A stretch of 64,000 nt of DNA from positions 2,418,001-2,482,000 of the forward strand of contig NZ_JAACJE010000001.1 of assembly GCF_010020825.1 (NCBI RefSeq). The letters run 5' to 3'. Under the pieces are notes generated by a model, which saw only the letters and a list, made by a program, of their open reading frames with translations, made no database searches and was not told the origin of the DNA. This document shows, in pieces, positions 1 through 64,000 of the stretch. Within the stretch, counting starts at the first letter, position 1; the number at the start of each line of letters is the position of its first letter. The stretch comes from Acidovorax sp. 210-6. GTDB lineage: Bacteria; Pseudomonadota; Gammaproteobacteria; Burkholderiales; Burkholderiaceae_C. A program made the position numbers and the translations under genes.

Positions 1-714
1 CTCGGTGTTGTTGATGGTGGTGGGCTTGCCATACAAACCGAAGCTGGCAGGGAATGGCGGCTTGAAGCGCGGCTGGCCCTTTTTGCCTTCCAGCGATTCG
101 AGCAGAGCGGTTTCCTCGCCGCAGATGTAGGCACCGAAACCATGGTGGGCATGCAACTGGAAGCTGAAGTTGCTGCCCAGGATGTTGCTGCCCAGGTAGC
201 CCGCTGCGCGCGCCTCTTCCAACGCCGCCTCAAAGCGCTCGTACACTTGGAAAATCTCGCCGTGGATGTAGTTGTAACCCACGCTGATGCCCATCGCAAA
301 GCCGGCAATGATCATGCCTTCAATCACGATGTGGGGGTTGAACATCAGGATGTCGCGGTCCTTGCAGGTCCCCGGCTCTCCCTCGTCGGAGTTGCACACC
401 AGGTACTTCTGACCCGGGAACTGGCGCGGCATGAAGCTCCACTTCAGCCCGGTGGGAAAACCAGCGCCCCCCCGACCGCGCAGGCCGGACTCCTTGACGG
501 TGGCAATCACCTGATCCTGATTGAGGCCTTCGCCCCCATCCTTGCCCAGAATTTTCTTCAGTGCCTGGTAGCCACCGCGCGCCTCATAGTCCTGCAGACG
601 CCAGTTGGAGCCATTCAGGCCAGCGTAAATTTGCGGATCAATGTGCCGATCGTGGAAGCAGGTTTCCACACCGGTGGCCTGAAACTGGGAGAGCACCTGT
701 GCTGCCGTGGTCAT
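1..714 (-). CDS. nuoF: NADH-quinone oxidoreductase subunit F, 5' part (cut by window edge)
   Basis: This is the N-terminal part of the 51-kDa subunit of respiratory complex I. It carries the NADH and FMN site and a 4Fe-4S cluster in the peripheral arm at the inner membrane. Reading the minus strand from the ATG at 714 gives about 238 residues, including the glycine-rich [10 protein letters not shown] nucleotide-binding motif, a [10 protein letters not shown] stretch and an [11 protein letters not shown] stretch, all typical of NuoF. The C-terminal half with the cluster cysteines lies outside the window. The start codon shares one base with the nuoE stop (TAATG), which points to translational coupling in the nuo operon. 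Confidence 0.96.
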
Positions 715-1202
715 TATTTGCCCTCCGCAGTACGCAGGTTGTCGACCAACTGGTCGAGCTTTTCGCCACTCATGAAACTGCACATGCTGCGGTCATTGAC
801 GAGCATGACGGGCGCATCGGCGCAGGCGCCCAGGCACTCGCACTCTTGCAGGGTGAACATGCCGTCGGCGGTGGTCTCGCCTGCCGCAATGCCGAGCTTG
901 TGTTCCAGATGTTCCAGGGCCTTGCCACCATCGCGCAGCAGACAAGGCAGGTTGGTACAGACGTTGAGCTTGTACTTGCCCACCGGCTGCTGGTTGTACA
1001 TGTTGTAGAAGGTCGTCACTTCGTGGACGGCGATCTCGGGCATGCCCAGGTACTCGGCAATGCCCGCTTCGCTCTCCTGGCTCACATAGCCCTGCTCTTG
1101 CTGCACGATGGCCAGGCAGGCCATCACGGCAGACTGCTTCTGCTCTGCCGGGTACTTGGCCACTTCACGCGCAAAGCGCGCCTTGGTCGCTTCAGAAATC
1201 AT
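714..1202 (-). CDS. nuoE: NADH-quinone oxidoreductase subunit E (24-kDa type)
   Basis: NuoE carries the N1a [2Fe-2S] cluster of complex I in a thioredoxin-like fold and works with NuoF. The 162-residue product has the four expected cluster cysteines in two pairs, C82/C87 (CTNLPC) and C123/C127 (CLGAC). The N-terminal helical region with [19 protein letters not shown] is characteristic. The start ATG overlaps the nuoD stop codon (ATGA) and the stop overlaps the nuoF start, so it sits in a tightly packed operon. Length is normal for the family. Confidence 0.96.
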
Positions 1203-2452
1203 CGGTCAATCTCCCCGAACACGATATCCATGGTGCCGATGATGGCGATCACGTCGGCCAGCATGTGGCCGCGCGCCATTTCGTCCATGGTGGCCAGGTG
1301 TGCGAAACCGGGGGCGCGGATCTTCATGCGGTAAGGCTTGTTCGCACCGTCACTGACCAGATAAATACCAAACTCACCCTTGGGGTGCTCCACGGCAGCG
1401 TAAGCCTCGCCCTCGGGCACATGGAAACCTTCGGAGAACAGCTTGAAGTGGTGGATCAGGTCTTCCATGCCGAACTTCATGCGATCCCGTGCGGGTGGCG
1501 CCACCTTGTGGTTGTCGGTGATGACCGGACCGGGATTGGCACGCAGCCAGTCCACGCACTGCTTGATGATGCGGTTGGACTCGCGCATTTCCTGCACACG
1601 CACCAGGTAACGGTCGTAGCAGTCACCCGTCTTGCCCAGGGGGATGTCGAAATCGACACGGTCGTAAACCTCGTAGGGCTGGGTCTTGCGCAGGTCCCAG
1701 GCAATGCCGGAGCCGCGCAGCATGGGGCCGGTCATGCCCAGGTTCAGGGCGCGCTCGGGGGTGACCACGCCAATGCCCACGGTTCGCTGCTTCCAGATGC
1801 GGTTGTCGGTGAGCAGGGTTTCATACTCATCCACATAGCCGGGGAAGCGGCGGGTGAAATCCTCGATGAAGTCCAGCAGCGAACCCTGGCGGTTGGCGTT
1901 GCGCTCCTGCACTGCTTTGGCACTGCGGATACGGCTTTCCTGGTGCTGGGGCATGGAATCGGGAAGATCGCGGTACACGCCGCCCGGCCGGAAATACGCT
2001 GCGTGCATGCGCGCGCCCGACACGGCTTCGTACATGTCGAACAGGTCTTCACGCTCGCGGAAGGTGTAAATCAGGATGGTGGAACTGCCGCAGTCGTTGC
2101 CGTGCGAACCCAGCCACATCAGGTGGTTGAGCAAGCGCGTGATCTCCGAGAACATCACACGGATGTACTGCGCACGCAGCGGTACCTCTATGCCCAGCAA
2201 CTTTTCAATGGCCAGGCAGTAGGCATGCTCGTTGCACATCATGGACACGTAGTCCAAACGGTCCATGTAAGGCAGCGATTGCAGGAAAGTCTTGTGCTCG
2301 GCCAGCTTTTCGGTGCCGCGGTGCAGCAGACCGATGTGCGGGTCGGCGCGCTGGACGACCTCGCCGTCGAGTTCCAGCACCAAGCGCAGCACGCCGTGGG
2401 CTGCAGGGTGCTGCGGACCGAGGTTGAGAGAGTAGTTCTTGATTTCAGCCAT
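1199..2452 (-). CDS. nuoD: NADH-quinone oxidoreductase subunit D (49-kDa type)
   Basis: NuoD helps form the quinone-binding cavity of complex I at the junction of the peripheral and membrane arms, and is related to the large subunit of NiFe hydrogenases. The 417-residue product begins with the family motif [14 protein letters not shown] and contains [16 protein letters not shown], both invariant in NuoD. Unlike E. coli, nuoC and nuoD are separate genes here, as usual in betaproteobacteria. The stop overlaps the nuoE start by four bases. Length is typical. Confidence 0.97.
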
Positions 2453-2479
2453 GATGGATCACTGAAAAGCACTCAGGCC

Positions 2480-3088
2480 TCAGTGCAGGCCTCCGTAGTT
2501 TTCTTCGCGGATGATGCGTGGCGTGATCTCACGCGGCTCGATGCTGACTGGCTCATACATCACGCGGCGTTGATCGGCGTCGTAGCGCATTTCCACATGA
2601 CCCGACAGCGGGAAGTCCTTGCGGAACGGGTGGCCGATGAAACCATAGTCCGTGAGGATACGGCGCAGGTCGTTGTGCCCTTCGAACACGACACCGAACA
2701 GGTCGAACGCCTCGCGCTCAAACCATGCTGCAGAAGCCCACAGGCCCGTGACCGACGCCACCACCGGCATATCGTCCTGAGGACAGAACACACGCACACG
2801 CACACGCTGGTTGAGGGAGACAGACAACAGGTGCGATACCACGGCGTAGCGCGGACCCTCGTTCACGCGATCCGCATACGCAGAATAGTCGAGGCCGCAC
2901 AGGTCAATGAGCTGTTCGAAGCGGCAGGTGGGCGCATCGCGCAGCAACTGCATGGCTTGCAAATACTGGTCGGCGGCAACCACCACGGTGACTTCACCAC
3001 GGGCCAGGGTCACAGAACGGGCCAGCGCACCCAGCGCCTGGGCAATGTGATCCCTGAGTTCCTCGGGTCGAATGGCAACAGATGTCAT
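2480..3088 (-). CDS. nuoC: NADH-quinone oxidoreductase subunit C (30-kDa type)
   Basis: NuoC is a peripheral-arm subunit of complex I that packs against NuoD. It contains the family signature around [24 protein letters not shown] followed by [14 protein letters not shown] (written here as adjoining segments). The frame stays open upstream to 3112, but the ATG at 3088 ([10 protein letters not shown]) is preceded by a strong purine-rich ribosome binding site (GAGGGGAGGG) and avoids a longer overlap with nuoB. That start gives 202 residues, normal for the family. It lies 11 bases downstream of nuoB. Confidence 0.93.
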
Positions 3089-3098
3089 GGCCCTCCCC

Positions 3099-3578
3099 TC
3101 AGGCGCGTGCAATGGTGTTGGTGCGGCGGATCTTCTGCTGCAGCTGGATGATGCCGTAGATCAGCGCCTCGGCCGTGGGCGGGCAGCCCGGCACGTACAC
3201 GTCCACCGGCACGATGCGATCGCAGCCACGCACCACGGAATAGCTGTAGTGGTAGTAGCCACCACCGTTGGCGCAAGAGCCCATGGAGAGCACCCAGCGC
3301 GGCTCGCTCATCTGGTCGTACACCTTGCGCAGTGCAGGCGCCATCTTGTTGCACAGCGTGCCCGCCACGATCATCAGATCGGACTGGCGAGGGCTGGCAC
3401 GGAACACCTCGGCACCAAAGCGGCCGATGTCGTAGCGCGCTGCAGCGGCATGCATCATCTCGACCGCACAGCACGCCAAGCCAAACGTCATGGGCCAGAG
3501 CGAACCCGTCTTGGCCCAGTTCACCACGGAGTCATAGCTCGTGGTGATGAAGCCTTCCTTCATCACGCCTTCAATCAT
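3099..3578 (-). CDS. nuoB: NADH-quinone oxidoreductase subunit B
   Basis: NuoB holds the terminal N2 [4Fe-4S] cluster that passes electrons to quinone in complex I. The 159-residue protein shows all the expected cysteines: the adjacent pair in GLACCAVEM, then [17 protein letters not shown] and [11 protein letters not shown]. It is the second gene of the nuo operon, between nuoA and nuoC. Length and motifs are fully typical. Confidence 0.97.
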
Positions 3579-3602
3579 TGCGTCGTTCCTCGTGCTAGCC
3601 GA

Positions 3603-3962
3603 TCATTCCCAGTCCAGGGCGCCCTTTTTCCACTCGTAGGCAAAACCCACGACCAGAACGGCCAGAAAAATCACCACGGCCACAAAGCCGGTCACGCCCA
3701 CCTCCTGCAGCGAGACCGCCCAGGGGAACAGGAAGGCAATTTCCAGATCGAAAAGAATGAAAAGAATAGCGACGAGGTAGTAGCGCACATCGAATTTCAT
3801 GCGCGCATCTTCGAAGGCTTCGAAGCCACACTCGTAGGGGGAGTTTTTGGCAGGATCAGGGCGGTTGGGTCCGAGGATGTACCCCAGAACCAGGGGCACG
3901 ATACCCACCGCAATGCCAATCAAGATGAACAGGAGGACGGGGAGATATTGATCGAGGTTCAT
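3603..3962 (-). CDS. nuoA: NADH-quinone oxidoreductase subunit A
   Basis: NuoA is a small membrane subunit of complex I. The 119-residue product has three hydrophobic segments: near the N-terminus ([20 protein letters not shown]), in the middle ([20 protein letters not shown]) and near the C-terminus ([20 protein letters not shown]). The loop [11 protein letters not shown] between the first two is the family hallmark. It is the first gene of the nuo operon, 24 bases ahead of nuoB and 82 bases downstream of a tRNA-Leu gene, so the operon promoter should lie in that region. Confidence 0.96.
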
Positions 3963-4043
3963 CTTGTGGATGCGCTCACCGTGGAGCCTCGCCCGTCATG
4001 TCCGCAGGACGGAACACGCGGACAGGCCTGTTTGTATGTTGTT

Positions 4044-4128
4044 TGGTGCCGTCGGCGAGACTCGAACTCGCACAGCTTTCGCCACTACCCCCTCAAGATA
4101 GCGTGTCTACCAATTTCACCACGACGGC
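4044..4128 (-). tRNA. tRNA-Leu (GAG anticodon)
   Basis: The minus strand folds into an 85-nt class II tRNA: a 7-bp acceptor stem (GCCGTCG/CGACGGC), a D-arm, an anticodon stem CTATC/GGTAG with loop TTGAGGG (anticodon GAG), a long variable arm and a T-arm GCGAG-TTCGAGT-CTCGC. The discriminator is A and the CCA end is encoded. It lies just upstream of nuoA on the same strand. Confidence 0.96.
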
Positions 4129-4240
4129 TTGTCGTGTCTGGGTGGCATGAGGAACCACTTGGTTTTGGCTTCCCAGACAGACTCAAATTCTACTCCGGAA
4201 AAACCCTGTTACGGTGTCCGGCGTCGCATTTCTTGTGTTT

Positions 4241-4636
4241 TTATTTCACAGGAATTTGACCTGCACCAGAAGCCGGAACCACAGGTGCGGTAGCTGGTGC
4301 TGCGGCACCTGGAATGGCCGCCGCAGAGCCCGCGTCGGGCGCCGCCGCAGGAGCAACGGCAGCCGGCGTCTCCAGCACACTTCCCGTGCTGGCCGGACGT
4401 GCATTGCCAAAGTAGGCCAGCATCAGCGTGCAGACAAAAAACACCGCCGCCAACACCCCCGTGGTGCGCGACAGGAAGTTGGCACCACCCGACGCACCGA
4501 ACAGACTGCCCGAGCTGCCGCTGCCAAACGCAGCACCCATATCGGCACCTTTGCCGTGCTGAACGAGGATCAGCCCAATCATGCCCAAAGCGGCCAGGAT
4601 CTGGACCGTCAACAACAAGTTCACTAGCAAGTTCAT
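4241..4636 (-). CDS. secG: Protein translocase subunit SecG
   Basis: SecG is the small accessory subunit of the SecYEG protein-conducting channel in the inner membrane. The 131-residue product has two hydrophobic segments (about residues 4-24 and 57-78) separated by the family loop with LVQHGKGADMGAAFGSG and GGANFLSRTT. The C-terminal tail of about 50 residues is Ala/Pro-rich and low complexity, longer than in E. coli. The ribosome binding site CAGGAG lies about 10 bases before the ATG inside a fragment of a dispersed repeat. It follows tpiA on the same strand. Confidence 0.95.
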   Translation of the reverse strand: MNLLVNLLLTVQILAALGMIGLILVQHGKGADMGAAFGSGSSGSLFGASGGANFLSRTTGVLAAVFFVCTLMLAYFGNARPASTGSVLETPAAVAPAAAPDAGSAAAIPGAAAPATAPVVPASGAGQIPVK

Positions 4637-4645
4637 TCTTGAAAT

Positions 4646-4662
4646 ACTCCTGATTGAATAGC
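4646..4662 (-). repeat. Fragment of dispersed hairpin repeat carrying the secG ribosome binding site
   Basis: The 17-bp CTCCTGATTGAATAGC-type sequence matches the tip of the dispersed repeat found at 8755, 18119 and 24941. On the minus strand it reads GCTATTCAATCAGGAG, and its CAGGAG lies at the Shine-Dalgarno position of secG. Only the tip is recognisable. The match is short, so chance similarity is possible. Confidence 0.5.
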
Positions 4663-4677
4663 GTGTACCGTCCGCCG

Positions 4678-5424
4678 TTATTGGGCTGCGGCAATAATTT
4701 GCAAAAAGTCTGCAGCCTTGAGCGAAGCACCGCCCACCAGACCGCCGTCGATATCGGGCTGGGCCAGCAACTGCGCCGCATTCGCGGCATTCATGCTGCC
4801 GCCGTACAGCAAGCGAATCTTGGCCGCATGGGGGCTGGCCGCTGCAAGCTGCGCACGCAACACGGCATGCACCTGCTGCGCCTGCTCAGGCGTGGCGGTC
4901 TTGCCCGTGCCAATGGCCCAGACCGGCTCGTAGGCCACCACCACCTCGCTGATGCAATGGCCGTTGAGGTGAATCACCGCCGCCAGTTGGCGACGCACCA
5001 CCGCTTCGGTTTGCCCTGCTTCGCGTTCTTCCAGCGTTTCACCCACACACACAATGGGGGTGATACCCGCGGCCAGGGCGCGCTGGGCCTTCACGGCCAC
5101 ATGCACATCGGTCTCGCCATGGTACTGGCGGCGCTCCGAATGCCCCACCAACACATAACGTACCGCAAAGTCGCGCAGCATGGCTGCCGAGAACTCGCCC
5201 GTGTAGGCGCCGGACTCGTGTTGCGACACGTCCTGTGCCGCCAACGCCAGACAGGAGCCCGCCGCCAGCGCCTGCACCTGCGCCAGGTAGGGCGCAGGCA
5301 CGGCCAGCGCCACATCACAGGCGGGGGCTGCGCCCACGCCATCGCGCAGCGCATGCACCAGCGCCTCGTTGGCAGCCAGGCTGCCGTTCATCTTCCAGTT
5401 GCCTGCAATGAGTTTTTTCATCAT
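4678..5424 (-). CDS. tpiA: Triosephosphate isomerase
   Basis: This enzyme interconverts dihydroxyacetone phosphate and glyceraldehyde 3-phosphate in glycolysis and gluconeogenesis, in the cytosol. The protein of about 248 residues shows the TIM-barrel active-site motifs: AGNWKMNG (substrate Asn and Lys), GHSERR (catalytic His), [14 protein letters not shown] (catalytic Glu and flexible loop 6) and [11 protein letters not shown]. The frame opens at a GTG at 5430, but the ATG codons at 5424 and 5421 ([10 protein letters not shown]) fit the family start better. It lies 2 bases after the upstream quinone oxidoreductase, in an operon with secG. Confidence 0.96.
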
Positions 5425-5426
5425 GG

Positions 5427-6413
5427 TCACCAGGTCAAAACAATCTTGCCGATGTGCCGGTTGGACTCCATCAGCGCATGGGCCTGTGCCGCCTCATGGG
5501 CAGCAAAGCTGCGGTACACCACCGGACGCACGGCGCCCGATGCAAGCAAGGGCCACACGCGCTCGCGCAAGGCGCGGGCGATGGCACCCTTGAACGCCGT
5601 GGAGCGCGCCCGCAGCGTGGAGCCGGTTATGGTCAGACGCCTGCGCAGCAGCTTGCCTGCATCAAATGCGGCCTGCACCCCGCCCTGCACCGCGATGATG
5701 GCAATGCGCCCGTCTTCGGCAAGGCAATCGACCTCGCGCGCTACGTAATCGCCCGCCACCATGTCCAGCACCACATCAGCCCCCCTGCCCTGCGTGATGC
5801 GCATCACCTCGGCCACGAAGTCCTGGCTGCGGTAAACGATGGCGTGATGCGCCCCCAAGGCCAGACAGGCAGCGCATTTGTCCTCGCTCCCCGCCGTCGC
5901 GATGACGGTGGCACCGAATGCACGCCCGAGCTGGATGGCCGCCACGCCAATGCCGCTGCTCCCACCCTGCACCAGCAAGGTTTCGCCCGTCTGCAAACGC
6001 GCGCGGTCAAAAACATTGCTCCAGACAGTGAAGAAGGTTTCAGGCAACGAGGCCGCCTCGGCATCGGTCAAGCCCGCAGGGACCGGAAGGCACTGCTCCA
6101 CCGGCGCCACGCACCACTGGGCATAGCCACCACCGGCCAACAGGGCACAGACACGATCCCCCGGCTGCAAGCCGTGGGCCGCCATGGCCTGCACATCCCC
6201 GGACTCGATCACACCCGCCACCTCCAGTCCCGGCAGATCGCTCGCGCCCGGCGGGGCGGGATAGTGGCCCTTGCGTTGCAGCACATCGGGGCGGTTCACC
6301 CCGCTGGCCGCCACGCGGATCAGCACCTCGCCCACGCCCGGCACGGGCTGCGCGCGTTCGCACACGCGCAGCACCTCAGGGGCGCCAAAGGCGGAGATTT
6401 CGATGGCCTGCAT
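5427..6413 (-). CDS. NAD(P)H-quinone oxidoreductase, zinc-independent MDR family
   Basis: This is a medium-chain dehydrogenase/reductase of the quinone oxidoreductase (QOR/PIG3-like) type, expected to reduce quinones or related carbonyl compounds with NADPH in the cytosol. The start at 6413 ([15 protein letters not shown]) gives 328 residues. The GroES-like N-terminal half lacks the zinc-site cysteines of alcohol dehydrogenases, and the Rossmann motif [18 protein letters not shown] is clear. It sits between pnp and tpiA on the same strand. The exact substrate cannot be told from sequence. Confidence 0.88.
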
Positions 6414-6429
6414 GGAGGGCTCAGACTTG

Positions 6430-6489
6430 ATGCTATTTTTGCCACTAGCGCCCGTGGATAGAGCGCAAACAGCTATCAAAATAATAGCA
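6430..6489 (-). repeat. Dispersed hairpin repeat, copy between pnp and qor
   Basis: Read on the minus strand, this 60-bp element starts with an AT-rich hairpin tip (GCTATTATTTTGATAGC), then GCGCT, a TATCCACG spacer, GCGCTAGTGGC and an A-rich end. The same arrangement recurs at 18119, 24941, 25369, 26550, 36371, 44017, 46505 and 56265. It lies in the 89-bp gap between pnp and the downstream oxidoreductase gene, with no evident coding role. Confidence 0.8.
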
Positions 6490-6502
6490 TTCCATCAATG
6501 GA

Positions 6503-8752
6503 TCAGGACTGCATCTGGTCCTGGTTGCCGACCGTTTGCTGCTGTTGCTGCTGATCGGCACCCGGATCGCGGGGCTCGCGGGGCTCGCGGGGCTCGCGCG
6601 GGGCTCGCGGCTCGCGCTCACGGCGCTCTGCGGGGGCCGGGCGGTCGCTGAAGCCTGCAGGGCGCTCGGCCAGAGCCTTCATGGACAGCTTGACACGGCC
6701 CTTCTCGTCGGTCTCCAGCACCTTGACCTTGACGATCTGGCCTTCGGTCAGATAGTCGGTGACCTTCTCCACGCGCTCGTGGGCGATCTGGCTGATGTGC
6801 AGCAGACCATCCTTGCCGGGCAGCAGATTGATGAGGGCGCCGAAGTCCAGGATCTTGGTGACCGGGCCTTCATAGACCTTGCCGATTTCCACTTCGGCCG
6901 TGATCTGCTCGATGCGGCGCTTGGCTTCATCGGCCTTGGCGGCTTCGGTGGCGGCGATGGTGATGGTGCCGTCTTCCTCGATGTTGATCTGGCAGCCGGT
7001 CTCTTCGGTAAGCGCGCGGATCACGGCGCCACCCTTGCCGATCACGTCGCGGATCTTCTCGGGGTTGATCTTCATGGTGTAGAGCTTGGGCGCGAAGTTG
7101 GACACTTCGGTCTTGGCTTCGCCCATGGCTTCTTGCATCTTGCCCAGGATGTGCATGCGCGCTTCCTTGGCCTGGGCCAGTGCCACCTGCATGATTTCCT
7201 TGGTGATGCCCTGGATCTTGATGTCCATCTGCAGTGCGGTGATGCCGTTGGTCGTGCCGGCCACCTTGAAGTCCATGTCACCCAGGTGGTCCTCATCGCC
7301 CAGGATGTCGGTCAGCACGGCAAAACGGTTGCCGTCCTTGATCAGGCCCATGGCGATGCCGGCCACGTGCGCCTTCATGGGCACGCCGGCGTCCATCAGC
7401 GACAGGCAGCCGCCGCAGACGGAAGCCATCGACGAGGAGCCGTTGGATTCGGTGATTTCCGACACCACGCGCATGGTGTAGGGGAATTCTTCCTTGCTCG
7501 GCAGGCAGGCCACCAGAGCGCGCTTGGCCAAGCGGCCGTGACCGATCTCGCGGCGCTTGGTGCTGCCCATGCGGCCCACTTCGCCAGTGGCAAAGGGAGG
7601 CATGTTGTAGTGCAGCATGAAGCGGTCTTCGTACTCGCCGGCCAGCGCATCGATGCGCTGCGCATCGCGCTCGGTGCCCAGCGTGGTCACTACCAGCGCC
7701 TGGGTTTCACCGCGGGTGAACAGCGAGGAGCCGTGTGCGCGCGGCAGCACACTGCCACGGATTTCGATGGGGCGCACGGTGCGCGTGTCGCGGCCGTCGA
7801 TGCGGGGTTCGCCCGCCAGAATCTGGCTGCGCACGATGCGCGCTTCGATGTCGAACAGCATGCCTTCGACCTTGACGGCGTCGAACTCGACACCGGCTTC
7901 CTTCAGGTCAGCCATGACCACGGCATAGGCTTCGCGGCAAGCGTGCGTGCGGGCCTGCTTGTTGCGGATCTGGTAGGCGGCGCGCAGCTTGTCCTCGGCC
8001 AGTTGGGTGACCTTGGCGATCAGCGCCTCGTCCTTGGCAGGGGCTTGCCACTCCCAGGCGGGCTTGCCAGCGTCACGCACCAGCTCGTGGATGGCGTTGA
8101 TGGCGATCTTGCCCTGCTCGTGGCCAAACACCACGGCGCCCAGCATCACGTCCTCGGGCAGCTGCTGCGCTTCGGATTCGACCATCAGCACGGCGGCCTC
8201 GGTGCCTGCCACGACCAGATCCATCTGGCTGTTCTTGCGCGCCGTCTGGCCAGGGTTGAGCACGTATTCCCCATTGATGTAACCCACGCGGGCCGCGCCG
8301 ATGGGACCGCTGAAGGGAATGCCGGAGACCGCCAGGGCAGCGCTCGAAGCGATCATGGCGGCAATGTCGGCATCGACCTCAGGGTTGAGCGACAGGGTGT
8401 GGATGACCACATGCACTTCGTTGAAGAAGCCTTCGGGGAACAGCGGACGGATCGGACGGTCGATCAGGCGGCTGGTCAGCGTTTCCAGTTCGCTGGGCTT
8501 GGCTTCACGCTTGAAGAAGCTGCCAGGGATCTTGCCGGCGGCGTAGGTCTTCTCGATGTAGTCCACCGTCAGCGGGAAGAAATCCTGGCCCGGCTTGGCC
8601 GACTTGGAGGCCACCACGGTGGCCAGCACCACGGTGTCGTCGATGTTCACCAGCACGGCGCCGGAGGCCTGGCGGGCGATTTCACCCGTTTCCATGACGA
8701 CGGTCTTGTCGCCCCACTGGAAAGACTTGGTAACTTTGTTGAAAATGCTCAT
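6503..8752 (-). CDS. pnp: Polyribonucleotide nucleotidyltransferase (PNPase)
   Basis: PNPase degrades RNA 3' to 5' by phosphorolysis and takes part in mRNA turnover with RNase E. The 749-residue product has two RNase PH-like cores (about 10-230 and 310-545) flanking a helical domain, then a KH domain ([20 protein letters not shown]) and an S1 domain ([28 protein letters not shown]). It ends in an arginine/glutamate/proline-rich tail of Pro-Arg-Glu repeats. It lies downstream of rpsO with a terminator-like hairpin between, the classic rpsO-pnp arrangement. Its ribosome binding site CAGGAGC lies inside a repeat copy. Confidence 0.98.
6565..6616. repeat. Tandem 9-bp repeat encoding the Pro-Arg-Glu tail of PNPase
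   Basis: About five near-identical units of GGGCTCGCG occur in tandem, with one 3-bp and one 12-bp variant unit near 6600. On the minus strand they encode repeated Pro-Arg-Glu in the unstructured tail of PNPase. Slippage in units of three bases would change tail length without breaking the frame. Confidence 0.85.
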
Positions 8753-8754
8753 AG

Positions 8755-8811
8755 TTGCTCCTGATTTAATAGCTGGTTACGCAATACCAGCGGGCTCTGG
8801 CGGCCAATTCA
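8755..8811 (+). repeat. Dispersed hairpin repeat supplying the pnp ribosome binding site
   Basis: This diverged copy begins TTGCTCCTGATTTAATAGC, then GGTTACGC, a spacer and GGGCTCTGGCGGCCAATTC, in the same order as the copies in ribD and earP. On the minus strand its tip reads GCTATTAAATCAGGAGCAA, and AGGAG is the Shine-Dalgarno sequence of pnp, placed 5 bases before the ATG at 8752. Confidence 0.65.
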
Positions 8812-8894
8812 GCAAACGATGCCATTCCAGTGAAACCGCCCGCGGAGTTCATTGGAATGACACAGCTTCGATCTGCTCGGCACACCAGCAAAAG

Positions 8895-8931
8895 TAAAAA
8901 ACGCCTGAGCTAGCGTGCTAACCCAGGCGTT
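8895..8931 (-). terminator. Terminator / processing hairpin between rpsO and pnp
   Basis: On the minus strand ACGCCTG pairs with CAGGCGT, extended by an inner GC-containing pairing, and is followed by six T. It lies 18 bases after the rpsO stop codon. The corresponding hairpin in E. coli partially terminates rpsO transcription, and RNase processing occurs nearby. Confidence 0.85.
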
Positions 8932-8948
8932 CATGCGTGCAATGCGGC

Positions 8949-9215
8949 TTACTTGCGCAGACCCAGTTTGGCGATCAGCGCGGTGTAACGGTCGGCGTCC
9001 TTGGCCTTGAGGTAATCCAGCAGCTTGCGGCGACGGCTCACCATGCGCAGCAGGCCACGGCGACCATGGTGGTCCTTGGCGTGCTCCTTGAAGTGAGGCA
9101 TCAGTTCGTTGATGCGGGCAGTCAGCAGCGCCACCTGGACTTCGGGGCTGCCGGTATCATTGGCAGCACGTTGGTTGGCCTTGACGACTTCGGCCTTGAC
9201 AGAAGAGGCGATCAT
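8949..9215 (-). CDS. rpsO: 30S ribosomal protein S15
   Basis: S15 binds 16S rRNA early in small-subunit assembly. The start at 9215 ([10 protein letters not shown]) gives 88 residues, the usual size, and has AAGGA about 9 bases upstream. The open frame extends further upstream to 9266, but that extension has no family similarity. Motifs such as [17 protein letters not shown] and [21 protein letters not shown] are diagnostic. It is the first gene of the rpsO-pnp unit. Confidence 0.98.
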
Positions 9216-9337
9216 TGGAAATGTCCTTGAATGAACGGCGGGCCCACTCTTGAAAAAAGCGTGCACACCTTGGTTTTACTTGCGCCAGGAGCCGGAACAA
9301 GCCCTGACGTGCGTCTTGCACCATGCAAAACAGGTGG

Positions 9338-9343
9338 ATTATA
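9338..9343 (-). promoter_or_regulatory. Probable -10 element for rpsO
   Basis: The minus strand reads TATAAT here, 122 bases upstream of the rpsO start codon. I could not identify a convincing -35 element at the right spacing. The leader would be long enough to carry an S15 autoregulatory structure, but none was verified. Confidence 0.45.
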
Positions 9344-9383
9344 ACTGCACAAGGCAACCCGCCCCTCACCCACCCCGCACGCC

Positions 9384-9653
9384 ATGACCACACCACGCAG
9401 AAACCACCACCCCTTGTTCGCCTGCACCCTTGTCGTTTGCCTGGCATTGGTCACCTATCCGGCAGACACCTGGGCCAAGCGCAAGGCCAATGACCAGAAC
9501 AGCACCCAGACAGAAAAACCCCGCAAGGGTGTCAGCAAGATCACCTACCACCGCAGCCCCTCGGAAGAAACACCCGCCCAGCGCGACAAACGCCTGAAAC
9601 GGGAATGCAAGGGCATGCACAATGCGGGCGCCTGCCTGGGATACACACGCTGA
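9384..9653 (+). CDS. Small secreted or lipid-free periplasmic protein, unknown function
   Basis: The 89-residue product starts with a basic N-terminus and a hydrophobic stretch (about residues 12-27) ending near TWAKRK, which looks like a Sec signal peptide. The mature part is short, highly charged and hydrophilic, with two cysteines near the end (KRECKGMHNAGACLGYTR) that could form a disulfide. It stands alone between the divergent rpsO and the pilin operon. I do not recognise a named family. Confidence 0.6.
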   Translation: MTTPRRNHHPLFACTLVVCLALVTYPADTWAKRKANDQNSTQTEKPRKGVSKITYHRSPSEETPAQRDKRLKRECKGMHNAGACLGYTR

Positions 9654-9758
9654 TCGATAGATCAAGTCAATCACCGGGGATTGACCGCTTGTCAGCACCA
9701 ACATGCCATTCGTCGGCACCGCTCGGCCGCCCTCCTTTACAGCACCTAGGATGATCCT

Positions 9759-10313
9759 ATGCGACCCTTGACCCCATTGCGCACGCTCCCACTCCTGGCT
9801 ACCACCCGGGTTGCTGGTGCGCACCAAAGTGGTTTTACTGCCATTGAATTAATGGTGGTGGTGTCCATTGTGGCCATCCTGGCGGCACTGGCTGCACCCA
9901 GCTTCACTCCACTGATTGAACGCTGGCGCGTGCGACAGACCGCAGAAAACCTCACATCCAGCCTCTACTTTGCACGCTCTGAGGCTATCAAGCGCGGAGG
10001 CGGTGTGGCGCTCGACGCTACAGGGGGATGGGATCAAGGATGGAAAATTACCCACACTCAGAATGGCGCGACCACCGACCTACAAGTCAATCTGACGCCA
10101 AATAAAACGGCCATGACCCAGAACAACGGCACAACAATGTTGTTTATTGATCGTTGGGGAATGATCTCGGAAACCAATGGCGGAGTCCCCGCCGCCATGA
10201 GTTTCCCGATTTTCCCTACAGGCAAGACAGACACTCACAGTAGCGCTATCCGACTTTGCGTGACCAGCGGCGGTCGAATCACGCAGATGAAGCAAGGTGC
10301 CGCTTGCCCCTAA
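9759..10313 (+). CDS. fimT: Type IV pilus minor pseudopilin, GspH/FimT family (copy 1)
   Basis: This minor pilin is expected to help prime type IV pilus assembly at the inner membrane. The 184-residue precursor has a 25-residue leader ending in Gly, cleaved before FTAIELMVVVSIVAILAALAAPSF, with Glu at mature position 5. The GspH/FimT region FARSEAIKRGG follows. It opens an operon-like series of minor-pilin genes. It is strikingly similar to the next gene through the first 60 mature residues, suggesting a tandem duplication. Two C-terminal cysteines could form the usual D-region disulfide. Confidence 0.88.
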   Translation: MRPLTPLRTLPLLATTRVAGAHQSGFTAIELMVVVSIVAILAALAAPSFTPLIERWRVRQTAENLTSSLYFARSEAIKRGGGVALDATGGWDQGWKITHTQNGATTDLQVNLTPNKTAMTQNNGTTMLFIDRWGMISETNGGVPAAMSFPIFPTGKTDTHSSAIRLCVTSGGRITQMKQGAACP

Positions 10314-10332
10314 GTACATTGGAAGCGATGCC

Positions 10333-10911
10333 ATGTCTTTTCAATCAAACAGCACCGTCGCTCTCCCAGCTCACCGGGCAGGTGGATTCACGGCGATCGA
10401 GTTGTTGGTTACGGTTTCCATCGTAGCCATATTGGCAGCCTTGGCGGCACCCAGCTTTACCCCTCTGATTGAAAGCTGGAGAGTCCGCCAAGCTACAGAG
10501 CAACTCAGTTCAAGTTTGTACTTCGCCCGATCTGAGGCAATTAAACGTGGTGGACAAATCGCAATCCAAAAATTACCCAACAACACCAACGGCTGTACCA
10601 CTGCCACAGGAAACCGTGATTGGGATTGCGGATGGTTTGTCTGCCATGACACCAACAACAACGGCACATGCAATGTAAATGAGCCGGTGCTACAAAGGGC
10701 AGATGCTCCGGCACGTGTGCAGATAACGCGTACTAGTGGCGGTGCGAGTATCAAACTCAATCGCTGGGGCCTTGTCGATGGTACTTGGCTAGGCTTCAGC
10801 TTAGTGCCACTAGACAAAACTACGACCCACTACGGCGCACGCGGCGTCTGCGTCAGCTCCGGTGGTCGCATCCGCGTGATCCCTCCCCAAGACATTCCAT
10901 GCACCGGTTAA
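10333..10911 (+). CDS. fimT: Type IV pilus minor pseudopilin, GspH/FimT family (copy 2)
   Basis: This is a second FimT-like minor pilin. The ATG at 10333, with GGAAG upstream, gives 192 residues with an 18-residue leader ending GG before FTAIELLVTVSIVAILAALAAPSF. The segment TPLIESWRVRQATEQLSSSLYFARSEAIKRGG is nearly the same as in the upstream copy, while the C-terminal half has diverged and carries extra cysteines (NGCTTATG, DCGWFVCHD). It lies 19 bases after copy 1 and 5 bases before pilV. Confidence 0.87.
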   Translation: MSFQSNSTVALPAHRAGGFTAIELLVTVSIVAILAALAAPSFTPLIESWRVRQATEQLSSSLYFARSEAIKRGGQIAIQKLPNNTNGCTTATGNRDWDCGWFVCHDTNNNGTCNVNEPVLQRADAPARVQITRTSGGASIKLNRWGLVDGTWLGFSLVPLDKTTTHYGARGVCVSSGGRIRVIPPQDIPCTG

Positions 10912-10916
10912 ACACC

Positions 10917-11570
10917 ATGACCACGATCTACGCAAACACTCTCCCTTTGAGGCGACAACGCGGCATCTCGCTAATCGAATCACTGATCGCCATCGTCGTC
11001 ACTGCCCTGGGCATCCTCGGCATCCTGGGCGTGCAAATGCGCACACTCAGTGACACATCCACCACAGTGCGCCGAGCGCAAGCGATCCGACTGATCGAAG
11101 ATTTGGGAGAGCGCATGAAAGCCAACCCCAACGCGCTCGCCAACATCAACGCCTACACCACCACCTTTTCGGACGCACCAGCACCTGGCAGTTGCACCAC
11201 TGGCTGCAACCACTCACAGTTGGCCACGTATGACATGCAGGTCTGGAAGAAGGCCGTTCGAGACAACCTTCCCATCGGGAAGGCCGCCATTTTCGTTCCC
11301 CCTGCAGAAGCAGGACTGCCCCCTGGCCAAGGTCGGCAACTTGGCATCATGGTGGCTTGGCGCGAAAACGAACGAGACACCAGTGCAGCATACAAAGACG
11401 ACATCGACGCCACCAAAGTACGCGCCAATGACGGCTCATTGAGCGCGGGCGCCGCCTTGGCCTGCCCTGCTGACCATATTTGTCATTTGCAGTACATCCC
11501 CGTGACGGGCCGTTGTGCACCCTACGCACCCGGCGCATCCTCAACAACCTACTATTGCCCGGGAGCCTGA
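10917..11570 (+). CDS. pilV: Type IV pilus minor pilin PilV
   Basis: PilV is a minor pilin in the initiation complex with PilW, PilX and PilY1. The start at 10917 (MTTIYANTLPLRRQRG) gives 217 residues. Prepilin cleavage is predicted before ISLIESLIAIVVTALGILGILGVQ, which carries the Glu5 equivalent. The PilV-typical QAIRLIEDLGERMKANP follows. An alternative upstream ATG at 10899 would add six residues. It sits in the fimT-pilV-pilW-pilX-pilY1-pilE order usual for this operon. Confidence 0.88.
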   Translation: MTTIYANTLPLRRQRGISLIESLIAIVVTALGILGILGVQMRTLSDTSTTVRRAQAIRLIEDLGERMKANPNALANINAYTTTFSDAPAPGSCTTGCNHSQLATYDMQVWKKAVRDNLPIGKAAIFVPPAEAGLPPGQGRQLGIMVAWRENERDTSAAYKDDIDATKVRANDGSLSAGAALACPADHICHLQYIPVTGRCAPYAPGASSTTYYCPGA

Positions 11571-11571
11571 T

Positions 11572-12483
11572 ATGCGCTCTATGCACATCACTGGAGGCTG
11601 TCGCCACCACATCGGCATCAACCGACTGATGCGGACAAACCAACTCCGTCAGCGCGGTGTGACCCTGATTGAGTTGATGGTTGGCATTGCCATCGGCCTT
11701 CTCGTCATTGCAGTGGCCATGGGGGCCCTCATGGTGTCGCGCGGAGTATCCGGCACCGTCACGGACGCCAGCGGCATCCAACAACAGGCCTCCTATGCAA
11801 TGCGTGTGATTGGTCAGCAATTGCGGCAATCCGGATCGCTTCGCCTGAACCTGAATCCTGGAACAGTAGCCACTGCCGAGCCCCACTTGGCTCCAGTTGC
11901 TTTCGAAGTCAAATCAGGCGATATGGACATGACCAAGCCTGAATGGAAAGTTATCGAAGGCAAAGACAACCCGGGAAGTAGTGAATACAAATTGAGCACA
12001 CGGTTCAGTAACTATGCAGAGCCCGTTTTTACCAGTGCATCTGAACAATCCCAGGCACGCGATTGTCTTGGAGCCAATCCCAGCGCCACCCTGATCGAAA
12101 GCCATTTTAGGCTTGAAAGCAATGAATTACGGTGCGCAAGTTTCGGTGGAGGAGCTGCGCAAGCCATCGTGCAAAACGTAGCAAATTTTCAAGTTAACTA
12201 TCTAACTCAAGACATTACCACCACACCGGGCATACCCACCATCAAGTCTGTGAACGCCGCAGGCGTTACCAACTGGGGCCAGGTGCAGGCTGTAGAGGTG
12301 TGCCTGGTGATCTACGGCTCAGAACCCATCGATCTGCCAGCGGGAAGCAACTATACCGACTGCGACGGTGCCACCTTGGTGGACATGAGCACCCTGACCG
12401 GTACGCGTGCAAAACGCATGCACATGGTCTTCCGCAACGTCTTTCAACTTCGCAGTCAGGGCCTCATTGGCACTGTGCTCTAA
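11572..12483 (+). CDS. pilW: Type IV pilus minor pilin PilW
   Basis: PilW is a minor pilin needed for pilus biogenesis. The ATG at 11572 has GGGAG about 7 bases upstream and starts 1 base after the pilV stop, giving 303 residues. The leader is 29 residues, or 10 if the ATG at 11629 is used, with cleavage before VTLIELMVGIAIGLLVIAV. The PilW-type C-terminal half contains cysteines in VEVCLVIYGSEP and NYTDCDGATLV. The long leader makes the second start worth considering. Confidence 0.86.
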   Translation: MRSMHITGGCRHHIGINRLMRTNQLRQRGVTLIELMVGIAIGLLVIAVAMGALMVSRGVSGTVTDASGIQQQASYAMRVIGQQLRQSGSLRLNLNPGTVATAEPHLAPVAFEVKSGDMDMTKPEWKVIEGKDNPGSSEYKLSTRFSNYAEPVFTSASEQSQARDCLGANPSATLIESHFRLESNELRCASFGGGAAQAIVQNVANFQVNYLTQDITTTPGIPTIKSVNAAGVTNWGQVQAVEVCLVIYGSEPIDLPAGSNYTDCDGATLVDMSTLTGTRAKRMHMVFRNVFQLRSQGLIGTVL

Positions 12484-12504
12484 CCACTTGCCGAGCAAAT
12501 CATC

Positions 12505-13275
12505 ATGCAAAGCATGTCAATTTCATCCCACCACCGCTCAGGCAGTCGGCAGCAAGGCGTCGCGCTGTTTGTCGTGATTGTGTTTGTCATGTTGTCCATG
12601 CTGCTCGCACTGTGGGCTTCTCGCACCTCGCTGTTCAACGAGATGATCGTCGGCAACGATGCGGACTACCAGCGCGCATTCGAAGCAGCACAGGCACTGC
12701 TGCAAGATGCGGAGCTCGATATTCGACGAGAAAACCCCGACGGCTCCTCCTGTACCGCAGCCAATTGCCGTGACAGCATTCCCTCGGCCTTTCAGATACC
12801 TATTGATGCTCAAGAGGTAACACCGCTGCTGGCCAAACTTGACCAGCACACCACCAAATGCGCGAATGGTCTGTGCCTCAAACGTGCTGGCCGCCAGGAC
12901 TTTTGGAACACCACCAGTTCCACCACCCTGCAGCCAGGGGAAGTGAAGCTTGAAGACATGACCAAGACGAACGTGGGTGCACGTTACGGACAGTACTCCG
13001 GTGCAATCGTAGGCGGTGCCGGCACGGCCAACCCCATCTTGGCCGACACAAGCGCAGACAACCGCGGCGGCTGGTATTGGATCGAAGTCTTGCGTTACGA
13101 CGAAAGCAGCAAAAATTCGGGCGTGATCGTCGGTGGAACCAACACAGACCACCTCCTGCGCCTCAACCTCAAGCCAAACCTAGCCTATCGCATTACCGCG
13201 CTCGCATTTGGTCGCAAGCCAGGAACCGTGGCGGTGCTGCAACAGACCTATGTTCGTCAGACCCGCAAAGACTGA
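12505..13275 (+). CDS. pilX: Type IV pilus assembly protein PilX
   Basis: PilX is a minor pilin-like protein that works with PilY1. The 256-residue product has an N-terminal basic stretch, then a membrane helix QGVALFVVIVFVMLSMLLALW, followed by the PilX-typical segment NEMIVGNDADYQRAFEAAQALLQDAE. The cleavage region is atypical (QQG before VALF), and the position 5 residue is not Glu, which is common in PilX. It precedes pilY1 by 84 bases. Confidence 0.86.
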   Translation: MQSMSISSHHRSGSRQQGVALFVVIVFVMLSMLLALWASRTSLFNEMIVGNDADYQRAFEAAQALLQDAELDIRRENPDGSSCTAANCRDSIPSAFQIPIDAQEVTPLLAKLDQHTTKCANGLCLKRAGRQDFWNTTSSTTLQPGEVKLEDMTKTNVGARYGQYSGAIVGGAGTANPILADTSADNRGGWYWIEVLRYDESSKNSGVIVGGTNTDHLLRLNLKPNLAYRITALAFGRKPGTVAVLQQTYVRQTRKD

Positions 13276-13359
13276 CCCTCAAAAAATACTGCACTTGTTG
13301 CTTTGCTATTCAGCCATCAAGGCCTATTAACCCAAAACTTTTCAGCCAAGGAGCATCCC

Positions 13360-16300
13360 ATGGCCCGCAAGACCAATCCCCGTTTTCGCAAATCTCTGCT
13401 TGCCTTGGCCGCAAGCACAGCCCTTGCGCCTTACTCTTCATGGGCCTTGGATTTGGCTGAATCCCCTCCCGGCACCGTAGAACCCTACGTCCGACCTAAC
13501 GTCATCATTTCGGTGGACGATTCAGGTAGTATGGACTGGCAGGTCACCAACACCAGCACAGGCAGTTCGACCATTACCGAACCAAATGCCGACGGAAGCT
13601 GGCCCACCAATGCCAAGCGCATCAATATTCTGAAATACGCGCTCAGATCAATCTTTGACACCACACATCCCAAATACGACCCCAGCTTGATGCCTGACAA
13701 GAAGGTGCGCATTGCCTGGCAAACCATGTGGAATAACGGCGGTGCGCCAGACGCGAAAAACGTCAACAGTGCCACCATGAAGACCAATTCGATGCGCATT
13801 TTGCAGGGTAGCCACCGCACGAATTTTCTGAATTTTGTCAACAGCCTGAAGGCAAATAATGGCACACCATCCCACTTGATGTTCAGTCAGGCCGATGCCT
13901 ATATGCGCCAGCCACTGGGGACCAGCAGTGCGTGGGCCAGCGATCCCGGCACCACCGGATCTCCCTATTTGGCCTGCAGACGCAGTTACCACATCTTCAT
14001 GTCGGACGGTCGCTGGAACGGCACCGATTCGGGTGGCGCACAGGACAATGCCACCAATAAGACCCTGCCCGACGGCATGGTGTACGGCGGCGCCACCGCA
14101 GCGGATCGCGCGAAAACAGCGCTCTACCGCGATACAGACCCGAACAATTTGGCCGACTGGGCCTTCTACAGTTGGTCGACGGCCATGCAAACCAGTGGCA
14201 TGACCGGAACCATGCAACCTGCTGCCGACTACCGCGCGGCACCTGCGACCGAGAACTTTGGCAAGGACAGCGCCAACAAGGACGCCATCCTGGAACGGTA
14301 CTGGAACCCACGCTACAACCCGGCGACATGGCCCCACATGGTGACCTATACCATCGGTTTCAGTAACGATGCCGTCACCTGGCCATACGGTGCTGGCGCC
14401 AGCATCGAGCCGCCTACCCAACAACTGCCGTTTGGCTATGACAACAGTTTTCTCAACTTTGTCACCGGCAACCAGACTTGGCCCACGCTGGATGACGGCG
14501 ACCATAACCAGAACAACAACCATGCCCTGGATCTCTGGCACTCTGCCCTCAACGGTCGCGGTCGGTTCTATGCCGTGAGGAAGGGCGATGACCTTGAAAA
14601 AGCCTTCCGTGAAATTTTTGGTCAAATCAATACAGGTTCAGACCCCGACTTGAGTGCCAGCGCCACCAGTGGCTCTAACGTATCTCGAAGCGAAGTCGGC
14701 AAATACACTGCAGGCTATGAACCAGAAAATTTCTGGAAGGGATATGTTTCGGCGGACAAGGTCAAGAAAGATGGCACAACTTACCCCGATCCAGGTTGGG
14801 GTGGAAAGAATACTGCCGACAAATTGGACGCATTGACCAGCATATCGAGCCGCTTGGTGCTGGGCTGGAGCGATACATGGGAAAGCACAAAGTACAAGGG
14901 CGGCATATCGTTCAAGTGGACTTCCGACCTGAGTAGCACACAGAAAGTTTGGCTGCAAAAAAATGTGCTGGGAACAGACGAAGGGCCAACAAAAGGCGAG
15001 CAACGGCTTAACTACATCCGCGGAGACAAGAGCCTAGAGGGTGTTGCCCCGAGCAACTACCCCCCTGCAACACCTTTCCGTCAGCGCAAAAGTCGCCAAG
15101 GGGACATCATCAACTCTGATGTCTGGTACACAGGCGCACCTTCTGCAGACTATTTACTCAAGGGTTATACCTCTTTCGTTCTAAGTAACGCGTCCCGCCC
15201 TGGCATGCTTTACGTAGGCGGGAACGATGGCATGCTCCACGGCTTTGCCGCGGCTGATGGCGAGGAGAAGCTGGCGTATGTCCCGCGTGGTGTCGTTCCG
15301 AACCTCACTTTGCTGACCGACCCTCAGTACAACAACAAACACAAGTATTTTGTGGATGGTTCGCCGATGACTGGCGATGTGGACATGAACGGGGGTATTC
15401 AGGACCCTACCGATCCCAACTACGGCACCTACACCCCCGACTGGCGTACCATGCTTGTAGGCACCCTTGGACTGGGCGGCAAAGGCTACTTCGTCCTGGA
15501 TGTGACCAACCCCAGCGCGACCACCACGCCCAGCGGTGTACTGGGTTTTGCAGAAGGCAACGCGCAGCATTTGGTCAAACTGGATCGTACCCGCGGCCCG
15601 TCTGAGCCTGCGCCCAACTGCGCTGCAATGACTGGCGCAGAGCAAACCACTTGCATCAAGGTTGTTGACGAAGACAAAGACATCGGCCATATCACCGCTC
15701 GCCCTGTGCGTGATGACAACGATGCCATGCGTAGCACGCAAATCACTCGGATGAACAACAACCGCTGGGCTGTAGTTCTGGGCAATGGTTACAACAGTGC
15801 CAATCAACGGCCTGTGTTGCTGGTGCAGTACTTGGATGGCACTAAGGAGTTGGTGCGCCTTCCGGTCACGACTGATGCGCCAGGCACCGGCAATGCCAAG
15901 GACAATGGTCTTGGCGCTCCACGGGTTGTGGATATCAATGGCGATGGTATGACTGATGTGGTCTATGCAGGCGACAACCTAGGCAACATGTGGAAGTTTG
16001 ACCTGACCGACTCCAACGCCAGCAATTGGAAGGTGGCTTTCAACGGTACGCCACTGTTCACAGCACAAGGCCCTGCTGCGCTGGGTTCGTCTTCGCGCAC
16101 CAAGATTCAGCCCATTTCAACAGCGCCAACCGTGCGTGCAAATGACCGCACCATGACTATAGGCAGTGGCCCTACCGCCAAGACTGTGCGGGTAGGTGGA
16201 ATGATGGTCGCCTTTGGTACGGGCCGTAACGTCACCAAAGACGACCCATCCAGTATTGACGTCCAAACAATTTACTCCGTATTGGACAATACCCGATATC

Positions 16301-16932
16301 GTACAGTCGCATCTGCCTTGGGCGCTAGATTGGAAGTTCATCCAGGTGGCGGCACATGCCCCGGCGGAGCCGATTGTGTGCCAGCGCCAGCAGCTTTGGG
16401 AACTGGCGTTGCGTCTGCCAAGCTGGCGCAGCAAAAATTCACCGAACTGAGCGGTGGGGATTTTGCAACTGTGGATATCGTTGATGAATTGAAAAAGGAA
16501 ACGTGGGCCAACTTCAACGGTTGGTACCTTGATTTGCCCTCAGTGGGCGAGCGTTTGCTCAAGCCGATGGATTTTTATGATGCCAGCAACCTGTTGACCG
16601 TTTGGTCACAAGTGCCCGCAAAGGGTTCCGATGTTGACCCGAATGTGGAAAGCTGCGAATCCACATCAGTGGATGGAGAGCGCCAATACCGAACCTTTGT
16701 CAATATCATGGATGGAAAACGCCCCTCAGTGCAGATTGTGGACATGAACAACGATGATAAGTACACAGCTCTTGATGCTGGCGTATCTCGAAGAAAAGTA
16801 GCCAAAGGTCCGCACAGCATCATCAAGAAGGATAAGTTCCAGAATGTCGATATTGATGCCAAGAACAACAAGGAAAACCTAGCCGCAATGCCTGAAGAGT
16901 CCTTGCGCCCAAGTTGGAGGCAGATCCAGTAA
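13360..16932 (+). CDS. pilY1: Type IV pilus tip-associated adhesin PilY1
   Basis: PilY1 is a large secreted protein linked to the pilus tip and to calcium-dependent pilus extension and retraction. The ATG at 13360, preceded by AAGGAG, gives 1190 residues with a signal peptide ending near SSWALD. The N-terminal half has a von Willebrand A-like fold with a MIDAS motif (D53, S55, S57 in SVDDSGSM). The C-terminal half is the PilY1 beta-propeller (YVGGNDGMLHGFAA), with the calcium-loop motif DINGDGMTDVVYAGD near residues 858-872. Base composition is AT-richer than the flanking housekeeping genes. Confidence 0.93.
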   Translation: MARKTNPRFRKSLLALAASTALAPYSSWALDLAESPPGTVEPYVRPNVIISVDDSGSMDWQVTNTSTGSSTITEPNADGSWPTNAKRINILKYALRSIFDTTHPKYDPSLMPDKKVRIAWQTMWNNGGAPDAKNVNSATMKTNSMRILQGSHRTNFLNFVNSLKANNGTPSHLMFSQADAYMRQPLGTSSAWASDPGTTGSPYLACRRSYHIFMSDGRWNGTDSGGAQDNATNKTLPDGMVYGGATAADRAKTALYRDTDPNNLADWAFYSWSTAMQTSGMTGTMQPAADYRAAPATENFGKDSANKDAILERYWNPRYNPATWPHMVTYTIGFSNDAVTWPYGAGASIEPPTQQLPFGYDNSFLNFVTGNQTWPTLDDGDHNQNNNHALDLWHSALNGRGRFYAVRKGDDLEKAFREIFGQINTGSDPDLSASATSGSNVSRSEVGKYTAGYEPENFWKGYVSADKVKKDGTTYPDPGWGGKNTADKLDALTSISSRLVLGWSDTWESTKYKGGISFKWTSDLSSTQKVWLQKNVLGTDEGPTKGEQRLNYIRGDKSLEGVAPSNYPPATPFRQRKSRQGDIINSDVWYTGAPSADYLLKGYTSFVLSNASRPGMLYVGGNDGMLHGFAAADGEEKLAYVPRGVVPNLTLLTDPQYNNKHKYFVDGSPMTGDVDMNGGIQDPTDPNYGTYTPDWRTMLVGTLGLGGKGYFVLDVTNPSATTTPSGVLGFAEGNAQHLVKLDRTRGPSEPAPNCAAMTGAEQTTCIKVVDEDKDIGHITARPVRDDNDAMRSTQITRMNNNRWAVVLGNGYNSANQRPVLLVQYLDGTKELVRLPVTTDAPGTGNAKDNGLGAPRVVDINGDGMTDVVYAGDNLGNMWKFDLTDSNASNWKVAFNGTPLFTAQGPAALGSSSRTKIQPISTAPTVRANDRTMTIGSGPTAKTVRVGGMMVAFGTGRNVTKDDPSSIDVQTIYSVLDNTRYRTVASALGARLEVHPGGGTCPGGADCVPAPAALGTGVASAKLAQQKFTELSGGDFATVDIVDELKKETWANFNGWYLDLPSVGERLLKPMDFYDASNLLTVWSQVPAKGSDVDPNVESCESTSVDGERQYRTFVNIMDGKRPSVQIVDMNNDDKYTALDAGVSRRKVAKGPHSIIKKDKFQNVDIDAKNNKENLAAMPEESLRPSWRQIQ

Positions 16933-16945
16933 GTGAGGAACCACG

Positions 16946-17386
16946 ATGCATTCGAAGAAACACAACCACCATCCGCAGCAGCACGGTTTCACCCTGATCG
17001 AATTGATGATCGTGGTGGCCATTGTTGGCATTCTTTCTGCCATTGCATACCCCAGCTACACCGAATACATTCGCCGGGGGCATCGGGCCGATGCACGCGC
17101 TGGATTGCTGCAGGCCCAGCAGTGGATGGAGCGCTCAGCAACGGCAACGGGCGTTTACCCCACAACCCTTTCTCCCGCACTTACTTGGTCTGCAGACACC
17201 AATAAGCGATACACCATTGGTTTTTTTGGAGTGAATTCCAACGCCGCTTTCACTTTGGTGGCTACACGAAAGGCAGGCCCTCAGGCCAGCGACAAATGTG
17301 GTGACTACACCATTACCAACACCGGGCAACGTGGAAACAACAATCTGTCAGGTGGAGCAACAGTCGCTGATTGCTGGGGCAAATAG
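16946..17386 (+). CDS. pilE: Type IV minor pilin PilE
   Basis: This 146-residue type IV pilin has a 14-residue His-rich leader ending in Gly, cleaved before [24 protein letters not shown], with Glu at mature position 5. Two cysteines near the C-terminus (SDKCGDYTI and VADCWGK) bracket the expected disulfide loop. It closes the minor-pilin operon 13 bases after pilY1 and matches the PilE minor pilin found there in related bacteria. A role as major pilin is less likely from position. Confidence 0.88.
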
Positions 17387-17417
17387 CCCTCAACCATCCG
17401 TTACCATCCAGGGCGCC

Positions 17418-18551
17418 ATGACAACACCAGCGCCTCCCATGATCCAAGCGCTTGGGCTAGCCGCCCAGGCGCTTTTTCTTTCCAACCCCAACCCCCGTGT
17501 AGGCTGCGTCATCACCGCGCCCGATGGGCAGGTGCTGGGTGAAGGATTTACCCAGCAGGCTGGCGGCCCGCATGCCGAGGTGATGGCGCTGCGTGATGCC
17601 GAAGCACGGGGCAACAATGTACGAGGTGCCACGGCCTGGGTCACGCTGGAGCCGTGCGCTCACCAGGGGCGCACCGGGCCATGTTGCGATGCGCTGATTG
17701 CCGCAGGCATTGGCAAGGTCATGGCCAGCCTGGAAGATCCCAACCCCCTGGTAGCGGGCCAGGGCTTTGCCCGGCTGCGTGCTGCGGGGGTAACCGTGGA
17801 GGTTGGCCAGGGTGCTGCACAGTCGCGCGAGCTGAACCTGGGTTTTTTCAGCCGCATGGTGCGCGGCACGCCCTGGGTGCGGCTCAAGGTGGCAGCGTCG
17901 CTGGACGGCACCACAGCGCTGCACAACGGCGCCAGCCAATGGATTACATCAGATGCGGCACGGGCCGATGGACATGCCTGGCGCGCCCGTGCATGTGCTG
18001 TGTTGACGGGTGTAGGCACGGTGCTGGCAGACCACCCACGACTGGATGTGCGCGCTGTGTCCACGCCACGCCAGCCCCATGTGGTGGTGCTGGATAGTCA
18101 CTTGCAGACGCCGCCAGATGCTCCTATTTTTATAGCTGGACGCGCTTGCTGGATATACGCTGCAGGCCAATTTGATACCGAAGCAGACCGTTCCGCCTTT
18201 GCCACCCGCCGCCAGACCCTGGAGGCACGCGGCGCCGCGGTGGCACTGCTGCCTGGTGCCGATGGACGGGCGGACCTGAAGGCCGTTTTACACGACCTGG
18301 CTCGCCGTGGCGTGAACGAGCTGCATGTGGAGGCAGGGCACACGCTCAATGGCGCCTTGCTCGACGCCGGGCTGGTGGACGAACTATTGCTGTACCTGGC
18401 GCCTACCCTGCTCGGCCCAGGGCGCGGCATGGCGGACCGTGCGCCATTGGCCGATCTGGCCCAGGGCATCCCCCTGGAATTTGGGGCCGTGCAAGCCGTA
18501 GGGCCTGACCTGCGCGTGCTGGCCCGCGTCAACGGACGCGACCGGTTTTGA
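17418..18551 (+). CDS. ribD: Riboflavin biosynthesis bifunctional deaminase/reductase RibD
   Basis: RibD carries out the deamination and reduction steps on the pyrimidine intermediate of riboflavin synthesis. The start at 17418 gives 377 residues. The N-terminal deaminase has the zinc motif GGPHAEVMAL with TLEPCAHQGRTGPCCDAL. The C-terminal reductase begins around TPWVRLKVAASLDG. Unusually, a copy of the dispersed repeat lies in frame at 18119-18176 and encodes a short stretch around residues 235-253 (APIFIAGRACWIYAAGQF). It follows pilE by 31 bases and precedes ribE. Confidence 0.95.
   Translation: MTTPAPPMIQALGLAAQALFLSNPNPRVGCVITAPDGQVLGEGFTQQAGGPHAEVMALRDAEARGNNVRGATAWVTLEPCAHQGRTGPCCDALIAAGIGKVMASLEDPNPLVAGQGFARLRAAGVTVEVGQGAAQSRELNLGFFSRMVRGTPWVRLKVAASLDGTTALHNGASQWITSDAARADGHAWRARACAVLTGVGTVLADHPRLDVRAVSTPRQPHVVVLDSHLQTPPDAPIFIAGRACWIYAAGQFDTEADRSAFATRRQTLEARGAAVALLPGADGRADLKAVLHDLARRGVNELHVEAGHTLNGALLDAGLVDELLLYLAPTLLGPGRGMADRAPLADLAQGIPLEFGAVQAVGPDLRVLARVNGRDRF
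18119..18176 (+). repeat. Dispersed hairpin repeat inside ribD
   Basis: The sequence runs CTCCTATTTTTATAGC, then a CGCGCTTGCTGGATA core, then CGCTGCAGGCCAATTTGAT. It matches the intergenic copies at 44017 and 56265 in order and spacing. It stands out as AT-rich in a GC-rich gene and is read without a stop in the ribD frame. Confidence 0.75.
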
Positions 18552-18577
18552 TCGAAAAGCCTGCCACAATCCACACC

Positions 18578-19201
18578 ATGTTTACTGGAATCATCACCGG
18601 CACGGGGCATATTGCCGCCGTGCAACCCTTGGGCGAATCTGCCACCCACGGCAAGCGGCTGAGCGTGGTCCCACCCGCTGGCTACCTGGACGATGTGGGT
18701 TTGGGCGATAGCATCGCCCTCAACGGCGCCTGCATGACAGTGACTGGCATGGACACGGCACGCACCACCTTCACCGTGGACATTTCCGCCGAGTCGCTGG
18801 ACAAGACGACCGGGCTGGATCAGTGTGGCCCCATCAACCTGGAAAAAGCCCTGCGCGCCAATGACCGCCTGGGCGGGCATCTGGTGTCTGGCCATGTGGA
18901 CGGTATCGGCGAGGTGACCCACTTCGCGCAGGTAGGTGAGAGCTGGGAGTTGCGTGTGCTGGCCCCGCAAGCCCTGGCACGCTTCCTGGCGACCAAAGGC
19001 TCCGTCACAGTCAACGGCGCGAGCCTGACCGTCAACCGCGTGGCTGATTTGCCCGAGGGCTGCGAGGTGAGCATCAACCTCATTCCCCATACGGTGCAGA
19101 ACACCGCGCTGGGTCACCTACGCAACGGTTCCAAAGTGAATCTGGAGATCGACCTGATCGCGCGCTATTGCGAACGGATGCTGCATTTGGAGCCGCGCTA
19201 G
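18578..19201 (+). CDS. ribE: Riboflavin synthase, alpha subunit type
   Basis: This enzyme dismutates two 6,7-dimethyl-8-ribityllumazine molecules to riboflavin. The start at 18578 (MFTGIITGTG) gives 207 residues, with two lumazine-binding repeats. Typical motifs are DSIALNGACMTV, GHLVSGHVDGIGEV and VTVNGASLTVN. It starts 26 bases after ribD and ends before a strong terminator, so ribD-ribE look co-transcribed, perhaps with the pilin operon. No FMN riboswitch was found upstream. Confidence 0.96.
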   Translation: MFTGIITGTGHIAAVQPLGESATHGKRLSVVPPAGYLDDVGLGDSIALNGACMTVTGMDTARTTFTVDISAESLDKTTGLDQCGPINLEKALRANDRLGGHLVSGHVDGIGEVTHFAQVGESWELRVLAPQALARFLATKGSVTVNGASLTVNRVADLPEGCEVSINLIPHTVQNTALGHLRNGSKVNLEIDLIARYCERMLHLEPR

Positions 19202-19246
19202 CCAACACGCTGAGCCAGCACCCCAAAACAAAAGTCCCTTGAAACA

Positions 19247-19286
19247 GAAAGGCCCCCGTGATTTCCCACGGAGGCCTTTTATTTTT
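19247..19286 (+). terminator. Rho-independent terminator after ribE
   Basis: AAAGGCC-CCGTG pairs with CACGG-GGCCTTT around a short loop, followed by TTTTATTTTT. It lies 46 bases after the ribE stop. Confidence 0.9.
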
Positions 19287-19287
19287 C

Positions 19288-19312
19288 ATTGCTATTTTTT
19301 AGATAGCCAATG
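19288..19312. repeat. Fragment of the dispersed hairpin repeat
   Basis: Only the hairpin tip TTGCTATTTTTTAGATAGCC can be recognised here, next to the ribE terminator. No core or second half follows, so this is a remnant or a chance match. Confidence 0.4.
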
Positions 19313-19324
19313 TTCTAGTGTTTA

Positions 19325-19401
19325 TGGGGTGGCTGATGGGACTCGAACCCACGACGACAGGAATCACAATCCTGGACTCTACCAACTGAGCTACAGCCAC
19401 C
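19325..19401 (-). tRNA. tRNA-His (GTG anticodon)
   Basis: The minus strand folds into a 77-nt tRNA including the extra 5' G(-1) opposite C73 that is specific to tRNA-His. The acceptor stem is GTGGCTG/CAGCCAC, the anticodon stem CAGGA/TCCTG has loop TTGTGAT (anticodon GTG), and CCA is encoded. Confidence 0.97.
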
Positions 19402-19440
19402 GTAGAGCCTGAAATTATAACTCGAATTTCAGGCCTTGCT

Positions 19441-21363
19441 TCAATTTTCCGAACTTGTTTGTGATGATGGGCGAGGAACCTTGATCTGCGCCTGGTAGCG
19501 GGATTTCAGGGTTTCATAGTAGGCCAGCCCTTCTGCGCTGGACCACCACTGGGTGTATTGCTGACGCATCTGCGAAATGAGTTGCTGATCGATGCCGTCA
19601 CTGGGCATGATGCGAATGACCTTGAGCACAGCGTAGCCCGCCGACCCCAGATCCACGCCCGTCCACAAGGGCAGCGCATCCGGTTTGGCGGAAAGTACGG
19701 CATCAACGATGGCCCGCGATTGGCCTTGCGCTTGGTCACGCGAGAGCACGATGGGTGCAGCAAGCCCCGTTGCCTGTGCAGGCTTTTCTGCCCATGCATC
19801 ACGCTTGGCCTGCCCTTCCTGGCGGGCAAGCTCCGCAGCCTTGTCGGCCACAAAACGTTGACGGACCTGCGCCTTGACTTCGTCATAGGCCTGGACTCGT
19901 GCACTTTGGTGCTCGATGACGCGGGCAGCGGCCATCTGGTTGGAGCCCAGTTCCACCGCCTCGGTATTGCGTTTGCTCTGCAAAGATTCCGACGCAAACA
20001 GTGCCTCCAGTAATTTGGGGTTGGCCAACGCGCCCACCACATTCGGCTGAGGAATACGGGTCACCCCTTGTGCCGTCTGGATCTTGAGCTTGAGCTTGTC
20101 GGCCACAGGCTGCAGGCTGTCGGCTTGTTCATACACGGTGTTGGCAAAAATCTCTGCCGTTTCAGCGTATTTGCGCTGTGCTTGCTGCTGCTTGAGCTCG
20201 GCTTCCAGCTTGGGGCGCAGTTCCTCGAAGCTGGGCTCACGAGCCGCTTTGATATCTGCCAATTGGATGATGTGGTAGCCAAAATCGGTTTCCACCACAT
20301 CACTGATGGCGCCCTTGGCCAGCCCAAATGCAGCTTCCTCAAAGGGCTTGACCATGGCTCCCCGGGCAAAGAACCCCAGGTCTCCCCCTTGCGGCGCGGA
20401 GCCTGGATCCTGCGAGTGCTTCTTGGCAAGCGCAGCAAATTCGGCAGGGCTCTTGCGCAACTGCTCCAACAGTTCCGCAGCGCGGGCCTTGGCCTTCTCA
20501 CGCTCTGCAGCCGGTGCGTCCTTGGCAGCGGCAATCAGGATGTGGCTCGCACGACGCTCTTCCTTGCCCATGTGGCGCGAGAGATTTTCCTTGTAGTAGG
20601 TCCGCAGATCGTCTTCGTTGAGGGTGATGCCTGCTCGCACCGAGTCGATATCAAACACCACGTATTCGATGCTGACCTGCTCGGGCAGCTGGAAAGAGCT
20701 GCTGTGCTTCTGGTAGTAGGCCTGAAGCTCTTCGTCGGTGGGACGCACCTTGGCTTCGTAATCTGCCGCCTTGAAGAGCGCCACCTGCACTTCACGTCGT
20801 TGGAACAGCGGATCGATCGCGGCCATTCCTTGCGAGGAAGTGGCAAAGCTGCTGCCCACCACGCCGCCGAGCACCTGGTTCAAGGACAGGTTGCGCCGCA
20901 TCGAGGCCTCAAAGCCTTCGGGCGTCATGCCCTGGGTGGCCACCAGTGCACGGTAGCCTTCCGCATCAAGACTGCCATCGGGCTTGCGCAAGGCTGCGAC
21001 CTGTGGAATCTCCTGCAGGCTGCGGGCGAGGCGAGCATCGGTGGTCACCAGGTGCATCTTTTGTGCGGCCACCTGAAGCACCCGATCACGCACCAGTTTT
21101 TCCAGCGTGGCGTAGCGGGCCTGGGGCGTATCCAACAGCTTGGCATCCATCTGGGGCTGCTCGCTGCGCTGGCGATCCGATTCAACCTTGTGGGCATTGT
21201 CCCAATCGTTTTGCGTGATGTCCTGGCCATCCACCCGCGCCACCACGGGGCTGCTGCCTGAGAAGTAGCTGGAATCAATGCCCACCAGCACGAACGAGGG
21301 GATGATCAGCAAGAACAGCAAGATCATTGCGATCTTGGTGTGCTTGCGGATGGATTCGAACAT
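19441..21363 (-). CDS. ppiD: Periplasmic chaperone / peptidyl-prolyl isomerase PpiD
   Basis: PpiD is an inner-membrane-anchored folding factor near the Sec translocon. The start at 21363 ([15 protein letters not shown]) gives 640 residues with one N-terminal membrane helix (about 12-33). A SurA_N-like region follows, then a parvulin (PpiC) domain around [12 protein letters not shown] to [17 protein letters not shown] (about residues 270-370), and a long C-terminal region. It lies downstream of hupB and a tRNA-Val, similar to the hupB-ppiD order in E. coli. A terminator precedes it, so it probably has its own promoter or depends on readthrough. Confidence 0.94.
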
Positions 21364-21383
21364 GGTCAATCTTTCTGAGACAT

Positions 21384-21413
21384 AAAACAAAAGGCGAACT
21401 TTTGTTCGCCTTT
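21384..21413 (-). terminator. Rho-independent terminator after tRNA-Val
   Basis: On the minus strand GGCGAAC and GTTCGCC pair around AAAA, followed by TTTTGTTTT. It separates the tRNA-Val from ppiD. Confidence 0.88.
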
Positions 21414-21420
21414 GCATCAG

Positions 21421-21496
21421 TGGTGGGTGCTGACGGGGTCGAACCGCCGACCTACGCCTTGTAAGGGCGCCGCTCTACCAACTGAGCTAAGCACCC
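21421..21496 (-). tRNA. tRNA-Val (TAC anticodon)
   Basis: The minus strand gives a 76-nt tRNA with acceptor GGGTGCT/AGCACCC, D-arm GCTCAGTTGGTAGAGC, anticodon loop CTTACAA (TAC), T-arm with GGTTCGACCCC and encoded CCA. It lies 16 bases downstream of hupB. Confidence 0.97.
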
Positions 21497-21512
21497 ACTG
21501 AATATCCGATGG

Positions 21513-21785
21513 TCAGTTCAGGGCGTCTTTGAGGGCTTTGCCCGGGCGGAACTTGGGCACCTTGGCAGCCTTGATTTTAATCGCAGCGCCCGTGCGGGGG
21601 TTGCGGCCAGTGCGTGCAGCGCGCTTGCCCACAGCAAACGTACCAAAACCGACGAGCGACACCGTGCCGCCTTTTTTCAGTGTCTTCTTGACCGCTTCGA
21701 TCGTGGACTCCAGTGCTCGCGCAGCGGCTGCCTTGGAGATATCGGCATTGTTTGCAATGTGCTCAATCAGTTCGGTTTTGTTCAC
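21513..21785 (-). CDS. hupB: DNA-binding protein HU-beta
   Basis: HU is a small nucleoid protein that bends DNA as a dimer. The 90-residue product begins [28 protein letters not shown] in two adjoining segments, contains [22 protein letters not shown] with the prokaryotic bacterial histone-like signature, and ends in a lysine-rich helix. Gene order hupB, tRNA-Val, ppiD suggests the transcript can include the tRNA. A strong sigma70-type promoter lies upstream. Confidence 0.97.
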
Positions 21786-21897
21786 AAGAAGCCTCTCGGG
21801 AATGTGGTTGGGTTGTCTCTGTGCTTATTCAACTCGCCCAGCCCGGCATGCGCTGGGGGCGGGTGGCTGGCGCTGGCAGCTGGCACTGCCACTCTCG

Positions 21898-21926
21898 ATT
21901 AAAGCCATCGACTCTCCGGGTGTCAA
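21898..21926 (-). promoter_or_regulatory. Probable sigma70 promoter of hupB
   Basis: On the minus strand TTGACA (21926-21921) and TTTAAT (21903-21898) are separated by 17 bases, a near-consensus promoter about 110 bases upstream of the hupB start. The rest of the 289-base gap between hupB and pgsA (21786-22074) shows no further gene. Confidence 0.7.
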
Positions 21927-22074
21927 TACAACACGCCGGATTGCAACGGCGCGACAGGCGATTCTAGTCGCATTTGCGCCTGCATACGAACCAAACAGCC
22001 GCATTTTTGCCATTGCAGACCTTACGCATCTTTACCGATTGACAGGCACCCGCAAAGACGCACCAACAACCCAC

Positions 22075-22644
22075 TCAGTCTTTGACGCGCGCACGGATTT
22101 CCGGCAGCGCCTTTTGCAGGTAGTACACCATGGACCACACCGTGAGCACAGCTGCAAGCCAGATCAGCCAAGTGCCCCACACCCCTGTATCGACGAGCCC
22201 CCATACGTGCCCGTCGTACAACAGGAAGGGGATGGCCACCATCTGGACCGTGGTCTTGACTTTGCCCAGCATGTGCACGGCCACGCTCTTGCTGGCACCG
22301 ATCTGCGCCATCCATTCACGCAGGGCCGAAATGGCGATTTCGCGGCCGATGATGATGAGCGCCACGAACACATCGGCGCGCTGCAAGTGCACCAACACCA
22401 GCAGCGATGCACAAACCAGAAACTTGTCGGCCACAGGGTCCAGAAATGCACCAAACGACGAGGTCTGGTTGAGCTTGCGCGCCAGGAACCCGTCGAGCCA
22501 GTCCGTTGCCGCAAACACAATGAACATCAGCGCGGCGACGAGGTTTCGCGTGGGTTCGTCCAGCGGAGCGTAGAACACCCCGACGATCAAGGGGATCGCG
22601 ACAATGCGCGTCCAGGTCATGAGGGTGGGAATGGTCCAGAACAT
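22075..22644 (-). CDS. pgsA: CDP-diacylglycerol--glycerol-3-phosphate 3-phosphatidyltransferase
   Basis: PgsA makes phosphatidylglycerol phosphate, the first step toward phosphatidylglycerol and cardiolipin, in the inner membrane. The 189-residue protein has several hydrophobic helices and the complete CDP-alcohol phosphatidyltransferase motif: D-G-x2-A-R-x8-G-x3-D-x3-D within DWLDGFLARKLNQ and SFGAFLDPVADKF. It lies 59 bases downstream of uvrC on the same strand, the order also seen in many other proteobacteria. Confidence 0.95.
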   Translation of the reverse strand: MFWTIPTLMTWTRIVAIPLIVGVFYAPLDEPTRNLVAALMFIVFAATDWLDGFLARKLNQTSSFGAFLDPVADKFLVCASLLVLVHLQRADVFVALIIIGREIAISALREWMAQIGASKSVAVHMLGKVKTTVQMVAIPFLLYDGHVWGLVDTGVWGTWLIWLAAVLTVWSMVYYLQKALPEIRARVKD

Positions 22645-22703
22645 GGCGCGATTGTGTCATGCCCTGGATGCGGCAGACACCTGCGGACCTCCTCCATCCA
22701 CAC

Positions 22704-24644
22704 TCAGCGCAAAGCGCGGTAGATTTCCTCGGCCAGTTCGCGCGAGATGCCTTCCACACTGGCCAAGTCCTCCACGCTGGCGTCCTGCACGCCACGCACG
22801 CCGCCAAAGCGCTGTAGCAAGCGCGCGCGTTTTATCGGGCCGATACCGGGGATGTCTTCCAGCCGACTGCCGCCCACGCGTACCTTGGCGCGCGCTGCGC
22901 GCATGCCGGTGATGGCGAAGCGGTGCGCCTCGTCGCGGATCTGCGCCACCAGCATGAGTGCGGCCGAATCCCGGCCCAGATAGACCTTCTCGCGCCCATC
23001 GGCAAACACCAACTCCTCCAGCCCCACCTTGCGCCCCTCGCCCTTCTCCACACCGACGATGCGCGCCAGGTCCAGACCCAGTTCGGTAAACACGTCGCGC
23101 GCCATGGCGACCTGGCCCTTGCCACCATCGACCAGCACCAGGTCGGGGAGCCGCGCCTGGCCGGCAGCGGGCTCGGCGCCACCAGCCTCGCGCAGGGCCT
23201 GCGCCACCTTGGCGTAGCGACGCTGCAGCACCTGGCGCATGGCGGCATAGTCGTCGCCGCCGGTGATGCCTTCGATCTTGTACCGACGGTACTCGCTGCC
23301 CTGCATCTTGTGGTGGTGAAACACCACACAGGAGGCCTGCGTGGCCTCGCCCGCCGTGTGCGAAATGTCGAAGCACTCGATCGTCAGGGTATCGAGGTCT
23401 TCCTGCGGCAGATCCAGCGCCTCGGCCAAGGCGCGCGTGCGCGCCTGTTGCGAGCCCTCCTCGGCCAGCAGGCGTGCCAGCTGCAGGTCGGCATTCTGGC
23501 GCGCCATGTCGAGCCAGGTGCGGTGCTGACCACGCGGCTGGTGCACCACGCCCACGCGCTGTCCGGCCTGCTCCGTCAGCGCCTGCGCCAGCACCTTGTC
23601 CACCGGCTCGCTGGCGATCAGCAGGGGCGGCACGGGCACGCCGATGTAGTGCTGCGCGATGAAGGCCTCCAGCACCTGCTGCTCCACCGCCGGGGGCGCA
23701 GCCGCAGCATCCTCGGCGGCATAGACACCGGCGGCATCCTCCACATGCACCGGGAAGTAGGCCCGGTCGCCCAGGTGGCGGCCGCCGCGCACCATGGCCA
23801 GGTTCACGCAGGCGCGGCCACCCTGCACGCGCACGGCAAGAATGTCCACGTCCTTGTCCGAGGTGGTTTCCACCGCCTGCTGGTGCAGCACGCGCGAGAG
23901 CGCCGTGATCTGGTTGCGCAGCTCGGCCGCCTGCTCGAACTCCAGCTGCTGCGCATGCGCCATCATGCGCGACTCCAGCTCCTGCAAGAGCGCCTGGGTT
24001 TCGCCGCGCAACAGCGCCTCGGCGTGCGCCACGTCGCGGGCATAGGCCTCGGGGGCGATCAGGCCCACACAGGGCGCGGTGCAGCGCTTGATCTGGTAAA
24101 GCAGGCACGGCCGCGTGCGGTTGGCGAACACCGTGTCCTCGCAGGTGCGCAGGCGGAACACCTTCTGCAGCAGCTGGATGGTCTCCTTCACGGCCCAACT
24201 GTTCGGGTAAGGCCCGAAGTAGCGGTGGCGCTTGTCAATGCTGCCCCGGTAGTAGGCCATGCGCGGAAAGCGCTGGAGTGCCGCCTCGCCCTGCCCGTCC
24301 TTGGCAGCCACGCCGGTAATCTTGAGGAAAGGGTAGCTCTTGTCGTCGCGGAACAGGATGTTGTACCTGGGGTTCTGCGACTTGATGAGGTTGTTTTCCA
24401 GCAGCAACGCCTCGGCCTCGGAGCGCACCACCGTGGTCTCCAGGCGCGCGATCTTGCCCACCATGTGGCCGATGCGCGTGCCCCCGTGCTGCTTGGTGAA
24501 ATAGCTCGAAACGCGCTTCTTGAGGTTGCGCGCCTTGCCCACGTAAAGCAGCGCGCCTTCGGCGTCGAAATAGCGGTACACGCCCGGCAGGGGTGGCAGC
24601 GCGGCCACCTGCGCCAGCAGTTCTTCGGAATGCCCTTCTTGCAT
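22704..24644 (-). CDS. uvrC: Excinuclease ABC subunit C
   Basis: UvrC makes both incisions in nucleotide excision repair. The start at 24644 ([12 protein letters not shown]) gives 646 residues; the frame extends upstream to 24911 but that part runs across earP and is not UvrC-like. Domains in order: GIY-YIG nuclease ([19 protein letters not shown], about 20-100), UVR motif ([16 protein letters not shown]), RNase H-like C-terminal nuclease ([27 protein letters not shown]), then helix-hairpin-helix repeats ([19 protein letters not shown]). Followed by pgsA and divergent from earP. Confidence 0.97.
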
Positions 24645-24673
24645 GGCGCTATTGTGCGCAGACAATGCGGGCC

Positions 24674-25801
24674 ATGCGCTTGCAAACCTTTCCCACCCCG
24701 CTGCAATGGGACATCTTCTGCCGCGTGATCGACAACTTTGGCGACATCGGCGTGTGCTGGCGCCTGTCCGCCGACTTGGCGGCGCGCGGCCAGCAGGTGC
24801 GCCTGTGGGTGGACGACGCTTCGGCCCTGGCCTGGCTGGCGCCGCAAGGCCACCCCGACGTGCAGGTGCGCGCCTGGGGCAGCCTGCCCGCCGTGCACGA
24901 AGCCCCCACACAGGTGCTGGTGGAAGCCTTCGGTTGCGATATTGCTCCTGAATTCATAGCTAACAGCGCCTGTATTTCAAGCGCCACAGGCGAAAAATAC
25001 CTTTGGATCAACCTCGAATACCTCTCGGCCGAAGCCTATGTGGAGCGCTGCCACCGCCTGCCCTCGCCCGTGCGCGAGGGCGCGGCGCTGGGCGCAGTCA
25101 AATGGTTTTTCTACCCTGGCTTCACCCCGGCCACTGGCGGCTTGCTGCGCGAGACCGGGCTGATGGAGCGCCAGGCACGCTTTGACGCCGCCGCCTGGCG
25201 CGCGGCCCAGGGGCCCGGCACGCCCGACGATGCACCCGACGCCTGCTGGATCTCGCTGTTCTGCTACGAGCCCACCGCCCTGCCCGCGCTGCTGCAGCAG
25301 TGCATGCAGCGCCACACGCGGCTGCTCGTCACACCGGGCCGGGCCACGGCCGCCACGCAGGCCGCGTTGAAAACTTTGGATCAAAATGACCCGCAGGGCT
25401 CACCAGATAAGCGCGGGCAGCTATCGATTTCATACCGCAACACCTGCCCCCAAGCGGCCTTTGACGAGATGCTCTGGGCCTGCGACCTGAACCTGGTGCG
25501 CGGTGAAGATTCGCTGGTGCGCGCGCTGTGGGCCGGCCGGCCGCTGGTCTGGCAGATTTACCCGCAGCACGACAACGCGCACCACGACAAGTTGCACGCC
25601 TTTCTGGACTGGCTGCAGGCGCCCGAATCGCTGCGCCGCTTCCACGCCACCTGGAACGGCCTGGACAACGCGCCCCTGGTGCTGCCCGACAAAACCCTGC
25701 TCGCACAATGGGCAGCCTGCGTGCAGGCTGCGCGCGCGCGCCTGCTGGCACAGGACGACCTGGTGACACAAATTTTGGGGTTCGTGCAGGAAAAACGGTA
25801 A
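24674..25801 (+). CDS. earP: Elongation factor P arginine rhamnosyltransferase EarP
   Basis: EarP transfers rhamnose from dTDP-rhamnose to Arg32 of EF-P. The start at 24674 ([26 protein letters not shown], split here as [12 protein letters not shown] and [14 protein letters not shown]) gives 375 residues. Family features include [10 protein letters not shown], the C-terminal sugar-nucleotide region [23 protein letters not shown] and [11 protein letters not shown]. Two copies of the dispersed repeat lie within the frame, at 24941-25000 and 25369-25433, where other EarP proteins have variable loops. The target gene efp follows directly. Confidence 0.93.
24941..25000 (+). repeat. Dispersed hairpin repeat inside earP (first)
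   Basis: The sequence runs ATTGCTCCTGAATTCATAGC, then AACAGCGCCTGTATTTCAAG, then CGCCACAGGCGAAAAA, matching the repeat in order and spacing. It is read in frame and encodes a stretch just before the conserved WINLEYLS. Its base composition differs clearly from the surrounding GC-rich codons. Confidence 0.72.
25369..25433 (-). repeat. Dispersed hairpin repeat inside earP (second, opposite orientation)
   Basis: Read on the minus strand this runs GAAATCGATAGC, TGCCCGCGCTTATCTGGTGA, GCCCTGCGGGTCATTTTGAT, a good match to the family. It is read in frame on the plus strand in earP and encodes the segment around [20 protein letters not shown], which looks like a surface loop. Confidence 0.75.
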
Positions 25802-25942
25802 AATCCAAGGCTTTGCGCAAATCGGCAGGCGCTTTTACAGCGGCCGCCACAGCGCATTCCCGCCGCGGAACATGCATCGGCACGGCAGCCCCCTGGGCTA
25901 CAGGCCCGCGCATTGAGCGGCCCCAACCCCAGGCAACATGCT

Positions 25943-26497
25943 ATGAAAATCGCTCAAGAAATCCGCGCCGGCAACGTCATCATGCACGGCAAGGATCCCA
26001 TGGTCGTGCTCAAGACCGAATACGCACGCGGTGGCCGCAACGCCGCCACCGTGCGCATGAAGCTCAAGAGCCTGATCGCCAACTTCGGTACCGAAGTGGT
26101 GTTCAAGGCCGACGACAAGATGGACCAGATCATTCTGGACAAGAAGGAGTGCACTTACTCCTACTTCGCCGACCCCCTGTACGTCTGGATGGACGCCGAC
26201 TACAACCAGTACGAAGTCGAAGCCGAGAACATGGGCGACGCCCTGAACTACCTCGAAGACGGCATGGCCGCCGAAGTGGTGTTCTACGACGGCAAGGCCA
26301 TCTCGGTCGAACTGCCCACCAGCGTCGAGCGCGAAATCACCTGGACCGAACCCGCCGTCAAGGGCGACACGTCCGGCAAGGTGATGAAGCCCGCCAAGAT
26401 CGCCACCGGCTTCGAAGTGCCCGTGCCCCTGTTCGTGGACCAGGGCGACAAGATCGAAATCGACACCCGCACCGGCGAGTACCGCAAGCGTGTCTGA
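25943..26497 (+). CDS. efp: Translation elongation factor P (EarP-type, Arg32)
   Basis: EF-P relieves ribosome stalling at consecutive prolines. The start at 25943 ([16 protein letters not shown]) gives 184 residues. The tip of the first domain reads [14 protein letters not shown], placing Arg at position 32, the residue rhamnosylated by EarP, rather than the lysine used by EpmA-type EF-P. The S1-like C-terminal domain ends with [17 protein letters not shown]. It lies 141 bases after earP and ends before a strong terminator. Confidence 0.97.
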
Positions 26498-26514
26498 AGC
26501 AGCTTGGCCCCAGC

Positions 26515-26548
26515 AAAAAGGCTTCCCTCGGGAAGCCTTTTTGTTTTT
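26515..26548 (+). terminator. Rho-independent terminator after efp
   Basis: AAAAAGGCTTCCC and GGGAAGCCTTTTT form a stem around TC, followed by GTTTTT. It is 18 bases after the efp stop. Confidence 0.93.
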
Positions 26549-26549
26549 G

Positions 26550-26614
26550 AGCCTTTTGCGGCTCTGGCGCCCGTCCAGCGGGCGTCATAAGCTATCAATT
26601 CAATAGCATCAAAT
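26550..26614 (-). repeat. Dispersed hairpin repeat at the rimO stop codon
   Basis: On the minus strand it reads GATGCTATTGAATTGATAGC, then TGACGCCCGCTGGACGGGCG, then CCAGAGCCGCAAAAGGC. The rimO stop codon lies inside the start of the element, so it may have replaced the original 3' end of rimO. It sits between the convergent efp terminator and rimO. Confidence 0.72.
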
Positions 26615-28000
26615 GGGCTGCGCCACCAGATCGTGGCCCTGCACGCCAACGATGCGCGCCTTGGTGAATTCGCCCACCTTCAGCTGCTTGCTGATCTTCT
26701 CGGGCGGCAGCAACTGCACGGTGCCGTCGATCTCGGGCGCATCGGCATAGCTGCGGCCCACGCCGCCCTTGCGGCCCATGGCGGGGGCATGGTCCACCAG
26801 CACCTGCATGGTCGCGCCCACGCGGCCCTGCAGCTTGGCCACCGACACCTCCTCGGCCACGGCCATGAAGCGCGCGCGGCGCTCCTCGCGTTCCTCCAGC
26901 GGCAGCATGCCGGGCAGGTTGTTGGCCTCGGCGCCGGTCACATCGCTGTAGGCGAAGCAGCCGGCGCGGTCGATCTGCGCCTCGCGCATGAAGTCGAGCA
27001 GGTGCAGGAACTCTTCTTCGGTCTCGCCGGGGAAGCCGGCGATGAAGGTGCTGCGGATCACGATGTCGGGGCAGGCCTCACGCCAGCGCTGGATGCGCTC
27101 CAGGTTCTTCTCGCCGCTGGCCGGGCGCTTCATGCGCTTGAGCACGTCCGGGTGGCTGTGCTGGAAGGGCACGTCCAGGTACGGCAGCACCAGCCCCTGC
27201 GCCATCAGTGGAATGATCTCGTCCACGCTGGGGTAGGGGTACACGTAGTGCAGGCGCACCCAGGCACCGTAGGGCGCTGCCATTTCGCCCAGCGACTGCA
27301 CCAGCTCCAGCAAGCGCGTCTTGACGGGCTTGCCGTCCCAGAAGCCCGTGCGGTACTTCACGTCCACGCCATAGGCCGAGGTGTCCTGGCTGATGACCAG
27401 CAGTTCCTTCACGCCGCCCTCGAACAAGGCCTTGGCCTCTTTCAGCACGTCGCCGATGGGGCGCGACACGAGGTCGCCGCGCATCGAGGGGATGATGCAG
27501 AAGGTGCAGCGGTGGTTGCAGCCCTCGCTGATCTTGAGGTAGGCATAGTGGCGCGGCGTGAGCTTGATGCCCGCCTCGCCGAAGGCGCCGGGCACCAGGT
27601 CGATGAAAGGATCGTGCGGCTTGGGCAGGTGGCGGTGCACGGCATCCATCACGTCCTGCGTGGCCTGCGGGCCGGTCACGGCCAGCACGCTGGGGTGCAT
27701 CTGCTGCACGAAATTGCCGCCGCCATCGCCCGAACGCGCGCCCAGGCAGCCGGTGACAATGACTTTGCCGTTTTCGGCCAGCGCGTCACCGATGGTGTCC
27801 AGGCTTTCCTTGACGGCGTCGTCGATGAAACCGCAGGTGTTGACGATGACCAGGTCAGCGCCCTCGAAGGACTTGGCGGTCTGGTAGCCCTCGGCGCTGA
27901 GTTGCGTGAGGATGAGTTCGGAGTCGGTCAGATTCTTCGGGCAGCCGAGGCTGACGAAGCCGACCTTGGGAGGTTGGGTGGGGGAGAGTGCTTCGCTCAT
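26609..28000 (-). CDS. rimO: Ribosomal protein S12 methylthiotransferase RimO
   Basis: RimO is a radical-SAM enzyme that methylthiolates an aspartate of ribosomal protein S12. The start near 28000 ([15 protein letters not shown]) gives about 463 residues; the longer open frame upstream crosses phaR in another frame. Domains: an N-terminal methylthiotransferase cluster domain ([12 protein letters not shown]), a radical-SAM core with the CxxxCxxC motif in [14 protein letters not shown], and a C-terminal TRAM domain ending in AQPI. It is followed directly by a repeat element. Confidence 0.96.
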
Positions 28001-28047
28001 CCCCCGTATTGTCCCAGCATTGGGACTTCGGGGTGCCGCCCCTGATT

Positions 28048-28584
28048 TCAGCGCTTGAGGCCGAAGGCGCCGAGCATCTGCTCGGTCTGTTTCTGCATCT
28101 GCTCCTGCATCTGCGTGAAAAGGGTGCGCGACTGCTCGGTGTAGTTGCCCATCAGCCCCTGCACCATGGGCGACTGCGCCCCCATGAACTTGGCCCAGGC
28201 CTCGGGCGTCATGCCCGGCGACTGCTCGGCCAGGCGCGCCTGCATGTCGGTGAACATCTGGATGTTCTTCTCCAGGTAGCTGCCCATGAAGCCCTGCATG
28301 GCATGGCCGTAAAAACGGATGATGTTGGCCAGCACCGCCTCGCTGAACATGGGCGCGCCGCCCGCCTCTTCTTCCAGGATGATCTGCAGCAGGATGCTGC
28401 GCGTGATGTCCTCGCCCGTCTTGGCGTCGCGCACCACCAGGTTCTCGCTCGCCATCACCAGTTGCTTGACCTCGGCCAGTGTGATGTAGGTGGACGTGGT
28501 GGTGTCGTAGAGGCGCCGGTTGGGGTATTTCTTGATCACGCGCTGCGCCGACTTGGCGGCGGATGCGGCTTGGGTTTCTGGCAC
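28048..28584 (-). CDS. phaR: Polyhydroxyalkanoate synthesis repressor PhaR
   Basis: PhaR senses polyhydroxybutyrate granules and represses phasin and PHB genes, including its own. The 178-residue protein has the conserved N-terminal DNA-binding part [20 protein letters not shown], a central PHB_acc region ([28 protein letters not shown]) and a C-terminal glutamine/methionine-rich helix. It is divergent from the MaoC/Pta fusion gene. Together with bdhA further on, it indicates PHB metabolism. Confidence 0.95.
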
Positions 28585-28610
28585 GGAAGAGGCTCCTCGG
28601 GGATGACTGG

Positions 28611-28712
28611 GCAGCAGTGTTTTGCAGTGCAGCAGATTTTAGAGGGAGCACTCAAGGCTCCATGCAGAGGAATACCCTGAGAACCCTTGCTGCAACGCAG
28701 CATCAGTGCAGC
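28611..28712. promoter_or_regulatory. Candidate PhaR operators in the phaR / maoC-pta divergent region
   Basis: Two TGC/GCA-rich clusters lie between the divergent genes: GCAGCAGTG and TTTTGCAGTGCAGCAG at 28611-28635, and TTGCTGCAACGCAGC with ATCAGTGCAGC at 28687-28712. PhaR of related bacteria is reported to bind TGC-rich sequences and to repress its own gene. That these clusters are its sites is an inference. Confidence 0.4.
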
Positions 28713-28761
28713 CATATCGTGCTACCGTTGGGTCTGTTTATTGCTCACAACGCACCTGAAC

Positions 28762-30183
28762 ATGACACCCACCACCGAATGGCTTGAGAACATCACTTAC
28801 GACGAGCTGCAGGTAGGCCAGAGCGCAAGACTCTTGCGCACCCTGAGCATGGCCGACATCCAGGCCTTTGCAGCCGTTTCTGGCGACACCAACCCCGCCC
28901 ACCTCAACAGCGACTACGCCAACGACACCTTGTTCCACGGGGTGATTGCGCACGGCATGTGGGGTGGCGCACTGATCTCCGCCCTGCTGGGCACACAGTT
29001 TCCCGGGCCGGGCACCATCTATGTGTCGCAGGACCTGCATTTCACCCGCCCGGTGCGCGTGGGCGACACCCTGACCGTGACCGCCACCGTGCTGCGCAAA
29101 ATCGAAGAGCGCAAGCAAGTGGAACTCGATTGCAAGGCCGTGAACCAGAAAGGCGAACCCGTGCTGCACGGCTTGGCCCGGGTGCTGGCGCCGCAGAAGA
29201 AAGTGCGCCTGCCCCAATCGCACGCGCCGCAGATCCAGCTCTTCGACCCGCAGGCGCGACTGCGCGACCTGCTGGCCATGGGCCAGGGACTGGCGCCAGA
29301 GCGCTGTGCAGTGGTGCACCCCTGCGACCCCGAGTCCCTGCGCGGCGCCATGGATGCGGCAGCCCACGGCCTGATCGCACCGGTGTTGATCGCCCCCGAA
29401 GCCCGCCTGCGCGCCATAGCCGAACAGGCAGGCATCAACCTGCACGGCGCCGAGATCCTGGCCGTAGAGCACAGCCACGCCGCAGCCGCCAAGGCCGCCG
29501 AGCTGGCGGCACTGGGACAGGTGGGCATGTTGATGAAAGGCAGCCTGCACACCGATGAGTTGATGCAGGCAGTGCTCGCGCAGCGCGCATTGCGCACCGG
29601 GCGCCGCATGTCGCATGTGTTCCGGTTTGACGTTCCGCTGTATCCCAAGCAGCTGCTGATCACCGACGCTGCACTCAACATCCGCCCCACCCTCGCGGAA
29701 AAAGCCGACATCATCAGCAACGCGATCGACTTTGCCCGCATCCTGGGCGTGGAAGTACCGCGCGTGGCCATCCTCTCTGCGGTGGAGACCGTCAATCCCA
29801 GCATTCCCTCGACCCTGGATGCTGCAGCCCTGTGCAAGATGGCCGACCGGCGCCAGATCTCAGGCGGCATCCTCGACGGCCCACTGGCCTTCGACAACGC
29901 CATCTCGATGCAGGCCGCACAGATCAAGGACATCAACTCACCGGTGGCGGGTCAGGCAGACATTCTGGCCGTACCCGACCTGGAGAGCGGCAACATGTTG
30001 GCCAAGCAACTGGACTACCTGGCTGGCGCTTCGAGTTCCGGCATCGTGCTGGGCGCCCGCGTACCCATTGCCCTGACGAGCCGCGCCGAAGGCCCCCAGG
30101 CCAGAGTGGCGTCTGCACTGCTGTCGCGGCTGGTGGCACACCACCGCTCCCGCACGGCGGCCAGTGAATCCTCGGTGGGCTGA
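28762..30183 (+). CDS. Fused MaoC-like hydratase / phosphate acyltransferase
   Basis: This 473-residue protein joins a MaoC-type (R)-enoyl-CoA hydratase domain at the N-terminus to a phosphate acetyl/butyryltransferase domain at the C-terminus. The hydratase part (FAAVSGDTNPAHLNSDYA, about 1-150) contains the hydratase dyad region. The transferase part (about 170-473) includes VGMLMKGSLHTDELMQAVL and VPIALTSRAEGPQAR. Start at 28762 (MTPTTEWLENITYDEL). ackA follows 11 bases later, so the pair probably links acyl-CoA to acyl phosphate and ATP. The true acyl chain preference is unknown. A role in hydroxyacyl-CoA or acetate metabolism near PHB genes is plausible. Confidence 0.9.
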   Translation: MTPTTEWLENITYDELQVGQSARLLRTLSMADIQAFAAVSGDTNPAHLNSDYANDTLFHGVIAHGMWGGALISALLGTQFPGPGTIYVSQDLHFTRPVRVGDTLTVTATVLRKIEERKQVELDCKAVNQKGEPVLHGLARVLAPQKKVRLPQSHAPQIQLFDPQARLRDLLAMGQGLAPERCAVVHPCDPESLRGAMDAAAHGLIAPVLIAPEARLRAIAEQAGINLHGAEILAVEHSHAAAAKAAELAALGQVGMLMKGSLHTDELMQAVLAQRALRTGRRMSHVFRFDVPLYPKQLLITDAALNIRPTLAEKADIISNAIDFARILGVEVPRVAILSAVETVNPSIPSTLDAAALCKMADRRQISGGILDGPLAFDNAISMQAAQIKDINSPVAGQADILAVPDLESGNMLAKQLDYLAGASSSGIVLGARVPIALTSRAEGPQARVASALLSRLVAHHRSRTAASESSVG

Positions 30184-30194
30184 AGGGCAGCAGC

Positions 30195-31379
30195 ATGGCC
30201 ATTCTCGCAGTCAACGCCGGCTCTTCCACGCTCAAGTTTTCGGTTCACCCCTTGCAGAACCAGGGGGTCCTCGACCCCGTTCTGATCGGCAACATCCAGG
30301 GTCTGGAACCCGCAGGCCAGCCCCGCATGGACTGGACCTGGCAGGGCCAACGCCACCAACGCGCGCTGCCCACCGTGGAAGGAACCCCCTTCGAGAGAGC
30401 GCTGCACGCGCTGCACGGTTTGCTGGCCGAACTGCCCGCCCTGCCCCCGCTGCGCGCCGTGGCGCACCGCGTGGTGCATGGCGGCCACCAGTACCAGCAC
30501 AGCGTACGCATCACACCCGAGGTACTGCGTGCACTGGAGCAGCTCAACTCGCTGGCTCCGCTGCACCAGCCGCACAATCTGGCCGGCATCCGGGCCTTCA
30601 CCGCGGCCTTTCCGGAACTGCCCCAGGTGGCCTGCTTTGACACGGCCTTTCACGCCACGCTGCCGCGCGAGGAATCCCACTACGCACTGCCCCAGACACT
30701 GGCGGACCAGGGCGTGCGCAGGTACGGCTTCCATGGGTTGTCGTACCAGTCCATCATGGGCACGCTGCAATCGTGCAGCGCACGGGCCCACGGGCGCACC
30801 CTCATGGCCCACTTGGGTAACGGCGCCAGCCTGTGCGCCACACTGCAAGGGCGCAGCCAGGCAACGACCATGGGGTTCTCGGCACTCGACGGGCTGGTGA
30901 TGGGCACACGCTGCGGATCCATTGACCCCGGCGTACTGCTGTACCTGCTGGAGCAAGGCTGGGACCACGACCGCATCCAGGCCCTGCTGTACCGCCAGAG
31001 CGGCCTGCTGGGCGTTTCCGGCATTGCCGCCGACATGCGCACCCTGCGCGCCAGCACCGCGCCTGCAGCGCAGTTCGCCATTGAACTGTTCACACGACGC
31101 GTGGTGCGTGCCACGGGTGAACTCAGCGCCTGCATTGGCGGACTGGATGTACTGGCCTTCAGTGGCGGCATTGGCGAAAACGACAGCCTGCTGCGCGCCG
31201 ACGTGGCCCAGCGCCTGGCCTACCTGGGCGTGCGGGTGGATGCCACACTGAACGCACGGCCCGCGCATGGCCATGCAGCCTGGGCCATCCACGCACCGGA
31301 CAGCGCCGTGGAAGTCTGGGTTGTACCCACCGACGAAGGCCGCGTGGCCGCAGCCGAAGCGGCTGCGCTGGTGCTGTGA
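30195..31379 (+). CDS. ackA: Acetate kinase (acetate/propionate kinase family)
   Basis: Acetate kinase makes ATP and acetate from acetyl phosphate and ADP, reversibly. The 394-residue product has the phosphate-binding start LAVNAGSSTLKFSV, RVVHGGHQY, YGFHGLSYQSI, HLGNGASLCA and the C-terminal LAFSGGIGENDS motif. Length is typical. It directly follows the MaoC/Pta fusion and precedes a tRNA-Val and its terminator on the other strand. Confidence 0.95.
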   Translation: MAILAVNAGSSTLKFSVHPLQNQGVLDPVLIGNIQGLEPAGQPRMDWTWQGQRHQRALPTVEGTPFERALHALHGLLAELPALPPLRAVAHRVVHGGHQYQHSVRITPEVLRALEQLNSLAPLHQPHNLAGIRAFTAAFPELPQVACFDTAFHATLPREESHYALPQTLADQGVRRYGFHGLSYQSIMGTLQSCSARAHGRTLMAHLGNGASLCATLQGRSQATTMGFSALDGLVMGTRCGSIDPGVLLYLLEQGWDHDRIQALLYRQSGLLGVSGIAADMRTLRASTAPAAQFAIELFTRRVVRATGELSACIGGLDVLAFSGGIGENDSLLRADVAQRLAYLGVRVDATLNARPAHGHAAWAIHAPDSAVEVWVVPTDEGRVAAAEAAALVL

Positions 31380-31391
31380 TGCGGTGATTCA

Positions 31392-31415
31392 GGGCCTGTG
31401 GGTGTGAACAGGCCC
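31392..31415 (+). terminator. Hairpin after ackA, possible terminator without T-run
   Basis: GGGCCTGT and ACAGGCCC pair around GGGTGTGA, 12 bases after the ackA stop. There is no uridine tract, so if it terminates transcription it does so weakly or with Rho. Confidence 0.4.
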
Positions 31416-31429
31416 ACCCCAAAAGCCCA

Positions 31430-31463
31430 AACAAAAACGGGGTCTGCACGAATGCAGACCCCG
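31430..31463 (-). terminator. Rho-independent terminator after tRNA-Val(GAC)
   Basis: On the minus strand CGGGGTCTGCA and TGCAGACCCCG pair around TTCG, followed by TTTTTGTTT. It directly follows the tRNA gene. Confidence 0.93.
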
Positions 31464-31467
31464 ATGT

Positions 31468-31544
31468 TGGTAGGCGCGATTGGACTCGAACCAACGACCC
31501 CCACCATGTCAAGGTGGTGCTCTAACCAGCTGAGCTACGCGCCT
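31468..31544 (-). tRNA. tRNA-Val (GAC anticodon)
   Basis: The minus strand gives a 77-nt tRNA with acceptor AGGCGCG/CGCGCCT, anticodon stem CCACC/GGTGG with loop TTGACAT (GAC), T-arm GTTGG-TTCGAGT-CCAAT and encoded CCA. A TACAAT -10-like element lies upstream at 31570-31565, next to an inverted repeat (31574-31601) of CAAATTTGGCC and GGCCAAATTG. Confidence 0.97.
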
Positions 31545-31620
31545 GTGTTTGTTCGAGAGATGGGATTGTAGCAGCAAATTTGGCCCGTCTTGGCCAAATT
31601 GCAAAAAACCCGATTTCTGA

Positions 31621-33852
31621 TCAACGCCTGCGCGCCGAGCGCACACCGGCCACGCTGGCCACGGTGCCCAGCACCTTGTTCAGACGGCCAGAATCGGCCA
31701 CCTCGACGGTGAAGGTCATCCAGGCCGTGCCCTTGACCGATTGCGTCTGCACGCCGATCACGTTCATCTTTTCCTTGGCGAACACTTCCGAAATGTCGCG
31801 CAGCAGGCCCTGGCGGTCGGCCGCCTCGATGGCCACATCCACCGGGTACACCGAACCCACGGCGCCCTTGGGCACGCCCCACTCCACGTCAATGACACGC
31901 TCGACGCTGCGTGCAGCCATTTCGCGGAAGTTGCTGCAATCCGCACGGTGGATGCTGACGCCCTTGCCGCGTGTGACAAAGCCCCGGATATCGTCGGGCG
32001 GTGCAGGCTTGCAGCACTTGGCCAGCTGCGTCATGAGCGATTCAACGCCCACCACCAGAACCCCCCCCTTGGGGATGCTGCCGGTATTGCGCGACTTCTT
32101 GAGCAGCAGGTAGTCGTCGGGCGGCAGCGAGGGCTCGGGCGGACGCAGCAGGTTTTCGATGTTGCGCAGCGAGAACTCGTCCTTGCCCACCACCTCGAAC
32201 AGCGCATCGGCCGACTTGAAGCCGAGCTGGCTGGCCAGGTCTTCCAGGCGCATGGCGGTCTTGCCTTCGCGCTGCAGGAGTTTTTCCACTGCCTCGCGGC
32301 CGCGCGCAATGGTTTCGTGCTGTTGCTGCGCATTGAACCAGGCACGCACCTTGGCACGCGCACGGTGGCTGCCCAGGTAGCCCAGCTCGGTGTTGAGCCA
32401 GTCGCGCGAGGGGCCGCCTTCCTTGGCCGTGGTGATTTCCACCGTCTGGCCGTTTTGCAACGGGGTGTTGAGCGGAACCATGGCGCCGTCGATGCGCGCA
32501 CCACGGCAGCGGTGGCCCACGCTGGTGTGCACGGTGTAGGCAAAGTCCACGGGCGTGGAGCCCTTGGGCAGTTCGACGATGGCGGCGTTGGGGGTCAGTA
32601 CATAGATGCGGTCGTCGAACAGACCGGCATGCTGGGGCGCACCCGCCAGGTCACGCTCCCAGGCCAACAACTGGCGCAGCACGGCGATCTTGGAGTCGTA
32701 GTCGCCGCCGGCCGTTACCCCCGCATAGCCCTTGCTTCCGGCCTCCTTGTAGGCCCAGTGCGCAGCCACGCCGTGCTCGGCGTGGTCGTGCATGGCCTGG
32801 GTGCGGATCTGGATTTCCACCGGGCGACCCGAGTCATCGCGCACGATGGTGTGCAGCGACTGGTAGCCGTTGGGCTTGGGCTTGGCAATGTAGTCGTCGA
32901 ACTCCTCCACCAGCGGCGTGAAGCGCGAATGCACCCAGCTCAGCGCCGAGTAGCAATCCTTGACGCTGGGCACGATGACACGCAGCGCGCGCACATCAAA
33001 CACCTGATCGAAGTTGAGCGACTTGCCGCGCATCTTCTTGACGATGCTGTAGATGTGTTTGGGCCGCCCCGTGACCGTGGCACTGATGCTCTGGGCACGC
33101 AACTGCGATTCCACGCGCTCACGCAGTTGCGCCATGTTGACTTCGCGCTCGGTGCGCTTTTCGTCCAGCAGGCGGGCCACCTCGCGGTAGGTGTCGGGCT
33201 CCAGAAAGCGGAAGGAGAGGTCCTCCATCTCCCACTTGATCTGCCAGATGCCCAGGCGGTTGGCCAGGGGTGCAAACACGTGCAGCGACTCACGCGCCAG
33301 CGCTGGCGGCACAGGCTTTTTGCTGGCCGCGTAGTAACGCAAGGTTTGCAGGCGCGAAGCCAGGCGCAGCATGACCACGCGCAGATCGCGCGAGAACGCG
33401 AGCAGCATCTTGCGCACGGTTTCGGTCTGCGCGGCCACATCGTCCACCTGCTGGCCCGCGGCCTGGGCCATGCGCGTCTGGTACTGCACGCGCATGAGCT
33501 GTGTGGTCTCCACCGCCAGCGTGGCGAAGTTGTCGCCAAAGGCCTTGGCGATCACCTCCTGCGGCTTGTTCAGGTGCTCACAGGCGTGCACCAGGTAGCT
33601 GGCAGCCTGCATGGCCTCGGAGCCGCCAATGGACTTGAGGATGGTCGCCACCGCATCGGCATGGGCCAGGGTGTTTTCACCGGAATCCAGGCACTCGCCC
33701 CCGATCAATGGCTCGGCAAAGCTGCGCGCGCGCTCCAGTGCGTGGCGCTGCTCGGGCAGGGTGTGCGCGGTGGCGGCGATCAGTTGGGGCACGCTCTCCA
33801 TACCGGGCCCACCGGAGGGCGGTGCCACCGGGAGCATCGTCTGACTTTTCAT
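31621..33852 (-). CDS. relA: (p)ppGpp synthetase RelA
   Basis: RelA makes (p)ppGpp on stalled ribosomes and starts the stringent response. The start at 33852 (MKSQTMLPVAPPSG) gives 743 residues. The N-terminal hydrolase domain is degenerate: the HD pair expected after the first helix is replaced by HA in YLVHACEHL, so hydrolysis should be lost. The synthetase domain has the RelA-type ExDD motif in EEFDDYIAKPKPNGYQSLHT rather than the RxKD of SpoT. TGS (VDFAYTVHTSVGHRCRGARI) and ACT domains follow. It lies 14 bases after the hydrolase gene. Confidence 0.93.
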   Translation of the reverse strand: MKSQTMLPVAPPSGGPGMESVPQLIAATAHTLPEQRHALERARSFAEPLIGGECLDSGENTLAHADAVATILKSIGGSEAMQAASYLVHACEHLNKPQEVIAKAFGDNFATLAVETTQLMRVQYQTRMAQAAGQQVDDVAAQTETVRKMLLAFSRDLRVVMLRLASRLQTLRYYAASKKPVPPALARESLHVFAPLANRLGIWQIKWEMEDLSFRFLEPDTYREVARLLDEKRTEREVNMAQLRERVESQLRAQSISATVTGRPKHIYSIVKKMRGKSLNFDQVFDVRALRVIVPSVKDCYSALSWVHSRFTPLVEEFDDYIAKPKPNGYQSLHTIVRDDSGRPVEIQIRTQAMHDHAEHGVAAHWAYKEAGSKGYAGVTAGGDYDSKIAVLRQLLAWERDLAGAPQHAGLFDDRIYVLTPNAAIVELPKGSTPVDFAYTVHTSVGHRCRGARIDGAMVPLNTPLQNGQTVEITTAKEGGPSRDWLNTELGYLGSHRARAKVRAWFNAQQQHETIARGREAVEKLLQREGKTAMRLEDLASQLGFKSADALFEVVGKDEFSLRNIENLLRPPEPSLPPDDYLLLKKSRNTGSIPKGGVLVVGVESLMTQLAKCCKPAPPDDIRGFVTRGKGVSIHRADCSNFREMAARSVERVIDVEWGVPKGAVGSVYPVDVAIEAADRQGLLRDISEVFAKEKMNVIGVQTQSVKGTAWMTFTVEVADSGRLNKVLGTVASVAGVRSARRR

Positions 33853-33866
33853 GCAGCAGTCCCGGC

Positions 33867-34793
33867 TCAGCTCAACAAAAAGGACGTGACCGCCGCCACC
33901 TGGTCGTCCGCTACCAGCGTGGGCGCATGGCCCACCCCCTCGAACTCCACCAGCATCGCACGCGGCCCGCGCTGGCCCATGGCCTGTGCCGTGGCACGCG
34001 AGAGCAGGTCGGACTGCGCGCCACGCAACAGCAGCGTGCGCGCCTGGATCTGGTCGTACCACTGCCACAGCGCGGATTCGCCCGCAGCGGCAGCCTCCTG
34101 GGTGAGCGCACGAAAAGGCACAGCGATGGCCGGGTCATAGTGCAGCCCCCAGCCCCCCTCGGGCAGCGCACGCAACAGGGGACGGGTGAGATCCATCCAC
34201 TGCTGAGGCGTGTGCGGCCCGAAGCCGGTGGACAGCGTCCACAGCATGTCGGCCGCCTGCTGCTCCGACGCAAACCGCACCGGCTGCCCCAGGTACTGGC
34301 CAATGCGCACCAGTGCCTCCCACTGGATGGCCGGCCCCACATCGTTGAGCACCAAGCGGCGCACAGGCACCGGCAACGGCAGACCTGGCTGACCGCACAG
34401 GGCCATGCCGATGAGACCGCCCATGCTGGTGCCGACCCAGTCCAGCGTGTCCAACGGGGACTGCTGGTGCAGGTGTTGCAACAAGGCCCGCATGTCGGCA
34501 GCGTACTGGCCCACGTGGTAGCCCATGGGGTCGGCCAGCCAATCGCTGTGGCCGCGGCCCACCACGTCGGGGCAGACCACCCGCACGCGGTGGCACAGGG
34601 CCCGGGCCAGGGTATCGAAGTCGCGCCCCTGGCGCGACAGGCCGTGTGCGCAGACCACCACATGCGGGTGCTGCGGGTTGCCGGTGGCATTCCACTCCCA
34701 CCAGGCCATGCGGTGTTCCTGCGTGGGACTCTGGCCTTGGCGCACAGCGGCGGGGCCGGGGCAGGATACGTAGTTCAGCCTAGGTTCAATCAT
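33867..34793 (-). CDS. Alpha/beta-fold hydrolase
   Basis: This is a cytosolic alpha/beta hydrolase of unknown substrate. The start at 34793 (MIEPRLNYVSCPG) gives 308 residues; an ATG at 34850 is also possible. The nucleophile elbow is GTSMGG, an acid is expected near LLRGAQSDLLS, and the catalytic His is in EGVGHAP. HGLSRQGRDFDTLARAL holds the oxyanion region. It lies upstream of relA and divergent from 3-hydroxybutyrate dehydrogenase; a role in PHB oligomer or ester hydrolysis is possible but not shown. Confidence 0.82.
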   Translation of the reverse strand: MIEPRLNYVSCPGPAAVRQGQSPTQEHRMAWWEWNATGNPQHPHVVVCAHGLSRQGRDFDTLARALCHRVRVVCPDVVGRGHSDWLADPMGYHVGQYAADMRALLQHLHQQSPLDTLDWVGTSMGGLIGMALCGQPGLPLPVPVRRLVLNDVGPAIQWEALVRIGQYLGQPVRFASEQQAADMLWTLSTGFGPHTPQQWMDLTRPLLRALPEGGWGLHYDPAIAVPFRALTQEAAAAGESALWQWYDQIQARTLLLRGAQSDLLSRATAQAMGQRGPRAMLVEFEGVGHAPTLVADDQVAAVTSFLLS

Positions 34794-34864
34794 GGATGCG
34801 CCTTGCAATATCGGTGCTCGATAATTCTTGTTTGTCGCATCGTAATTCATTCGGAGATTGACTC

Positions 34865-35653
34865 ATGCTCAAAGGCAAGACGGCCCTCGTTACCGGTTCC
34901 ACCAGCGGCATCGGCCTGGGAATCGCCAAGGGACTGGCACGCCAGGGCGCCCATGTGGTGCTCAATGGCTTTGGCGATGCACAAGGCCCCTGCGCCGAAG
35001 TGCGCGCTGCCGCAGCCCAGGCCGGGCATGAGGTGCGCGTGGAGTACCACGGCGCCGACATGAGCCGCCCTGCGGACATCGAGGAAATGATGGCCTTTGC
35101 CGCCCGCGAACTGGGCCGTGTGGACATTCTGGTCAACAACGCAGGTATCCAGCATGTGGCCAGCACCGAGGACTTCCCGGTCGAGCGCTGGGACAGCATC
35201 TTGGCCATCAACCTGTCCAGCGCCTTCCACACCACGCGCCTGGCCCTGCCCGCCATGAAGGCAGCCAACTGGGGGCGCATCATCAACGTGGCCTCGGTGC
35301 ACGGGCTCGTGGCGTCCGCGCAAAAGGCCGCCTATGTGGCCGCCAAGCACGGAGTGGTCGGCCTGACCAAGGTGGTGGCACTGGAGACGGCCACCACCGG
35401 CGTGACCTGCAACGCCATCTGCCCCGGCTGGGTGCTCACACCGCTGGTGCAAAAGCAAGTGGACGCCAAGGCGGCGGCCCAGGGTATCTCGATCGAGGCG
35501 GCCACGCGGCAACTGCTGGGCGAAAAGGAGCCGTCGATGCAGTTCACCACACCCGAAGAACTGGCCGAGCTGGCAGTGTTCTTCTGCTCCAGCGCCGCCA
35601 ACAACGTGCGTGGTGTGGCCTGGAACATGGATGGCGGCTGGATGGCGCAGTAA
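34865..35653 (+). CDS. bdhA: 3-hydroxybutyrate dehydrogenase
   Basis: This short-chain dehydrogenase oxidises D-3-hydroxybutyrate to acetoacetate with NAD, in PHB breakdown. The 262-residue protein has TGSTSGIGLGIAKGLA (NAD-binding), NNAGIQHVASTEDFP, and the catalytic Ser and YxxxK in NVASVHGLVAS and AYVAAKHG. HVASTEDFP, LGEKEPSMQF and the C-terminal VRGVAWNMDGGWMAQ are specific to 3-hydroxybutyrate dehydrogenases. The gene ends directly at a long perfect-looking palindrome. Confidence 0.94.
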   Translation: MLKGKTALVTGSTSGIGLGIAKGLARQGAHVVLNGFGDAQGPCAEVRAAAAQAGHEVRVEYHGADMSRPADIEEMMAFAARELGRVDILVNNAGIQHVASTEDFPVERWDSILAINLSSAFHTTRLALPAMKAANWGRIINVASVHGLVASAQKAAYVAAKHGVVGLTKVVALETATTGVTCNAICPGWVLTPLVQKQVDAKAAAQGISIEAATRQLLGEKEPSMQFTTPEELAELAVFFCSSAANNVRGVAWNMDGGWMAQ

Positions 35654-35704
35654 GAACTTGTCCGGAAATTATTTGGTGCCACCAAGTAATTTACGGACAA
35701 GTTC
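35654..35704. repeat. 51-bp near-perfect palindrome between convergent bdhA and SIMPL gene
   Basis: The arms are GAACTTGTCCG, AAATTA and TTGGTG on the left, mirrored by CACCAA, TAATTT and CGGACAAGTTC on the right, around a single central C. Only two positions fail to pair by Watson-Crick rules, and one of them can form G-U. It starts on the base after the bdhA stop codon. It may act as a bidirectional terminator or be a small mobile palindrome; it has no T-run. Confidence 0.85.
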
Positions 35705-35722
35705 CAAGCCTTCAGCAGGGCT

Positions 35723-36436
35723 TCAACGCATCTGCACCGAGCCGGACACCGTCACCTCCACCGTGCTCTTGCCCGCTTCCACTGGCAGCGGGCTGTCGGC
35801 CATGGACGCCATCTTGGCTTCCATGGCCATCATGCGCGGCCGGGGCACAGGCATCTGCCCCTGGCTGCTGACCGACACCTCGCGCAACGTGTAGCCCGCA
35901 AAGCCAAAGGCCTGGGTCAGCGTGGCCGCGCGCACCTTGAAGGCTTCAATCGCCTGTGATTGGGCCTCGCGCTCGGCACGCTCGCTTTCGCTGCGACTCA
36001 GGCCAAAACCCACCTGGGCGATGGGCATGCCCTGGATGCGCGCCGCCGTCGCGGTGATGCGGGCAAAGTCCCGCCCGTGCAGCACCAGTTCGGCGCGGCC
36101 CTGCCAGCCGGTGATCTCACCGTTCTTTCCGTGGCGCGGGTACAGGCTGAACTGGCCGGTGCGTACCTCCATCTGCGGCGCGGCCACCTGGCTGCGCGCC
36201 ACCGTCAGCGCAGCATCGACCACCTGGCGCAACTGTGCCTGCACCGAGCTGGCATCTCTGCCGTCGGCACTGGCCCCAAGGGTGAGGATCAGCTCATCCT
36301 GCTGAACTTCCACGGCCCCACTGGCCGACAGTTGCACCACGTTGCGCGGATCGGCGGCAGGTGCATTTTGAGAAAAAACCGGCAAAGCGCTTACCAATAA
36401 AGCGCTAGTAGCTATTATTTTTATAGCATTTTGCAT
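35723..36436 (-). CDS. Periplasmic SIMPL-domain (DUF541) protein with repeat-derived signal peptide
   Basis: The start at 36436 gives 237 residues: a Sec signal peptide ending near LPVFSQN, then a SIMPL/DUF541 domain (VVQLSASGAVEVQQDELILTL in adjoining parts, VQAQLRQVVDAALTVA, and a C-terminal VEVTVSGSVQMR). SIMPL proteins are periplasmic or outer-membrane associated and of poorly known function. The start codon and most of the signal peptide are encoded by a dispersed repeat copy at 36371-36432. It is convergent with bdhA and divergent from ompR. Confidence 0.85.
   Translation of the reverse strand: MQNAIKIIATSALLVSALPVFSQNAPAADPRNVVQLSASGAVEVQQDELILTLGASADGRDASSVQAQLRQVVDAALTVARSQVAAPQMEVRTGQFSLYPRHGKNGEITGWQGRAELVLHGRDFARITATAARIQGMPIAQVGFGLSRSESERAEREAQSQAIEAFKVRAATLTQAFGFAGYTLREVSVSSQGQMPVPRPRMMAMEAKMASMADSPLPVEAGKSTVEVTVSGSVQMR
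36371..36432 (-). repeat. Dispersed hairpin repeat encoding a signal peptide
   Basis: On the minus strand it reads GCTATAAAAATAATAGC, then TACTAGCGCTTTATTGGTAA, then GCGCTTTGCCGGTTTTTT, a close match to the family. It begins within two codons of the SIMPL start and is read in frame as the hydrophobic core of the signal peptide (IIATSALLVSALPVF). Confidence 0.82.
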
Positions 36437-36655
36437 GTTTGGTGTTCCTGGAGTGGATGGAAAACAGGCCCAACATAGCGCATAGCGGCGCACTGCGCAT
36501 GTCAGCCAAGGCCGCAAGTGCGGCTGAGCCCCGGCGCCAACCTGCCAACAGTCCGCAAAACTTGTAACCATTGGTCAAGCCACAGGCCTTGCCCCGGTTT
36601 TTTGCCCGCAAAGTGGTAACAATGGCGCCTGTTACAAATTGGACCGAGGATTGAC

Positions 36656-37450
36656 ATGGCCACCCTGACCGCCCCTCCCCCGCCCGGCAGCCCCACCGAC
36701 ACCGAGGTACCTGCACCCAAGCGCCCGGTGGGCAGCCGTCCGGACAAGATCCTGATCGTGGACGACGATGCCCGCATCCGCGACCTGCTGCGCCGCTACC
36801 TCACCCAAGAGGGACTGGAAGTCATCCTGGCCGAAGACGGCAAGGCGCTCAACCGCATCCTGCTGCGCGACACGGTCGATCTGATCGTGCTGGACCTGAT
36901 GATGCCCGGCGAAGACGGCCTCTCGATCTGCCGCCGCCTGCGTGCCGCCAACGACCGCACACCCATCGTCATGCTCACCGCCAAGGGCGAGGACGTGGAC
37001 CGCATCGTGGGCCTGGAAGTGGGCGCAGACGACTACCTGGGCAAGCCCTTCAACCCACGCGAACTGCTGGCCCGCATCAACGCCGTGCTGCGCCGTCGTC
37101 CGCCGCAAGAAGCCCCCGGCGCCCCCTCGGGCGAGAACGAGGTGGTGAGCTTTGGCCCCTTCACTTTCGACCTCGGCACGCGCGTGCTGCAGAAGAACGG
37201 CGAAGAACTGCCGCTGACCACGGGCGAGTTCGCCATGCTCAAGGCCCTGGTGCGCCACCCGCGCCAACCGCTGTCGCGCGAAAAACTCGCGCTGCTGGCC
37301 CGCGGGCGCGAGTTCGAGCCCTTCGACCGCAGCCTGGACGTGCAGGTATCGCGCCTGCGCAAGCTGATCGAGGACGACGCTGCTTCGCCACGCTACATCC
37401 AGACCGTGTGGGGTGTGGGCTACGTCTTCGTGCCGGACGGCACGAGCTGA
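36656..37450 (+). CDS. ompR: Two-component response regulator OmpR
   Basis: OmpR is a DNA-binding response regulator for osmotic and envelope adaptation. The 264-residue product has a 30-residue Pro-rich N-terminal extension. A receiver domain follows, with acidic pocket D36-D38, phosphorylation site D80 (LIVLDLMMPGEDG) and K130 (LGKPFNP), then a winged-helix domain (TTGEFAMLKALV, RSLDVQVSRLRKLIE). The downstream sensor gene starts 28 bases later. A possible extended -10 (TGGTAACAAT) lies about 40 bases upstream. Confidence 0.93.
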   Translation: MATLTAPPPPGSPTDTEVPAPKRPVGSRPDKILIVDDDARIRDLLRRYLTQEGLEVILAEDGKALNRILLRDTVDLIVLDLMMPGEDGLSICRRLRAANDRTPIVMLTAKGEDVDRIVGLEVGADDYLGKPFNPRELLARINAVLRRRPPQEAPGAPSGENEVVSFGPFTFDLGTRVLQKNGEELPLTTGEFAMLKALVRHPRQPLSREKLALLARGREFEPFDRSLDVQVSRLRKLIEDDAASPRYIQTVWGVGYVFVPDGTS

Positions 37451-37478
37451 GACGCCGGCACCTGTGGTAGCCCTTTCC

Positions 37479-38960
37479 ATGCCGAAGCCGCGTCGCGCGG
37501 ATCCCGACGCCACCAGCCCCGCGCCGCTGGAAGCCACCGAGCGGCGGCGCGAGCCACGCAAGCGCGTGGGCCTGAACCTGTTCTGGCGCACCTTCTTCCT
37601 GCTGGGCGTGCTGCTGGTGGGCAGCATCCTGGCCTGGTTGCAGACGCTGCGGGCGCTGGAGTTCGAGCCGCGTGCACTGCACACGGCGCAGCAGATCGCC
37701 TCGCTCGTCAACCTCAGCCGCGCGGCGCTGCTGCACGCCGATGGCATTGCCCGCGTCTCGCTCATCAAGACCATGGCCGACCAGGAAGGCGTGCGCATCG
37801 TGCCGCGCGAGCCCGGTGACCGCTACGAGCCGCTGGAGCGCTCGGCCCTGGGCCTGCGCCTGGCCGAGCAGCTCACCCAACGCCTGGGGCCCGACACCAT
37901 CGTGGCGCAGAGCGTGAACGGCGAGAAAGGCCTGTGGGTGGGTTTCTCGATCAACGGCGACCCCAACTGGCTGCTGATGGACCGCTCGCGCTTCAGCCCG
38001 GCAGGCGGCAAGACCTGGCTGATCTGGCTGGTCACCGCAGGCGCCCTGTCGCTGGCAGGCGCTGCCGTCATCGCACGGCTCATCAACCAGCCGCTCAAGC
38101 AACTCTCCTACGCCGCCAACCGCGTGCGCGACGGCGACTTTGCCGCCAGCCACCTGGACGAGGAAGTGGTCACCAGCGAGATCCGCGAGGTGAACATCGG
38201 CTTCAACCGCATGGCACAAAAACTCGCCAAGCTGGAACAGGACCGCGCCGTGATGCTGGCCGGCATCTCGCACGACCTGCGTACCCCGCTGGCCCGCCTG
38301 CGCCTGGAAACCGAAATGAGCGTAAACGATGAAGTCGCGCGCGAGCACATGGTGGCCGACATCGTGCAGCTGGACGCCACCATCGACAAGTTTCTGGACT
38401 ACGCACGCCCCGACCACGTGACGCTCACCCCGGTGAACCTGCACGCCGTCATCTCCTCGTGCGTGTACGCCGTGCAGGACCACCGCGAACTGCAGATCAC
38501 CATGCAGGTGCCCGAAGACCTGAACGTGCTGGCCGACGAGGTGGAACTGGCGCGCGTGATCTCCAACCTGCTGGAAAACGCACGCCGCTATGGCAAAACC
38601 CCCGACACCGCCAGCACCCGCGTGGAGATTGCCGCCAAGGCGCGCGAGGACTGGGTGCTCATCAAGCTGCGCGACCACGGCACCGGCGTGCCCCCCGAGC
38701 AATTGGCCAACCTGACCAAGCCCTTCTTCCGGGGCGACGCCGCCCGCACCGCCGCGGCGGGCGCGGGCCTGGGGTTGTCCATCGTGGACAAGACCATCCA
38801 GCGCATGGGCGGCATCTTCGCACTGGCCAACTCCAGCTCAGGCGGCCTGGTGGCCCATGTGCAGTTGCAGCGCACCAGCAACCAGCCCCCCGGCACCGAA
38901 GCGCCACAACGCCTGCAGCGCCCACAGGTCAAGCGCAACCTGCCCCGAAAAATGGGGTGA
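37479..38960 (+). CDS. envZ: Osmosensor histidine kinase EnvZ
   Basis: This inner-membrane histidine kinase should phosphorylate OmpR. The start at 37479 (MPKPRRADPDATS) gives 493 residues, and an upstream GTG is possible. Two membrane helices (FFLLGVLLVGSILAWLQ and IWLVTAGALSLAGAAVIAR) bracket a periplasmic region, then HAMP, the H-box GISHDLRTPLARLRLE with phospho-His at about residue 265, and an ATPase domain (NLLENARRYGK, DHGTGVPPEQL, GAGLGLSIVDK). The C-terminus is Pro-rich. Partner of the upstream ompR. Confidence 0.92.
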   Translation: MPKPRRADPDATSPAPLEATERRREPRKRVGLNLFWRTFFLLGVLLVGSILAWLQTLRALEFEPRALHTAQQIASLVNLSRAALLHADGIARVSLIKTMADQEGVRIVPREPGDRYEPLERSALGLRLAEQLTQRLGPDTIVAQSVNGEKGLWVGFSINGDPNWLLMDRSRFSPAGGKTWLIWLVTAGALSLAGAAVIARLINQPLKQLSYAANRVRDGDFAASHLDEEVVTSEIREVNIGFNRMAQKLAKLEQDRAVMLAGISHDLRTPLARLRLETEMSVNDEVAREHMVADIVQLDATIDKFLDYARPDHVTLTPVNLHAVISSCVYAVQDHRELQITMQVPEDLNVLADEVELARVISNLLENARRYGKTPDTASTRVEIAAKAREDWVLIKLRDHGTGVPPEQLANLTKPFFRGDAARTAAAGAGLGLSIVDKTIQRMGGIFALANSSSGGLVAHVQLQRTSNQPPGTEAPQRLQRPQVKRNLPRKMG

Positions 38961-39140
38961 CATCCCCCTGTGCGGCTGCGCCGCTTCCCCCTTCTCTCTT
39001 CTCGCTACGCGAGCCGGGAAGGGGGACGCCGCCGGTGCGGCGGGGCGGCCCTTGCACGGCGGCCCTGGCCTGGGAGGCGCCAGTTTCAAAGACCAAGAAC
39101 AGTGCAAAGCCCCCCTTGGCCACCAAGAGCCCACGGGCCG
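38961..39140. repeat. GC-rich hairpin-forming intergenic element between envZ and ispF
   Basis: The gap between convergent envZ and ispF contains several self-complementary blocks: CCCCCTGTGCGGCTGCGCCG, GCTTCCCCCTTCTC against GGGAAGGGGGACGCC, and GCCGCCGGTGCGGCGGGGC. Similar modules are common as dispersed intergenic repeats in Comamonadaceae, from memory. Only one copy lies in this window, so repetition itself cannot be shown here. Confidence 0.5.
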
Positions 39141-39143
39141 GAA

Positions 39144-39623
39144 TCAGGCCTTGAGCAACAAGGCCACGGCCCGCGCCTCGATGGCCAGGCACTGGCCCAC
39201 GGGGCCCAGGCGTTCGGCGGTCTTGGCCTTGATGTTCACCTGCTCGGGCGCCAGGTCCAGCACCTGGGCGATGCGTGCGCGCATGGCGGGAATGTGCGCT
39301 GCCAGGCGCGGGGCCTGGGCCACCACGGTGGTGTCGATGTTGCCCAGCGCCCAGCCCTGCGCACGCACACGGCGCGCAGCCTCCTGCAGCAACACGGCAG
39401 AGTCGGCGCCGCGGAACTGCGCGTCCGTGTCGGGGAAATGCGTGCCGATGTCGCCCAGCCCGGCCGCACCCAGCAGCGCGTCGGTGATGGCGTGCAGCAG
39501 CACGTCAGCATCCGAATGGCCCAGCAGCCCCAGGGTGTGGGGAATCACCACCCCACCAATCACCAAGCGCCGCCCCGGCACCAGCGCATGCACGTCCCAG
39601 CCTTCTCCGATCCTGAAATTCAT
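39144..39623 (-). CDS. ispF: 2-C-methyl-D-erythritol 2,4-cyclodiphosphate synthase
   Basis: IspF forms the cyclic diphosphate in the MEP isoprenoid pathway. The start at 39623 ([14 protein letters not shown]) gives 159 residues, standard size. The metal-site residues lie in GWDVHAL and the motif [20 protein letters not shown], followed by [10 protein letters not shown]. The ATG overlaps the ispD stop by four bases (ATGA), so ispDF are translationally coupled. Confidence 0.97.
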
Positions 39624-40453
39624 GTGTCCTGTTCCTTTGCAGGGTCGGTGTGCAGGCGCACACCCCCAAAACGTTCCAGCGTGGCGCCGTGCCCGCGTTG
39701 CGCCAACACGGCCTGTGCCAGCGCGAAGTCTTCGGGGTAGGTCACCTTGAAATTGAGTGCACTGCCCGCCACCAGACGCGGATGCAGGCCCATGGCCTCC
39801 ATGGCGCTGGCCTCGTCGGTCACGGCGCTGCCCACATGCTCCAGTGCAGCCATCAGCGCGCCAATGCGGAACATCTGCGGCGTCTGCGCCAGCCATTTGT
39901 CGCTGCGGTCCACCGTGGACGCCACGCGCACGCCACCCGGCCCGGCGGTGGCGGTCTTGAGCGTATCGGCCAACTTGTGGGCCAGCAGGCCACCCACGCT
40001 GTCGTGCGCACAGGCGTCGATCAGCGCATCGATCTGCTCGGGCGTGACCAGGCAGCGCGCGGCGTCGTGCACCAGCACCCAGTCCTGCGCGCGCGCTCCA
40101 CGGGCCTGCAGGGCACGCAAACCGCCCAGCACCGTGTCAGCCCGTGTGGGGCCGCCACAATCGACCGTGAAGTAGGCAGCACTGGGGTAGGCGTCCAGAA
40201 AATGGTCGCCCGGCGCCACCGCCACCAGCGTGCCGCGCAGGCGCGACACCCCGGCAAACGCCGCCAGCGTGTGCAGCACCATGGGATGGCCCGCCACGCT
40301 CTGGTACTGCTTGGGCAGCGCAGCCACCGTGGCCGGCCCCACCACGGCGCGCGACCCCATGCCCGCACAGGGCAGCAGCGCCCAGTAGTTGCCAGGCGTG
40401 GCAGGCGACAGGCCCAGGGCCGAGGCCAGGGGGGGAATCTGTGGGTCGGTCAT
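39620..40453 (-). CDS. ispD: 2-C-methyl-D-erythritol 4-phosphate cytidylyltransferase
   Basis: IspD adds CMP to methylerythritol phosphate in the MEP pathway. The 277-residue protein has the cytidylyltransferase start [10 protein letters not shown], with a longer-than-usual loop before [14 protein letters not shown], then [34 protein letters not shown] and [12 protein letters not shown]. An N-terminal extension of about 20 residues precedes the core. Its stop overlaps the ispF start. Confidence 0.95.
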
Positions 40454-40530
40454 GGGGGCATTCTAGAATCCCACCCCTGCGCCACTTCCGCTTGGCGCAT
40501 GATGGGCAGCCCCTTGCCCTCCCTTTGCGC

Positions 40531-43500
40531 ATGGATCTCCCCAAACTCTCCCCCGGCAAACGTTTCACCCTGCCCCGCCCCCCTGGTAGCGCCGATGCGC
40601 TGCTGCTCGCCCGCCTGGCCGAGCGTGAAAAGGCCGGGCAGCGCCGCACCGCCATCGTCACCGCCGACGCGAGCGACGCGCAGCGCCTGATCGACGAGAT
40701 GGCCTTATTTGCGCCCGAGCTGCGCTGCGCGCTGTTTCCCGACTGGGAAACGCTGCCCTACGACCAGTTCTCGCCGCACCAGGATCTGATCAGCGAGCGC
40801 CTGGCCACGCTGTGGCGCATTGGCCAGAAGGATGCCGCCCAAAGCGCCGACGTGGTGCTGGTGCCCGCCACCACGGCGCTGTACCGCCTGGCGCCGCCCG
40901 CCTTTCTGGCGGGCTACACCTTTCACTTCAAGGTCAAGCAAAAGCTGGACGAGGCGCAATTGCGTGCCCAGCTCACGCTGGCGGGCTACCAGCATGTGAC
41001 GCAGGTGGTGAGCCCTGGCGAGTACGCGGTGCGTGGCGGGCTGATCGACCTCTTCCCCATGGGCTCGCTGCAGCCCTACCGCGTGGATTTGTTCGACGAC
41101 GAGATCGACAGCATCCGCACCTTCGACCCCGACAGCCAGCGCAGCCTCTACCCCGTGCCCGAGGTGCGCCTGCTGCCGGGCCGCGAGTTTCCCATGGACG
41201 ACGCGGCGCGTGCGCGCTTTCGCAGCCGCTGGCGCGAACTGCTCGAAGGCGACCCCACGCGCAGCCGCATATACAAGGACATGGGCAACGGCGTGGCCAC
41301 CGCGGGCATCGAGTACTACCTGCCCCTGTTCTTTGAAGACACCGCCACGGTGTTCGACTACCTGGGGAGCGACGCCACGGTGGTGCTGCACGGCGACCTG
41401 GAGGCCGTGTTCCAGCGCTTCTGGCAGGACACGCGCGAGCGCCACCGCCTGCTGCAGGGCGACCCAGACCGCCCGATCCTGCCGCCCGAAGCGCTGTTCC
41501 TGAGCGCCGAGCAGTTCTACACCCTGGGCAAGCCGCACGCCCAGCTCGCGCTGCGCTCGGGGGTGGAGGATGTGCCCGACAGTGCGCTGTTCCAGCCCCT
41601 GGCCGACCTGGCGGTGGTGCGCGGTGCAGAAGACCCGCTGGCCCGACTGCACGCGCACATCCGCAGCACCGCCCAGCGCGTGCTGCTGCTGGCCGAAAGC
41701 GATGGCCGGCGCGAAAGCCTGCTGGACTTTCTGCGCGCCTCGCAGCTCAATCCGCCCGCCTTCGATTCGCTGGCCGAGTTCCAGGCCAGCACGGAGGAAA
41801 AGGTCGGCATCGCCACCGCCGCGCTTGCCACGGGCTTTCGGTGGGTGGAAGAAGGCCTGGACTTCGTCACCGAGACCGAGCTGTTCGCCGCAGGCCCCAC
41901 CACGCGCAGGCGCAAGAAGCAGGAACAGGTCAGCGATGTCGAAGCGCTGATCAAGGACCTGGCCGAACTCAACGTGGGCGACCCGGTGGTGCACAGCCAG
42001 CACGGCATTGGCCGCTACCGGGGCCTGGTGAACATGGACGTGGGCAACCTCAACGCCGACGGCACGCCCGCGCTGCAGGAATTCCTGCACCTGGAGTACG
42101 CGGGCGAAGCGGCGCTCTACGTGCCCGTGAGCCAGTTGCAGCTCATCAGCCGCTACACCGGCGTGAGTGCCGACGAGGCGCCGCTGCACAAGCTGGGCAG
42201 CGGCCAGTGGGAAAAGGCCAAGCGCAAGGCCGCCGAGCAGGTGCGCGACAGCGCGGCCGAGCTGCTCAACATCTACGCCCGCCGCGCCGCGCGCGAGGGC
42301 CATGCCTTCCGCTTTCAACCTCAGGACTACGAGCAGTTCGCCAACGACTTCGGCTTCGAGGAGACGGCCGACCAGAACGCCGCCATCCACGCCGTCATCC
42401 AGGACATGATCTCGCCCCGCCCCATGGACCGCCTGGTCTGCGGCGACGTCGGTTTTGGCAAGACCGAGGTCGCCCTGCGCGCGGCCTTCGTGGCCGTCAC
42501 GGGCGGCAAGCAGGTCGCCTTTCTCGCACCCACCACGCTGCTGGCCGAGCAGCACTACCAGACGCTGGTGGACCGCTTCAGCAAGTGGCCGGTGAAGATT
42601 GCCGAAGTCTCGCGCTTTCGCTCAGGCAAGGAGATCACCGCCGCCATCAAGGGCATTGCCGATGGCACGGTGGACATCGTGGTCGGCACGCACAAGCTGC
42701 TGTCCGAGTCCACCAAATTCCACAACCTGGGCCTGCTCATCATCGACGAGGAACACCGCTTCGGCGTGCGCCACAAGGAGCAGATGAAGCAGCTGCGCGC
42801 CGAGGTGGACGTGCTCACGCTCACCGCCACCCCCATCCCGCGCACGCTGGGCATGGCGCTGGAAGGGTTGCGCGACCTGTCGGTCATCGCCACCGCACCG
42901 CAGCGGCGCCTGGCGATCAAGACCTTTGTGCGCAACGAGGGCACAGGCGTGATCCGCGAGGCCGTGCTGCGTGAATTGAAGCGCGGCGGCCAGTGCTACT
43001 TTCTGCACAACGAGGTCGAGACCATCGAGAACCGCCGCCAGAAGCTCGAAGAGATATTGCCCGAAGCCCGCATCGCCGTGGCCCACGGCCAGATGCCCGA
43101 GCGCGAGCTGGAGCGCGTGATGCGCGACTTCGTGGCCCAGCGCTTCAACATCCTGCTGTGCTCGACCATCATCGAGACCGGCATCGACGTGCCCACGGCC
43201 AACACCATCATCATGAGCCGCGCCGACAAGTTTGGCCTGGCGCAGTTGCACCAGCTGCGCGGGCGCGTGGGCCGCAGCCACCACCAGGCGTACGCCTACC
43301 TCATGGTGCCCGACATCGAAGGCCTGACCAAGCAGGCCCAGCAGCGGCTCGAAGCCATCCAGCAGATGGAAGAGCTGGGCAGCGGCTTCTACCTGGCCAT
43401 GCACGACCTGGAGATCCGGGGTGCGGGCGAGGTGCTGGGCGAGAACCAGAGCGGCAACATGATGGAGATCGGCTTCCAGCTCTACAACGAGATGCTGAGC

Positions 43501-44007
43501 GAGGCGGTGCGCTGCCTCAAGGCGGGCAAGGAGCCCGACCTGCTGGCACCGCTGTCCGTCACCACCGACATCAACCTGCACGCCCCCGCCCTGCTGCCCG
43601 ACGACTACTGCGGTGACGTGCACCTGCGCCTCTCGTTCTACAAAAAGCTGGCCACGGCCCGCACCAGTGAGCAGATCGACGGGCTGCTGGAGGAAATCGT
43701 GGACCGCTTCGGCAAGCTGCCGCCGCAGGCGCAAACACTCATCGACGTGCACCGCCTGCGCACCCTGAGCCAGCCCTACGGCGTGGTCAAGGTGGACGCG
43801 GCGCCCGGTGTCATCCACATCACCTTCAAGCCCCAGCCGCCGGTGGAGCCCATGGCCATCATCCAGCTGATCCAGAAGAACAAACACATCAAGCTGGCGG
43901 GCAACGAAAAGCTGCGCATCGAGCGCGAGCTGCCCGACCCCCAGGCCCGCGCGCAAATGGTGCGCGACGTGCTGCGCAGCCTGGGGCAACCGATGGCTGC
44001 GGCATGA
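40531..44007 (+). CDS. mfd: Transcription-repair coupling factor Mfd
   Basis: Mfd removes RNA polymerase stalled at DNA damage and recruits UvrA. The start at 40531 (MDLPKLSPGKRF) gives 1158 residues, the usual size. Order of domains: UvrB-like N-terminal region, RNA-polymerase interacting domain around VHSQHGIGRYRGLVNMD (about 487), translocase with Walker A CGDVGFGKTEVALRAA (about 637) and DEEH box LLIIDEEHRFGVRHKEQ (about 740), then the TRCF C-terminal domain. It is divergent from ispD. Confidence 0.97.
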   Translation: MDLPKLSPGKRFTLPRPPGSADALLLARLAEREKAGQRRTAIVTADASDAQRLIDEMALFAPELRCALFPDWETLPYDQFSPHQDLISERLATLWRIGQKDAAQSADVVLVPATTALYRLAPPAFLAGYTFHFKVKQKLDEAQLRAQLTLAGYQHVTQVVSPGEYAVRGGLIDLFPMGSLQPYRVDLFDDEIDSIRTFDPDSQRSLYPVPEVRLLPGREFPMDDAARARFRSRWRELLEGDPTRSRIYKDMGNGVATAGIEYYLPLFFEDTATVFDYLGSDATVVLHGDLEAVFQRFWQDTRERHRLLQGDPDRPILPPEALFLSAEQFYTLGKPHAQLALRSGVEDVPDSALFQPLADLAVVRGAEDPLARLHAHIRSTAQRVLLLAESDGRRESLLDFLRASQLNPPAFDSLAEFQASTEEKVGIATAALATGFRWVEEGLDFVTETELFAAGPTTRRRKKQEQVSDVEALIKDLAELNVGDPVVHSQHGIGRYRGLVNMDVGNLNADGTPALQEFLHLEYAGEAALYVPVSQLQLISRYTGVSADEAPLHKLGSGQWEKAKRKAAEQVRDSAAELLNIYARRAAREGHAFRFQPQDYEQFANDFGFEETADQNAAIHAVIQDMISPRPMDRLVCGDVGFGKTEVALRAAFVAVTGGKQVAFLAPTTLLAEQHYQTLVDRFSKWPVKIAEVSRFRSGKEITAAIKGIADGTVDIVVGTHKLLSESTKFHNLGLLIIDEEHRFGVRHKEQMKQLRAEVDVLTLTATPIPRTLGMALEGLRDLSVIATAPQRRLAIKTFVRNEGTGVIREAVLRELKRGGQCYFLHNEVETIENRRQKLEEILPEARIAVAHGQMPERELERVMRDFVAQRFNILLCSTIIETGIDVPTANTIIMSRADKFGLAQLHQLRGRVGRSHHQAYAYLMVPDIEGLTKQAQQRLEAIQQMEELGSGFYLAMHDLEIRGAGEVLGENQSGNMMEIGFQLYNEMLSEAVRCLKAGKEPDLLAPLSVTTDINLHAPALLPDDYCGDVHLRLSFYKKLATARTSEQIDGLLEEIVDRFGKLPPQAQTLIDVHRLRTLSQPYGVVKVDAAPGVIHITFKPQPPVEPMAIIQLIQKNKHIKLAGNEKLRIERELPDPQARAQMVRDVLRSLGQPMAAA

Positions 44008-44016
44008 GCAGAGCTT

Positions 44017-44081
44017 CAAGCAAAATTGGCAGATAGCGCTTATCCAGCAAGCGCCATTAGCTATAAAAATAATAGCAAATA
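44017..44081 (-). repeat. Dispersed hairpin repeat between mfd and the next gene
   Basis: This is one of the best-preserved copies. On the minus strand: GCTATTATTTTTATAGC, TAATGGCGCTTGCTGGATAA, GCGCTATCTGCCAATTTTGC. It fills almost the whole gap after mfd and ends 4 bases before the ATG of the next gene, leaving no visible Shine-Dalgarno sequence there. Confidence 0.85.
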
Positions 44082-44084
44082 ACC

Positions 44085-44750
44085 ATGTGGCTCGAACTTG
44101 CCTTCCTCCTGGTGGCCCTGGGTGCTGCCCTGGCGGCCCAGCCCTGGCGCCTGCTGGCCAGCCGCAAGCCGCTGGTGCACGAGAGTCACGGCACCCCCTC
44201 TGCACTGTGGACGCCGCTGCTGGCCACGCTGGTGTTGCTGCCCTGGCTGTGGGCGCTGCCCTCATTGCATGCCATGCCGCTGCAACTGCAATGGTCTGGC
44301 GCCTGCCTGGTGGTGCTGATGCTGGGCTGGCCGCTGGCGGTGCCGGTGTTGCTGGCCGTGGGCGCGCTGGCAGGCCTGATCGCTGGCATGGGCTGGGACG
44401 AAGCCCTGGCGCTCACCGTGTGGCTGGGGCTGGCACCGGCCACCCTGGCGCTGCTGCTGGGCGCCTTGCTGCGCCGCCTCACCGGCGAGCGCATGTTTGT
44501 GTACATCCTGGGCCGCGCCTTCATGGGCACGGCGCTGTGCGGCTTTGCCGCCTCGGTGCTGGCGCAGGCCCTGGGGCAGAGCCTGCCCGGCGTGGGCTCG
44601 GGCCTGTCGCTGGTGGCGCACTGGCTCATGGCCTGGGGCGATGCCATCGTCACCGGCATGCTGGCGGCGGTGTTCGTGGCCTTCAAGCCTGAATGGCTGG
44701 CCACCTGGTCCGACCGGCTGTACCTGCGCTCGCCTCCCCACGGGCGCTGA
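44085..44750 (+). CDS. Integral membrane protein, COG3235/CbiM-like
   Basis: The 221-residue product is almost entirely hydrophobic, with about six membrane helices. The segment LLRRLTGERMFVYILGRAFMGTALCGF resembles the FVYIF...FFG motif of the COG3235/CbiM-like membrane proteins annotated as energy-coupling-factor transporter permeases. No ECF ATPase or binding component lies nearby, so transport of a specific substrate such as cobalt cannot be assigned. The start is directly after a repeat copy, with no clear ribosome binding site. Confidence 0.65.
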   Translation: MWLELAFLLVALGAALAAQPWRLLASRKPLVHESHGTPSALWTPLLATLVLLPWLWALPSLHAMPLQLQWSGACLVVLMLGWPLAVPVLLAVGALAGLIAGMGWDEALALTVWLGLAPATLALLLGALLRRLTGERMFVYILGRAFMGTALCGFAASVLAQALGQSLPGVGSGLSLVAHWLMAWGDAIVTGMLAAVFVAFKPEWLATWSDRLYLRSPPHGR

Positions 44751-44764
44751 GCGCAGCGCCGGGT

Positions 44765-45358
44765 TCAGGGCAGTTGGGACAGATAGTCCGCCACGGCCTT
44801 GGTTTCCAGCTCCGTCAGGCGCGAGGCCACCAGGTGCATGGCTTCGTTGTCGTTGTTGCGGGTGCGCAGGTTGAAGTCCTTGAGCTGGGACATCAGGTAG
44901 CGCGCGTTCTGACCCGCCAGGCGCGGCAATGTGGCCGTGCCGGCCGCATTCTCGCCATGGCAGCTGGCGCAGGCCGGCACGCCGGACCAACTGTTGCCCT
45001 TGGTGAAGATGTAGCGCCCCACCGGAATCAGATCGGCATCGGACACACGGTGCGTGCGCGGCTTCTTGGCGGCATAGAAGTCGGCCAGTGCAGCAATGGT
45101 CTCATCGGACAGGTCCGCCACCTGCGGCGCCATGGTTTCGCTCACCCGCTTTTTCGAGCGGAAGTCCTGCAACTGCTTGATCAGATACTGGCGATTCTGG
45201 CCCGCGAGGGACGGGAAAATCGGCGACGTGGCGTGGCCCTCCGCGCCGTGGCAGGTGGCGCAGCGGCTGCTGATCAGGCTATCGACCGCTGTATCGGCGG
45301 CCCAGACGGTAGAGGAAGCAAGGAAGGCGCCGACAAGCGCCAGGGTGCGCAGTTTCAT
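44765..45358 (-). CDS. Dihaem cytochrome c4
   Basis: This periplasmic electron carrier has a signal peptide cleaved near STVWA-ADTA and two c-type haem sites: C33/C36/H37 (CATCH) and C130/C133/H134 (CASCH). Axial methionines are likely M76 (SETMAP) and M174 (NEAMHLV). The 197-residue length and internal duplication fit cytochrome c4, which passes electrons to terminal oxidases. It lies downstream of the PilJ-N protein gene on the same strand. Confidence 0.93.
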   Translation of the reverse strand: MKLRTLALVGAFLASSTVWAADTAVDSLISSRCATCHGAEGHATSPIFPSLAGQNRQYLIKQLQDFRSKKRVSETMAPQVADLSDETIAALADFYAAKKPRTHRVSDADLIPVGRYIFTKGNSWSGVPACASCHGENAAGTATLPRLAGQNARYLMSQLKDFNLRTRNNDNEAMHLVASRLTELETKAVADYLSQLP

Positions 45359-45475
45359 GGGATGGGGCGGCTGTGCGTGGTTTTGGATCTGCGTATTTTT
45401 CCTGCAATTTCCCAAGCGTGCTGGCATGGGTTTTTCTTGACCTACGTCATGCCGCAATCCAGGACGCAAGGAAGG

Positions 45476-46303
45476 CTACCCTTGCTGCCGTCGGGCCTGC
45501 GCCACGAGCAAGGCCACCACCTCTTCCGTGGCCGCCAGCACACGCTCGCTGTCCCCGGCCACGCGTTCGGCACGCAGGCGCAGTTGGGCCGGCGTGCCCT
45601 CGGCAAACAGGGCTTCCTCGCAAGGCTTCCAGACGCTTCGCAAGCGCGTGGCCGCACTGCGCACCTGCGGGTCCAGCAGGCGGGCGCCCTCCAGCTGCTT
45701 CAACACGGCCGTGAAATGCGCGCGGCTCAGGTGCAGCTCCATGCCCGCCGCGCTGTCGTGGATGTCCCAGGTGCGAAAAAGATAGAACTTGGCCATGCGC
45801 TGCGACAGCATGCGCTGGCGCCCGGCAATGCCTATCCACTGGTTGAATGGCGAGCTGGTCAGGTGCTCGTAGGCCAGCGTGGTCCGGTGAGCGGCCGTTT
45901 GCAGCAACTCGCTGGCGTCGTAGAGCGCCATCGCACCGTGGCGGTGGGGCTCCCCCGCGAGCAGCAGGGATTGGAAGTCGCTCCAGCGCACCTCCAGGGC
46001 CGCAAGCCGTTCCTGCACCACCACCTGGGGCGCAAAGCCCTTGAGCGCCGCAAGGTGCGAAGCAAAACGCGCCACGGAATCATGCAACAAATGGCGGGCC
46101 TCCTCCGCCGCGATCGACTGGCCCCACTGCAGATAGGCTTTGGTGGTGCGCTGCGTGAGCATGCGCAGACGGCCGGACAAGTCCACGGCCGCAGGCACAT
46201 CCAGCTTGGCGGCACCCGCCACCTGGGCGTGGGCCGTGCTTGCGAGCAAGGGGGGGCCCAATGCGCCGCCCAGGAGCCACATGCAGAAGTCGAATCTGTC
46301 CAT
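45476..46303 (-). CDS. Protein with two PilJ-type (type IV pili methyl-accepting) sensor domains
   Basis: The start at 46303 (MDRFDFCMWLLGG), with AAAGGTG upstream, gives 275 residues. A signal peptide or anchor is followed by two related helical modules, each with the PilJ-N/NarX-like signature: SGRLRMLTQRTTKAYLQW and AGRQRMLSQRMAKFYLFR. No methyl-accepting, kinase or cyclase domain follows, so it is a stand-alone periplasmic sensor-type protein. It precedes the cytochrome c4 gene. Nitrate or redox sensing is possible by analogy with NarX, but unproven. Confidence 0.8.
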   Translation of the reverse strand: MDRFDFCMWLLGGALGPPLLASTAHAQVAGAAKLDVPAAVDLSGRLRMLTQRTTKAYLQWGQSIAAEEARHLLHDSVARFASHLAALKGFAPQVVVQERLAALEVRWSDFQSLLLAGEPHRHGAMALYDASELLQTAAHRTTLAYEHLTSSPFNQWIGIAGRQRMLSQRMAKFYLFRTWDIHDSAAGMELHLSRAHFTAVLKQLEGARLLDPQVRSAATRLRSVWKPCEEALFAEGTPAQLRLRAERVAGDSERVLAATEEVVALLVAQARRQQG

Positions 46304-46504
46304 GAAACACCTTTCAGAATGGGCGGCGACGCCTCCAGCGCTCAGGGGAAAGCGCTCCTCCCGCATTACAGCAATGTATCGGAACGGCTGGCGTAGGCTA
46401 CCCCCGTCTTCGCGCGCAGCAACCCCGATACACTCACGTTGTCAGTGCCGGGCGCGCCGCCGATCCGACCGCGCCCGAGCCCAACCCACCAAAGCAACGC
46501 CCAC

Positions 46505-46556
46505 AATCACGATCCAGCGCTTGTCCATCGAGCGTTGATCGCTATTGAATACATAG
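46505..46556 (-). repeat. Dispersed hairpin repeat upstream of serB
   Basis: On the minus strand it reads GCTATGTATTCAATAGC, then GATCAACGCTCGATGGACAA, then GCGCTGGATCGTGATT. It matches the family in order and spacing and ends 8 bases before the serB start codon, so it forms the 5' untranslated region. Confidence 0.72.
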
Positions 46557-46564
46557 CAGTCATC

Positions 46565-47281
46565 ATGACCCCCCCCAGAGAACTCTCGCCCGGCCTGGTT
46601 GTTCAGCATCTGCCCACGGCCCGCAAGCTGACCGACTACAAGCTCATTGCGTTTGACATGGACTCCACGCTCATCAACATCGAGTGCGTGGACGAGATTG
46701 CCGACGCCGCCGGCCGCAAGGCCGAGGTGGCCGCCATCACCGAAGCGGCCATGCAGGGCGTGATCACCGACTACAAGGAGAGTCTGCGCCAGCGTGTGGC
46801 ATTGCTGCGCGGCGTGCCGGTATCGCACATGGAGCAGGTGGTGCTGCACCGCATGCGCTTCAACCCCGGCGTGCGCGAGCTGATCCATGCCTGCCGCAAT
46901 GCCGGGCTGGCCACGCTGCTGGTCTCCGGGGGCTTTACCTTTTTTGCCGACCGCGTGAAGGCGCAGCTGGGCATCCAGTTCGCACGCGCCAACGTGCTGG
47001 ACATCGAGAACGGCCTTCTCACCGGCCGCATGGTGGATCAGGTGTGGGGAGACATCTGCGACGGCGCGGAAAAACGCCGCACCCTGCTGGAGGTGGCCTC
47101 CCTGCTGGGCCTGGCGCCGGAGCAAACCATTGCCGTGGGCGATGGCGCCAACGACCTGCCCATGATGGAGGCCGCCGGCCTGTCGGTCGCCTTCCATGCC
47201 AAGCCTTCGGTGCGCGCACAGGCCCAGGTGGCCATCAACAGCGGCGGGCTGGACCGCCTGCTCGAAGTCCTGCAGCCTTGA
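46565..47281 (+). CDS. serB: Phosphoserine phosphatase SerB
   Basis: SerB performs the last step of serine synthesis. The start at 46565 (MTPPRELSPGLVV) gives 238 residues. HAD-family motifs are complete: nucleophile D31 and D33 in AFDMDSTLINIECVDE, LVSGGFTFFADR, and GDGANDLPMMEAAG. It lacks the N-terminal ACT-like extension of longer SerB proteins. The untranslated region upstream consists of a dispersed repeat copy, and a membrane-anchored thioredoxin-like gene follows 1 base after its stop. Confidence 0.95.
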   Translation: MTPPRELSPGLVVQHLPTARKLTDYKLIAFDMDSTLINIECVDEIADAAGRKAEVAAITEAAMQGVITDYKESLRQRVALLRGVPVSHMEQVVLHRMRFNPGVRELIHACRNAGLATLLVSGGFTFFADRVKAQLGIQFARANVLDIENGLLTGRMVDQVWGDICDGAEKRRTLLEVASLLGLAPEQTIAVGDGANDLPMMEAAGLSVAFHAKPSVRAQAQVAINSGGLDRLLEVLQP

Positions 47282-47282
47282 C

Positions 47283-47819
47283 ATGCCCACCGCCCTGCGC
47301 TGGCTGGGCCAGCACCTGCGCAAGCGCTGGCGCGCGCACGCGCTCAACCTGCTGATGCTGTTGGGCGTGTTTGCAGGAACCCACTGGTGGCAAACACGCA
47401 ACCTGCCCTCCGGCCCGCTGCCCGCGTTGCCATTGGAGTTGGCCAGCGGCGAGCGCCTCAGCCTGGAGCAGTGGCGCTCGCGCCATCCAGGCCAGGCCAC
47501 TGCGCTGTACGTCTGGGCCCAATGGTGCCCCATCTGCCGCGTTCAGGAACCCACCATCACGGGCCTGCAGCAAGACCACCCGGTGCTGACCGTGGCCATG
47601 CAATCGGGCCAGACTGCGCAGGTCGCCCGCCTGCTGCAGGAACGCCGCCTGCCCTGGACCACCGCCGTGGACCCCGATGGGAATATTGCTGGCGCCCTGG
47701 GCGTGCATGCCGTTCCCACCATCCTGGTGATGGATGCACAAGGCAACGTGACCGGTTCGTCGGTCGGCTACACCAGCGCCTGGGGTATGCGCTTGCGGCT
47801 GTGGTGGGCGAACTGGTAG
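47283..47819 (+). CDS. Membrane-anchored thioredoxin-like disulfide protein (ScsD/TlpA-like)
   Basis: The 178-residue protein has one N-terminal membrane helix (about 20-36) and a periplasmic thioredoxin fold with the active site WAQWCPICR (C82, C85) and cis-proline in HAVPTILV. The CPIC motif and size resemble ScsD and other TlpA-like protein disulfide reductases or oxidases. It starts 1 base after serB. Its redox partner is not evident in the window. Confidence 0.85.
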   Translation: MPTALRWLGQHLRKRWRAHALNLLMLLGVFAGTHWWQTRNLPSGPLPALPLELASGERLSLEQWRSRHPGQATALYVWAQWCPICRVQEPTITGLQQDHPVLTVAMQSGQTAQVARLLQERRLPWTTAVDPDGNIAGALGVHAVPTILVMDAQGNVTGSSVGYTSAWGMRLRLWWANW

Positions 47820-47847
47820 TCACCCACCCACACAGGCACTCAGTCTC

Positions 47848-48327
47848 TCAGTCCACCGGCCGTGGCAAGCCAGGCACCAGGGCGATGGGAATCACACCGG
47901 CCGATGGTGCCGCCTGCCCCACGGGCGCCATCAGGTCTTCCAGCGTCAGCGCGTCCAGCACCGCAAAGAAGGCCAGCATGGCCTGCCCCAGCACGCTTTG
48001 CAAGCGGCAGTGGCTGCTCAGGCGGCACTGGTTGTTCTCGGGGTCAAAGCATTCCACCACCACAAAATCGGATTCCGTGGCACGCACGACCGCGCCCACG
48101 TTGATCTCCTTGGCGGGGCGCATCAGGCGCATGCCACCGCCACGCCCCCTGGTGGTTTCCAGATAACCGCGCGCAGACAGGTCCTGCACGATCTTGGTCA
48201 GGTGACTGCGTGAGATGCCATACGCCTCAGCCACTTCGGTGATGGTGACGGGAAGCGCCCGCTCATAGCAGGCCGCGCAGTACATCAGTACCCGCAGTGT
48301 GAAGTCGGTCCATTGGGTCAGTCGCAT
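47848..48327 (-). CDS. nsrR: Nitric-oxide-sensing repressor NsrR (Rrf2 family)
   Basis: NsrR is an Fe-S cluster repressor that lets go of DNA on nitric oxide exposure. The 159-residue product begins MRLTQWTDFTLRVLMYCA, has a winged helix (ITEVAEAYGISRSHLTKIV) and the wing YLETTRGRGGGMRL. The three cluster cysteines C93, C101 and C107 lie in ECFDPENNQCRLSSHC. It is divergent from the RIC Fe-S repair gene, a typical NsrR target, with a 19-bp palindrome between them. Confidence 0.93.
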   Translation of the reverse strand: MRLTQWTDFTLRVLMYCAACYERALPVTITEVAEAYGISRSHLTKIVQDLSARGYLETTRGRGGGMRLMRPAKEINVGAVVRATESDFVVVECFDPENNQCRLSSHCRLQSVLGQAMLAFFAVLDALTLEDLMAPVGQAAPSAGVIPIALVPGLPRPVD

Positions 48328-48367
48328 GGCAACAGCCGCTCATAGATAAAAACAGGCATGTAACTTG

Positions 48368-48386
48368 CATTTTATTAGATAAAATG
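48368..48386. promoter_or_regulatory. 19-bp palindrome, candidate NsrR operator
   Basis: CATTTTAT and ATAAAATG form a perfect inverted repeat around TAG, midway between nsrR and the RIC gene (41 and 35 bases from the two start codons). NsrR sites in other proteobacteria are AT-rich inverted repeats containing GCATTT-type half-sites, and TTGCATTT is present here. Binding is inferred. Confidence 0.65.
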
Positions 48387-48421
48387 AGAAGTAGAAATAC
48401 CCATTTTCTAGGACATACCCC

Positions 48422-49159
48422 ATGAGTACCACCTCCCCCGAAATCCAGGCCCTGAATCCCGCCATGTCGATCGGGCAAATCGCCGTGGACTTGCCCGGCG
48501 CCACCGCAGTGTTCCGCCGCCTGAAGCTGGATTTTTGCTGCGGCGGCCACCTGAGCCTGACCAGCGCCACGGCCGAGAAAGGCCTGGACTTGCAGGCCGT
48601 GCTGGCCGAGCTGGCACAGTTGCAGCGCCCCAGCACCCCGACGGGTATCACCGAGCCCAACCCGCTCATCGACCATATCGTGGCGCGCTACCACCAGGTT
48701 CACAAGGCCCAGTTGCCCGAGCTGATCCGCATGGCGCAACGCGTGGAATCGGTGCACCGCGCCAACCCGAACGTCCCCGCGGGCCTTGCCAGCCTGCTTG
48801 AAGCGGTGCAGCAAGACCTGCTCTCGCACATGCACAAAGAAGAGGCCATCCTGTTCCCCATGCTCAAATCCGGCGGCAACCCGTTTGTGAACCAACCCAT
48901 CAGCGTGATGCGCGCCGAGCACGTGGACCACATCGCCACACTGGAAAAGCTGGCATCCATGACCAACGATGCTACGCCACCCGAAGGCGCCTGCAACACC
49001 TGGCGCGCGCTGTACGCCGGCATCGGCCAGCTCTGCGACGACCTCTACAACCACATCCACCTGGAAAACAACGTGCTCTTCCCGCAGTTTGAGGCCAAGG
49101 CCCGCCAGGCCATGGGCGGCGGTGGCTGCGGTGGGTCGGGCGGCTGCTCCTGCAGCTGA
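48422..49159 (+). CDS. Iron-sulfur cluster repair di-iron protein (RIC / YtfE / ScdA family)
   Basis: RIC proteins restore Fe-S clusters damaged by nitric oxide or oxidants. The 245-residue protein has an N-terminal ScdA_N part with the conserved double cysteine (LDFCCGGHLSL, C39-C40), then a hemerythrin-like helical bundle with iron-ligand segments HMHKEEAILFP, RAEHVDHI and YNHIHLENNVLFPQFE. The C-terminus ends in an unusual Gly/Cys tail (GCGGSGGCSCS). It is divergent from nsrR, as expected for NO-response control. Confidence 0.93.
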   Translation: MSTTSPEIQALNPAMSIGQIAVDLPGATAVFRRLKLDFCCGGHLSLTSATAEKGLDLQAVLAELAQLQRPSTPTGITEPNPLIDHIVARYHQVHKAQLPELIRMAQRVESVHRANPNVPAGLASLLEAVQQDLLSHMHKEEAILFPMLKSGGNPFVNQPISVMRAEHVDHIATLEKLASMTNDATPPEGACNTWRALYAGIGQLCDDLYNHIHLENNVLFPQFEAKARQAMGGGGCGGSGGCSCS

Positions 49160-49179
49160 TCCTGCGGCCGGCAGGCAAG

Positions 49180-49212
49180 GCACCCAGAGCGTCAAGCCTG
49201 GGTGCTTTTTTT
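49180..49212 (+). terminator. Rho-independent terminator after the RIC gene
   Basis: GCACCCAG pairs with CTGGGTGC, followed by seven T. It overlaps the stop codon of the convergent DUF2721 gene, so that gene ends within the terminator loop. Confidence 0.9.
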
Positions 49213-49671
49213 CGTCTTTTCGAGTTCCAGCAGCAGATGGAAGTTGAACAACCGGGTCGCCAGCACCGTCTCGGTCATGAAGCAGGTCAGCGCGAGCAGA
49301 AACGAGCCCACCCCCAGCAAGAACCCGGCCACAGCCATGCGGCTGGCCTGCAGCCCCGCCGTTTCGCCCAGAAACAGCAGGATGATGGTGATGCCGATGA
49401 AGAAGGCACATGCCGTCAGCAGCGCAATCGCCGCATTGGCCAGGTAGCCCCTGCGGCGCAGCGTCAGCAATTCCTGCACTGCCTGTTCTGACGAATCGGG
49501 ATCGCGCCGAGCCCTTTCTTCCACAACCCGCGCGCGGTCGATGATGCGGGCCAGTCGCCCCGCCACCACGCCGATCATGCCGGACACCGCCGTGAGCAGA
49601 AACACCGGCGCCACCGCCAGTTGAATGCCATGGGTGATGGCAGAGGTATCAAGCGCAAGAGGCATGGGCAA
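49192..49671 (-). CDS. DUF2721 family membrane protein
   Basis: The 159-residue product has three hydrophobic segments: residues about 18-38 (AVAPVFLLTAVSGMIGVVAG), 78-102 and 112-134. A charged stretch RIIDRARVVEERAR follows the first helix, a pattern typical of DUF2721 proteins, whose function is unknown. The start may be M1 or M3. It is convergent with the RIC gene and divergent from the PAS-GGDEF gene. The call rests on layout and memory of the family. Confidence 0.72.
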   Translation of the reverse strand: MPMPLALDTSAITHGIQLAVAPVFLLTAVSGMIGVVAGRLARIIDRARVVEERARRDPDSSEQAVQELLTLRRRGYLANAAIALLTACAFFIGITIILLFLGETAGLQASRMAVAGFLLGVGSFLLALTCFMTETVLATRLFNFHLLLELEKTKKSTQA

Positions 49672-49810
49672 GGCAATGAGTGGGCAAGCGCTGCATTATC
49701 GTTGCGGCACCCACATCGGGAAATCCCTGCCCTTCTGAAGGCATGCGCCCACCCCAACACCAGACATGCGATGCCACAATGAAGGCGCACACTCTTACCA
49801 CCGTTGCGCC

Positions 49811-51061
49811 ATGGACATCACCCACAACCCGCTGTGGCACATGCTGCCAGTCGCCGTGATGGTGGTGCGCGATGGCGTGATCCGGCATGTCAACCTGGCA
49901 TGCCAGGTGCTGTTCGAAGCCGACACTGCGGAGCAGATGGTGGGCCACCCGACCACCGAGTTCGTCCACCCGGTCGATCAGCAGCGCTCCAGCGGGCGCA
50001 TCCAGAGGGTGGCCAGCGCACCCGAGAGCGGCATTCCCAACAAGTCCACCGAAATCCGCATCCGCACCTGCAAGGGTCAGTTGCGCATGGCGCTGTTCAC
50101 CAGCGTGGCGGCGGAGGTGGACGGCCTGCCCTCGGTACTGATCTGCGGCACCGACATGACGCACCAGAGCGAAATCCAGGCCCAGTTGCGCGAGAGCGAG
50201 CAGCATTTCCGGCGCCTGTTCGAGAACATGCGAGACGTGTACTACCGCACCAACGCCCAGGGTGTGGTGCTGCATGTGGGCCCTGGCGTGCGCCAGGTGC
50301 TGGGCTACGACCCGCAAGAGATCATTGGCCGCACAGCCGAGTCCTACTACCCACAAAGCTCGGACCGCGACGCGTTCAAGGCCGCCATCCAGGCACATGG
50401 TGCCGTGTCCGATTTTCCTGGCCAGATGGTGCGCAAGGATGGGCGCGTCATCGACATTTCCATCAGCAGCCAGGCGGTGTTCGATGACGACGGGAATTTC
50501 GCAGGTGTCGAGGGCATTTACCGCGACATCACCCAGCGCAAGAACCTGGAGCGCGAATTGCACCGTATGGCCAGCACCGACACCCTGACGGGCATGGCCA
50601 ACCGCCGCGTCTTCCTGGAGCGCGCCGAAGCCGCCTTTGCGCATGCCCGCACCGAGAACCAGCCGCTGGCCCTGCTGATGCTGGATCTGGACCATTTCAA
50701 GCAGATCAACGACCACCTGGGCCACCTCGAAGGCGACCGTGTGCTGATAGCGTTTGCGCAGGCGGTACAGTTGCTGCTGCGCGCCGACGACACCGTGGGC
50801 CGCCTCGGGGGCGAGGAGTTCGGGGTGTTGTTGCCGGGTTCAGGCCATGACGGCGCGCTGGCCATTGCCGAGCGCATCCTGCAACACATCCGCGATCTGT
50901 CCCTGCCCGGCCCGCAAGGCCAGCCAGTGCAGGTCACCACCAGCATCGGGCTGGCCTGCCAACTGCCCACAGACCGCAGCCTGCGCGACCTGCTGGACCG
51001 CGCAGACCAGGCGCTCTACCAGGCCAAACGCCAGGGGCGCGACCGCTGCGCCTGCGCCTGA
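49811..51061 (+). CDS. PAS-domain diguanylate cyclase
   Basis: This cytosolic protein should make cyclic di-GMP. The 416-residue product has two PAS-type sensor domains (about 10-120 and 130-250; EQHFRRLFENMRDVYYR, then EGIYRDITQRKNLER) and a C-terminal GGDEF domain with an intact GGEEF active site and an RADD inhibitory I-site five residues before it. No membrane segment is visible. The signal is unknown. A second cyclase gene lies 2 kb downstream. Confidence 0.92.
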   Translation: MDITHNPLWHMLPVAVMVVRDGVIRHVNLACQVLFEADTAEQMVGHPTTEFVHPVDQQRSSGRIQRVASAPESGIPNKSTEIRIRTCKGQLRMALFTSVAAEVDGLPSVLICGTDMTHQSEIQAQLRESEQHFRRLFENMRDVYYRTNAQGVVLHVGPGVRQVLGYDPQEIIGRTAESYYPQSSDRDAFKAAIQAHGAVSDFPGQMVRKDGRVIDISISSQAVFDDDGNFAGVEGIYRDITQRKNLERELHRMASTDTLTGMANRRVFLERAEAAFAHARTENQPLALLMLDLDHFKQINDHLGHLEGDRVLIAFAQAVQLLLRADDTVGRLGGEEFGVLLPGSGHDGALAIAERILQHIRDLSLPGPQGQPVQVTTSIGLACQLPTDRSLRDLLDRADQALYQAKRQGRDRCACA

Positions 51062-51072
51062 GCCCAGGCGAT

Positions 51073-52263
51073 TTACAAAGCTTGCGCCAGGCGCGCCACG
51101 CCCTCGCGAATCTTGTCCACGCCGACCGTGGCGAACGACAGGCGCAGCGTGGCGTGGTCGGGCTGGGCGCAGAAGAACGGCGTGCCGGGCACGAAGGCCA
51201 CGCCCTTGTCGATGGCGGCCTTGGCAAACACATTGCCGTCCGCCACCTTGCCACCCGCGCCCGTGAGGCGCGCCCACACGAACAAACCGCCCTGGGGTTG
51301 CACGAACGCGATCGCGTCGCCCAAATCCTTGCGTAGCGCGTCGCCCATGGCCTGGGCACGCTCGGCGTACACCTTGCGCACATGGGCCAGCGTGGCGGGC
51401 ATGCGGCCGGCCTTGAGGTACTGCGCGGCCGTGGCCTGGGCGAAGGTGCTGGTGTGCGCGTCGCTGAACTGCTTGCACATGGTGGCCTTGGCCAGTAGCT
51501 CGGCCGGGGCGATCATCCAGCCCACGCGCAGGCCGGGCGACAGCACCTTGCTCAGGCTGCCGCAGTGCACCAGCAGCTCGCGGCTGCCCGGCACGGTGGC
51601 CGAGAGGGCCAGCAGGCTGGGCGGCGGCGCCTCGCCAAAATACAGGTCGCCGTAGGGGTCGTCCTCGACCACCAGGGTCTGGTACTTCACAGCCAGCTCC
51701 AGCACCTTCTTGCGGCGTTCCAGGCTCAGCATGGCGCCACTGGGGTTGCCGAAGGTGGGGATGAGGTACACGAACTTGGGCCGGTGCTCGACGATGAGCT
51801 TTTCCAGCTCGTCGGTCTTCACGCCGTTGCCGTCGATGGGCGCGCTGATGAGCTGCGCGCCATACAAGCGGAAGCACTGGATGGTGGCCAGGAAGGTCGG
51901 GCCTTCGACGATCACCTTGTCGCCGGGGCTGATGAGCGTCTTGCCCAGCAGGTCCAGCGCCTGCTGGCTGCCGGTGGTGACGATGAGGTTCTCGGGCGCC
52001 ACGCCCTGCGCGCCCTTGCTGGCCATGAACGCGCTGAGCTGCTCGCGCAGCGGCTGGTAGCCCTCGGTGGCGCCGTACTGCAGCGCGGCACCGGGTTCCT
52101 CGGCCAGTGCCTGGTTCACGGCGGCCTGGATGCCGTCCACGTCGAACATGGCGCTGTCGGGGAAGCCCCCAGCAAAGCTGATGATGCCGGGCTTGCCCAG
52201 CAGCTTGAAGAGTTCGCGGATGGCGGAGGTTTCGACGTTGTTCAGGCGGTCGGCGAATTGCAT
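51073..52263 (-). CDS. PLP-dependent class I/II aminotransferase
   Basis: The 396-residue protein is a fold-type I aminotransferase of the LysN/2-aminoadipate and MocR-like group. It has SFAGGFPDSAMFDV, YGATEGYQPLR, TTGSQQALDLLGK, YLIPTFGNPSG, and the PLP lysine in CGSLSKVLSPGLRVGW. No DNA-binding domain is fused. It is convergent with the PAS-GGDEF gene (11 bases apart). The substrate cannot be fixed from sequence; valine, aromatic or 2-aminoadipate specificities all occur in this group. Confidence 0.88.
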   Translation of the reverse strand: MQFADRLNNVETSAIRELFKLLGKPGIISFAGGFPDSAMFDVDGIQAAVNQALAEEPGAALQYGATEGYQPLREQLSAFMASKGAQGVAPENLIVTTGSQQALDLLGKTLISPGDKVIVEGPTFLATIQCFRLYGAQLISAPIDGNGVKTDELEKLIVEHRPKFVYLIPTFGNPSGAMLSLERRKKVLELAVKYQTLVVEDDPYGDLYFGEAPPPSLLALSATVPGSRELLVHCGSLSKVLSPGLRVGWMIAPAELLAKATMCKQFSDAHTSTFAQATAAQYLKAGRMPATLAHVRKVYAERAQAMGDALRKDLGDAIAFVQPQGGLFVWARLTGAGGKVADGNVFAKAAIDKGVAFVPGTPFFCAQPDHATLRLSFATVGVDKIREGVARLAQAL

Positions 52264-52376
52264 GGCGTGGATATCTGGTTGGCGGGAGACTGCACATTGT
52301 CGCCAATCGGAATGCAGGTTTCCTGCATCCGGGCGCCAATGCCCCCGGCAGGCGCTCTGCCCCTACACTGCGCGGC

Positions 52377-53027
52377 ATGAAAACCGCGCTGATCGAACCC
52401 TTCTTCGCCACCCTCAAGGCCGCCAACCCGCAACCCAACACCGAGCTGGAATACACCAGCGTGTTCGAGCTGCTTACCGCCGTGCTGCTGTCGGCCCAGG
52501 CCACCGACGTGGGTGTGAACAAGGCCACGCGCAAGCTGTTCCCGGTGGCGAACACGCCGCAGGCCATCCTGGACCTCGGGCTCGAAGGGCTGGAGGGCTA
52601 CATCAAGACCATCGGCCTGTACAAAAGCAAGGCCCGTCACCTGATGGAAACCTGCCGCATCCTGGTGCAGCAGCATGGCGGCGAGGTGCCGCGCACGCGC
52701 GAGGCGCTCGAAGCCCTGCCCGGCGTGGGCCGCAAGACGGCCAACGTGGTGCTCAACGTGGCCTTCGGCCAGCCCACCATGGCGGTGGACACGCACATCT
52801 TCCGCGTCAGCAACCGCACCGGCCTGGCGCCAGGCAAGAACCCGCTGGAAGTCGAGAAGCAGTTGCTCGCGCGCGTGCCCCCCGCCTACGCGGTGGATTC
52901 GCACCACTGGCTCATCCTGCTGGGCCGCTACGTGTGCCAGGCGCGCAAGCCGCGCTGCTGGGAGTGCCGCGTGGCGCCGTTCTGCGACTTCCAGCCCAAG
53001 ACGCCAGCCCCACCGGTGCGCTATTGA
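52377..53027 (+). CDS. nth: Endonuclease III
   Basis: Nth is a base-excision repair glycosylase/AP lyase for oxidised pyrimidines. The 216-residue protein contains the helix-hairpin-helix LPGVGRKTANVVLNVAFG with catalytic Lys, then the catalytic Asp in AVDTHIFRVSNR, and the C-terminal [4Fe-4S] motif C-x6-C-x2-C-x5-C in CQARKPRCWECRVAPFC. Length is normal. It is divergent from the aminotransferase gene. Confidence 0.97.
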   Translation: MKTALIEPFFATLKAANPQPNTELEYTSVFELLTAVLLSAQATDVGVNKATRKLFPVANTPQAILDLGLEGLEGYIKTIGLYKSKARHLMETCRILVQQHGGEVPRTREALEALPGVGRKTANVVLNVAFGQPTMAVDTHIFRVSNRTGLAPGKNPLEVEKQLLARVPPAYAVDSHHWLILLGRYVCQARKPRCWECRVAPFCDFQPKTPAPPVRY

Positions 53028-53159
53028 ATCCATACCTTGTGGCGCCCGCGATACGGGCACCACAAGCCAGAATGGCTCCAATAGCCCTGCGCAGCGGCCA
53101 GCGGCGGCGCTGGCTATACTGGGATCGCAACGCCGCACGAAGCGCACCGATCCCGCCTG

Positions 53160-54293
53160 ATGACGAACCTCGACCCGCGCTCGCTGATCGCCATGGCGGG
53201 CCTCATGGCCTCCCTGATGGCCGTGGTGCTGTATTTCATGCGGCGCTACTACCCACCCAGCATCCAGGGCATAGGCTACTGGGCCAGCGCCCCCATGACA
53301 TGGCTCTTGGCCACCGTGATGTTCAGCGGGCGCGGCGTGTTCCCCGACCTGTTCTCCATGGTGATCGCCAACACCCTGCTGCTGCTGGGCACCACGGCCT
53401 TCTACGTCGGCTGCCGCCGCTTCCTCGGCCACGACGGTGGCTGGCGCCTGTGGGGCACCGTGGCGGCGCTCGCGGCACTGCTGTTCACCTGGCTCACCTA
53501 TGGCCACCCCAGTTACCCCCTGCGGCTCGGGAGCTTCACCGCGCTGATGATCTGCATCTATGCCGCCAACCTGCGCTTTCTGCTGCGCCATGGCGGCAAA
53601 CGCTTTCCGGTGCGGCTGGTGGAGGTGGTGCTGGCGCTGCACATCGCGGTGCTGGCCGTACGGCTCTCCACCACCTTGGTTGGCCGTGCCGGCAGCGACC
53701 TGATGGAGCCTTCGCTCTACCAAACCCTGTACATCGGCGCCTATGTGCTGACCGTGCTGATGCTGTCCATTGGTGCCGTGCTGATGGCCACCGACCGCCT
53801 GACCACCGAGCTGAATCACCTGGCCACGCACGACGCCCTGACCCACACGCTCAACCGCCGCGCCCTGCTCGAGCGCTTCGAGGAAGAACTGGCGCGCAGC
53901 CTGCGCACCGGCCGGGGTCCGGCCATCATGATGCTAGACCTGGACCACTTCAAGACCGTGAACGACACCCTGGGCCACCAGCACGGCGACGCGGTGCTGG
54001 TGCACTTCGTCCAGTGCACCCAGGCCGTGCTGCGCCGCGGCGACCGGCTGGGCCGCTACGGCGGCGAGGAATTCATGGTGCTGCTGCCCGAAACCGACAT
54101 CGACGCCGCCCGCAGCGTGGCCCAGCGCATCCACACCGCCGCCGCCTCGGGCCACGCACTGGACTGCCAGCTCAGCATCGGCGTGACCACCTGGCACGGC
54201 CCCGGCGACACGCTTGACGCCATGCTGGCCCGCGCCGACAAGGCCCTTTACCAGGCCAAGGCGCAGGGACGCAACCAGACCTGCACGGCCTGA
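53160..54293 (+). CDS. Membrane diguanylate cyclase (GGDEF)
   Basis: The 377-residue protein has an N-terminal membrane region with about six or seven helices (residues about 8-215) and a C-terminal GGDEF domain with GGEEF active site (GRYGGEEFMVLLPE) and DLDHFKTVNDTLGHQHGD. The I-site position reads RRGD, which fits the RxxD rule. It should make cyclic di-GMP in response to an unknown membrane signal. An SOS-box-like palindrome follows it. Confidence 0.92.
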   Translation: MTNLDPRSLIAMAGLMASLMAVVLYFMRRYYPPSIQGIGYWASAPMTWLLATVMFSGRGVFPDLFSMVIANTLLLLGTTAFYVGCRRFLGHDGGWRLWGTVAALAALLFTWLTYGHPSYPLRLGSFTALMICIYAANLRFLLRHGGKRFPVRLVEVVLALHIAVLAVRLSTTLVGRAGSDLMEPSLYQTLYIGAYVLTVLMLSIGAVLMATDRLTTELNHLATHDALTHTLNRRALLERFEEELARSLRTGRGPAIMMLDLDHFKTVNDTLGHQHGDAVLVHFVQCTQAVLRRGDRLGRYGGEEFMVLLPETDIDAARSVAQRIHTAAASGHALDCQLSIGVTTWHGPGDTLDAMLARADKALYQAKAQGRNQTCTA

Positions 54294-54333
54294 GGCGGCC
54301 TACGGCGCCAGCCCGAGGCCACAAGCCGCTTGT

Positions 54334-54367
54334 CAACCAATACTGTATGCAATTACAGTATTGGTTG
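54334..54367. promoter_or_regulatory. LexA-type SOS box within a perfect 14-bp-arm inverted repeat
   Basis: CAACCAATACTGTA and TACAGTATTGGTTG pair perfectly around TGCAAT. The centre is CTGT-N8-ACAG, identical to the LexA consensus spacing, flanked by TA on both sides. It lies 40 bases upstream of the VOC gene start and overlaps a TTGTCA at 54330 that could serve as a -35 element. Known LexA boxes have this form; binding here is inferred. Confidence 0.65.
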
Positions 54368-54406
54368 TGCGAATCGCGCACGCCCACCCCACACAGAAGC
54401 CACCCC

Positions 54407-54820
54407 ATGCTTGACCACATGACCTTCCGCGTCACCGACATCCAGCGCGCCAAGGCGTTCTACAGCGCGGCCCTCGCGCCCCTGGGCTACAGCGTTTGCC
54501 TTGAGGGCAACTACGGCATGAACATCCTCGGCTTCGCCTACCCCGACCCCGCCGAGCCCGACGGCAAGAAGGCCGACGTGTGGTTCATCGACGGCCCCTC
54601 CCCCTACGGCGGCCCGCCGTCCACCACGGGCTGCCACCTGGCCTGGAAGGCCCAGACCCGCGCCCAGGTAGACGCCTTCTACGCCGCCGCGATCGCCGCC
54701 GGCGGCAAGGACAACGGCGCCCCCGGCCTGCGCCCGGACTACCACCCGCACTACTACGGCGCTTTCGTTATCGATCCGGAAGGCAACAACATCGAGGCGG
54801 TGTGCCATTTAGCGGAGTAA
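54407..54820 (+). CDS. Small VOC (glyoxalase/bleomycin-resistance) family protein
   Basis: The start at 54407 (MLDHMTFRVTDIQRA) gives 137 residues, one VOC module pair. It has metal-site candidates His4 and Glu near the end (DPEGNNIEAVCH), and the family segments KAFYSAALAPLGY and YYGAFVIDPEGNN. Such proteins include dioxygenases, isomerases and resistance proteins; the substrate is unknown. A near-consensus SOS box lies directly upstream, which is unusual for this family. Confidence 0.85.
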   Translation: MLDHMTFRVTDIQRAKAFYSAALAPLGYSVCLEGNYGMNILGFAYPDPAEPDGKKADVWFIDGPSPYGGPPSTTGCHLAWKAQTRAQVDAFYAAAIAAGGKDNGAPGLRPDYHPHYYGAFVIDPEGNNIEAVCHLAE

Positions 54821-55078
54821 GCGGGGCGCGGTGCTTCGGCGGCAATGGGCGGGTAGATTTCGAGTCGAATTGGCCCGTAGCATCCGCCCTCATTGCGCTG
54901 GAAGCTATTGATTTCATAGCTACTTGCGCATTTCATTTCCGTAGGCAGTGGCCTCCGACGCGTTTGGTGCCTCTCCTCACGCAATAGCAAGGACTGAGCT
55001 GGGCATGGGGGTCTGCAAGCGACCCTGAGCAGTCATACAACAACCTATAAATCGAATGCCATCTACACAAATGAAATT
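54821..55078. other. Intergenic stretch with a diverged repeat copy
   Basis: No gene is seen in this stretch. It contains a diverged hairpin-repeat copy at 54901-54955 (GCTATTGATTTCATAGC then CTTGCGC, then AGGCAGTGGCC). The bases after about 54990 become AT-richer and lead into the DUF4365 gene. Confidence 0.6.
54901..54955 (+). repeat. Dispersed hairpin repeat (diverged) after the VOC gene
   Basis: The tip GCTATTGATTTCATAGC is well preserved. The core (CTTGCGCATTTCATTTCCGT) and end (AGGCAGTGGCC) have drifted from the family but keep its order. Confidence 0.6.
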
Positions 55079-56071
55079 TTATTTGCTAGCTGCTAGAGCA
55101 GCTTGAAATTGCTCGATACGTGGAAATCTCTGGTAATAAGATTCCACCTGCATTCCAAAAAAGCCTTCCTGTGCGACGTGCAGTAAGCCTGCGTCAAGCA
55201 TTTTCCCTGCTTTGACAAGTTCCGCTTCTTTTTGGTGAATTAACTTTACAAGGGCTCTGCCACGAGCAGTGAGCGGCGCAACGAAATGGGGTTGCATTTC
55301 TCGATCTTCCCAATCAATAAGGCAATCTGCAAAGTCAATTTGAGCCAATCCCTGAGCAAGAAGAAATTTGACATAATTAAATAAAAAATGGTGCTCTTGA
55401 TAGCCCATCCCCATTCCAAATTCTGATCTCTTGACTAGTAGGTTAAATTCCACAGCGTTGCAAACCATATCCATGCCGTAATAGATGCTGCGGCAAATAT
55501 TTGTCAATCCGTGTGTAAATAGATCGAAATAACTCAGAGGAAATCCTGCATCTCTAGAGCAAGTGCTTAGTAGTACCTTCAAGACTTCCTCTAGGTCGAC
55601 TATGAATGGTTCGGCCTGAACGCCGGCAGTAGCAAAAAGTTGTGTGGGCTCAGTGCTCTGCAGTAGGTTGTACTGCGGGACTTCGATAAAACTTTTCTCA
55701 GTTCTTGCTGGAGTTCTCAGAGCCTGTCTCACGTCAGCCCAGTAAGAATGATTTGTCGTGGGGTCATGCAACACAAGAATTACAGGCAGTGGAAATGACT
55801 CCCAATAAGCTCGATGCTTTTCCTCTGGGTAAAACTTCCATCCCTCTGTTGATTCATGCTTGAAGTATGAAGGGCCGGATTTGACCTGGACTGCAATGAC
55901 TTTCCCCGTCGCAAAACCATCAGGATTTACAAACTCCAAATTTCCATCAATGCCAACGTCACCTGTTGAAGTCTCTCTCCAAATTTGTGAATTGTTTGCT
56001 GCGTAGTTTTGCAGTGCATTAATTCCTAAACGTTCTTGAGCGTATGACAAGCCAACCTTTGGGAGTTGCAT
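55079..56071 (-). CDS. DUF4365-type protein, restriction-endonuclease-like fold
   Basis: The ATG at 56071 (MQLPKVGLSYAQERLG) gives 330 residues; an upstream TTG at 56092 is possible. The N-terminal region matches the DUF4365 pattern of a PD-(D/E)xK-like fold: Glu in YAQERLG, Asp in GDVGIDGNLEF and QVKS in VIAVQVKSGPSYF. The C-terminal half is helical and not recognised. The gene is visibly AT-richer than its neighbours, stands alone and lies next to repeat copies, so it looks horizontally acquired. A role in defence or nucleic-acid processing is possible but unproven. Confidence 0.72.
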   Translation of the reverse strand: MQLPKVGLSYAQERLGINALQNYAANNSQIWRETSTGDVGIDGNLEFVNPDGFATGKVIAVQVKSGPSYFKHESTEGWKFYPEEKHRAYWESFPLPVILVLHDPTTNHSYWADVRQALRTPARTEKSFIEVPQYNLLQSTEPTQLFATAGVQAEPFIVDLEEVLKVLLSTCSRDAGFPLSYFDLFTHGLTNICRSIYYGMDMVCNAVEFNLLVKRSEFGMGMGYQEHHFLFNYVKFLLAQGLAQIDFADCLIDWEDREMQPHFVAPLTARGRALVKLIHQKEAELVKAGKMLDAGLLHVAQEGFFGMQVESYYQRFPRIEQFQAALAASK

Positions 56072-56264
56072 GATTTTATCTTTTGAAACCAATTAAATGT
56101 AGAGAAAGAAGGTTTAAAGCTTTCCCGCAGGGTGGCAACCAAATTGTGGGGGGCATCTGGTTGTTTGATCTTATCAACGCAATGACCGGAGTTGGCCGAA
56201 AGCTGCCCCATAAACGACGCCGCTTCACTCCTGCTCAGGCTCAAACACATCGCCCAGATCAAGA

Positions 56265-56320
56265 GTCAAATCGCCCTGCAGGGCATATCCAACAAGCGCT
56301 AGCAGCTATTGATTCAATAG
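56265..56320 (-). repeat. Dispersed hairpin repeat downstream of cobT
   Basis: On the minus strand it reads GCTATTGAATCAATAGC, then TGCTAGCGCTTGTTGGATAT, then GCCCTGCAGGGCGATTTGA. The tip and core are well preserved. The surrounding gap (56072-56371) holds no convincing gene. Confidence 0.8.
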
Positions 56321-56371
56321 CTGCTAGCGGATTCCGTTGCCTCCACTTGGGGGCAACGCCGGGGCTACCCA

Positions 56372-57433
56372 TCACGCTGCGGTTTGCCCCGACACCCCCG
56401 CCGCCTCAAAGCTCGCCATCTCGCGCAGGATGCCGCAGGCCGATGGCAGCAGCGGCCAGGCCAGCGCGGCGCCGGAGCCTTCGCCCAGGCGCAGGCCCAG
56501 GTCGAGCAGGGGCTCGGCCTGCATTTGCGCGAGCATGAGCTGGTGGCCGCGCTCGCCCGAGCGGTGGGCGAAGACGCAGCGTTGCAGCACATGGGGCTGC
56601 AGGCGGCTGGCGACGAGCACGGCGGCGCTGGTGATGAAGCCGTCCACCAGGATCACACGGCGCTCGGCCGCGGCCTGCAGCACGGCGCCCACCATGGTGG
56701 CGACTTCGTAGCCGCCGAGCGCTGCCAGCGCATCAAGCGGTGCGGTAGCGGCGACGTTCACGTCCAGCGCCTGTTGCAGCACGGCGCGTTTGCGCTCGAT
56801 ACCGGCAGCGTCCAGCCCGGTGCCCGCGCCGGTGCATTCGGCCAGTGAGAGGCCGCACAGGCGCGCCAGCAGCAGCGAGGCGACCGATGTGTTGGCGATG
56901 CCCATTTCACCCAGCAACAGCGCGTTGCCCGGCAGGTCGCGCACCAGTTCGGCGCCGTTGTTCAGCGCCTGGGCGCATTGCGCGGCGCTCATGGCCGGGC
57001 CTTGGCTGGCGTCTTGCGTGCCAGGCGCCACCTTGCGCAGCAGCAGGCGAGGCTGGCCGGGGGCGGCTTCGCGCGGGGCGATGTTGCGCGCCACGCCGCA
57101 GTCCACCACGGTGAGCGCCAGGCCGTGCTGGCGCGCCAGCACGCTGACGGCGGCGCCGCCGGCGAGGAAGTTTTCCACCATCTGCCAGGTCACGTCGCTC
57201 GGGAAGGCCGAGACGCCGCGCGCGGCCAGGCCGTGGTCGCCCGCGAAGACGACCATTTGCGGCTGCTCCAGCGCCGGGGTTTCGGTGCCCAGAATCTGCC
57301 CCAGCGTGAGCGCCAGGCTTTCCAGGCGGCCCAGCGAGCCCAGGGGTTTGGTTTTGTGGTCCAGCTTGTGCTGCAGGGCCTGGGCGAGCTGCTCGTTGGC
57401 GATGTCGGCAATCAGGGGCAGGTGGGCATTCAT
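56372..57433 (-). CDS. cobT: Nicotinate-nucleotide--dimethylbenzimidazole phosphoribosyltransferase
   Basis: CobT activates dimethylbenzimidazole to alpha-ribazole phosphate for the lower ligand of cobalamin. The start at 57433 (MNAHLPLIADIANEQ) gives 353 residues. Motifs include HKTKPLGSLGRLESLAL, VVFAGDHGLAARGVSAFP, LLLGEMGIANTSVAS and the C-terminal catalytic Glu region LGEGSGAALAWPLL. It follows bluB, which makes its substrate, 97 bases downstream. Confidence 0.96.
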   Translation of the reverse strand: MNAHLPLIADIANEQLAQALQHKLDHKTKPLGSLGRLESLALTLGQILGTETPALEQPQMVVFAGDHGLAARGVSAFPSDVTWQMVENFLAGGAAVSVLARQHGLALTVVDCGVARNIAPREAAPGQPRLLLRKVAPGTQDASQGPAMSAAQCAQALNNGAELVRDLPGNALLLGEMGIANTSVASLLLARLCGLSLAECTGAGTGLDAAGIERKRAVLQQALDVNVAATAPLDALAALGGYEVATMVGAVLQAAAERRVILVDGFITSAAVLVASRLQPHVLQRCVFAHRSGERGHQLMLAQMQAEPLLDLGLRLGEGSGAALAWPLLPSACGILREMASFEAAGVSGQTAA

Positions 57434-57530
57434 GGCTTGTTCAATTTTCAATCGGGGTGGGGCGCGGCCCGCACACGCAGGCCCGCGCGATCAATGGCGG
57501 TGCGCGCCGGGTCGGCGCGTGGTGGCGGGG

Positions 57531-58292
57531 TCAGGCGATGGCTTCGCGGCCGCGCTGGGCCGCAGCCTGGTCGCGCTGCAGGTGGGCGATGAGGGGCTGC
57601 TGGTCGCCCTGCTGGCCCCATTGGTCGAAGTACACGAGGTCTTCCATGGGCAGGCGCGGCAGCCAGCCAGCGGTTTCCAGTTCGGGCTTGGCATGGAAGT
57701 GGCTCACGTAGCCCACGCACAGGTAGGCAATGGGGGTAATGCCCTTGGGAATGCCCAGCGCCTCTTGCAAGTCCGCCTGGTGGAAGATGCTGACCCAGCC
57801 CACGCCCAGCCCTTCGGCGCGCGCGGCCAGCCACAGGTTTTGCACGGCGCAAACGCTGCTGTACAGGTCCATGGTCTTCATGTGGGTGCGCCCCACCACC
57901 ACGGGGCCGGTGCGCTCGCGGTCGCAGGTGATGCAGATGCCGACAGGCGACTCAACGATGCCTTCGAGCTTGAGCTTTTGGTAGGTGGCGCGCTTGTCAC
58001 CCTCGAACATGCCGGCGGCTTCGGCGTGGGCCTTGGCGAAGGCAGCGTGCACGCGGCGCTTGGTGTCGGGCGAGCGCACCACGAGGAAGTTCCAAGGCTG
58101 CATGAAGCCCACCGAGGGTGCATGGTGCGCGGCGGTGAGGATGCGGCTGAGCACCTCGTCGGGCACGGGCGTGGGCAAAAACTGCCCGCGCACGTCGCGG
58201 CGTGAAAAGATGGCGTGGTAGATGGCGTCGCGCGCTTCTTGCGTGAAGGCGTGCGCGCTGGGCGTGGCTTGCGCCACTGCGCTGGTATTCAT
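57531..58292 (-). CDS. bluB: 5,6-dimethylbenzimidazole synthase
   Basis: BluB fragments reduced FMN with oxygen to make the lower ligand of vitamin B12. The 253-residue protein is nitroreductase-like with SRRDVRGQFLPTPV, PSVGFMQPWNFLVV, and ARAEGLGVGWVSIF, all typical of BluB. A cobalamin riboswitch lies just upstream, so it should be repressed by the end product. cobT follows on the same strand. Confidence 0.96.
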   Translation of the reverse strand: MNTSAVAQATPSAHAFTQEARDAIYHAIFSRRDVRGQFLPTPVPDEVLSRILTAAHHAPSVGFMQPWNFLVVRSPDTKRRVHAAFAKAHAEAAGMFEGDKRATYQKLKLEGIVESPVGICITCDRERTGPVVVGRTHMKTMDLYSSVCAVQNLWLAARAEGLGVGWVSIFHQADLQEALGIPKGITPIAYLCVGYVSHFHAKPELETAGWLPRLPMEDLVYFDQWGQQGDQQPLIAHLQRDQAAAQRGREAIA

Positions 58293-58349
58293 GGCAGTCC
58301 CCTGTGCGTGAATAGTGGCAGCGCTGCCCGGCCTTGCAGCGCCAAAAAT

Positions 58350-58515
58350 GGCTCAGGCCGGTCTTCTGGCTTGGAGTCGTCTGCCTTGGCACACCTTCCC
58401 GGCTGGGCAGCCAGTGGCATTTGTGCGCGGCATCGTCCTTACAGCGTTGGGCACGCGGCGGATTTGCACCGCCTTCCCGATTCTCCCGTTGCGTCATCGC
58501 ATTGGGCACCTGAGG
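58350..58515 (-). promoter_or_regulatory. Cobalamin riboswitch upstream of bluB
   Basis: Read on the minus strand, the region shows GGTGCCC, the core GGGAAGGCGGTGCAAATCC, GCCGCGTGCCC, a CTGTAAGGACG segment, AGCCGGGAAGGTGTGCC and the B12-box-like AAGCCAGAAGACCGGCC in the usual order. It ends about 58 bases before the bluB start. This fits an AdoCbl riboswitch controlling bluB and cobT. Confidence 0.93.
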
Positions 58516-58549
58516 GGCGGGATCATAGCAGCGGCAGGCCGCGTATTTC

Positions 58550-60052
58550 TTACGCGATGAGCGCGTCCAACACGCCCGGGTCGAAGTGCCGGGCCACGCC
58601 ATCGGCCAGGCCGTCAAACACGGCATCGAGCGTGGGTGCCTGGGCGCCAAACAGGGCGTGCAGCACGGCGGCGTCCTCGAACAAACCGTGCAGGTACACG
58701 CCCAGCACATTGCCCGCCGGGTTCTGCCAGGCGATGCCGGGCATGACCTCGCGCGCCACGTCGCCCTTGGCGGCCATGGCGGGGTGCTGGGCGGTCTGGC
58801 CGTGGTGGATTTCGTAGCCCTCAGCACGCACGCCCGAGAGAGGCGCCCAGGCGCCGGTAAGCTGCCCGAAGGCCGCGCTGGTGCGCTGCACGGTCTTGGC
58901 AGGCTCGAACACGGTGACCAGCGGCAGCAGGCCCAGGCCGGGGCCGTTGCCGTCGATGCCCTCGGGGTCGATCAGTGCCTCGCCCAGCATCTGCAGGCCG
59001 CCGCACACGCCGAGCACGGTGCCACCCTGCCCCGCGTGCGCGGCGATGGATTGGTCCAGCCCCTGCGCGCGCAGCCAGGCCAGGTCGGCGGCGGTGGCCT
59101 TGGAGCCGGGCAGCACGATCCAGTCGCTGGGCCGCAGGCCCGCCACGTCGGCCGGGCTGCGCACCCATTGCAGGCGCAGGCCGGGTACGTTCTTTAGTGG
59201 CTGGAATTCGTCGAGGTTGCTGATGCGCGGGTAGGCCACCACGGCCACGGTGGTGTGCACGGCGCCGGGGGTGGTGCTGCGGTCGTCGAACACGCCATCC
59301 TCCTCGGGCAGGCCGTGGTGCCACTGCATGGGGATGGTGGCCACGGTGGGCACGCCGGTGCGCTCCTGCAGGTGCTGCGGCGCGGGCGCGAGCAGGCTGG
59401 CGTCGCCCCGGAACTTGTTGAGCACGAAGCCGTGGATCAGCGCGCGCTCGTCCTCGGGCAGCAGCGCCCAGGTGCCGTAAAGGTGGGCAAAAGCGCCGCC
59501 CCGGTCGATGTCGGTGACCAGCAGGCAGCGCGCACCGGCATGGCGCGCCACGCGCATGTTCACGATGTCGCTGGCGTGCAGGTTGGTCTCGGCAGGCGAA
59601 CCCGCACCTTCGATCACCACCACGTCGTTCTCGGCGCGCAGTTCGTCCAGCGCGGCGGCAATCTGCGGCCACACCACGGCGCTGCGGCCACGCCAAGGCA
59701 GCGCGGTGAGCTCGGCATTCACCTGCCCCAGCAGCACGACCTGGCTGTGCGTGTCGGCCTCGGGCTTGAGCAAGAGCGGGTTCATGCGCACGCCGGGCAC
59801 GGCGCGCGCGGCCAGGGCCTGGAAGTACTGCGCGCTGCCGATCTCGCCCCAGGCGCCGTCGATGCCCTCGACCACGCGCGCGTTGTTGCTCATGTTCTGC
59901 GCCTTGAACGGCGCCACCTTCAGGCCCTGGTTGCTGTAGTAGCGGCACAGCGCGGTGGTGAGCCAGCTTTTGCCGGCGCCGCTGGTGGTGCCCAGCACCA
60001 TCACGCAGCGGGCCCGTCGTGTGTTTGCAGTGGAGTTGGTGATTGTTGCCAT
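58550..60052 (-). CDS. cobQ: Cobyric acid synthase
   Basis: CobQ amidates four side chains of the corrin ring with glutamine and ATP. The start at 60052 (MATITNSTANTRR) gives 500 residues. The N-terminal domain has the P-loop VMVLGTTSGAGKSWL and FKAQNMSNNARV; the C-terminal glutamine amidotransferase has the nucleophile Cys in VLGVCGGLQMLGE and a His in GYEIHHGQT. It ends before the riboswitch and is divergent from the cREC gene. Confidence 0.96.
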   Translation of the reverse strand: MATITNSTANTRRARCVMVLGTTSGAGKSWLTTALCRYYSNQGLKVAPFKAQNMSNNARVVEGIDGAWGEIGSAQYFQALAARAVPGVRMNPLLLKPEADTHSQVVLLGQVNAELTALPWRGRSAVVWPQIAAALDELRAENDVVVIEGAGSPAETNLHASDIVNMRVARHAGARCLLVTDIDRGGAFAHLYGTWALLPEDERALIHGFVLNKFRGDASLLAPAPQHLQERTGVPTVATIPMQWHHGLPEEDGVFDDRSTTPGAVHTTVAVVAYPRISNLDEFQPLKNVPGLRLQWVRSPADVAGLRPSDWIVLPGSKATAADLAWLRAQGLDQSIAAHAGQGGTVLGVCGGLQMLGEALIDPEGIDGNGPGLGLLPLVTVFEPAKTVQRTSAAFGQLTGAWAPLSGVRAEGYEIHHGQTAQHPAMAAKGDVAREVMPGIAWQNPAGNVLGVYLHGLFEDAAVLHALFGAQAPTLDAVFDGLADGVARHFDPGVLDALIA

Positions 60053-60192
60053 GGGCGCAACGATACCCGCTGCGCACAAGGTTCTTTCGCCATCAGGCTC
60101 TCTGTTACGTTGCGGCGCAGCCATGGTAACGACACCTTTTGTCGCAGCACTGAAGAAAATGTTTCCTGCATTCCCCTTCCACGCTGGAGCCA

Positions 60193-60210
60193 GCCCAGTC
60201 CAGACTGGGC
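60193..60210 (+). other. Perfect 8-bp hairpin in the leader of the cREC gene
   Basis: GCCCAGTC and GACTGGGC pair around CA, 21 bases upstream of the cREC ATG and directly before its ribosome binding site (GGAG). It could affect translation. No T-run follows. Confidence 0.55.
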
Positions 60211-60231
60211 CCAGCAGAAACGGAGCGAACC

Positions 60232-60540
60232 ATGTGGCTACTGATTGACGACGCGCGCGACCTCAACACCGACGCCATTGCCCGCACACCAGAAGCGGGG
60301 CAGCGCCTGCTGGCCAGTGGCCCCTGGGCCTGCCTGTGCCTGGACCATGACCTGGGCACTGAACAAACGGGCCTGGACGTGCTGCACTGGGCCATAGGGC
60401 ATGACTGCTTGCCTCAACGTGTGCAGCTTGTCACGACCAACCTGACGGCCCGCAGCAAAATGTCCTCCGCGCTGCATGCTGCCGGATACACCAGTGCAGA
60501 CGGCCTGAACTTCAAATACACCGATGCGGTGAACTCTTGA
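60232..60540 (+). CDS. Small receiver-like protein, cyclic-phosphate processing receiver (cREC) type
   Basis: The 102-residue product begins MWLLIDDARDLNTDA and has the CLDHDLGTEQTGLDVLHWAI core. The paired acidic motifs LIDDARD and LDHDLG and the short length fit the cREC family, a receiver-like fold that others have predicted to function with RNA repair and conflict systems. It lacks an output domain. It is divergent from cobQ and convergent with the PP2C-coupled unknown gene. Function here is unknown. Confidence 0.72.
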   Translation: MWLLIDDARDLNTDAIARTPEAGQRLLASGPWACLCLDHDLGTEQTGLDVLHWAIGHDCLPQRVQLVTTNLTARSKMSSALHAAGYTSADGLNFKYTDAVNS

Positions 60541-60627
60541 CCCCTTCAAGAGAGCACAGATTCGTATGTGGTGCGAGGTGCAAAAATGCTGGGATTGCTC
60601 TACGTCACTGCGACAGCAGCTTGGCAG

Positions 60628-61065
60628 TCAAGTCATCTTCTGAAGGGCAAGACCGACGGCCGTCAATCTTGCGCAGACATCACCAGATTCAAAATTCCAA
60701 CCATCAGGCATCGATGTTTTGTATTTTTCATTGACAAGAGCAACCTGCGCTGGTTTTTCTATCTTGGCTATCCACAAATACTTGTCCAAAAATTCCGCCA
60801 CCCTCTCCACAGTCCACCCTTGCCGAAAGCGTTCGGTGCATTCATCGCGCAAATACACGCAGGGAACGAGATGCTCATGGTAGGAAGCAATGTCGCTTGT
60901 CTGTCCTTTGATCGCGTAGCTGTTGTGAATGTAGGGATGCTTGAAAAAGCGCGTATCCAAGCTCGCCCCTTCTTCCCAAAGATCGTGAATCAATTGCGCA
61001 AGCCGATACAGCCTGCGCTTGCGCCCTTCGTTTACTGGATGGGGATTGGAGTGCGAATAGCTCAT
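60628..61065 (-). CDS. Unknown protein translationally coupled to a PP2C phosphatase
   Basis: The start at 61065 (MSYSHSNPHPVNEG) gives 145 residues; its ATG overlaps the phosphatase stop (ATGA). I do not recognise the family. Notable parts are RRLYRLAQLIHDLW, YHEHLVPCVYLRDEC, GWTVERVAEFLDKYLWIAKI, and TSMPDGWNFESGDVCARL. The HEHLVP...LRDxC pattern with a later W and D is suggestive of a small catalytic or metal site but nothing can be assigned. It is slightly AT-richer than the cobalamin genes and convergent with cREC. Confidence 0.7.
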   Translation of the reverse strand: MSYSHSNPHPVNEGRKRRLYRLAQLIHDLWEEGASLDTRFFKHPYIHNSYAIKGQTSDIASYHEHLVPCVYLRDECTERFRQGWTVERVAEFLDKYLWIAKIEKPAQVALVNEKYKTSMPDGWNFESGDVCARLTAVGLALQKMT

Positions 61066-61856
61066 GGTGCAAAGAATGGTCGGTTTGAAGACGATTGTGA
61101 CTGACAAAAAATCAACGAGAAGTTGTCGGGCGCCCCGGCCCTGAGCACCGCCCTGCGCAGTATCTGGGCTTGCGCCAGCGCAGAGGTGCCCGGCACGATC
61201 AGTTGCTGCAGCGATGCACTGTCCAAGGTGTCGTGCACGCCATCGGTACACAGCAGCAAGGCATCACCCGGCAAAAAGGGGGTAGCGCAGTGGTGGATGT
61301 CAAAGTCCGTGTCCTCGTTGTCCGCCGCCATGCAAGAGTCCAGAGTGTTGTAGACGGTGGCGTATTCCTCGTCTTCTTCGGCCTCACCACGCGCAATCAT
61401 GCCGTTGAGGACGGTGTGGTCGCGTGACAGTTGCTGCCACTCGCCCTGTGAGGAAAGGCGGTACACCCGGCTGTCACCCACGTTCATGACCGAGCATTGC
61501 TCACCCTGGATTTGTACCGCCGCCAGCGTGGTAGCTGATCCGATGGTTTCGCCAAAGGCTAGCCGATCACACAGGCGGCCGTGCATGCGCCGCACCAGGC
61601 CTTGATCAATCGTTACGCCGCCTTGTATGGCTGCGGCCAACTCCTCCAACACCGTGCGACTGGCACGCTCTGCGTGGGGGGTACCACCTAAGCCATCGGC
61701 CACGGCCAGGGTAACCATGTCGGCATCCATCTGGTGGCAGGCGGGGTGCAGGTTGCGTGCCTGGAAGATGGCCACACCGTTCCAAAGCGTGTCCTGTTGC
61801 ATGGGGTAGCGCCAGTCTGTGCCTTGGTGCTGGGTGTAGGCAATGTCCAGAATCAT
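61062..61856 (-). CDS. PP2C-type protein phosphatase
   Basis: This stand-alone PP2C-like serine/threonine phosphatase has 264 residues. Metal and catalytic motifs are present: VTLAVADGLGG, GSATTLAAVQI, VMNVGDSRVYRL, LLLCTDGVHDTL and GAPDNFSLI. The first motif is atypical (YPMQQDTLW) instead of the usual RxxNED. The start at 61856 has AAAGGA upstream. No kinase gene lies in the window. It is coupled to the unknown 145-residue protein and sits inside the cobalamin locus, where it has no expected role. Confidence 0.85.
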   Translation of the reverse strand: MILDIAYTQHQGTDWRYPMQQDTLWNGVAIFQARNLHPACHQMDADMVTLAVADGLGGTPHAERASRTVLEELAAAIQGGVTIDQGLVRRMHGRLCDRLAFGETIGSATTLAAVQIQGEQCSVMNVGDSRVYRLSSQGEWQQLSRDHTVLNGMIARGEAEEDEEYATVYNTLDSCMAADNEDTDFDIHHCATPFLPGDALLLCTDGVHDTLDSASLQQLIVPGTSALAQAQILRRAVLRAGAPDNFSLIFCQSQSSSNRPFFAP

Positions 61857-62141
61857 CGCAATCCTTTCTGTGGTGGCGACCGGAAACGGCCCGAGGGTCG
61901 CTCGTTGCCATTATTACGATGGGTACGACAAAATGTGTCGCACAAAGGCAGCCACTGGCAAAGCGCGCAAAGGTTTATCCCTGCCTACGACAGGCTGCTC
62001 GTGATGGCGCGCACCTCTGGCGATGTGCAACCGGCCTGCGCTTTGGTGTCCATGGCACCCGAATCTGCCTCGGTGTTCGAAATCAAGAGGGGCTCATGGA
62101 CCGCCTTGCCACCATCTGCATCCGCCTGAGAAGCCAAGCCA
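61857..62141. other. Intergenic stretch ahead of the PP2C gene
   Basis: This 285-base stretch between the AAA+ gene and the PP2C gene holds no convincing ORF. It should contain the promoter for the PP2C-unknown pair; a GTCGCACAAAG and CGACAAAATGTGTCG pairing near 61926-61942 (CGACA...TGTCG) is visible. No terminator or repeat copy was recognised. Confidence 0.45.
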
Positions 62142-62645
62142 TCAATGCAGGCGCACAGCAGTTTGCTGGGCCAGCAGGTCGCACAGCGGCTGCGGGTTGC
62201 GGGGCGATGCCGGGTACAGCGTGGCGGTCAGCAAGGTGCGCAAGCCTAGTGCCTGGCGCTCGCGCAACAGCTCGGCAAAAGCCTGCCGTGCTTGGGGCAA
62301 GCCCCACAGGCGGTCGGCGTCGTCCAGTGCAAGCAAGTCCTGACCGGCAAAGTGCTGCAGTACGCGGCCCATGTCTGCAAAGTGCAGCCCGGCGGCCACT
62401 TCCTGCGCCCATTGCGTGGCCGACAGGCAGGCAATGCTGTCAATGGCCCCGTTGCAACGCGCATGCTGCGCCAGGGCATGGAGCAAGTGGGTTTTGCCGC
62501 TGCCCGGCGGCCCTGCCAACACCAGGGTGCGGAGTGCGGGGCGCTCTTGCGCCACAAAGCGGATGCCTGCCGCACGCGCATGCTGGCTGCTACGCCGGGG
62601 TACAAAGCTGGCCAGCGTCCACTGGCGCCGGGGGTGGTAAAGCAT
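62142..62645 (-). CDS. Short DnaA/Hda-like AAA+ ATPase
   Basis: The start at 62645 (MLYHPRRQWTLASF) follows a strong AGGAGG site and gives 167 residues. The N-terminal part resembles DnaA domain III (TLASFVPRRSSQHARAAG), with Walker A GPPGSGKTHLLHALAQ and Walker B LLALDDADRL. The protein ends after what should be the sensor-I helix, so it lacks the arginine-finger and lid region and has no DNA-binding domain. It is not a standard Hda (about 230 residues). It follows cobC by 61 bases. Confidence 0.78.
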   Translation of the reverse strand: MLYHPRRQWTLASFVPRRSSQHARAAGIRFVAQERPALRTLVLAGPPGSGKTHLLHALAQHARCNGAIDSIACLSATQWAQEVAAGLHFADMGRVLQHFAGQDLLALDDADRLWGLPQARQAFAELLRERQALGLRTLLTATLYPASPRNPQPLCDLLAQQTAVRLH

Positions 62646-62706
62646 GGTGCGATCCTCCTGCTGCTCAAATGCGCAGCTTAGGCGCGGCCTGCGACAAATT
62701 GCGCCG

Positions 62707-63708
62707 CTAAGCAGCCACTGCGGCGAATCGCTCCCAGGCCTGGTGCAGCGCATCCTGCGACTCCGGCGCCAGCACGCCCATACGCACCACGCCCGGTAGG
62801 CCGAACGAGGCGCAGTCGCGCAGTTTGATGCCCTGCACTCGCAGGGCGTGCAGCAGCGCGGGCAGATCGGCCACCGGGGGCCGCGCGCAGAAGTAGTTGG
62901 CCTGGCTGCCGGGCAGCACCTGCCAGCCCAGCGCGGTGCACAGGGCGATCTGGCGGTGTTTCCATTCGCGCAGGCGGGGCAGGCCATCGGCCAGCCATTG
63001 CTGCGTCGTGGGTTGTACCCAGGCCTGCAACAGCGCCACGCCGTGTGCGCCGGTGGGCCACGAAGGGGCCAGGGCGGCCAGATCGGCGGCGTCGGCATCA
63101 GCGCCTTGGGGGGCAATGGCGTAGGCCGCGCGCACCCCCGTCAGGCCCAGGGCCTTGTTGGGCGACCAGAGTTGCCAGCAGATGGGTGGCGGCGCGGGGT
63201 GGGTGTGCAGGCGCAGCGGCTGGTAGGCGCAGTCGAGCACGCGCAGGGTCTGGGCCGGATCGCCTGCCGCTGGCCACGCGGCCAGCGCCGCGTCGGCCTG
63301 GCCCAGGGGGCTGGAGGGCTCGCAGGCCCAGTGCAGCCCTGCCGTGGCATGGGGCTCAGTGTGCACAGCCAGACTCCGGGCGCGTGCAGCCTGGGCGTAG
63401 TCGCCGTAGCCATGCGGGGGCACCGCCACGGCGCGCACGCCTCGCTGTGCGGCCAGTGCGGTGATGCGGTGGATGAATTCACTCGCACTGCCCGCCAGCA
63501 CGATGCGCGCGGCCTCCACGCCATGGAAGGCGGCGAGCTGCGCGCGCAGGTCGGTGTAGGCAGGGTCGGGGTAGCGCGTGGCGTCGGCCTGTTGCACGGC
63601 AGCCAGCGCCAGGGGGCACGGGCCGCAGGCGTTGCTGTTGGTGGAAAAGTCGTGCGGCGCGGCGCCCAGTGCGTCTGTGCCGCCATGCACGGGGAGCAGG
63701 TCAGCCAT
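62707..63708 (-). CDS. cobC: Cobalamin aminotransferase-like threonine-phosphate decarboxylase
   Basis: This class I/II PLP enzyme makes (R)-1-amino-2-propanol phosphate for the nucleotide loop of cobalamin (CobC, called CobD in Salmonella). The 333-residue protein contains [20 protein letters not shown]-like [11 protein letters not shown], the PLP lysine in [17 protein letters not shown] and a C-terminal [13 protein letters not shown]. Its start overlaps the cbiB stop, in a cobalamin operon. The AAA+ gene follows. Confidence 0.92.
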
Positions 63709-64000
63709 ACCAACGCCCCATCGTGCAGCCCAGCACCAGGCCCAGCACGGCCAGCGCCACCAGGCGCTGAACCATTCGGCCCGCCAGGCGCCGTGCGCGG
63801 CGGGCGTCCAGCGGCGTGGGGCTTCGGCCTGCGCTGTGCAGGCGGTACACGCCGGGTTTGGTCAGGCGTACGTTCAGCGCCAACGCCATGGCGGCCATGG
63901 GCCAGCCGCTGTTGGGCGAGGGGGTCTTGCGCGCCTCGCGCAGCAGGGCAGACAGGCGCTGGGCCGGGGCGGGCAGTACCAGCAGCAAGGCGGTGATGCG
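63701..64000 (-). CDS. cbiB: Adenosylcobinamide-phosphate synthase CbiB, C-terminal part (cut by window edge)
   Basis: CbiB joins adenosylcobyric acid to aminopropanol (phosphate) in the inner membrane. The visible C-terminal 99 or so residues contain the family motif [21 protein letters not shown] and [12 protein letters not shown], ending in a membrane helix ([16 protein letters not shown]). The N-terminal part lies outside the window. The stop overlaps the cobC start by eight bases. Confidence 0.93.

Follow-up and report, generated by a model that had tools for sequence, protein, structure and literature searches.

A dispersed two-dyad DNA element of Acidovorax is read in one frame as predicted Sec signal peptides and is probably also maintained as DNA

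Introduction

In Yersinia, the predicted signal peptide of YPO1552 derives from the RU-2/YPAL repeat (PMC2759123, PMC2229807). As described in the accessible parts of these papers, RU-2 is a 168-bp, MITE-like repeat, and the leaders of YPO1552 relatives in other genera are unrelated to it. The Rickettsia palindromic elements (RPEs), according to the portion of text available, are read in frame within many unrelated proteins (PMC2229807). BRE, a dispersed repeat of Bordetella and Comamonadaceae, is sometimes found within genes; its accessible description gives a length of about 90 bp and, in Bordetella, a GC content of 69%, with copies that are often in tandem and variable in number (PMC3110155). 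Finally, two spaced motifs have been reported as unexplained (PMC5217627), namely: GCTTAT(N)5AAGCG, with 114 copies in Acidovorax ebreus, and ATAGCT(N)22CAAAAG, with 125 copies in Polaromonas naphthalenivorans. Both come from the bacterial family studied here and, in the accessible text of that paper, are mostly intergenic and near genes, with no function given by the authors.

Here we describe an element of about 70 nt that forms the 5′ end of a SIMPL gene in Acidovorax sp. 210-6, within a stretch of 64,000 nt that was analysed as a whole (the window). The motif GCTTAT(N)5AAGCG is contained letter for letter in copies of this element, e.g. GCGCTTATCCATCAAGCGC (L034) and also L035, while ATAGCT(N)22CAAAAG shares the ATAGCT half and departs from the present consensus in its other half. 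What PMC5217627 offers in its accessible part are motif counts and positions, with no signal peptides, orthologue conservation or silent-site signal. In contrast to the worked example of RU-2 in YPO1552, as far as the accessible text describes it, the element here is about 70 nt long and supplies predicted leaders in at least six genes of one genome; it is also conserved over most of a genus, shows constraint at silent sites and has a natural loss clade. RPEs are longer palindromic insertions (PMC2229807, accessible part), whereas the present element consists of two short dyads with little net insertion, and leaders are the conserved use that was followed. Identity with BRE was considered and rejected, since about 70 nt and 43.9% GC (60 nt of 91 copies) differ from the roughly 90 bp and 69% GC of BRE's description in the text available. 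Thus, the bare motif and one repeat-derived predicted signal peptide are already described, as far as the accessible sources go, but no paper tying this Comamonadaceae element to signal peptides or silent-site constraint was found in the open-licence literature (supplements excluded).

Results

The SIMPL gene begins with a copy of the element

The element comprises two dyads, GCTAT-N7-ATAGC and GCGCtt-N7-aaGCGC. Allowing up to 3 mismatches, the full pattern GCTATN7ATAGCTN4GCGCN9AAGCGC has 318 copies in the genome (146 + 172), and the same pattern written backwards has none. A strand bias is apparent among the genome matches listed, from which we draw no claim. The part of the pattern from ATAGCT on, again with up to 3 mismatches, matches the window 11 times where 1.33 matches are expected, a number reached by 0 of 100 shuffles. 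The copy at the SIMPL gene satisfies every fixed position of the full pattern and thus has 0 mismatches to this part.

A profile built from 30 copies, with a consensus of roughly TTTGCTATnAAATTnATAGCTGCTnGCGCTTnTTnnATAAGCGCTGGAGGCCnATTTT, finds 10 copies at 20 bits or more in the window, of which the SIMPL copy is the best:

36356..36434, minus strand: copy forming the 5′ end of the SIMPL gene, from the start codon to past the predicted cleavage site; 50.5 bits
44011..44082, minus strand: intergenic copy; 50.3 bits
6417..6493, minus strand: copy directly upstream of an oxidoreductase-like gene (named by eye); 45.6 bits
56258..56321, minus strand: intergenic copy; 35.2 bits
25366..25434, minus strand: copy antisense within the EarP gene; 31.2 bits
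26541..26613, minus strand: intergenic copy; 27.0 bits
18125..18185, plus strand: copy in frame 0 within RibD (RibD_C), APIFIAGRACWIYAAGQFDT; 25.9 bits
46511..46562, minus strand: degenerate copy at the 5′ edge of a divergent gene; 24.9 bits
24940..25003, plus strand: copy in frame 0 within EarP (EarP match), 20 residues; 23.2 bits
54900..54934, plus strand: partial intergenic copy; 20.5 bits

By the gene finder, 58 of 101 copies examined are intergenic, in a set partly chosen by reading frame.

The gene itself has the following parts:

35723..36436, minus strand: SIMPL (DUF541) gene, 237 amino acids; PF04402, E 2.6e-34
36434..36436, minus strand: ATG start codon, aligned across orthologues
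36371..36436, minus strand: predicted signal peptide, codons 1-22, MQNAIKIIATSALLVSALPVFS, by translation

With a PF04402 score of 119.7 bits against a cut-off of 25.2, the protein belongs to the SIMPL family, and it has a distant match to the solved structure 4hvz (E 1.9e-4), a periplasmic protein of 26 kDa. Read on the minus strand from 36436 to 36371, the 5′ end is ATGCAAAATGCTATAAAAATAATAGCTACTAGCGCTTTATTGGTAAGCGCTTTGCCGGTTTTTTCT; its 22 codons, from ATG CAA AAT GCT to GTT TTT TCT, are followed by Q23, before which cleavage is predicted. K6 forms the basic n-region, the most hydrophobic 12 residues average 2.31, and V20-F21-S22 precede Q23, which places a small residue at -1 and a small or aliphatic one at -3. 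The leader thus has the sequence properties of a Sec signal peptide, from which export and cleavage are predicted; [AS]-Q occupies the predicted cleavage column in 12 of 14 aligned SIMPL leaders. The original prediction, that a repeat copy read in frame on the minus strand encodes the hydrophobic core beside the SIMPL start, is borne out by sequence and translation, and the n-region and predicted cleavage site are encoded with it. A copy does lie at the extent first proposed (36371-36432), but the profile match is longer, running from 36434 to 36356.

An AGGA is found at 36449-36446, 9 nt 5′ of the ATG, and AGGA precedes the start in 8 of 15 listed orthologue loci, counting that of the window. 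The open frame extends upstream to 36571; in three orthologues (L004, L009 and L010) a stop lies in frame closely upstream of the start. A gene finder based on coding bias places the best start 87 nt past the start of the repeat core, which we attribute to the AT-rich leader.

In several relatives (L005, L006, L010, L013, L017, L021 and L022), element-like DNA was also seen by eye directly 3′ of the SIMPL stop, and some relatives with such DNA have no element-derived leader.

RNA structure is a weaker candidate than upkeep as DNA

None of the window copies has a gathering-level match among 4227 Rfam models, and the one hit at the SIMPL copy is at chance level, to MEG8_1 on the opposite strand, with 13.4 bits where the cut-off is 70. 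The RNA fold z-scores of three copies range from -0.18 to -1.26. Across 91 copies the dyad arm pairs are nearly invariant; three of them pair modestly more often than chance (33 of 91 copies vs. 28.0 expected, 50 vs. 43.4, and 52 vs. 41.4), and one pairs less often (16 vs. 24.5). With a modest pairing excess, poor fold z-scores and no Rfam match of weight, an RNA hairpin as the conserved feature was set aside, and RNA structure is the weaker candidate compared with upkeep at the DNA level. The same window carries a Cobalamin riboswitch (58339-58528, minus strand, 108.6 bits).

The element supplies predicted leaders to five further genes

A profile of 14 SIMPL leaders was searched against the whole genome, giving at least 123 places at E≤10 with 150 of 346 candidates scored. 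From these, 70 loci were read with the codon-bias gene finder and the repeat profile. Five further genes have the element as their N-terminus, in the same frame as SIMPL (protein names from Pfam):

L062: Peripla_BP_6 binding protein, MKFAIKTVAASVMLVSAGAAFAQ; 28.6 bits, the weakest of the six
L063: SCO1-SenC protein, a predicted lipoprotein with a lipobox-like FSAC, MPRRNAIKTIAACAFFVSAGAIFSAC; 59.0 bits
L078: Peptidase_M16 (M16), MNAIKIIAVRALLVSAGVLFYAQSAWA; 54.4 bits
L094: GspD-type secretin (first 530 residues), MPTRSFAIKTIAAAALFMGATGQIHAQ; 41.1 bits
L092: Chalcone_3 protein (chalcone-isomerase-like), MKFIAIAALSISATAFFCMQTAHA; 45.0 bits

Their maximal 12-residue hydropathy is 1.90-2.21. With SIMPL, these leaders bring to at least six the number of different proteins whose predicted export signal comes from the element, and the suggestion that such use might recur elsewhere proved correct. 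In the Chalcone_3 gene (C2:131090-131152) the ATG lies inside the element (GCTATGAAA), which supplies both start and leader.

In-frame start codons are not enriched next to the element: in 200 family genomes, with spacings of 6, 7 and 8 nt before an exact core, ATG-N6-element has 34 exact matches, ATG-N7 has 22 and ATG-N8 has 34. Since the coding frame shows no enrichment at these spacings, use as a leader is occasional.

One reading frame is favoured

The reading frames were surveyed in 91 copies scoring 25 bits or more, part of which had been selected for frame 0, the frame of the leaders. In 67 of them frame 0 runs through 60 nt without a stop, and it is the most hydrophobic frame (mean 1.80). 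Of the other plus-strand frames, frame 1 is open in no copy, because ATAGCT carries TAG, and frame 2, open in 34, encodes a hydrophilic stretch. On the antisense strand the three frames stay open in 35, 42 and 2 copies, and 14 of the 42 reach a hydropathy of 1.6. Hence the original expectation of long hydrophobic stretches in other frames applies to one antisense frame, but frame 0 is the most hydrophobic and frame 1 is never open. Among 33 copies not chosen by frame, frame 0 is open in 23 (mean hydropathy 1.95), and among 55 intergenic copies in 38 (mean 1.91). Since intergenic copies are likewise open and hydrophobic in frame 0, the resemblance to a leader comes as a side effect of the element, and a start codon is all that has to be added.

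Ten different proteins contain an in-frame copy, in one case close to the N-terminus, the kind of in-frame occurrence known from Rickettsia-type RPEs. Copies in frame 0 lie within RibD, EarP, IleRS and an M1 peptidase, and the one close to an N-terminus belongs to a BPD_transp_1 permease. The M1 peptidase we take to be PepN-type, and further hosts are presumably patatin-like, RlmI-like, AMP-binding (acetoacetyl-CoA-synthetase-like), urate-oxidase-type and RecC-like proteins, where the names go beyond the Pfam match. Six of the ten came from a search for frame 0; the four not chosen by frame (L049, L060 and two in the window) are all in frame 0. These internal stretches are less hydrophobic than the leaders (0.48-1.73, nine scored). 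Four PDB alignments with distant solved homologues reveal little net insertion where the element lies in PepN, RibD, EarP and IleRS; this is suggestive only, as the stretches are variable and the homologues distant. Antisense copies within genes occur at 25366-25434 of the window and in L071 and L104; the last (C2:2229700-2232800) has two such copies in called genes, scoring 28.5 and 27.8 bits.

Leader copies are shared by most orthologues of the genus

A search for SIMPL gave 40 places in 38 of 60 genomes, and 30 loci were read. By reading, 13 same-genus loci begin with element DNA, 3 loci of other genera have a degenerate form, 13 are without it and 1 is incomplete (L024). The start codon of the 16 repeat-bearing orthologues is ATG in 15 and GTG in L014. 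Ordinary leaders without the repeat are found in five same-genus orthologues (L017, L018, L019, L021 and L022), and genomes with such leaders (G007, G012, G018, G019 and G022) are nevertheless element-rich. Relatives with unrelated DNA still show a hydrophobic leader at the same place by reading.

Among 80 named SIMPL loci, 56 carry repeat-like N-terminal DNA at 10 bits or more (37 at 20 bits or more, 19 at 10-20 and 24 lower), compared with 0 of 800 dinucleotide shuffles. These loci span Acidovorax, Simplicispira, Giesbergeria, Comamonas, Diaphorobacter, Polaromonas and others, and the SIMPL copy occurs in more than one lineage. The original prediction had been staked on orthologues outside the repeat-bearing lineage lacking this DNA: by reading, the SIMPL orthologues of two other families in the order (L029 and L030) do lack it, so that this check is passed in part; the 56 named loci show the DNA to be widespread.

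Orthologue comparison of the other leaders covered GspD, SCO1 and M16, each in 30 genomes including 18 of the 26 genus genomes, with Peripla_BP_6 and Chalcone_3 left aside. An element score of at least 20 bits is reached by the leaders of 15 of 18 GspD, 13 of 17 SCO1 and 15 of 17 M16 same-genus orthologues read. The M16 gene of G008 is split into L238, which lacks the N-terminus, and L249, which has no element; with L249 counted, the M16 figure becomes 15 of 18. The SCO1 leader of G010 scores 12.5 bits, and eight leaders from other families (GspD L179-181; SCO1 L209, L210 and L213; M16 L239 and L240) give no profile match. The leader reading excluded SCO1 L203 (frame not recovered) and loci that were outside the genus, paralogues or incomplete (SCO1 L211, L212 and L214-L220; GspD L182-L190; and, at the first reading, M16 L238, L241-L248 and L250).

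Some 2 kb downstream of the M16 start, 11 of 15 element-bearing loci have a second copy at a comparable position, as against 0 of 2 repeat-less ones, and a copy lies about 1.75 kb on, near SCO1, in 4 of 14 loci. The leader copies and the second M16 copy fit old, vertically inherited elements. The description of the repeat as inserted gains no support here: copies are in place in most congeneric orthologues read, with silent sites kept, and behave like old, static elements maintained as DNA rather than recent insertions.

Silent sites of the leaders are conserved

Silent-site conservation was measured as codon identity where the residue is identical, over 19 leader codons against windows of the mature part, in element-bearing orthologues. 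Repeat-less orthologues were left out, the G010 SCO1 being counted as one, as were mature windows with 200 comparisons or fewer; the degenerate SIMPL loci L014-L016 were kept here and left out of the third-position test below. Leader codon identity exceeds the mean of the mature windows in all four genes, i.e. SIMPL (0.78 vs. 0.62), GspD (0.84 vs. 0.68), SCO1 (0.74 vs. 0.65) and M16 (0.89 vs. 0.63), and the leader value is reached by 0 of 37, 0 of 136, 0 of 30 and 0 of 80 mature windows, respectively. Residue identity runs the other way, at 0.50-0.67 in the leaders vs. 0.70-0.79 in the mature parts.

As a control, the gene at 45479-46303 of the window had too few orthologues and was replaced by TolB, whose leaders have no element match in 16 genus genomes read. 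In 13 element-bearing genomes, TolB leader codon identity is 0.44 vs. 0.54 in the mature part, and 75 of 76 mature windows equal or exceed the leader. The AT content at third positions is 0.24 in TolB leaders vs. 0.68-0.74 in element leaders, so AT-rich codon choice could explain part of the codon identity.

Repeat-conserved columns were defined from intergenic copies. At 8 such columns, the third codon positions of the leaders are identical at 0.78-0.89, against 0.49-0.66 at 6 repeat-variable columns (values not conditioned on the residue). This column pattern points to upkeep of the DNA motif itself, although gene conversion among copies would produce an equal silent-site pattern.

A clade within the genus has almost no copies

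Among 26 genus genomes, several of them incomplete assemblies (G008 84%), G002 and G008 have 0 copies of the element, G005 has 2, G010 has 93 and the other 22 have 104-356. G002, G005 and G008 are also the genomes without the element in all three leaders (GspD, SCO1 and M16). In a tree of the mature parts of these proteins from 18 genomes, the three group together with 99-100% support inside the genus, with G010 as their neighbour (94%); support at one deep node is low (27%). The nested position argues for loss of the element in this clade rather than ancestral absence. G010, its sister, with 93 copies and a decayed SCO1 leader, possibly shows loss in progress.

Leaders of the repeat-less clade are still hydrophobic (1.47-2.21, 8 scored), and their length differs by 0-1 residue from the one repeat-bearing leader compared per gene. 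Their AT content at third positions is 0.21-0.39 (the SCO1 value includes G010), against 0.68-0.74 in element leaders. Where the residue is the same, codon identity between repeat-bearing and repeat-less leaders is 0.27 for GspD, 0.28 for SCO1 (G010 taken as repeat-less) and 0.68 for M16, which indicates that decay is less complete in M16. SIMPL was not found in G002, G005, G008 or G010 in the search of 60 genomes, and hence the natural loss bears on GspD, SCO1 and M16 only. For SIMPL, repeat-less orthologues have a codon identity of 0.56 vs. 0.62 in the mature part, over 34 comparable codons, which are too few to use.

Discussion

We favour, with reasonable though far from full confidence, the reading that a two-dyad element of about 300 copies encodes, at some gene starts and always in one frame, predicted Sec or lipoprotein signal peptides, and is also maintained as DNA across the genome. 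One stretch of DNA would then likely carry two messages, a predicted protein export tag and a chromosomal signal. Frame 0 reads A-I-x-x-I-A-x-x-A-x-x-x-S-A, which would give a near-ready hydrophobic leader after an upstream ATG, and the leaders of the SIMPL, GspD, SCO1, M16, Peripla_BP_6 and Chalcone_3 proteins would export them. Sense copies would be tolerated mainly in frame 0, as ATAGCT gives a stop in plus-strand frame 1. A putative trans-acting factor, in the simplest case a DNA-binding protein specific for the dyads, or else conversion between copies, would keep the sequence. In G002, G005 and G008 this factor may have been lost, upon which the motif would have decayed everywhere and selection on the protein would have kept only a hydrophobic leader.

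A bolder and more tentative version, to which we give somewhat less than even weight, takes the element as the recognition site of an undescribed genome-wide Comamonadaceae system that binds chromosomal DNA or homogenises copies, with hundreds of sites, some of which at gene starts double as signal peptides, and with the three genomes as a natural knock-out. If this is true, the DNA is dual-coded, with amino acids that drift while the motif stays, and G002, G005 and G008 have lost, within one genus, both the system and nearly all of its sites, whether intergenic or coding.

The strongest rival, which we consider rather unlikely, is a mobile MITE- or REP-like element that hopped beside start codons and donated signal peptides, the silent likeness reflecting young insertions or gene conversion. 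The high copy number would suit it, as would copies in one frame inside unrelated genes, which in the accessible text are known for Rickettsia RPEs and enterobacterial RU elements (PMC2229807); conversion, moreover, would preserve silent sites. However, the GspD, SCO1, M16 and SIMPL positions are common to most congeneric orthologues read, whose mature silent sites have diverged, so the leader copies are not young, and comparison with distant homologues reveals little net insertion at the internal copies in PepN, RibD, EarP and IleRS. Gene conversion also has to contend with a locus-specific Arg kept in 13 of 15 M16 leaders, which makes wholesale conversion unlikely.

That the likeness reflects nothing but AT-rich 5′ codon usage and the generic composition of hydrophobic signal peptides is very improbable. 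The third positions of the leaders are indeed AT-rich (0.68-0.74), but this account is largely refuted by the 16 TolB leaders without a match and by the SIMPL 5′ shuffles (0 of 800 at 10 bits vs. 56 of 80 real loci), and the zero-mismatch core of the SIMPL copy also speaks against it. We give just as little credence to a true SIMPL start further downstream, with the repeat as 5′ untranslated DNA of a cytosolic protein: the late start of the gene finder (87 nt past the repeat core start) and the AGGA-like site before only 8 of 15 orthologue starts are outweighed by the alignment of start codon and leader across the 16 repeat-bearing orthologues (15 ATG, GTG in L014), a cleavage column kept in 12 of 14 leaders and the hydrophobic leader read in relatives with unrelated DNA.

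Signal peptides are usually regarded as free to vary in DNA while hydrophobicity persists. Four unrelated predicted secreted proteins here show the reverse, i.e. the peptide varies and the DNA is kept, a pattern suggesting that this very common element has a further function at the level of DNA. Related genomes with about 300 and 0 copies are a ready natural experiment for finding the candidate factor, and the leaders illustrate a route whereby a dispersed DNA element can supply predicted export signals.
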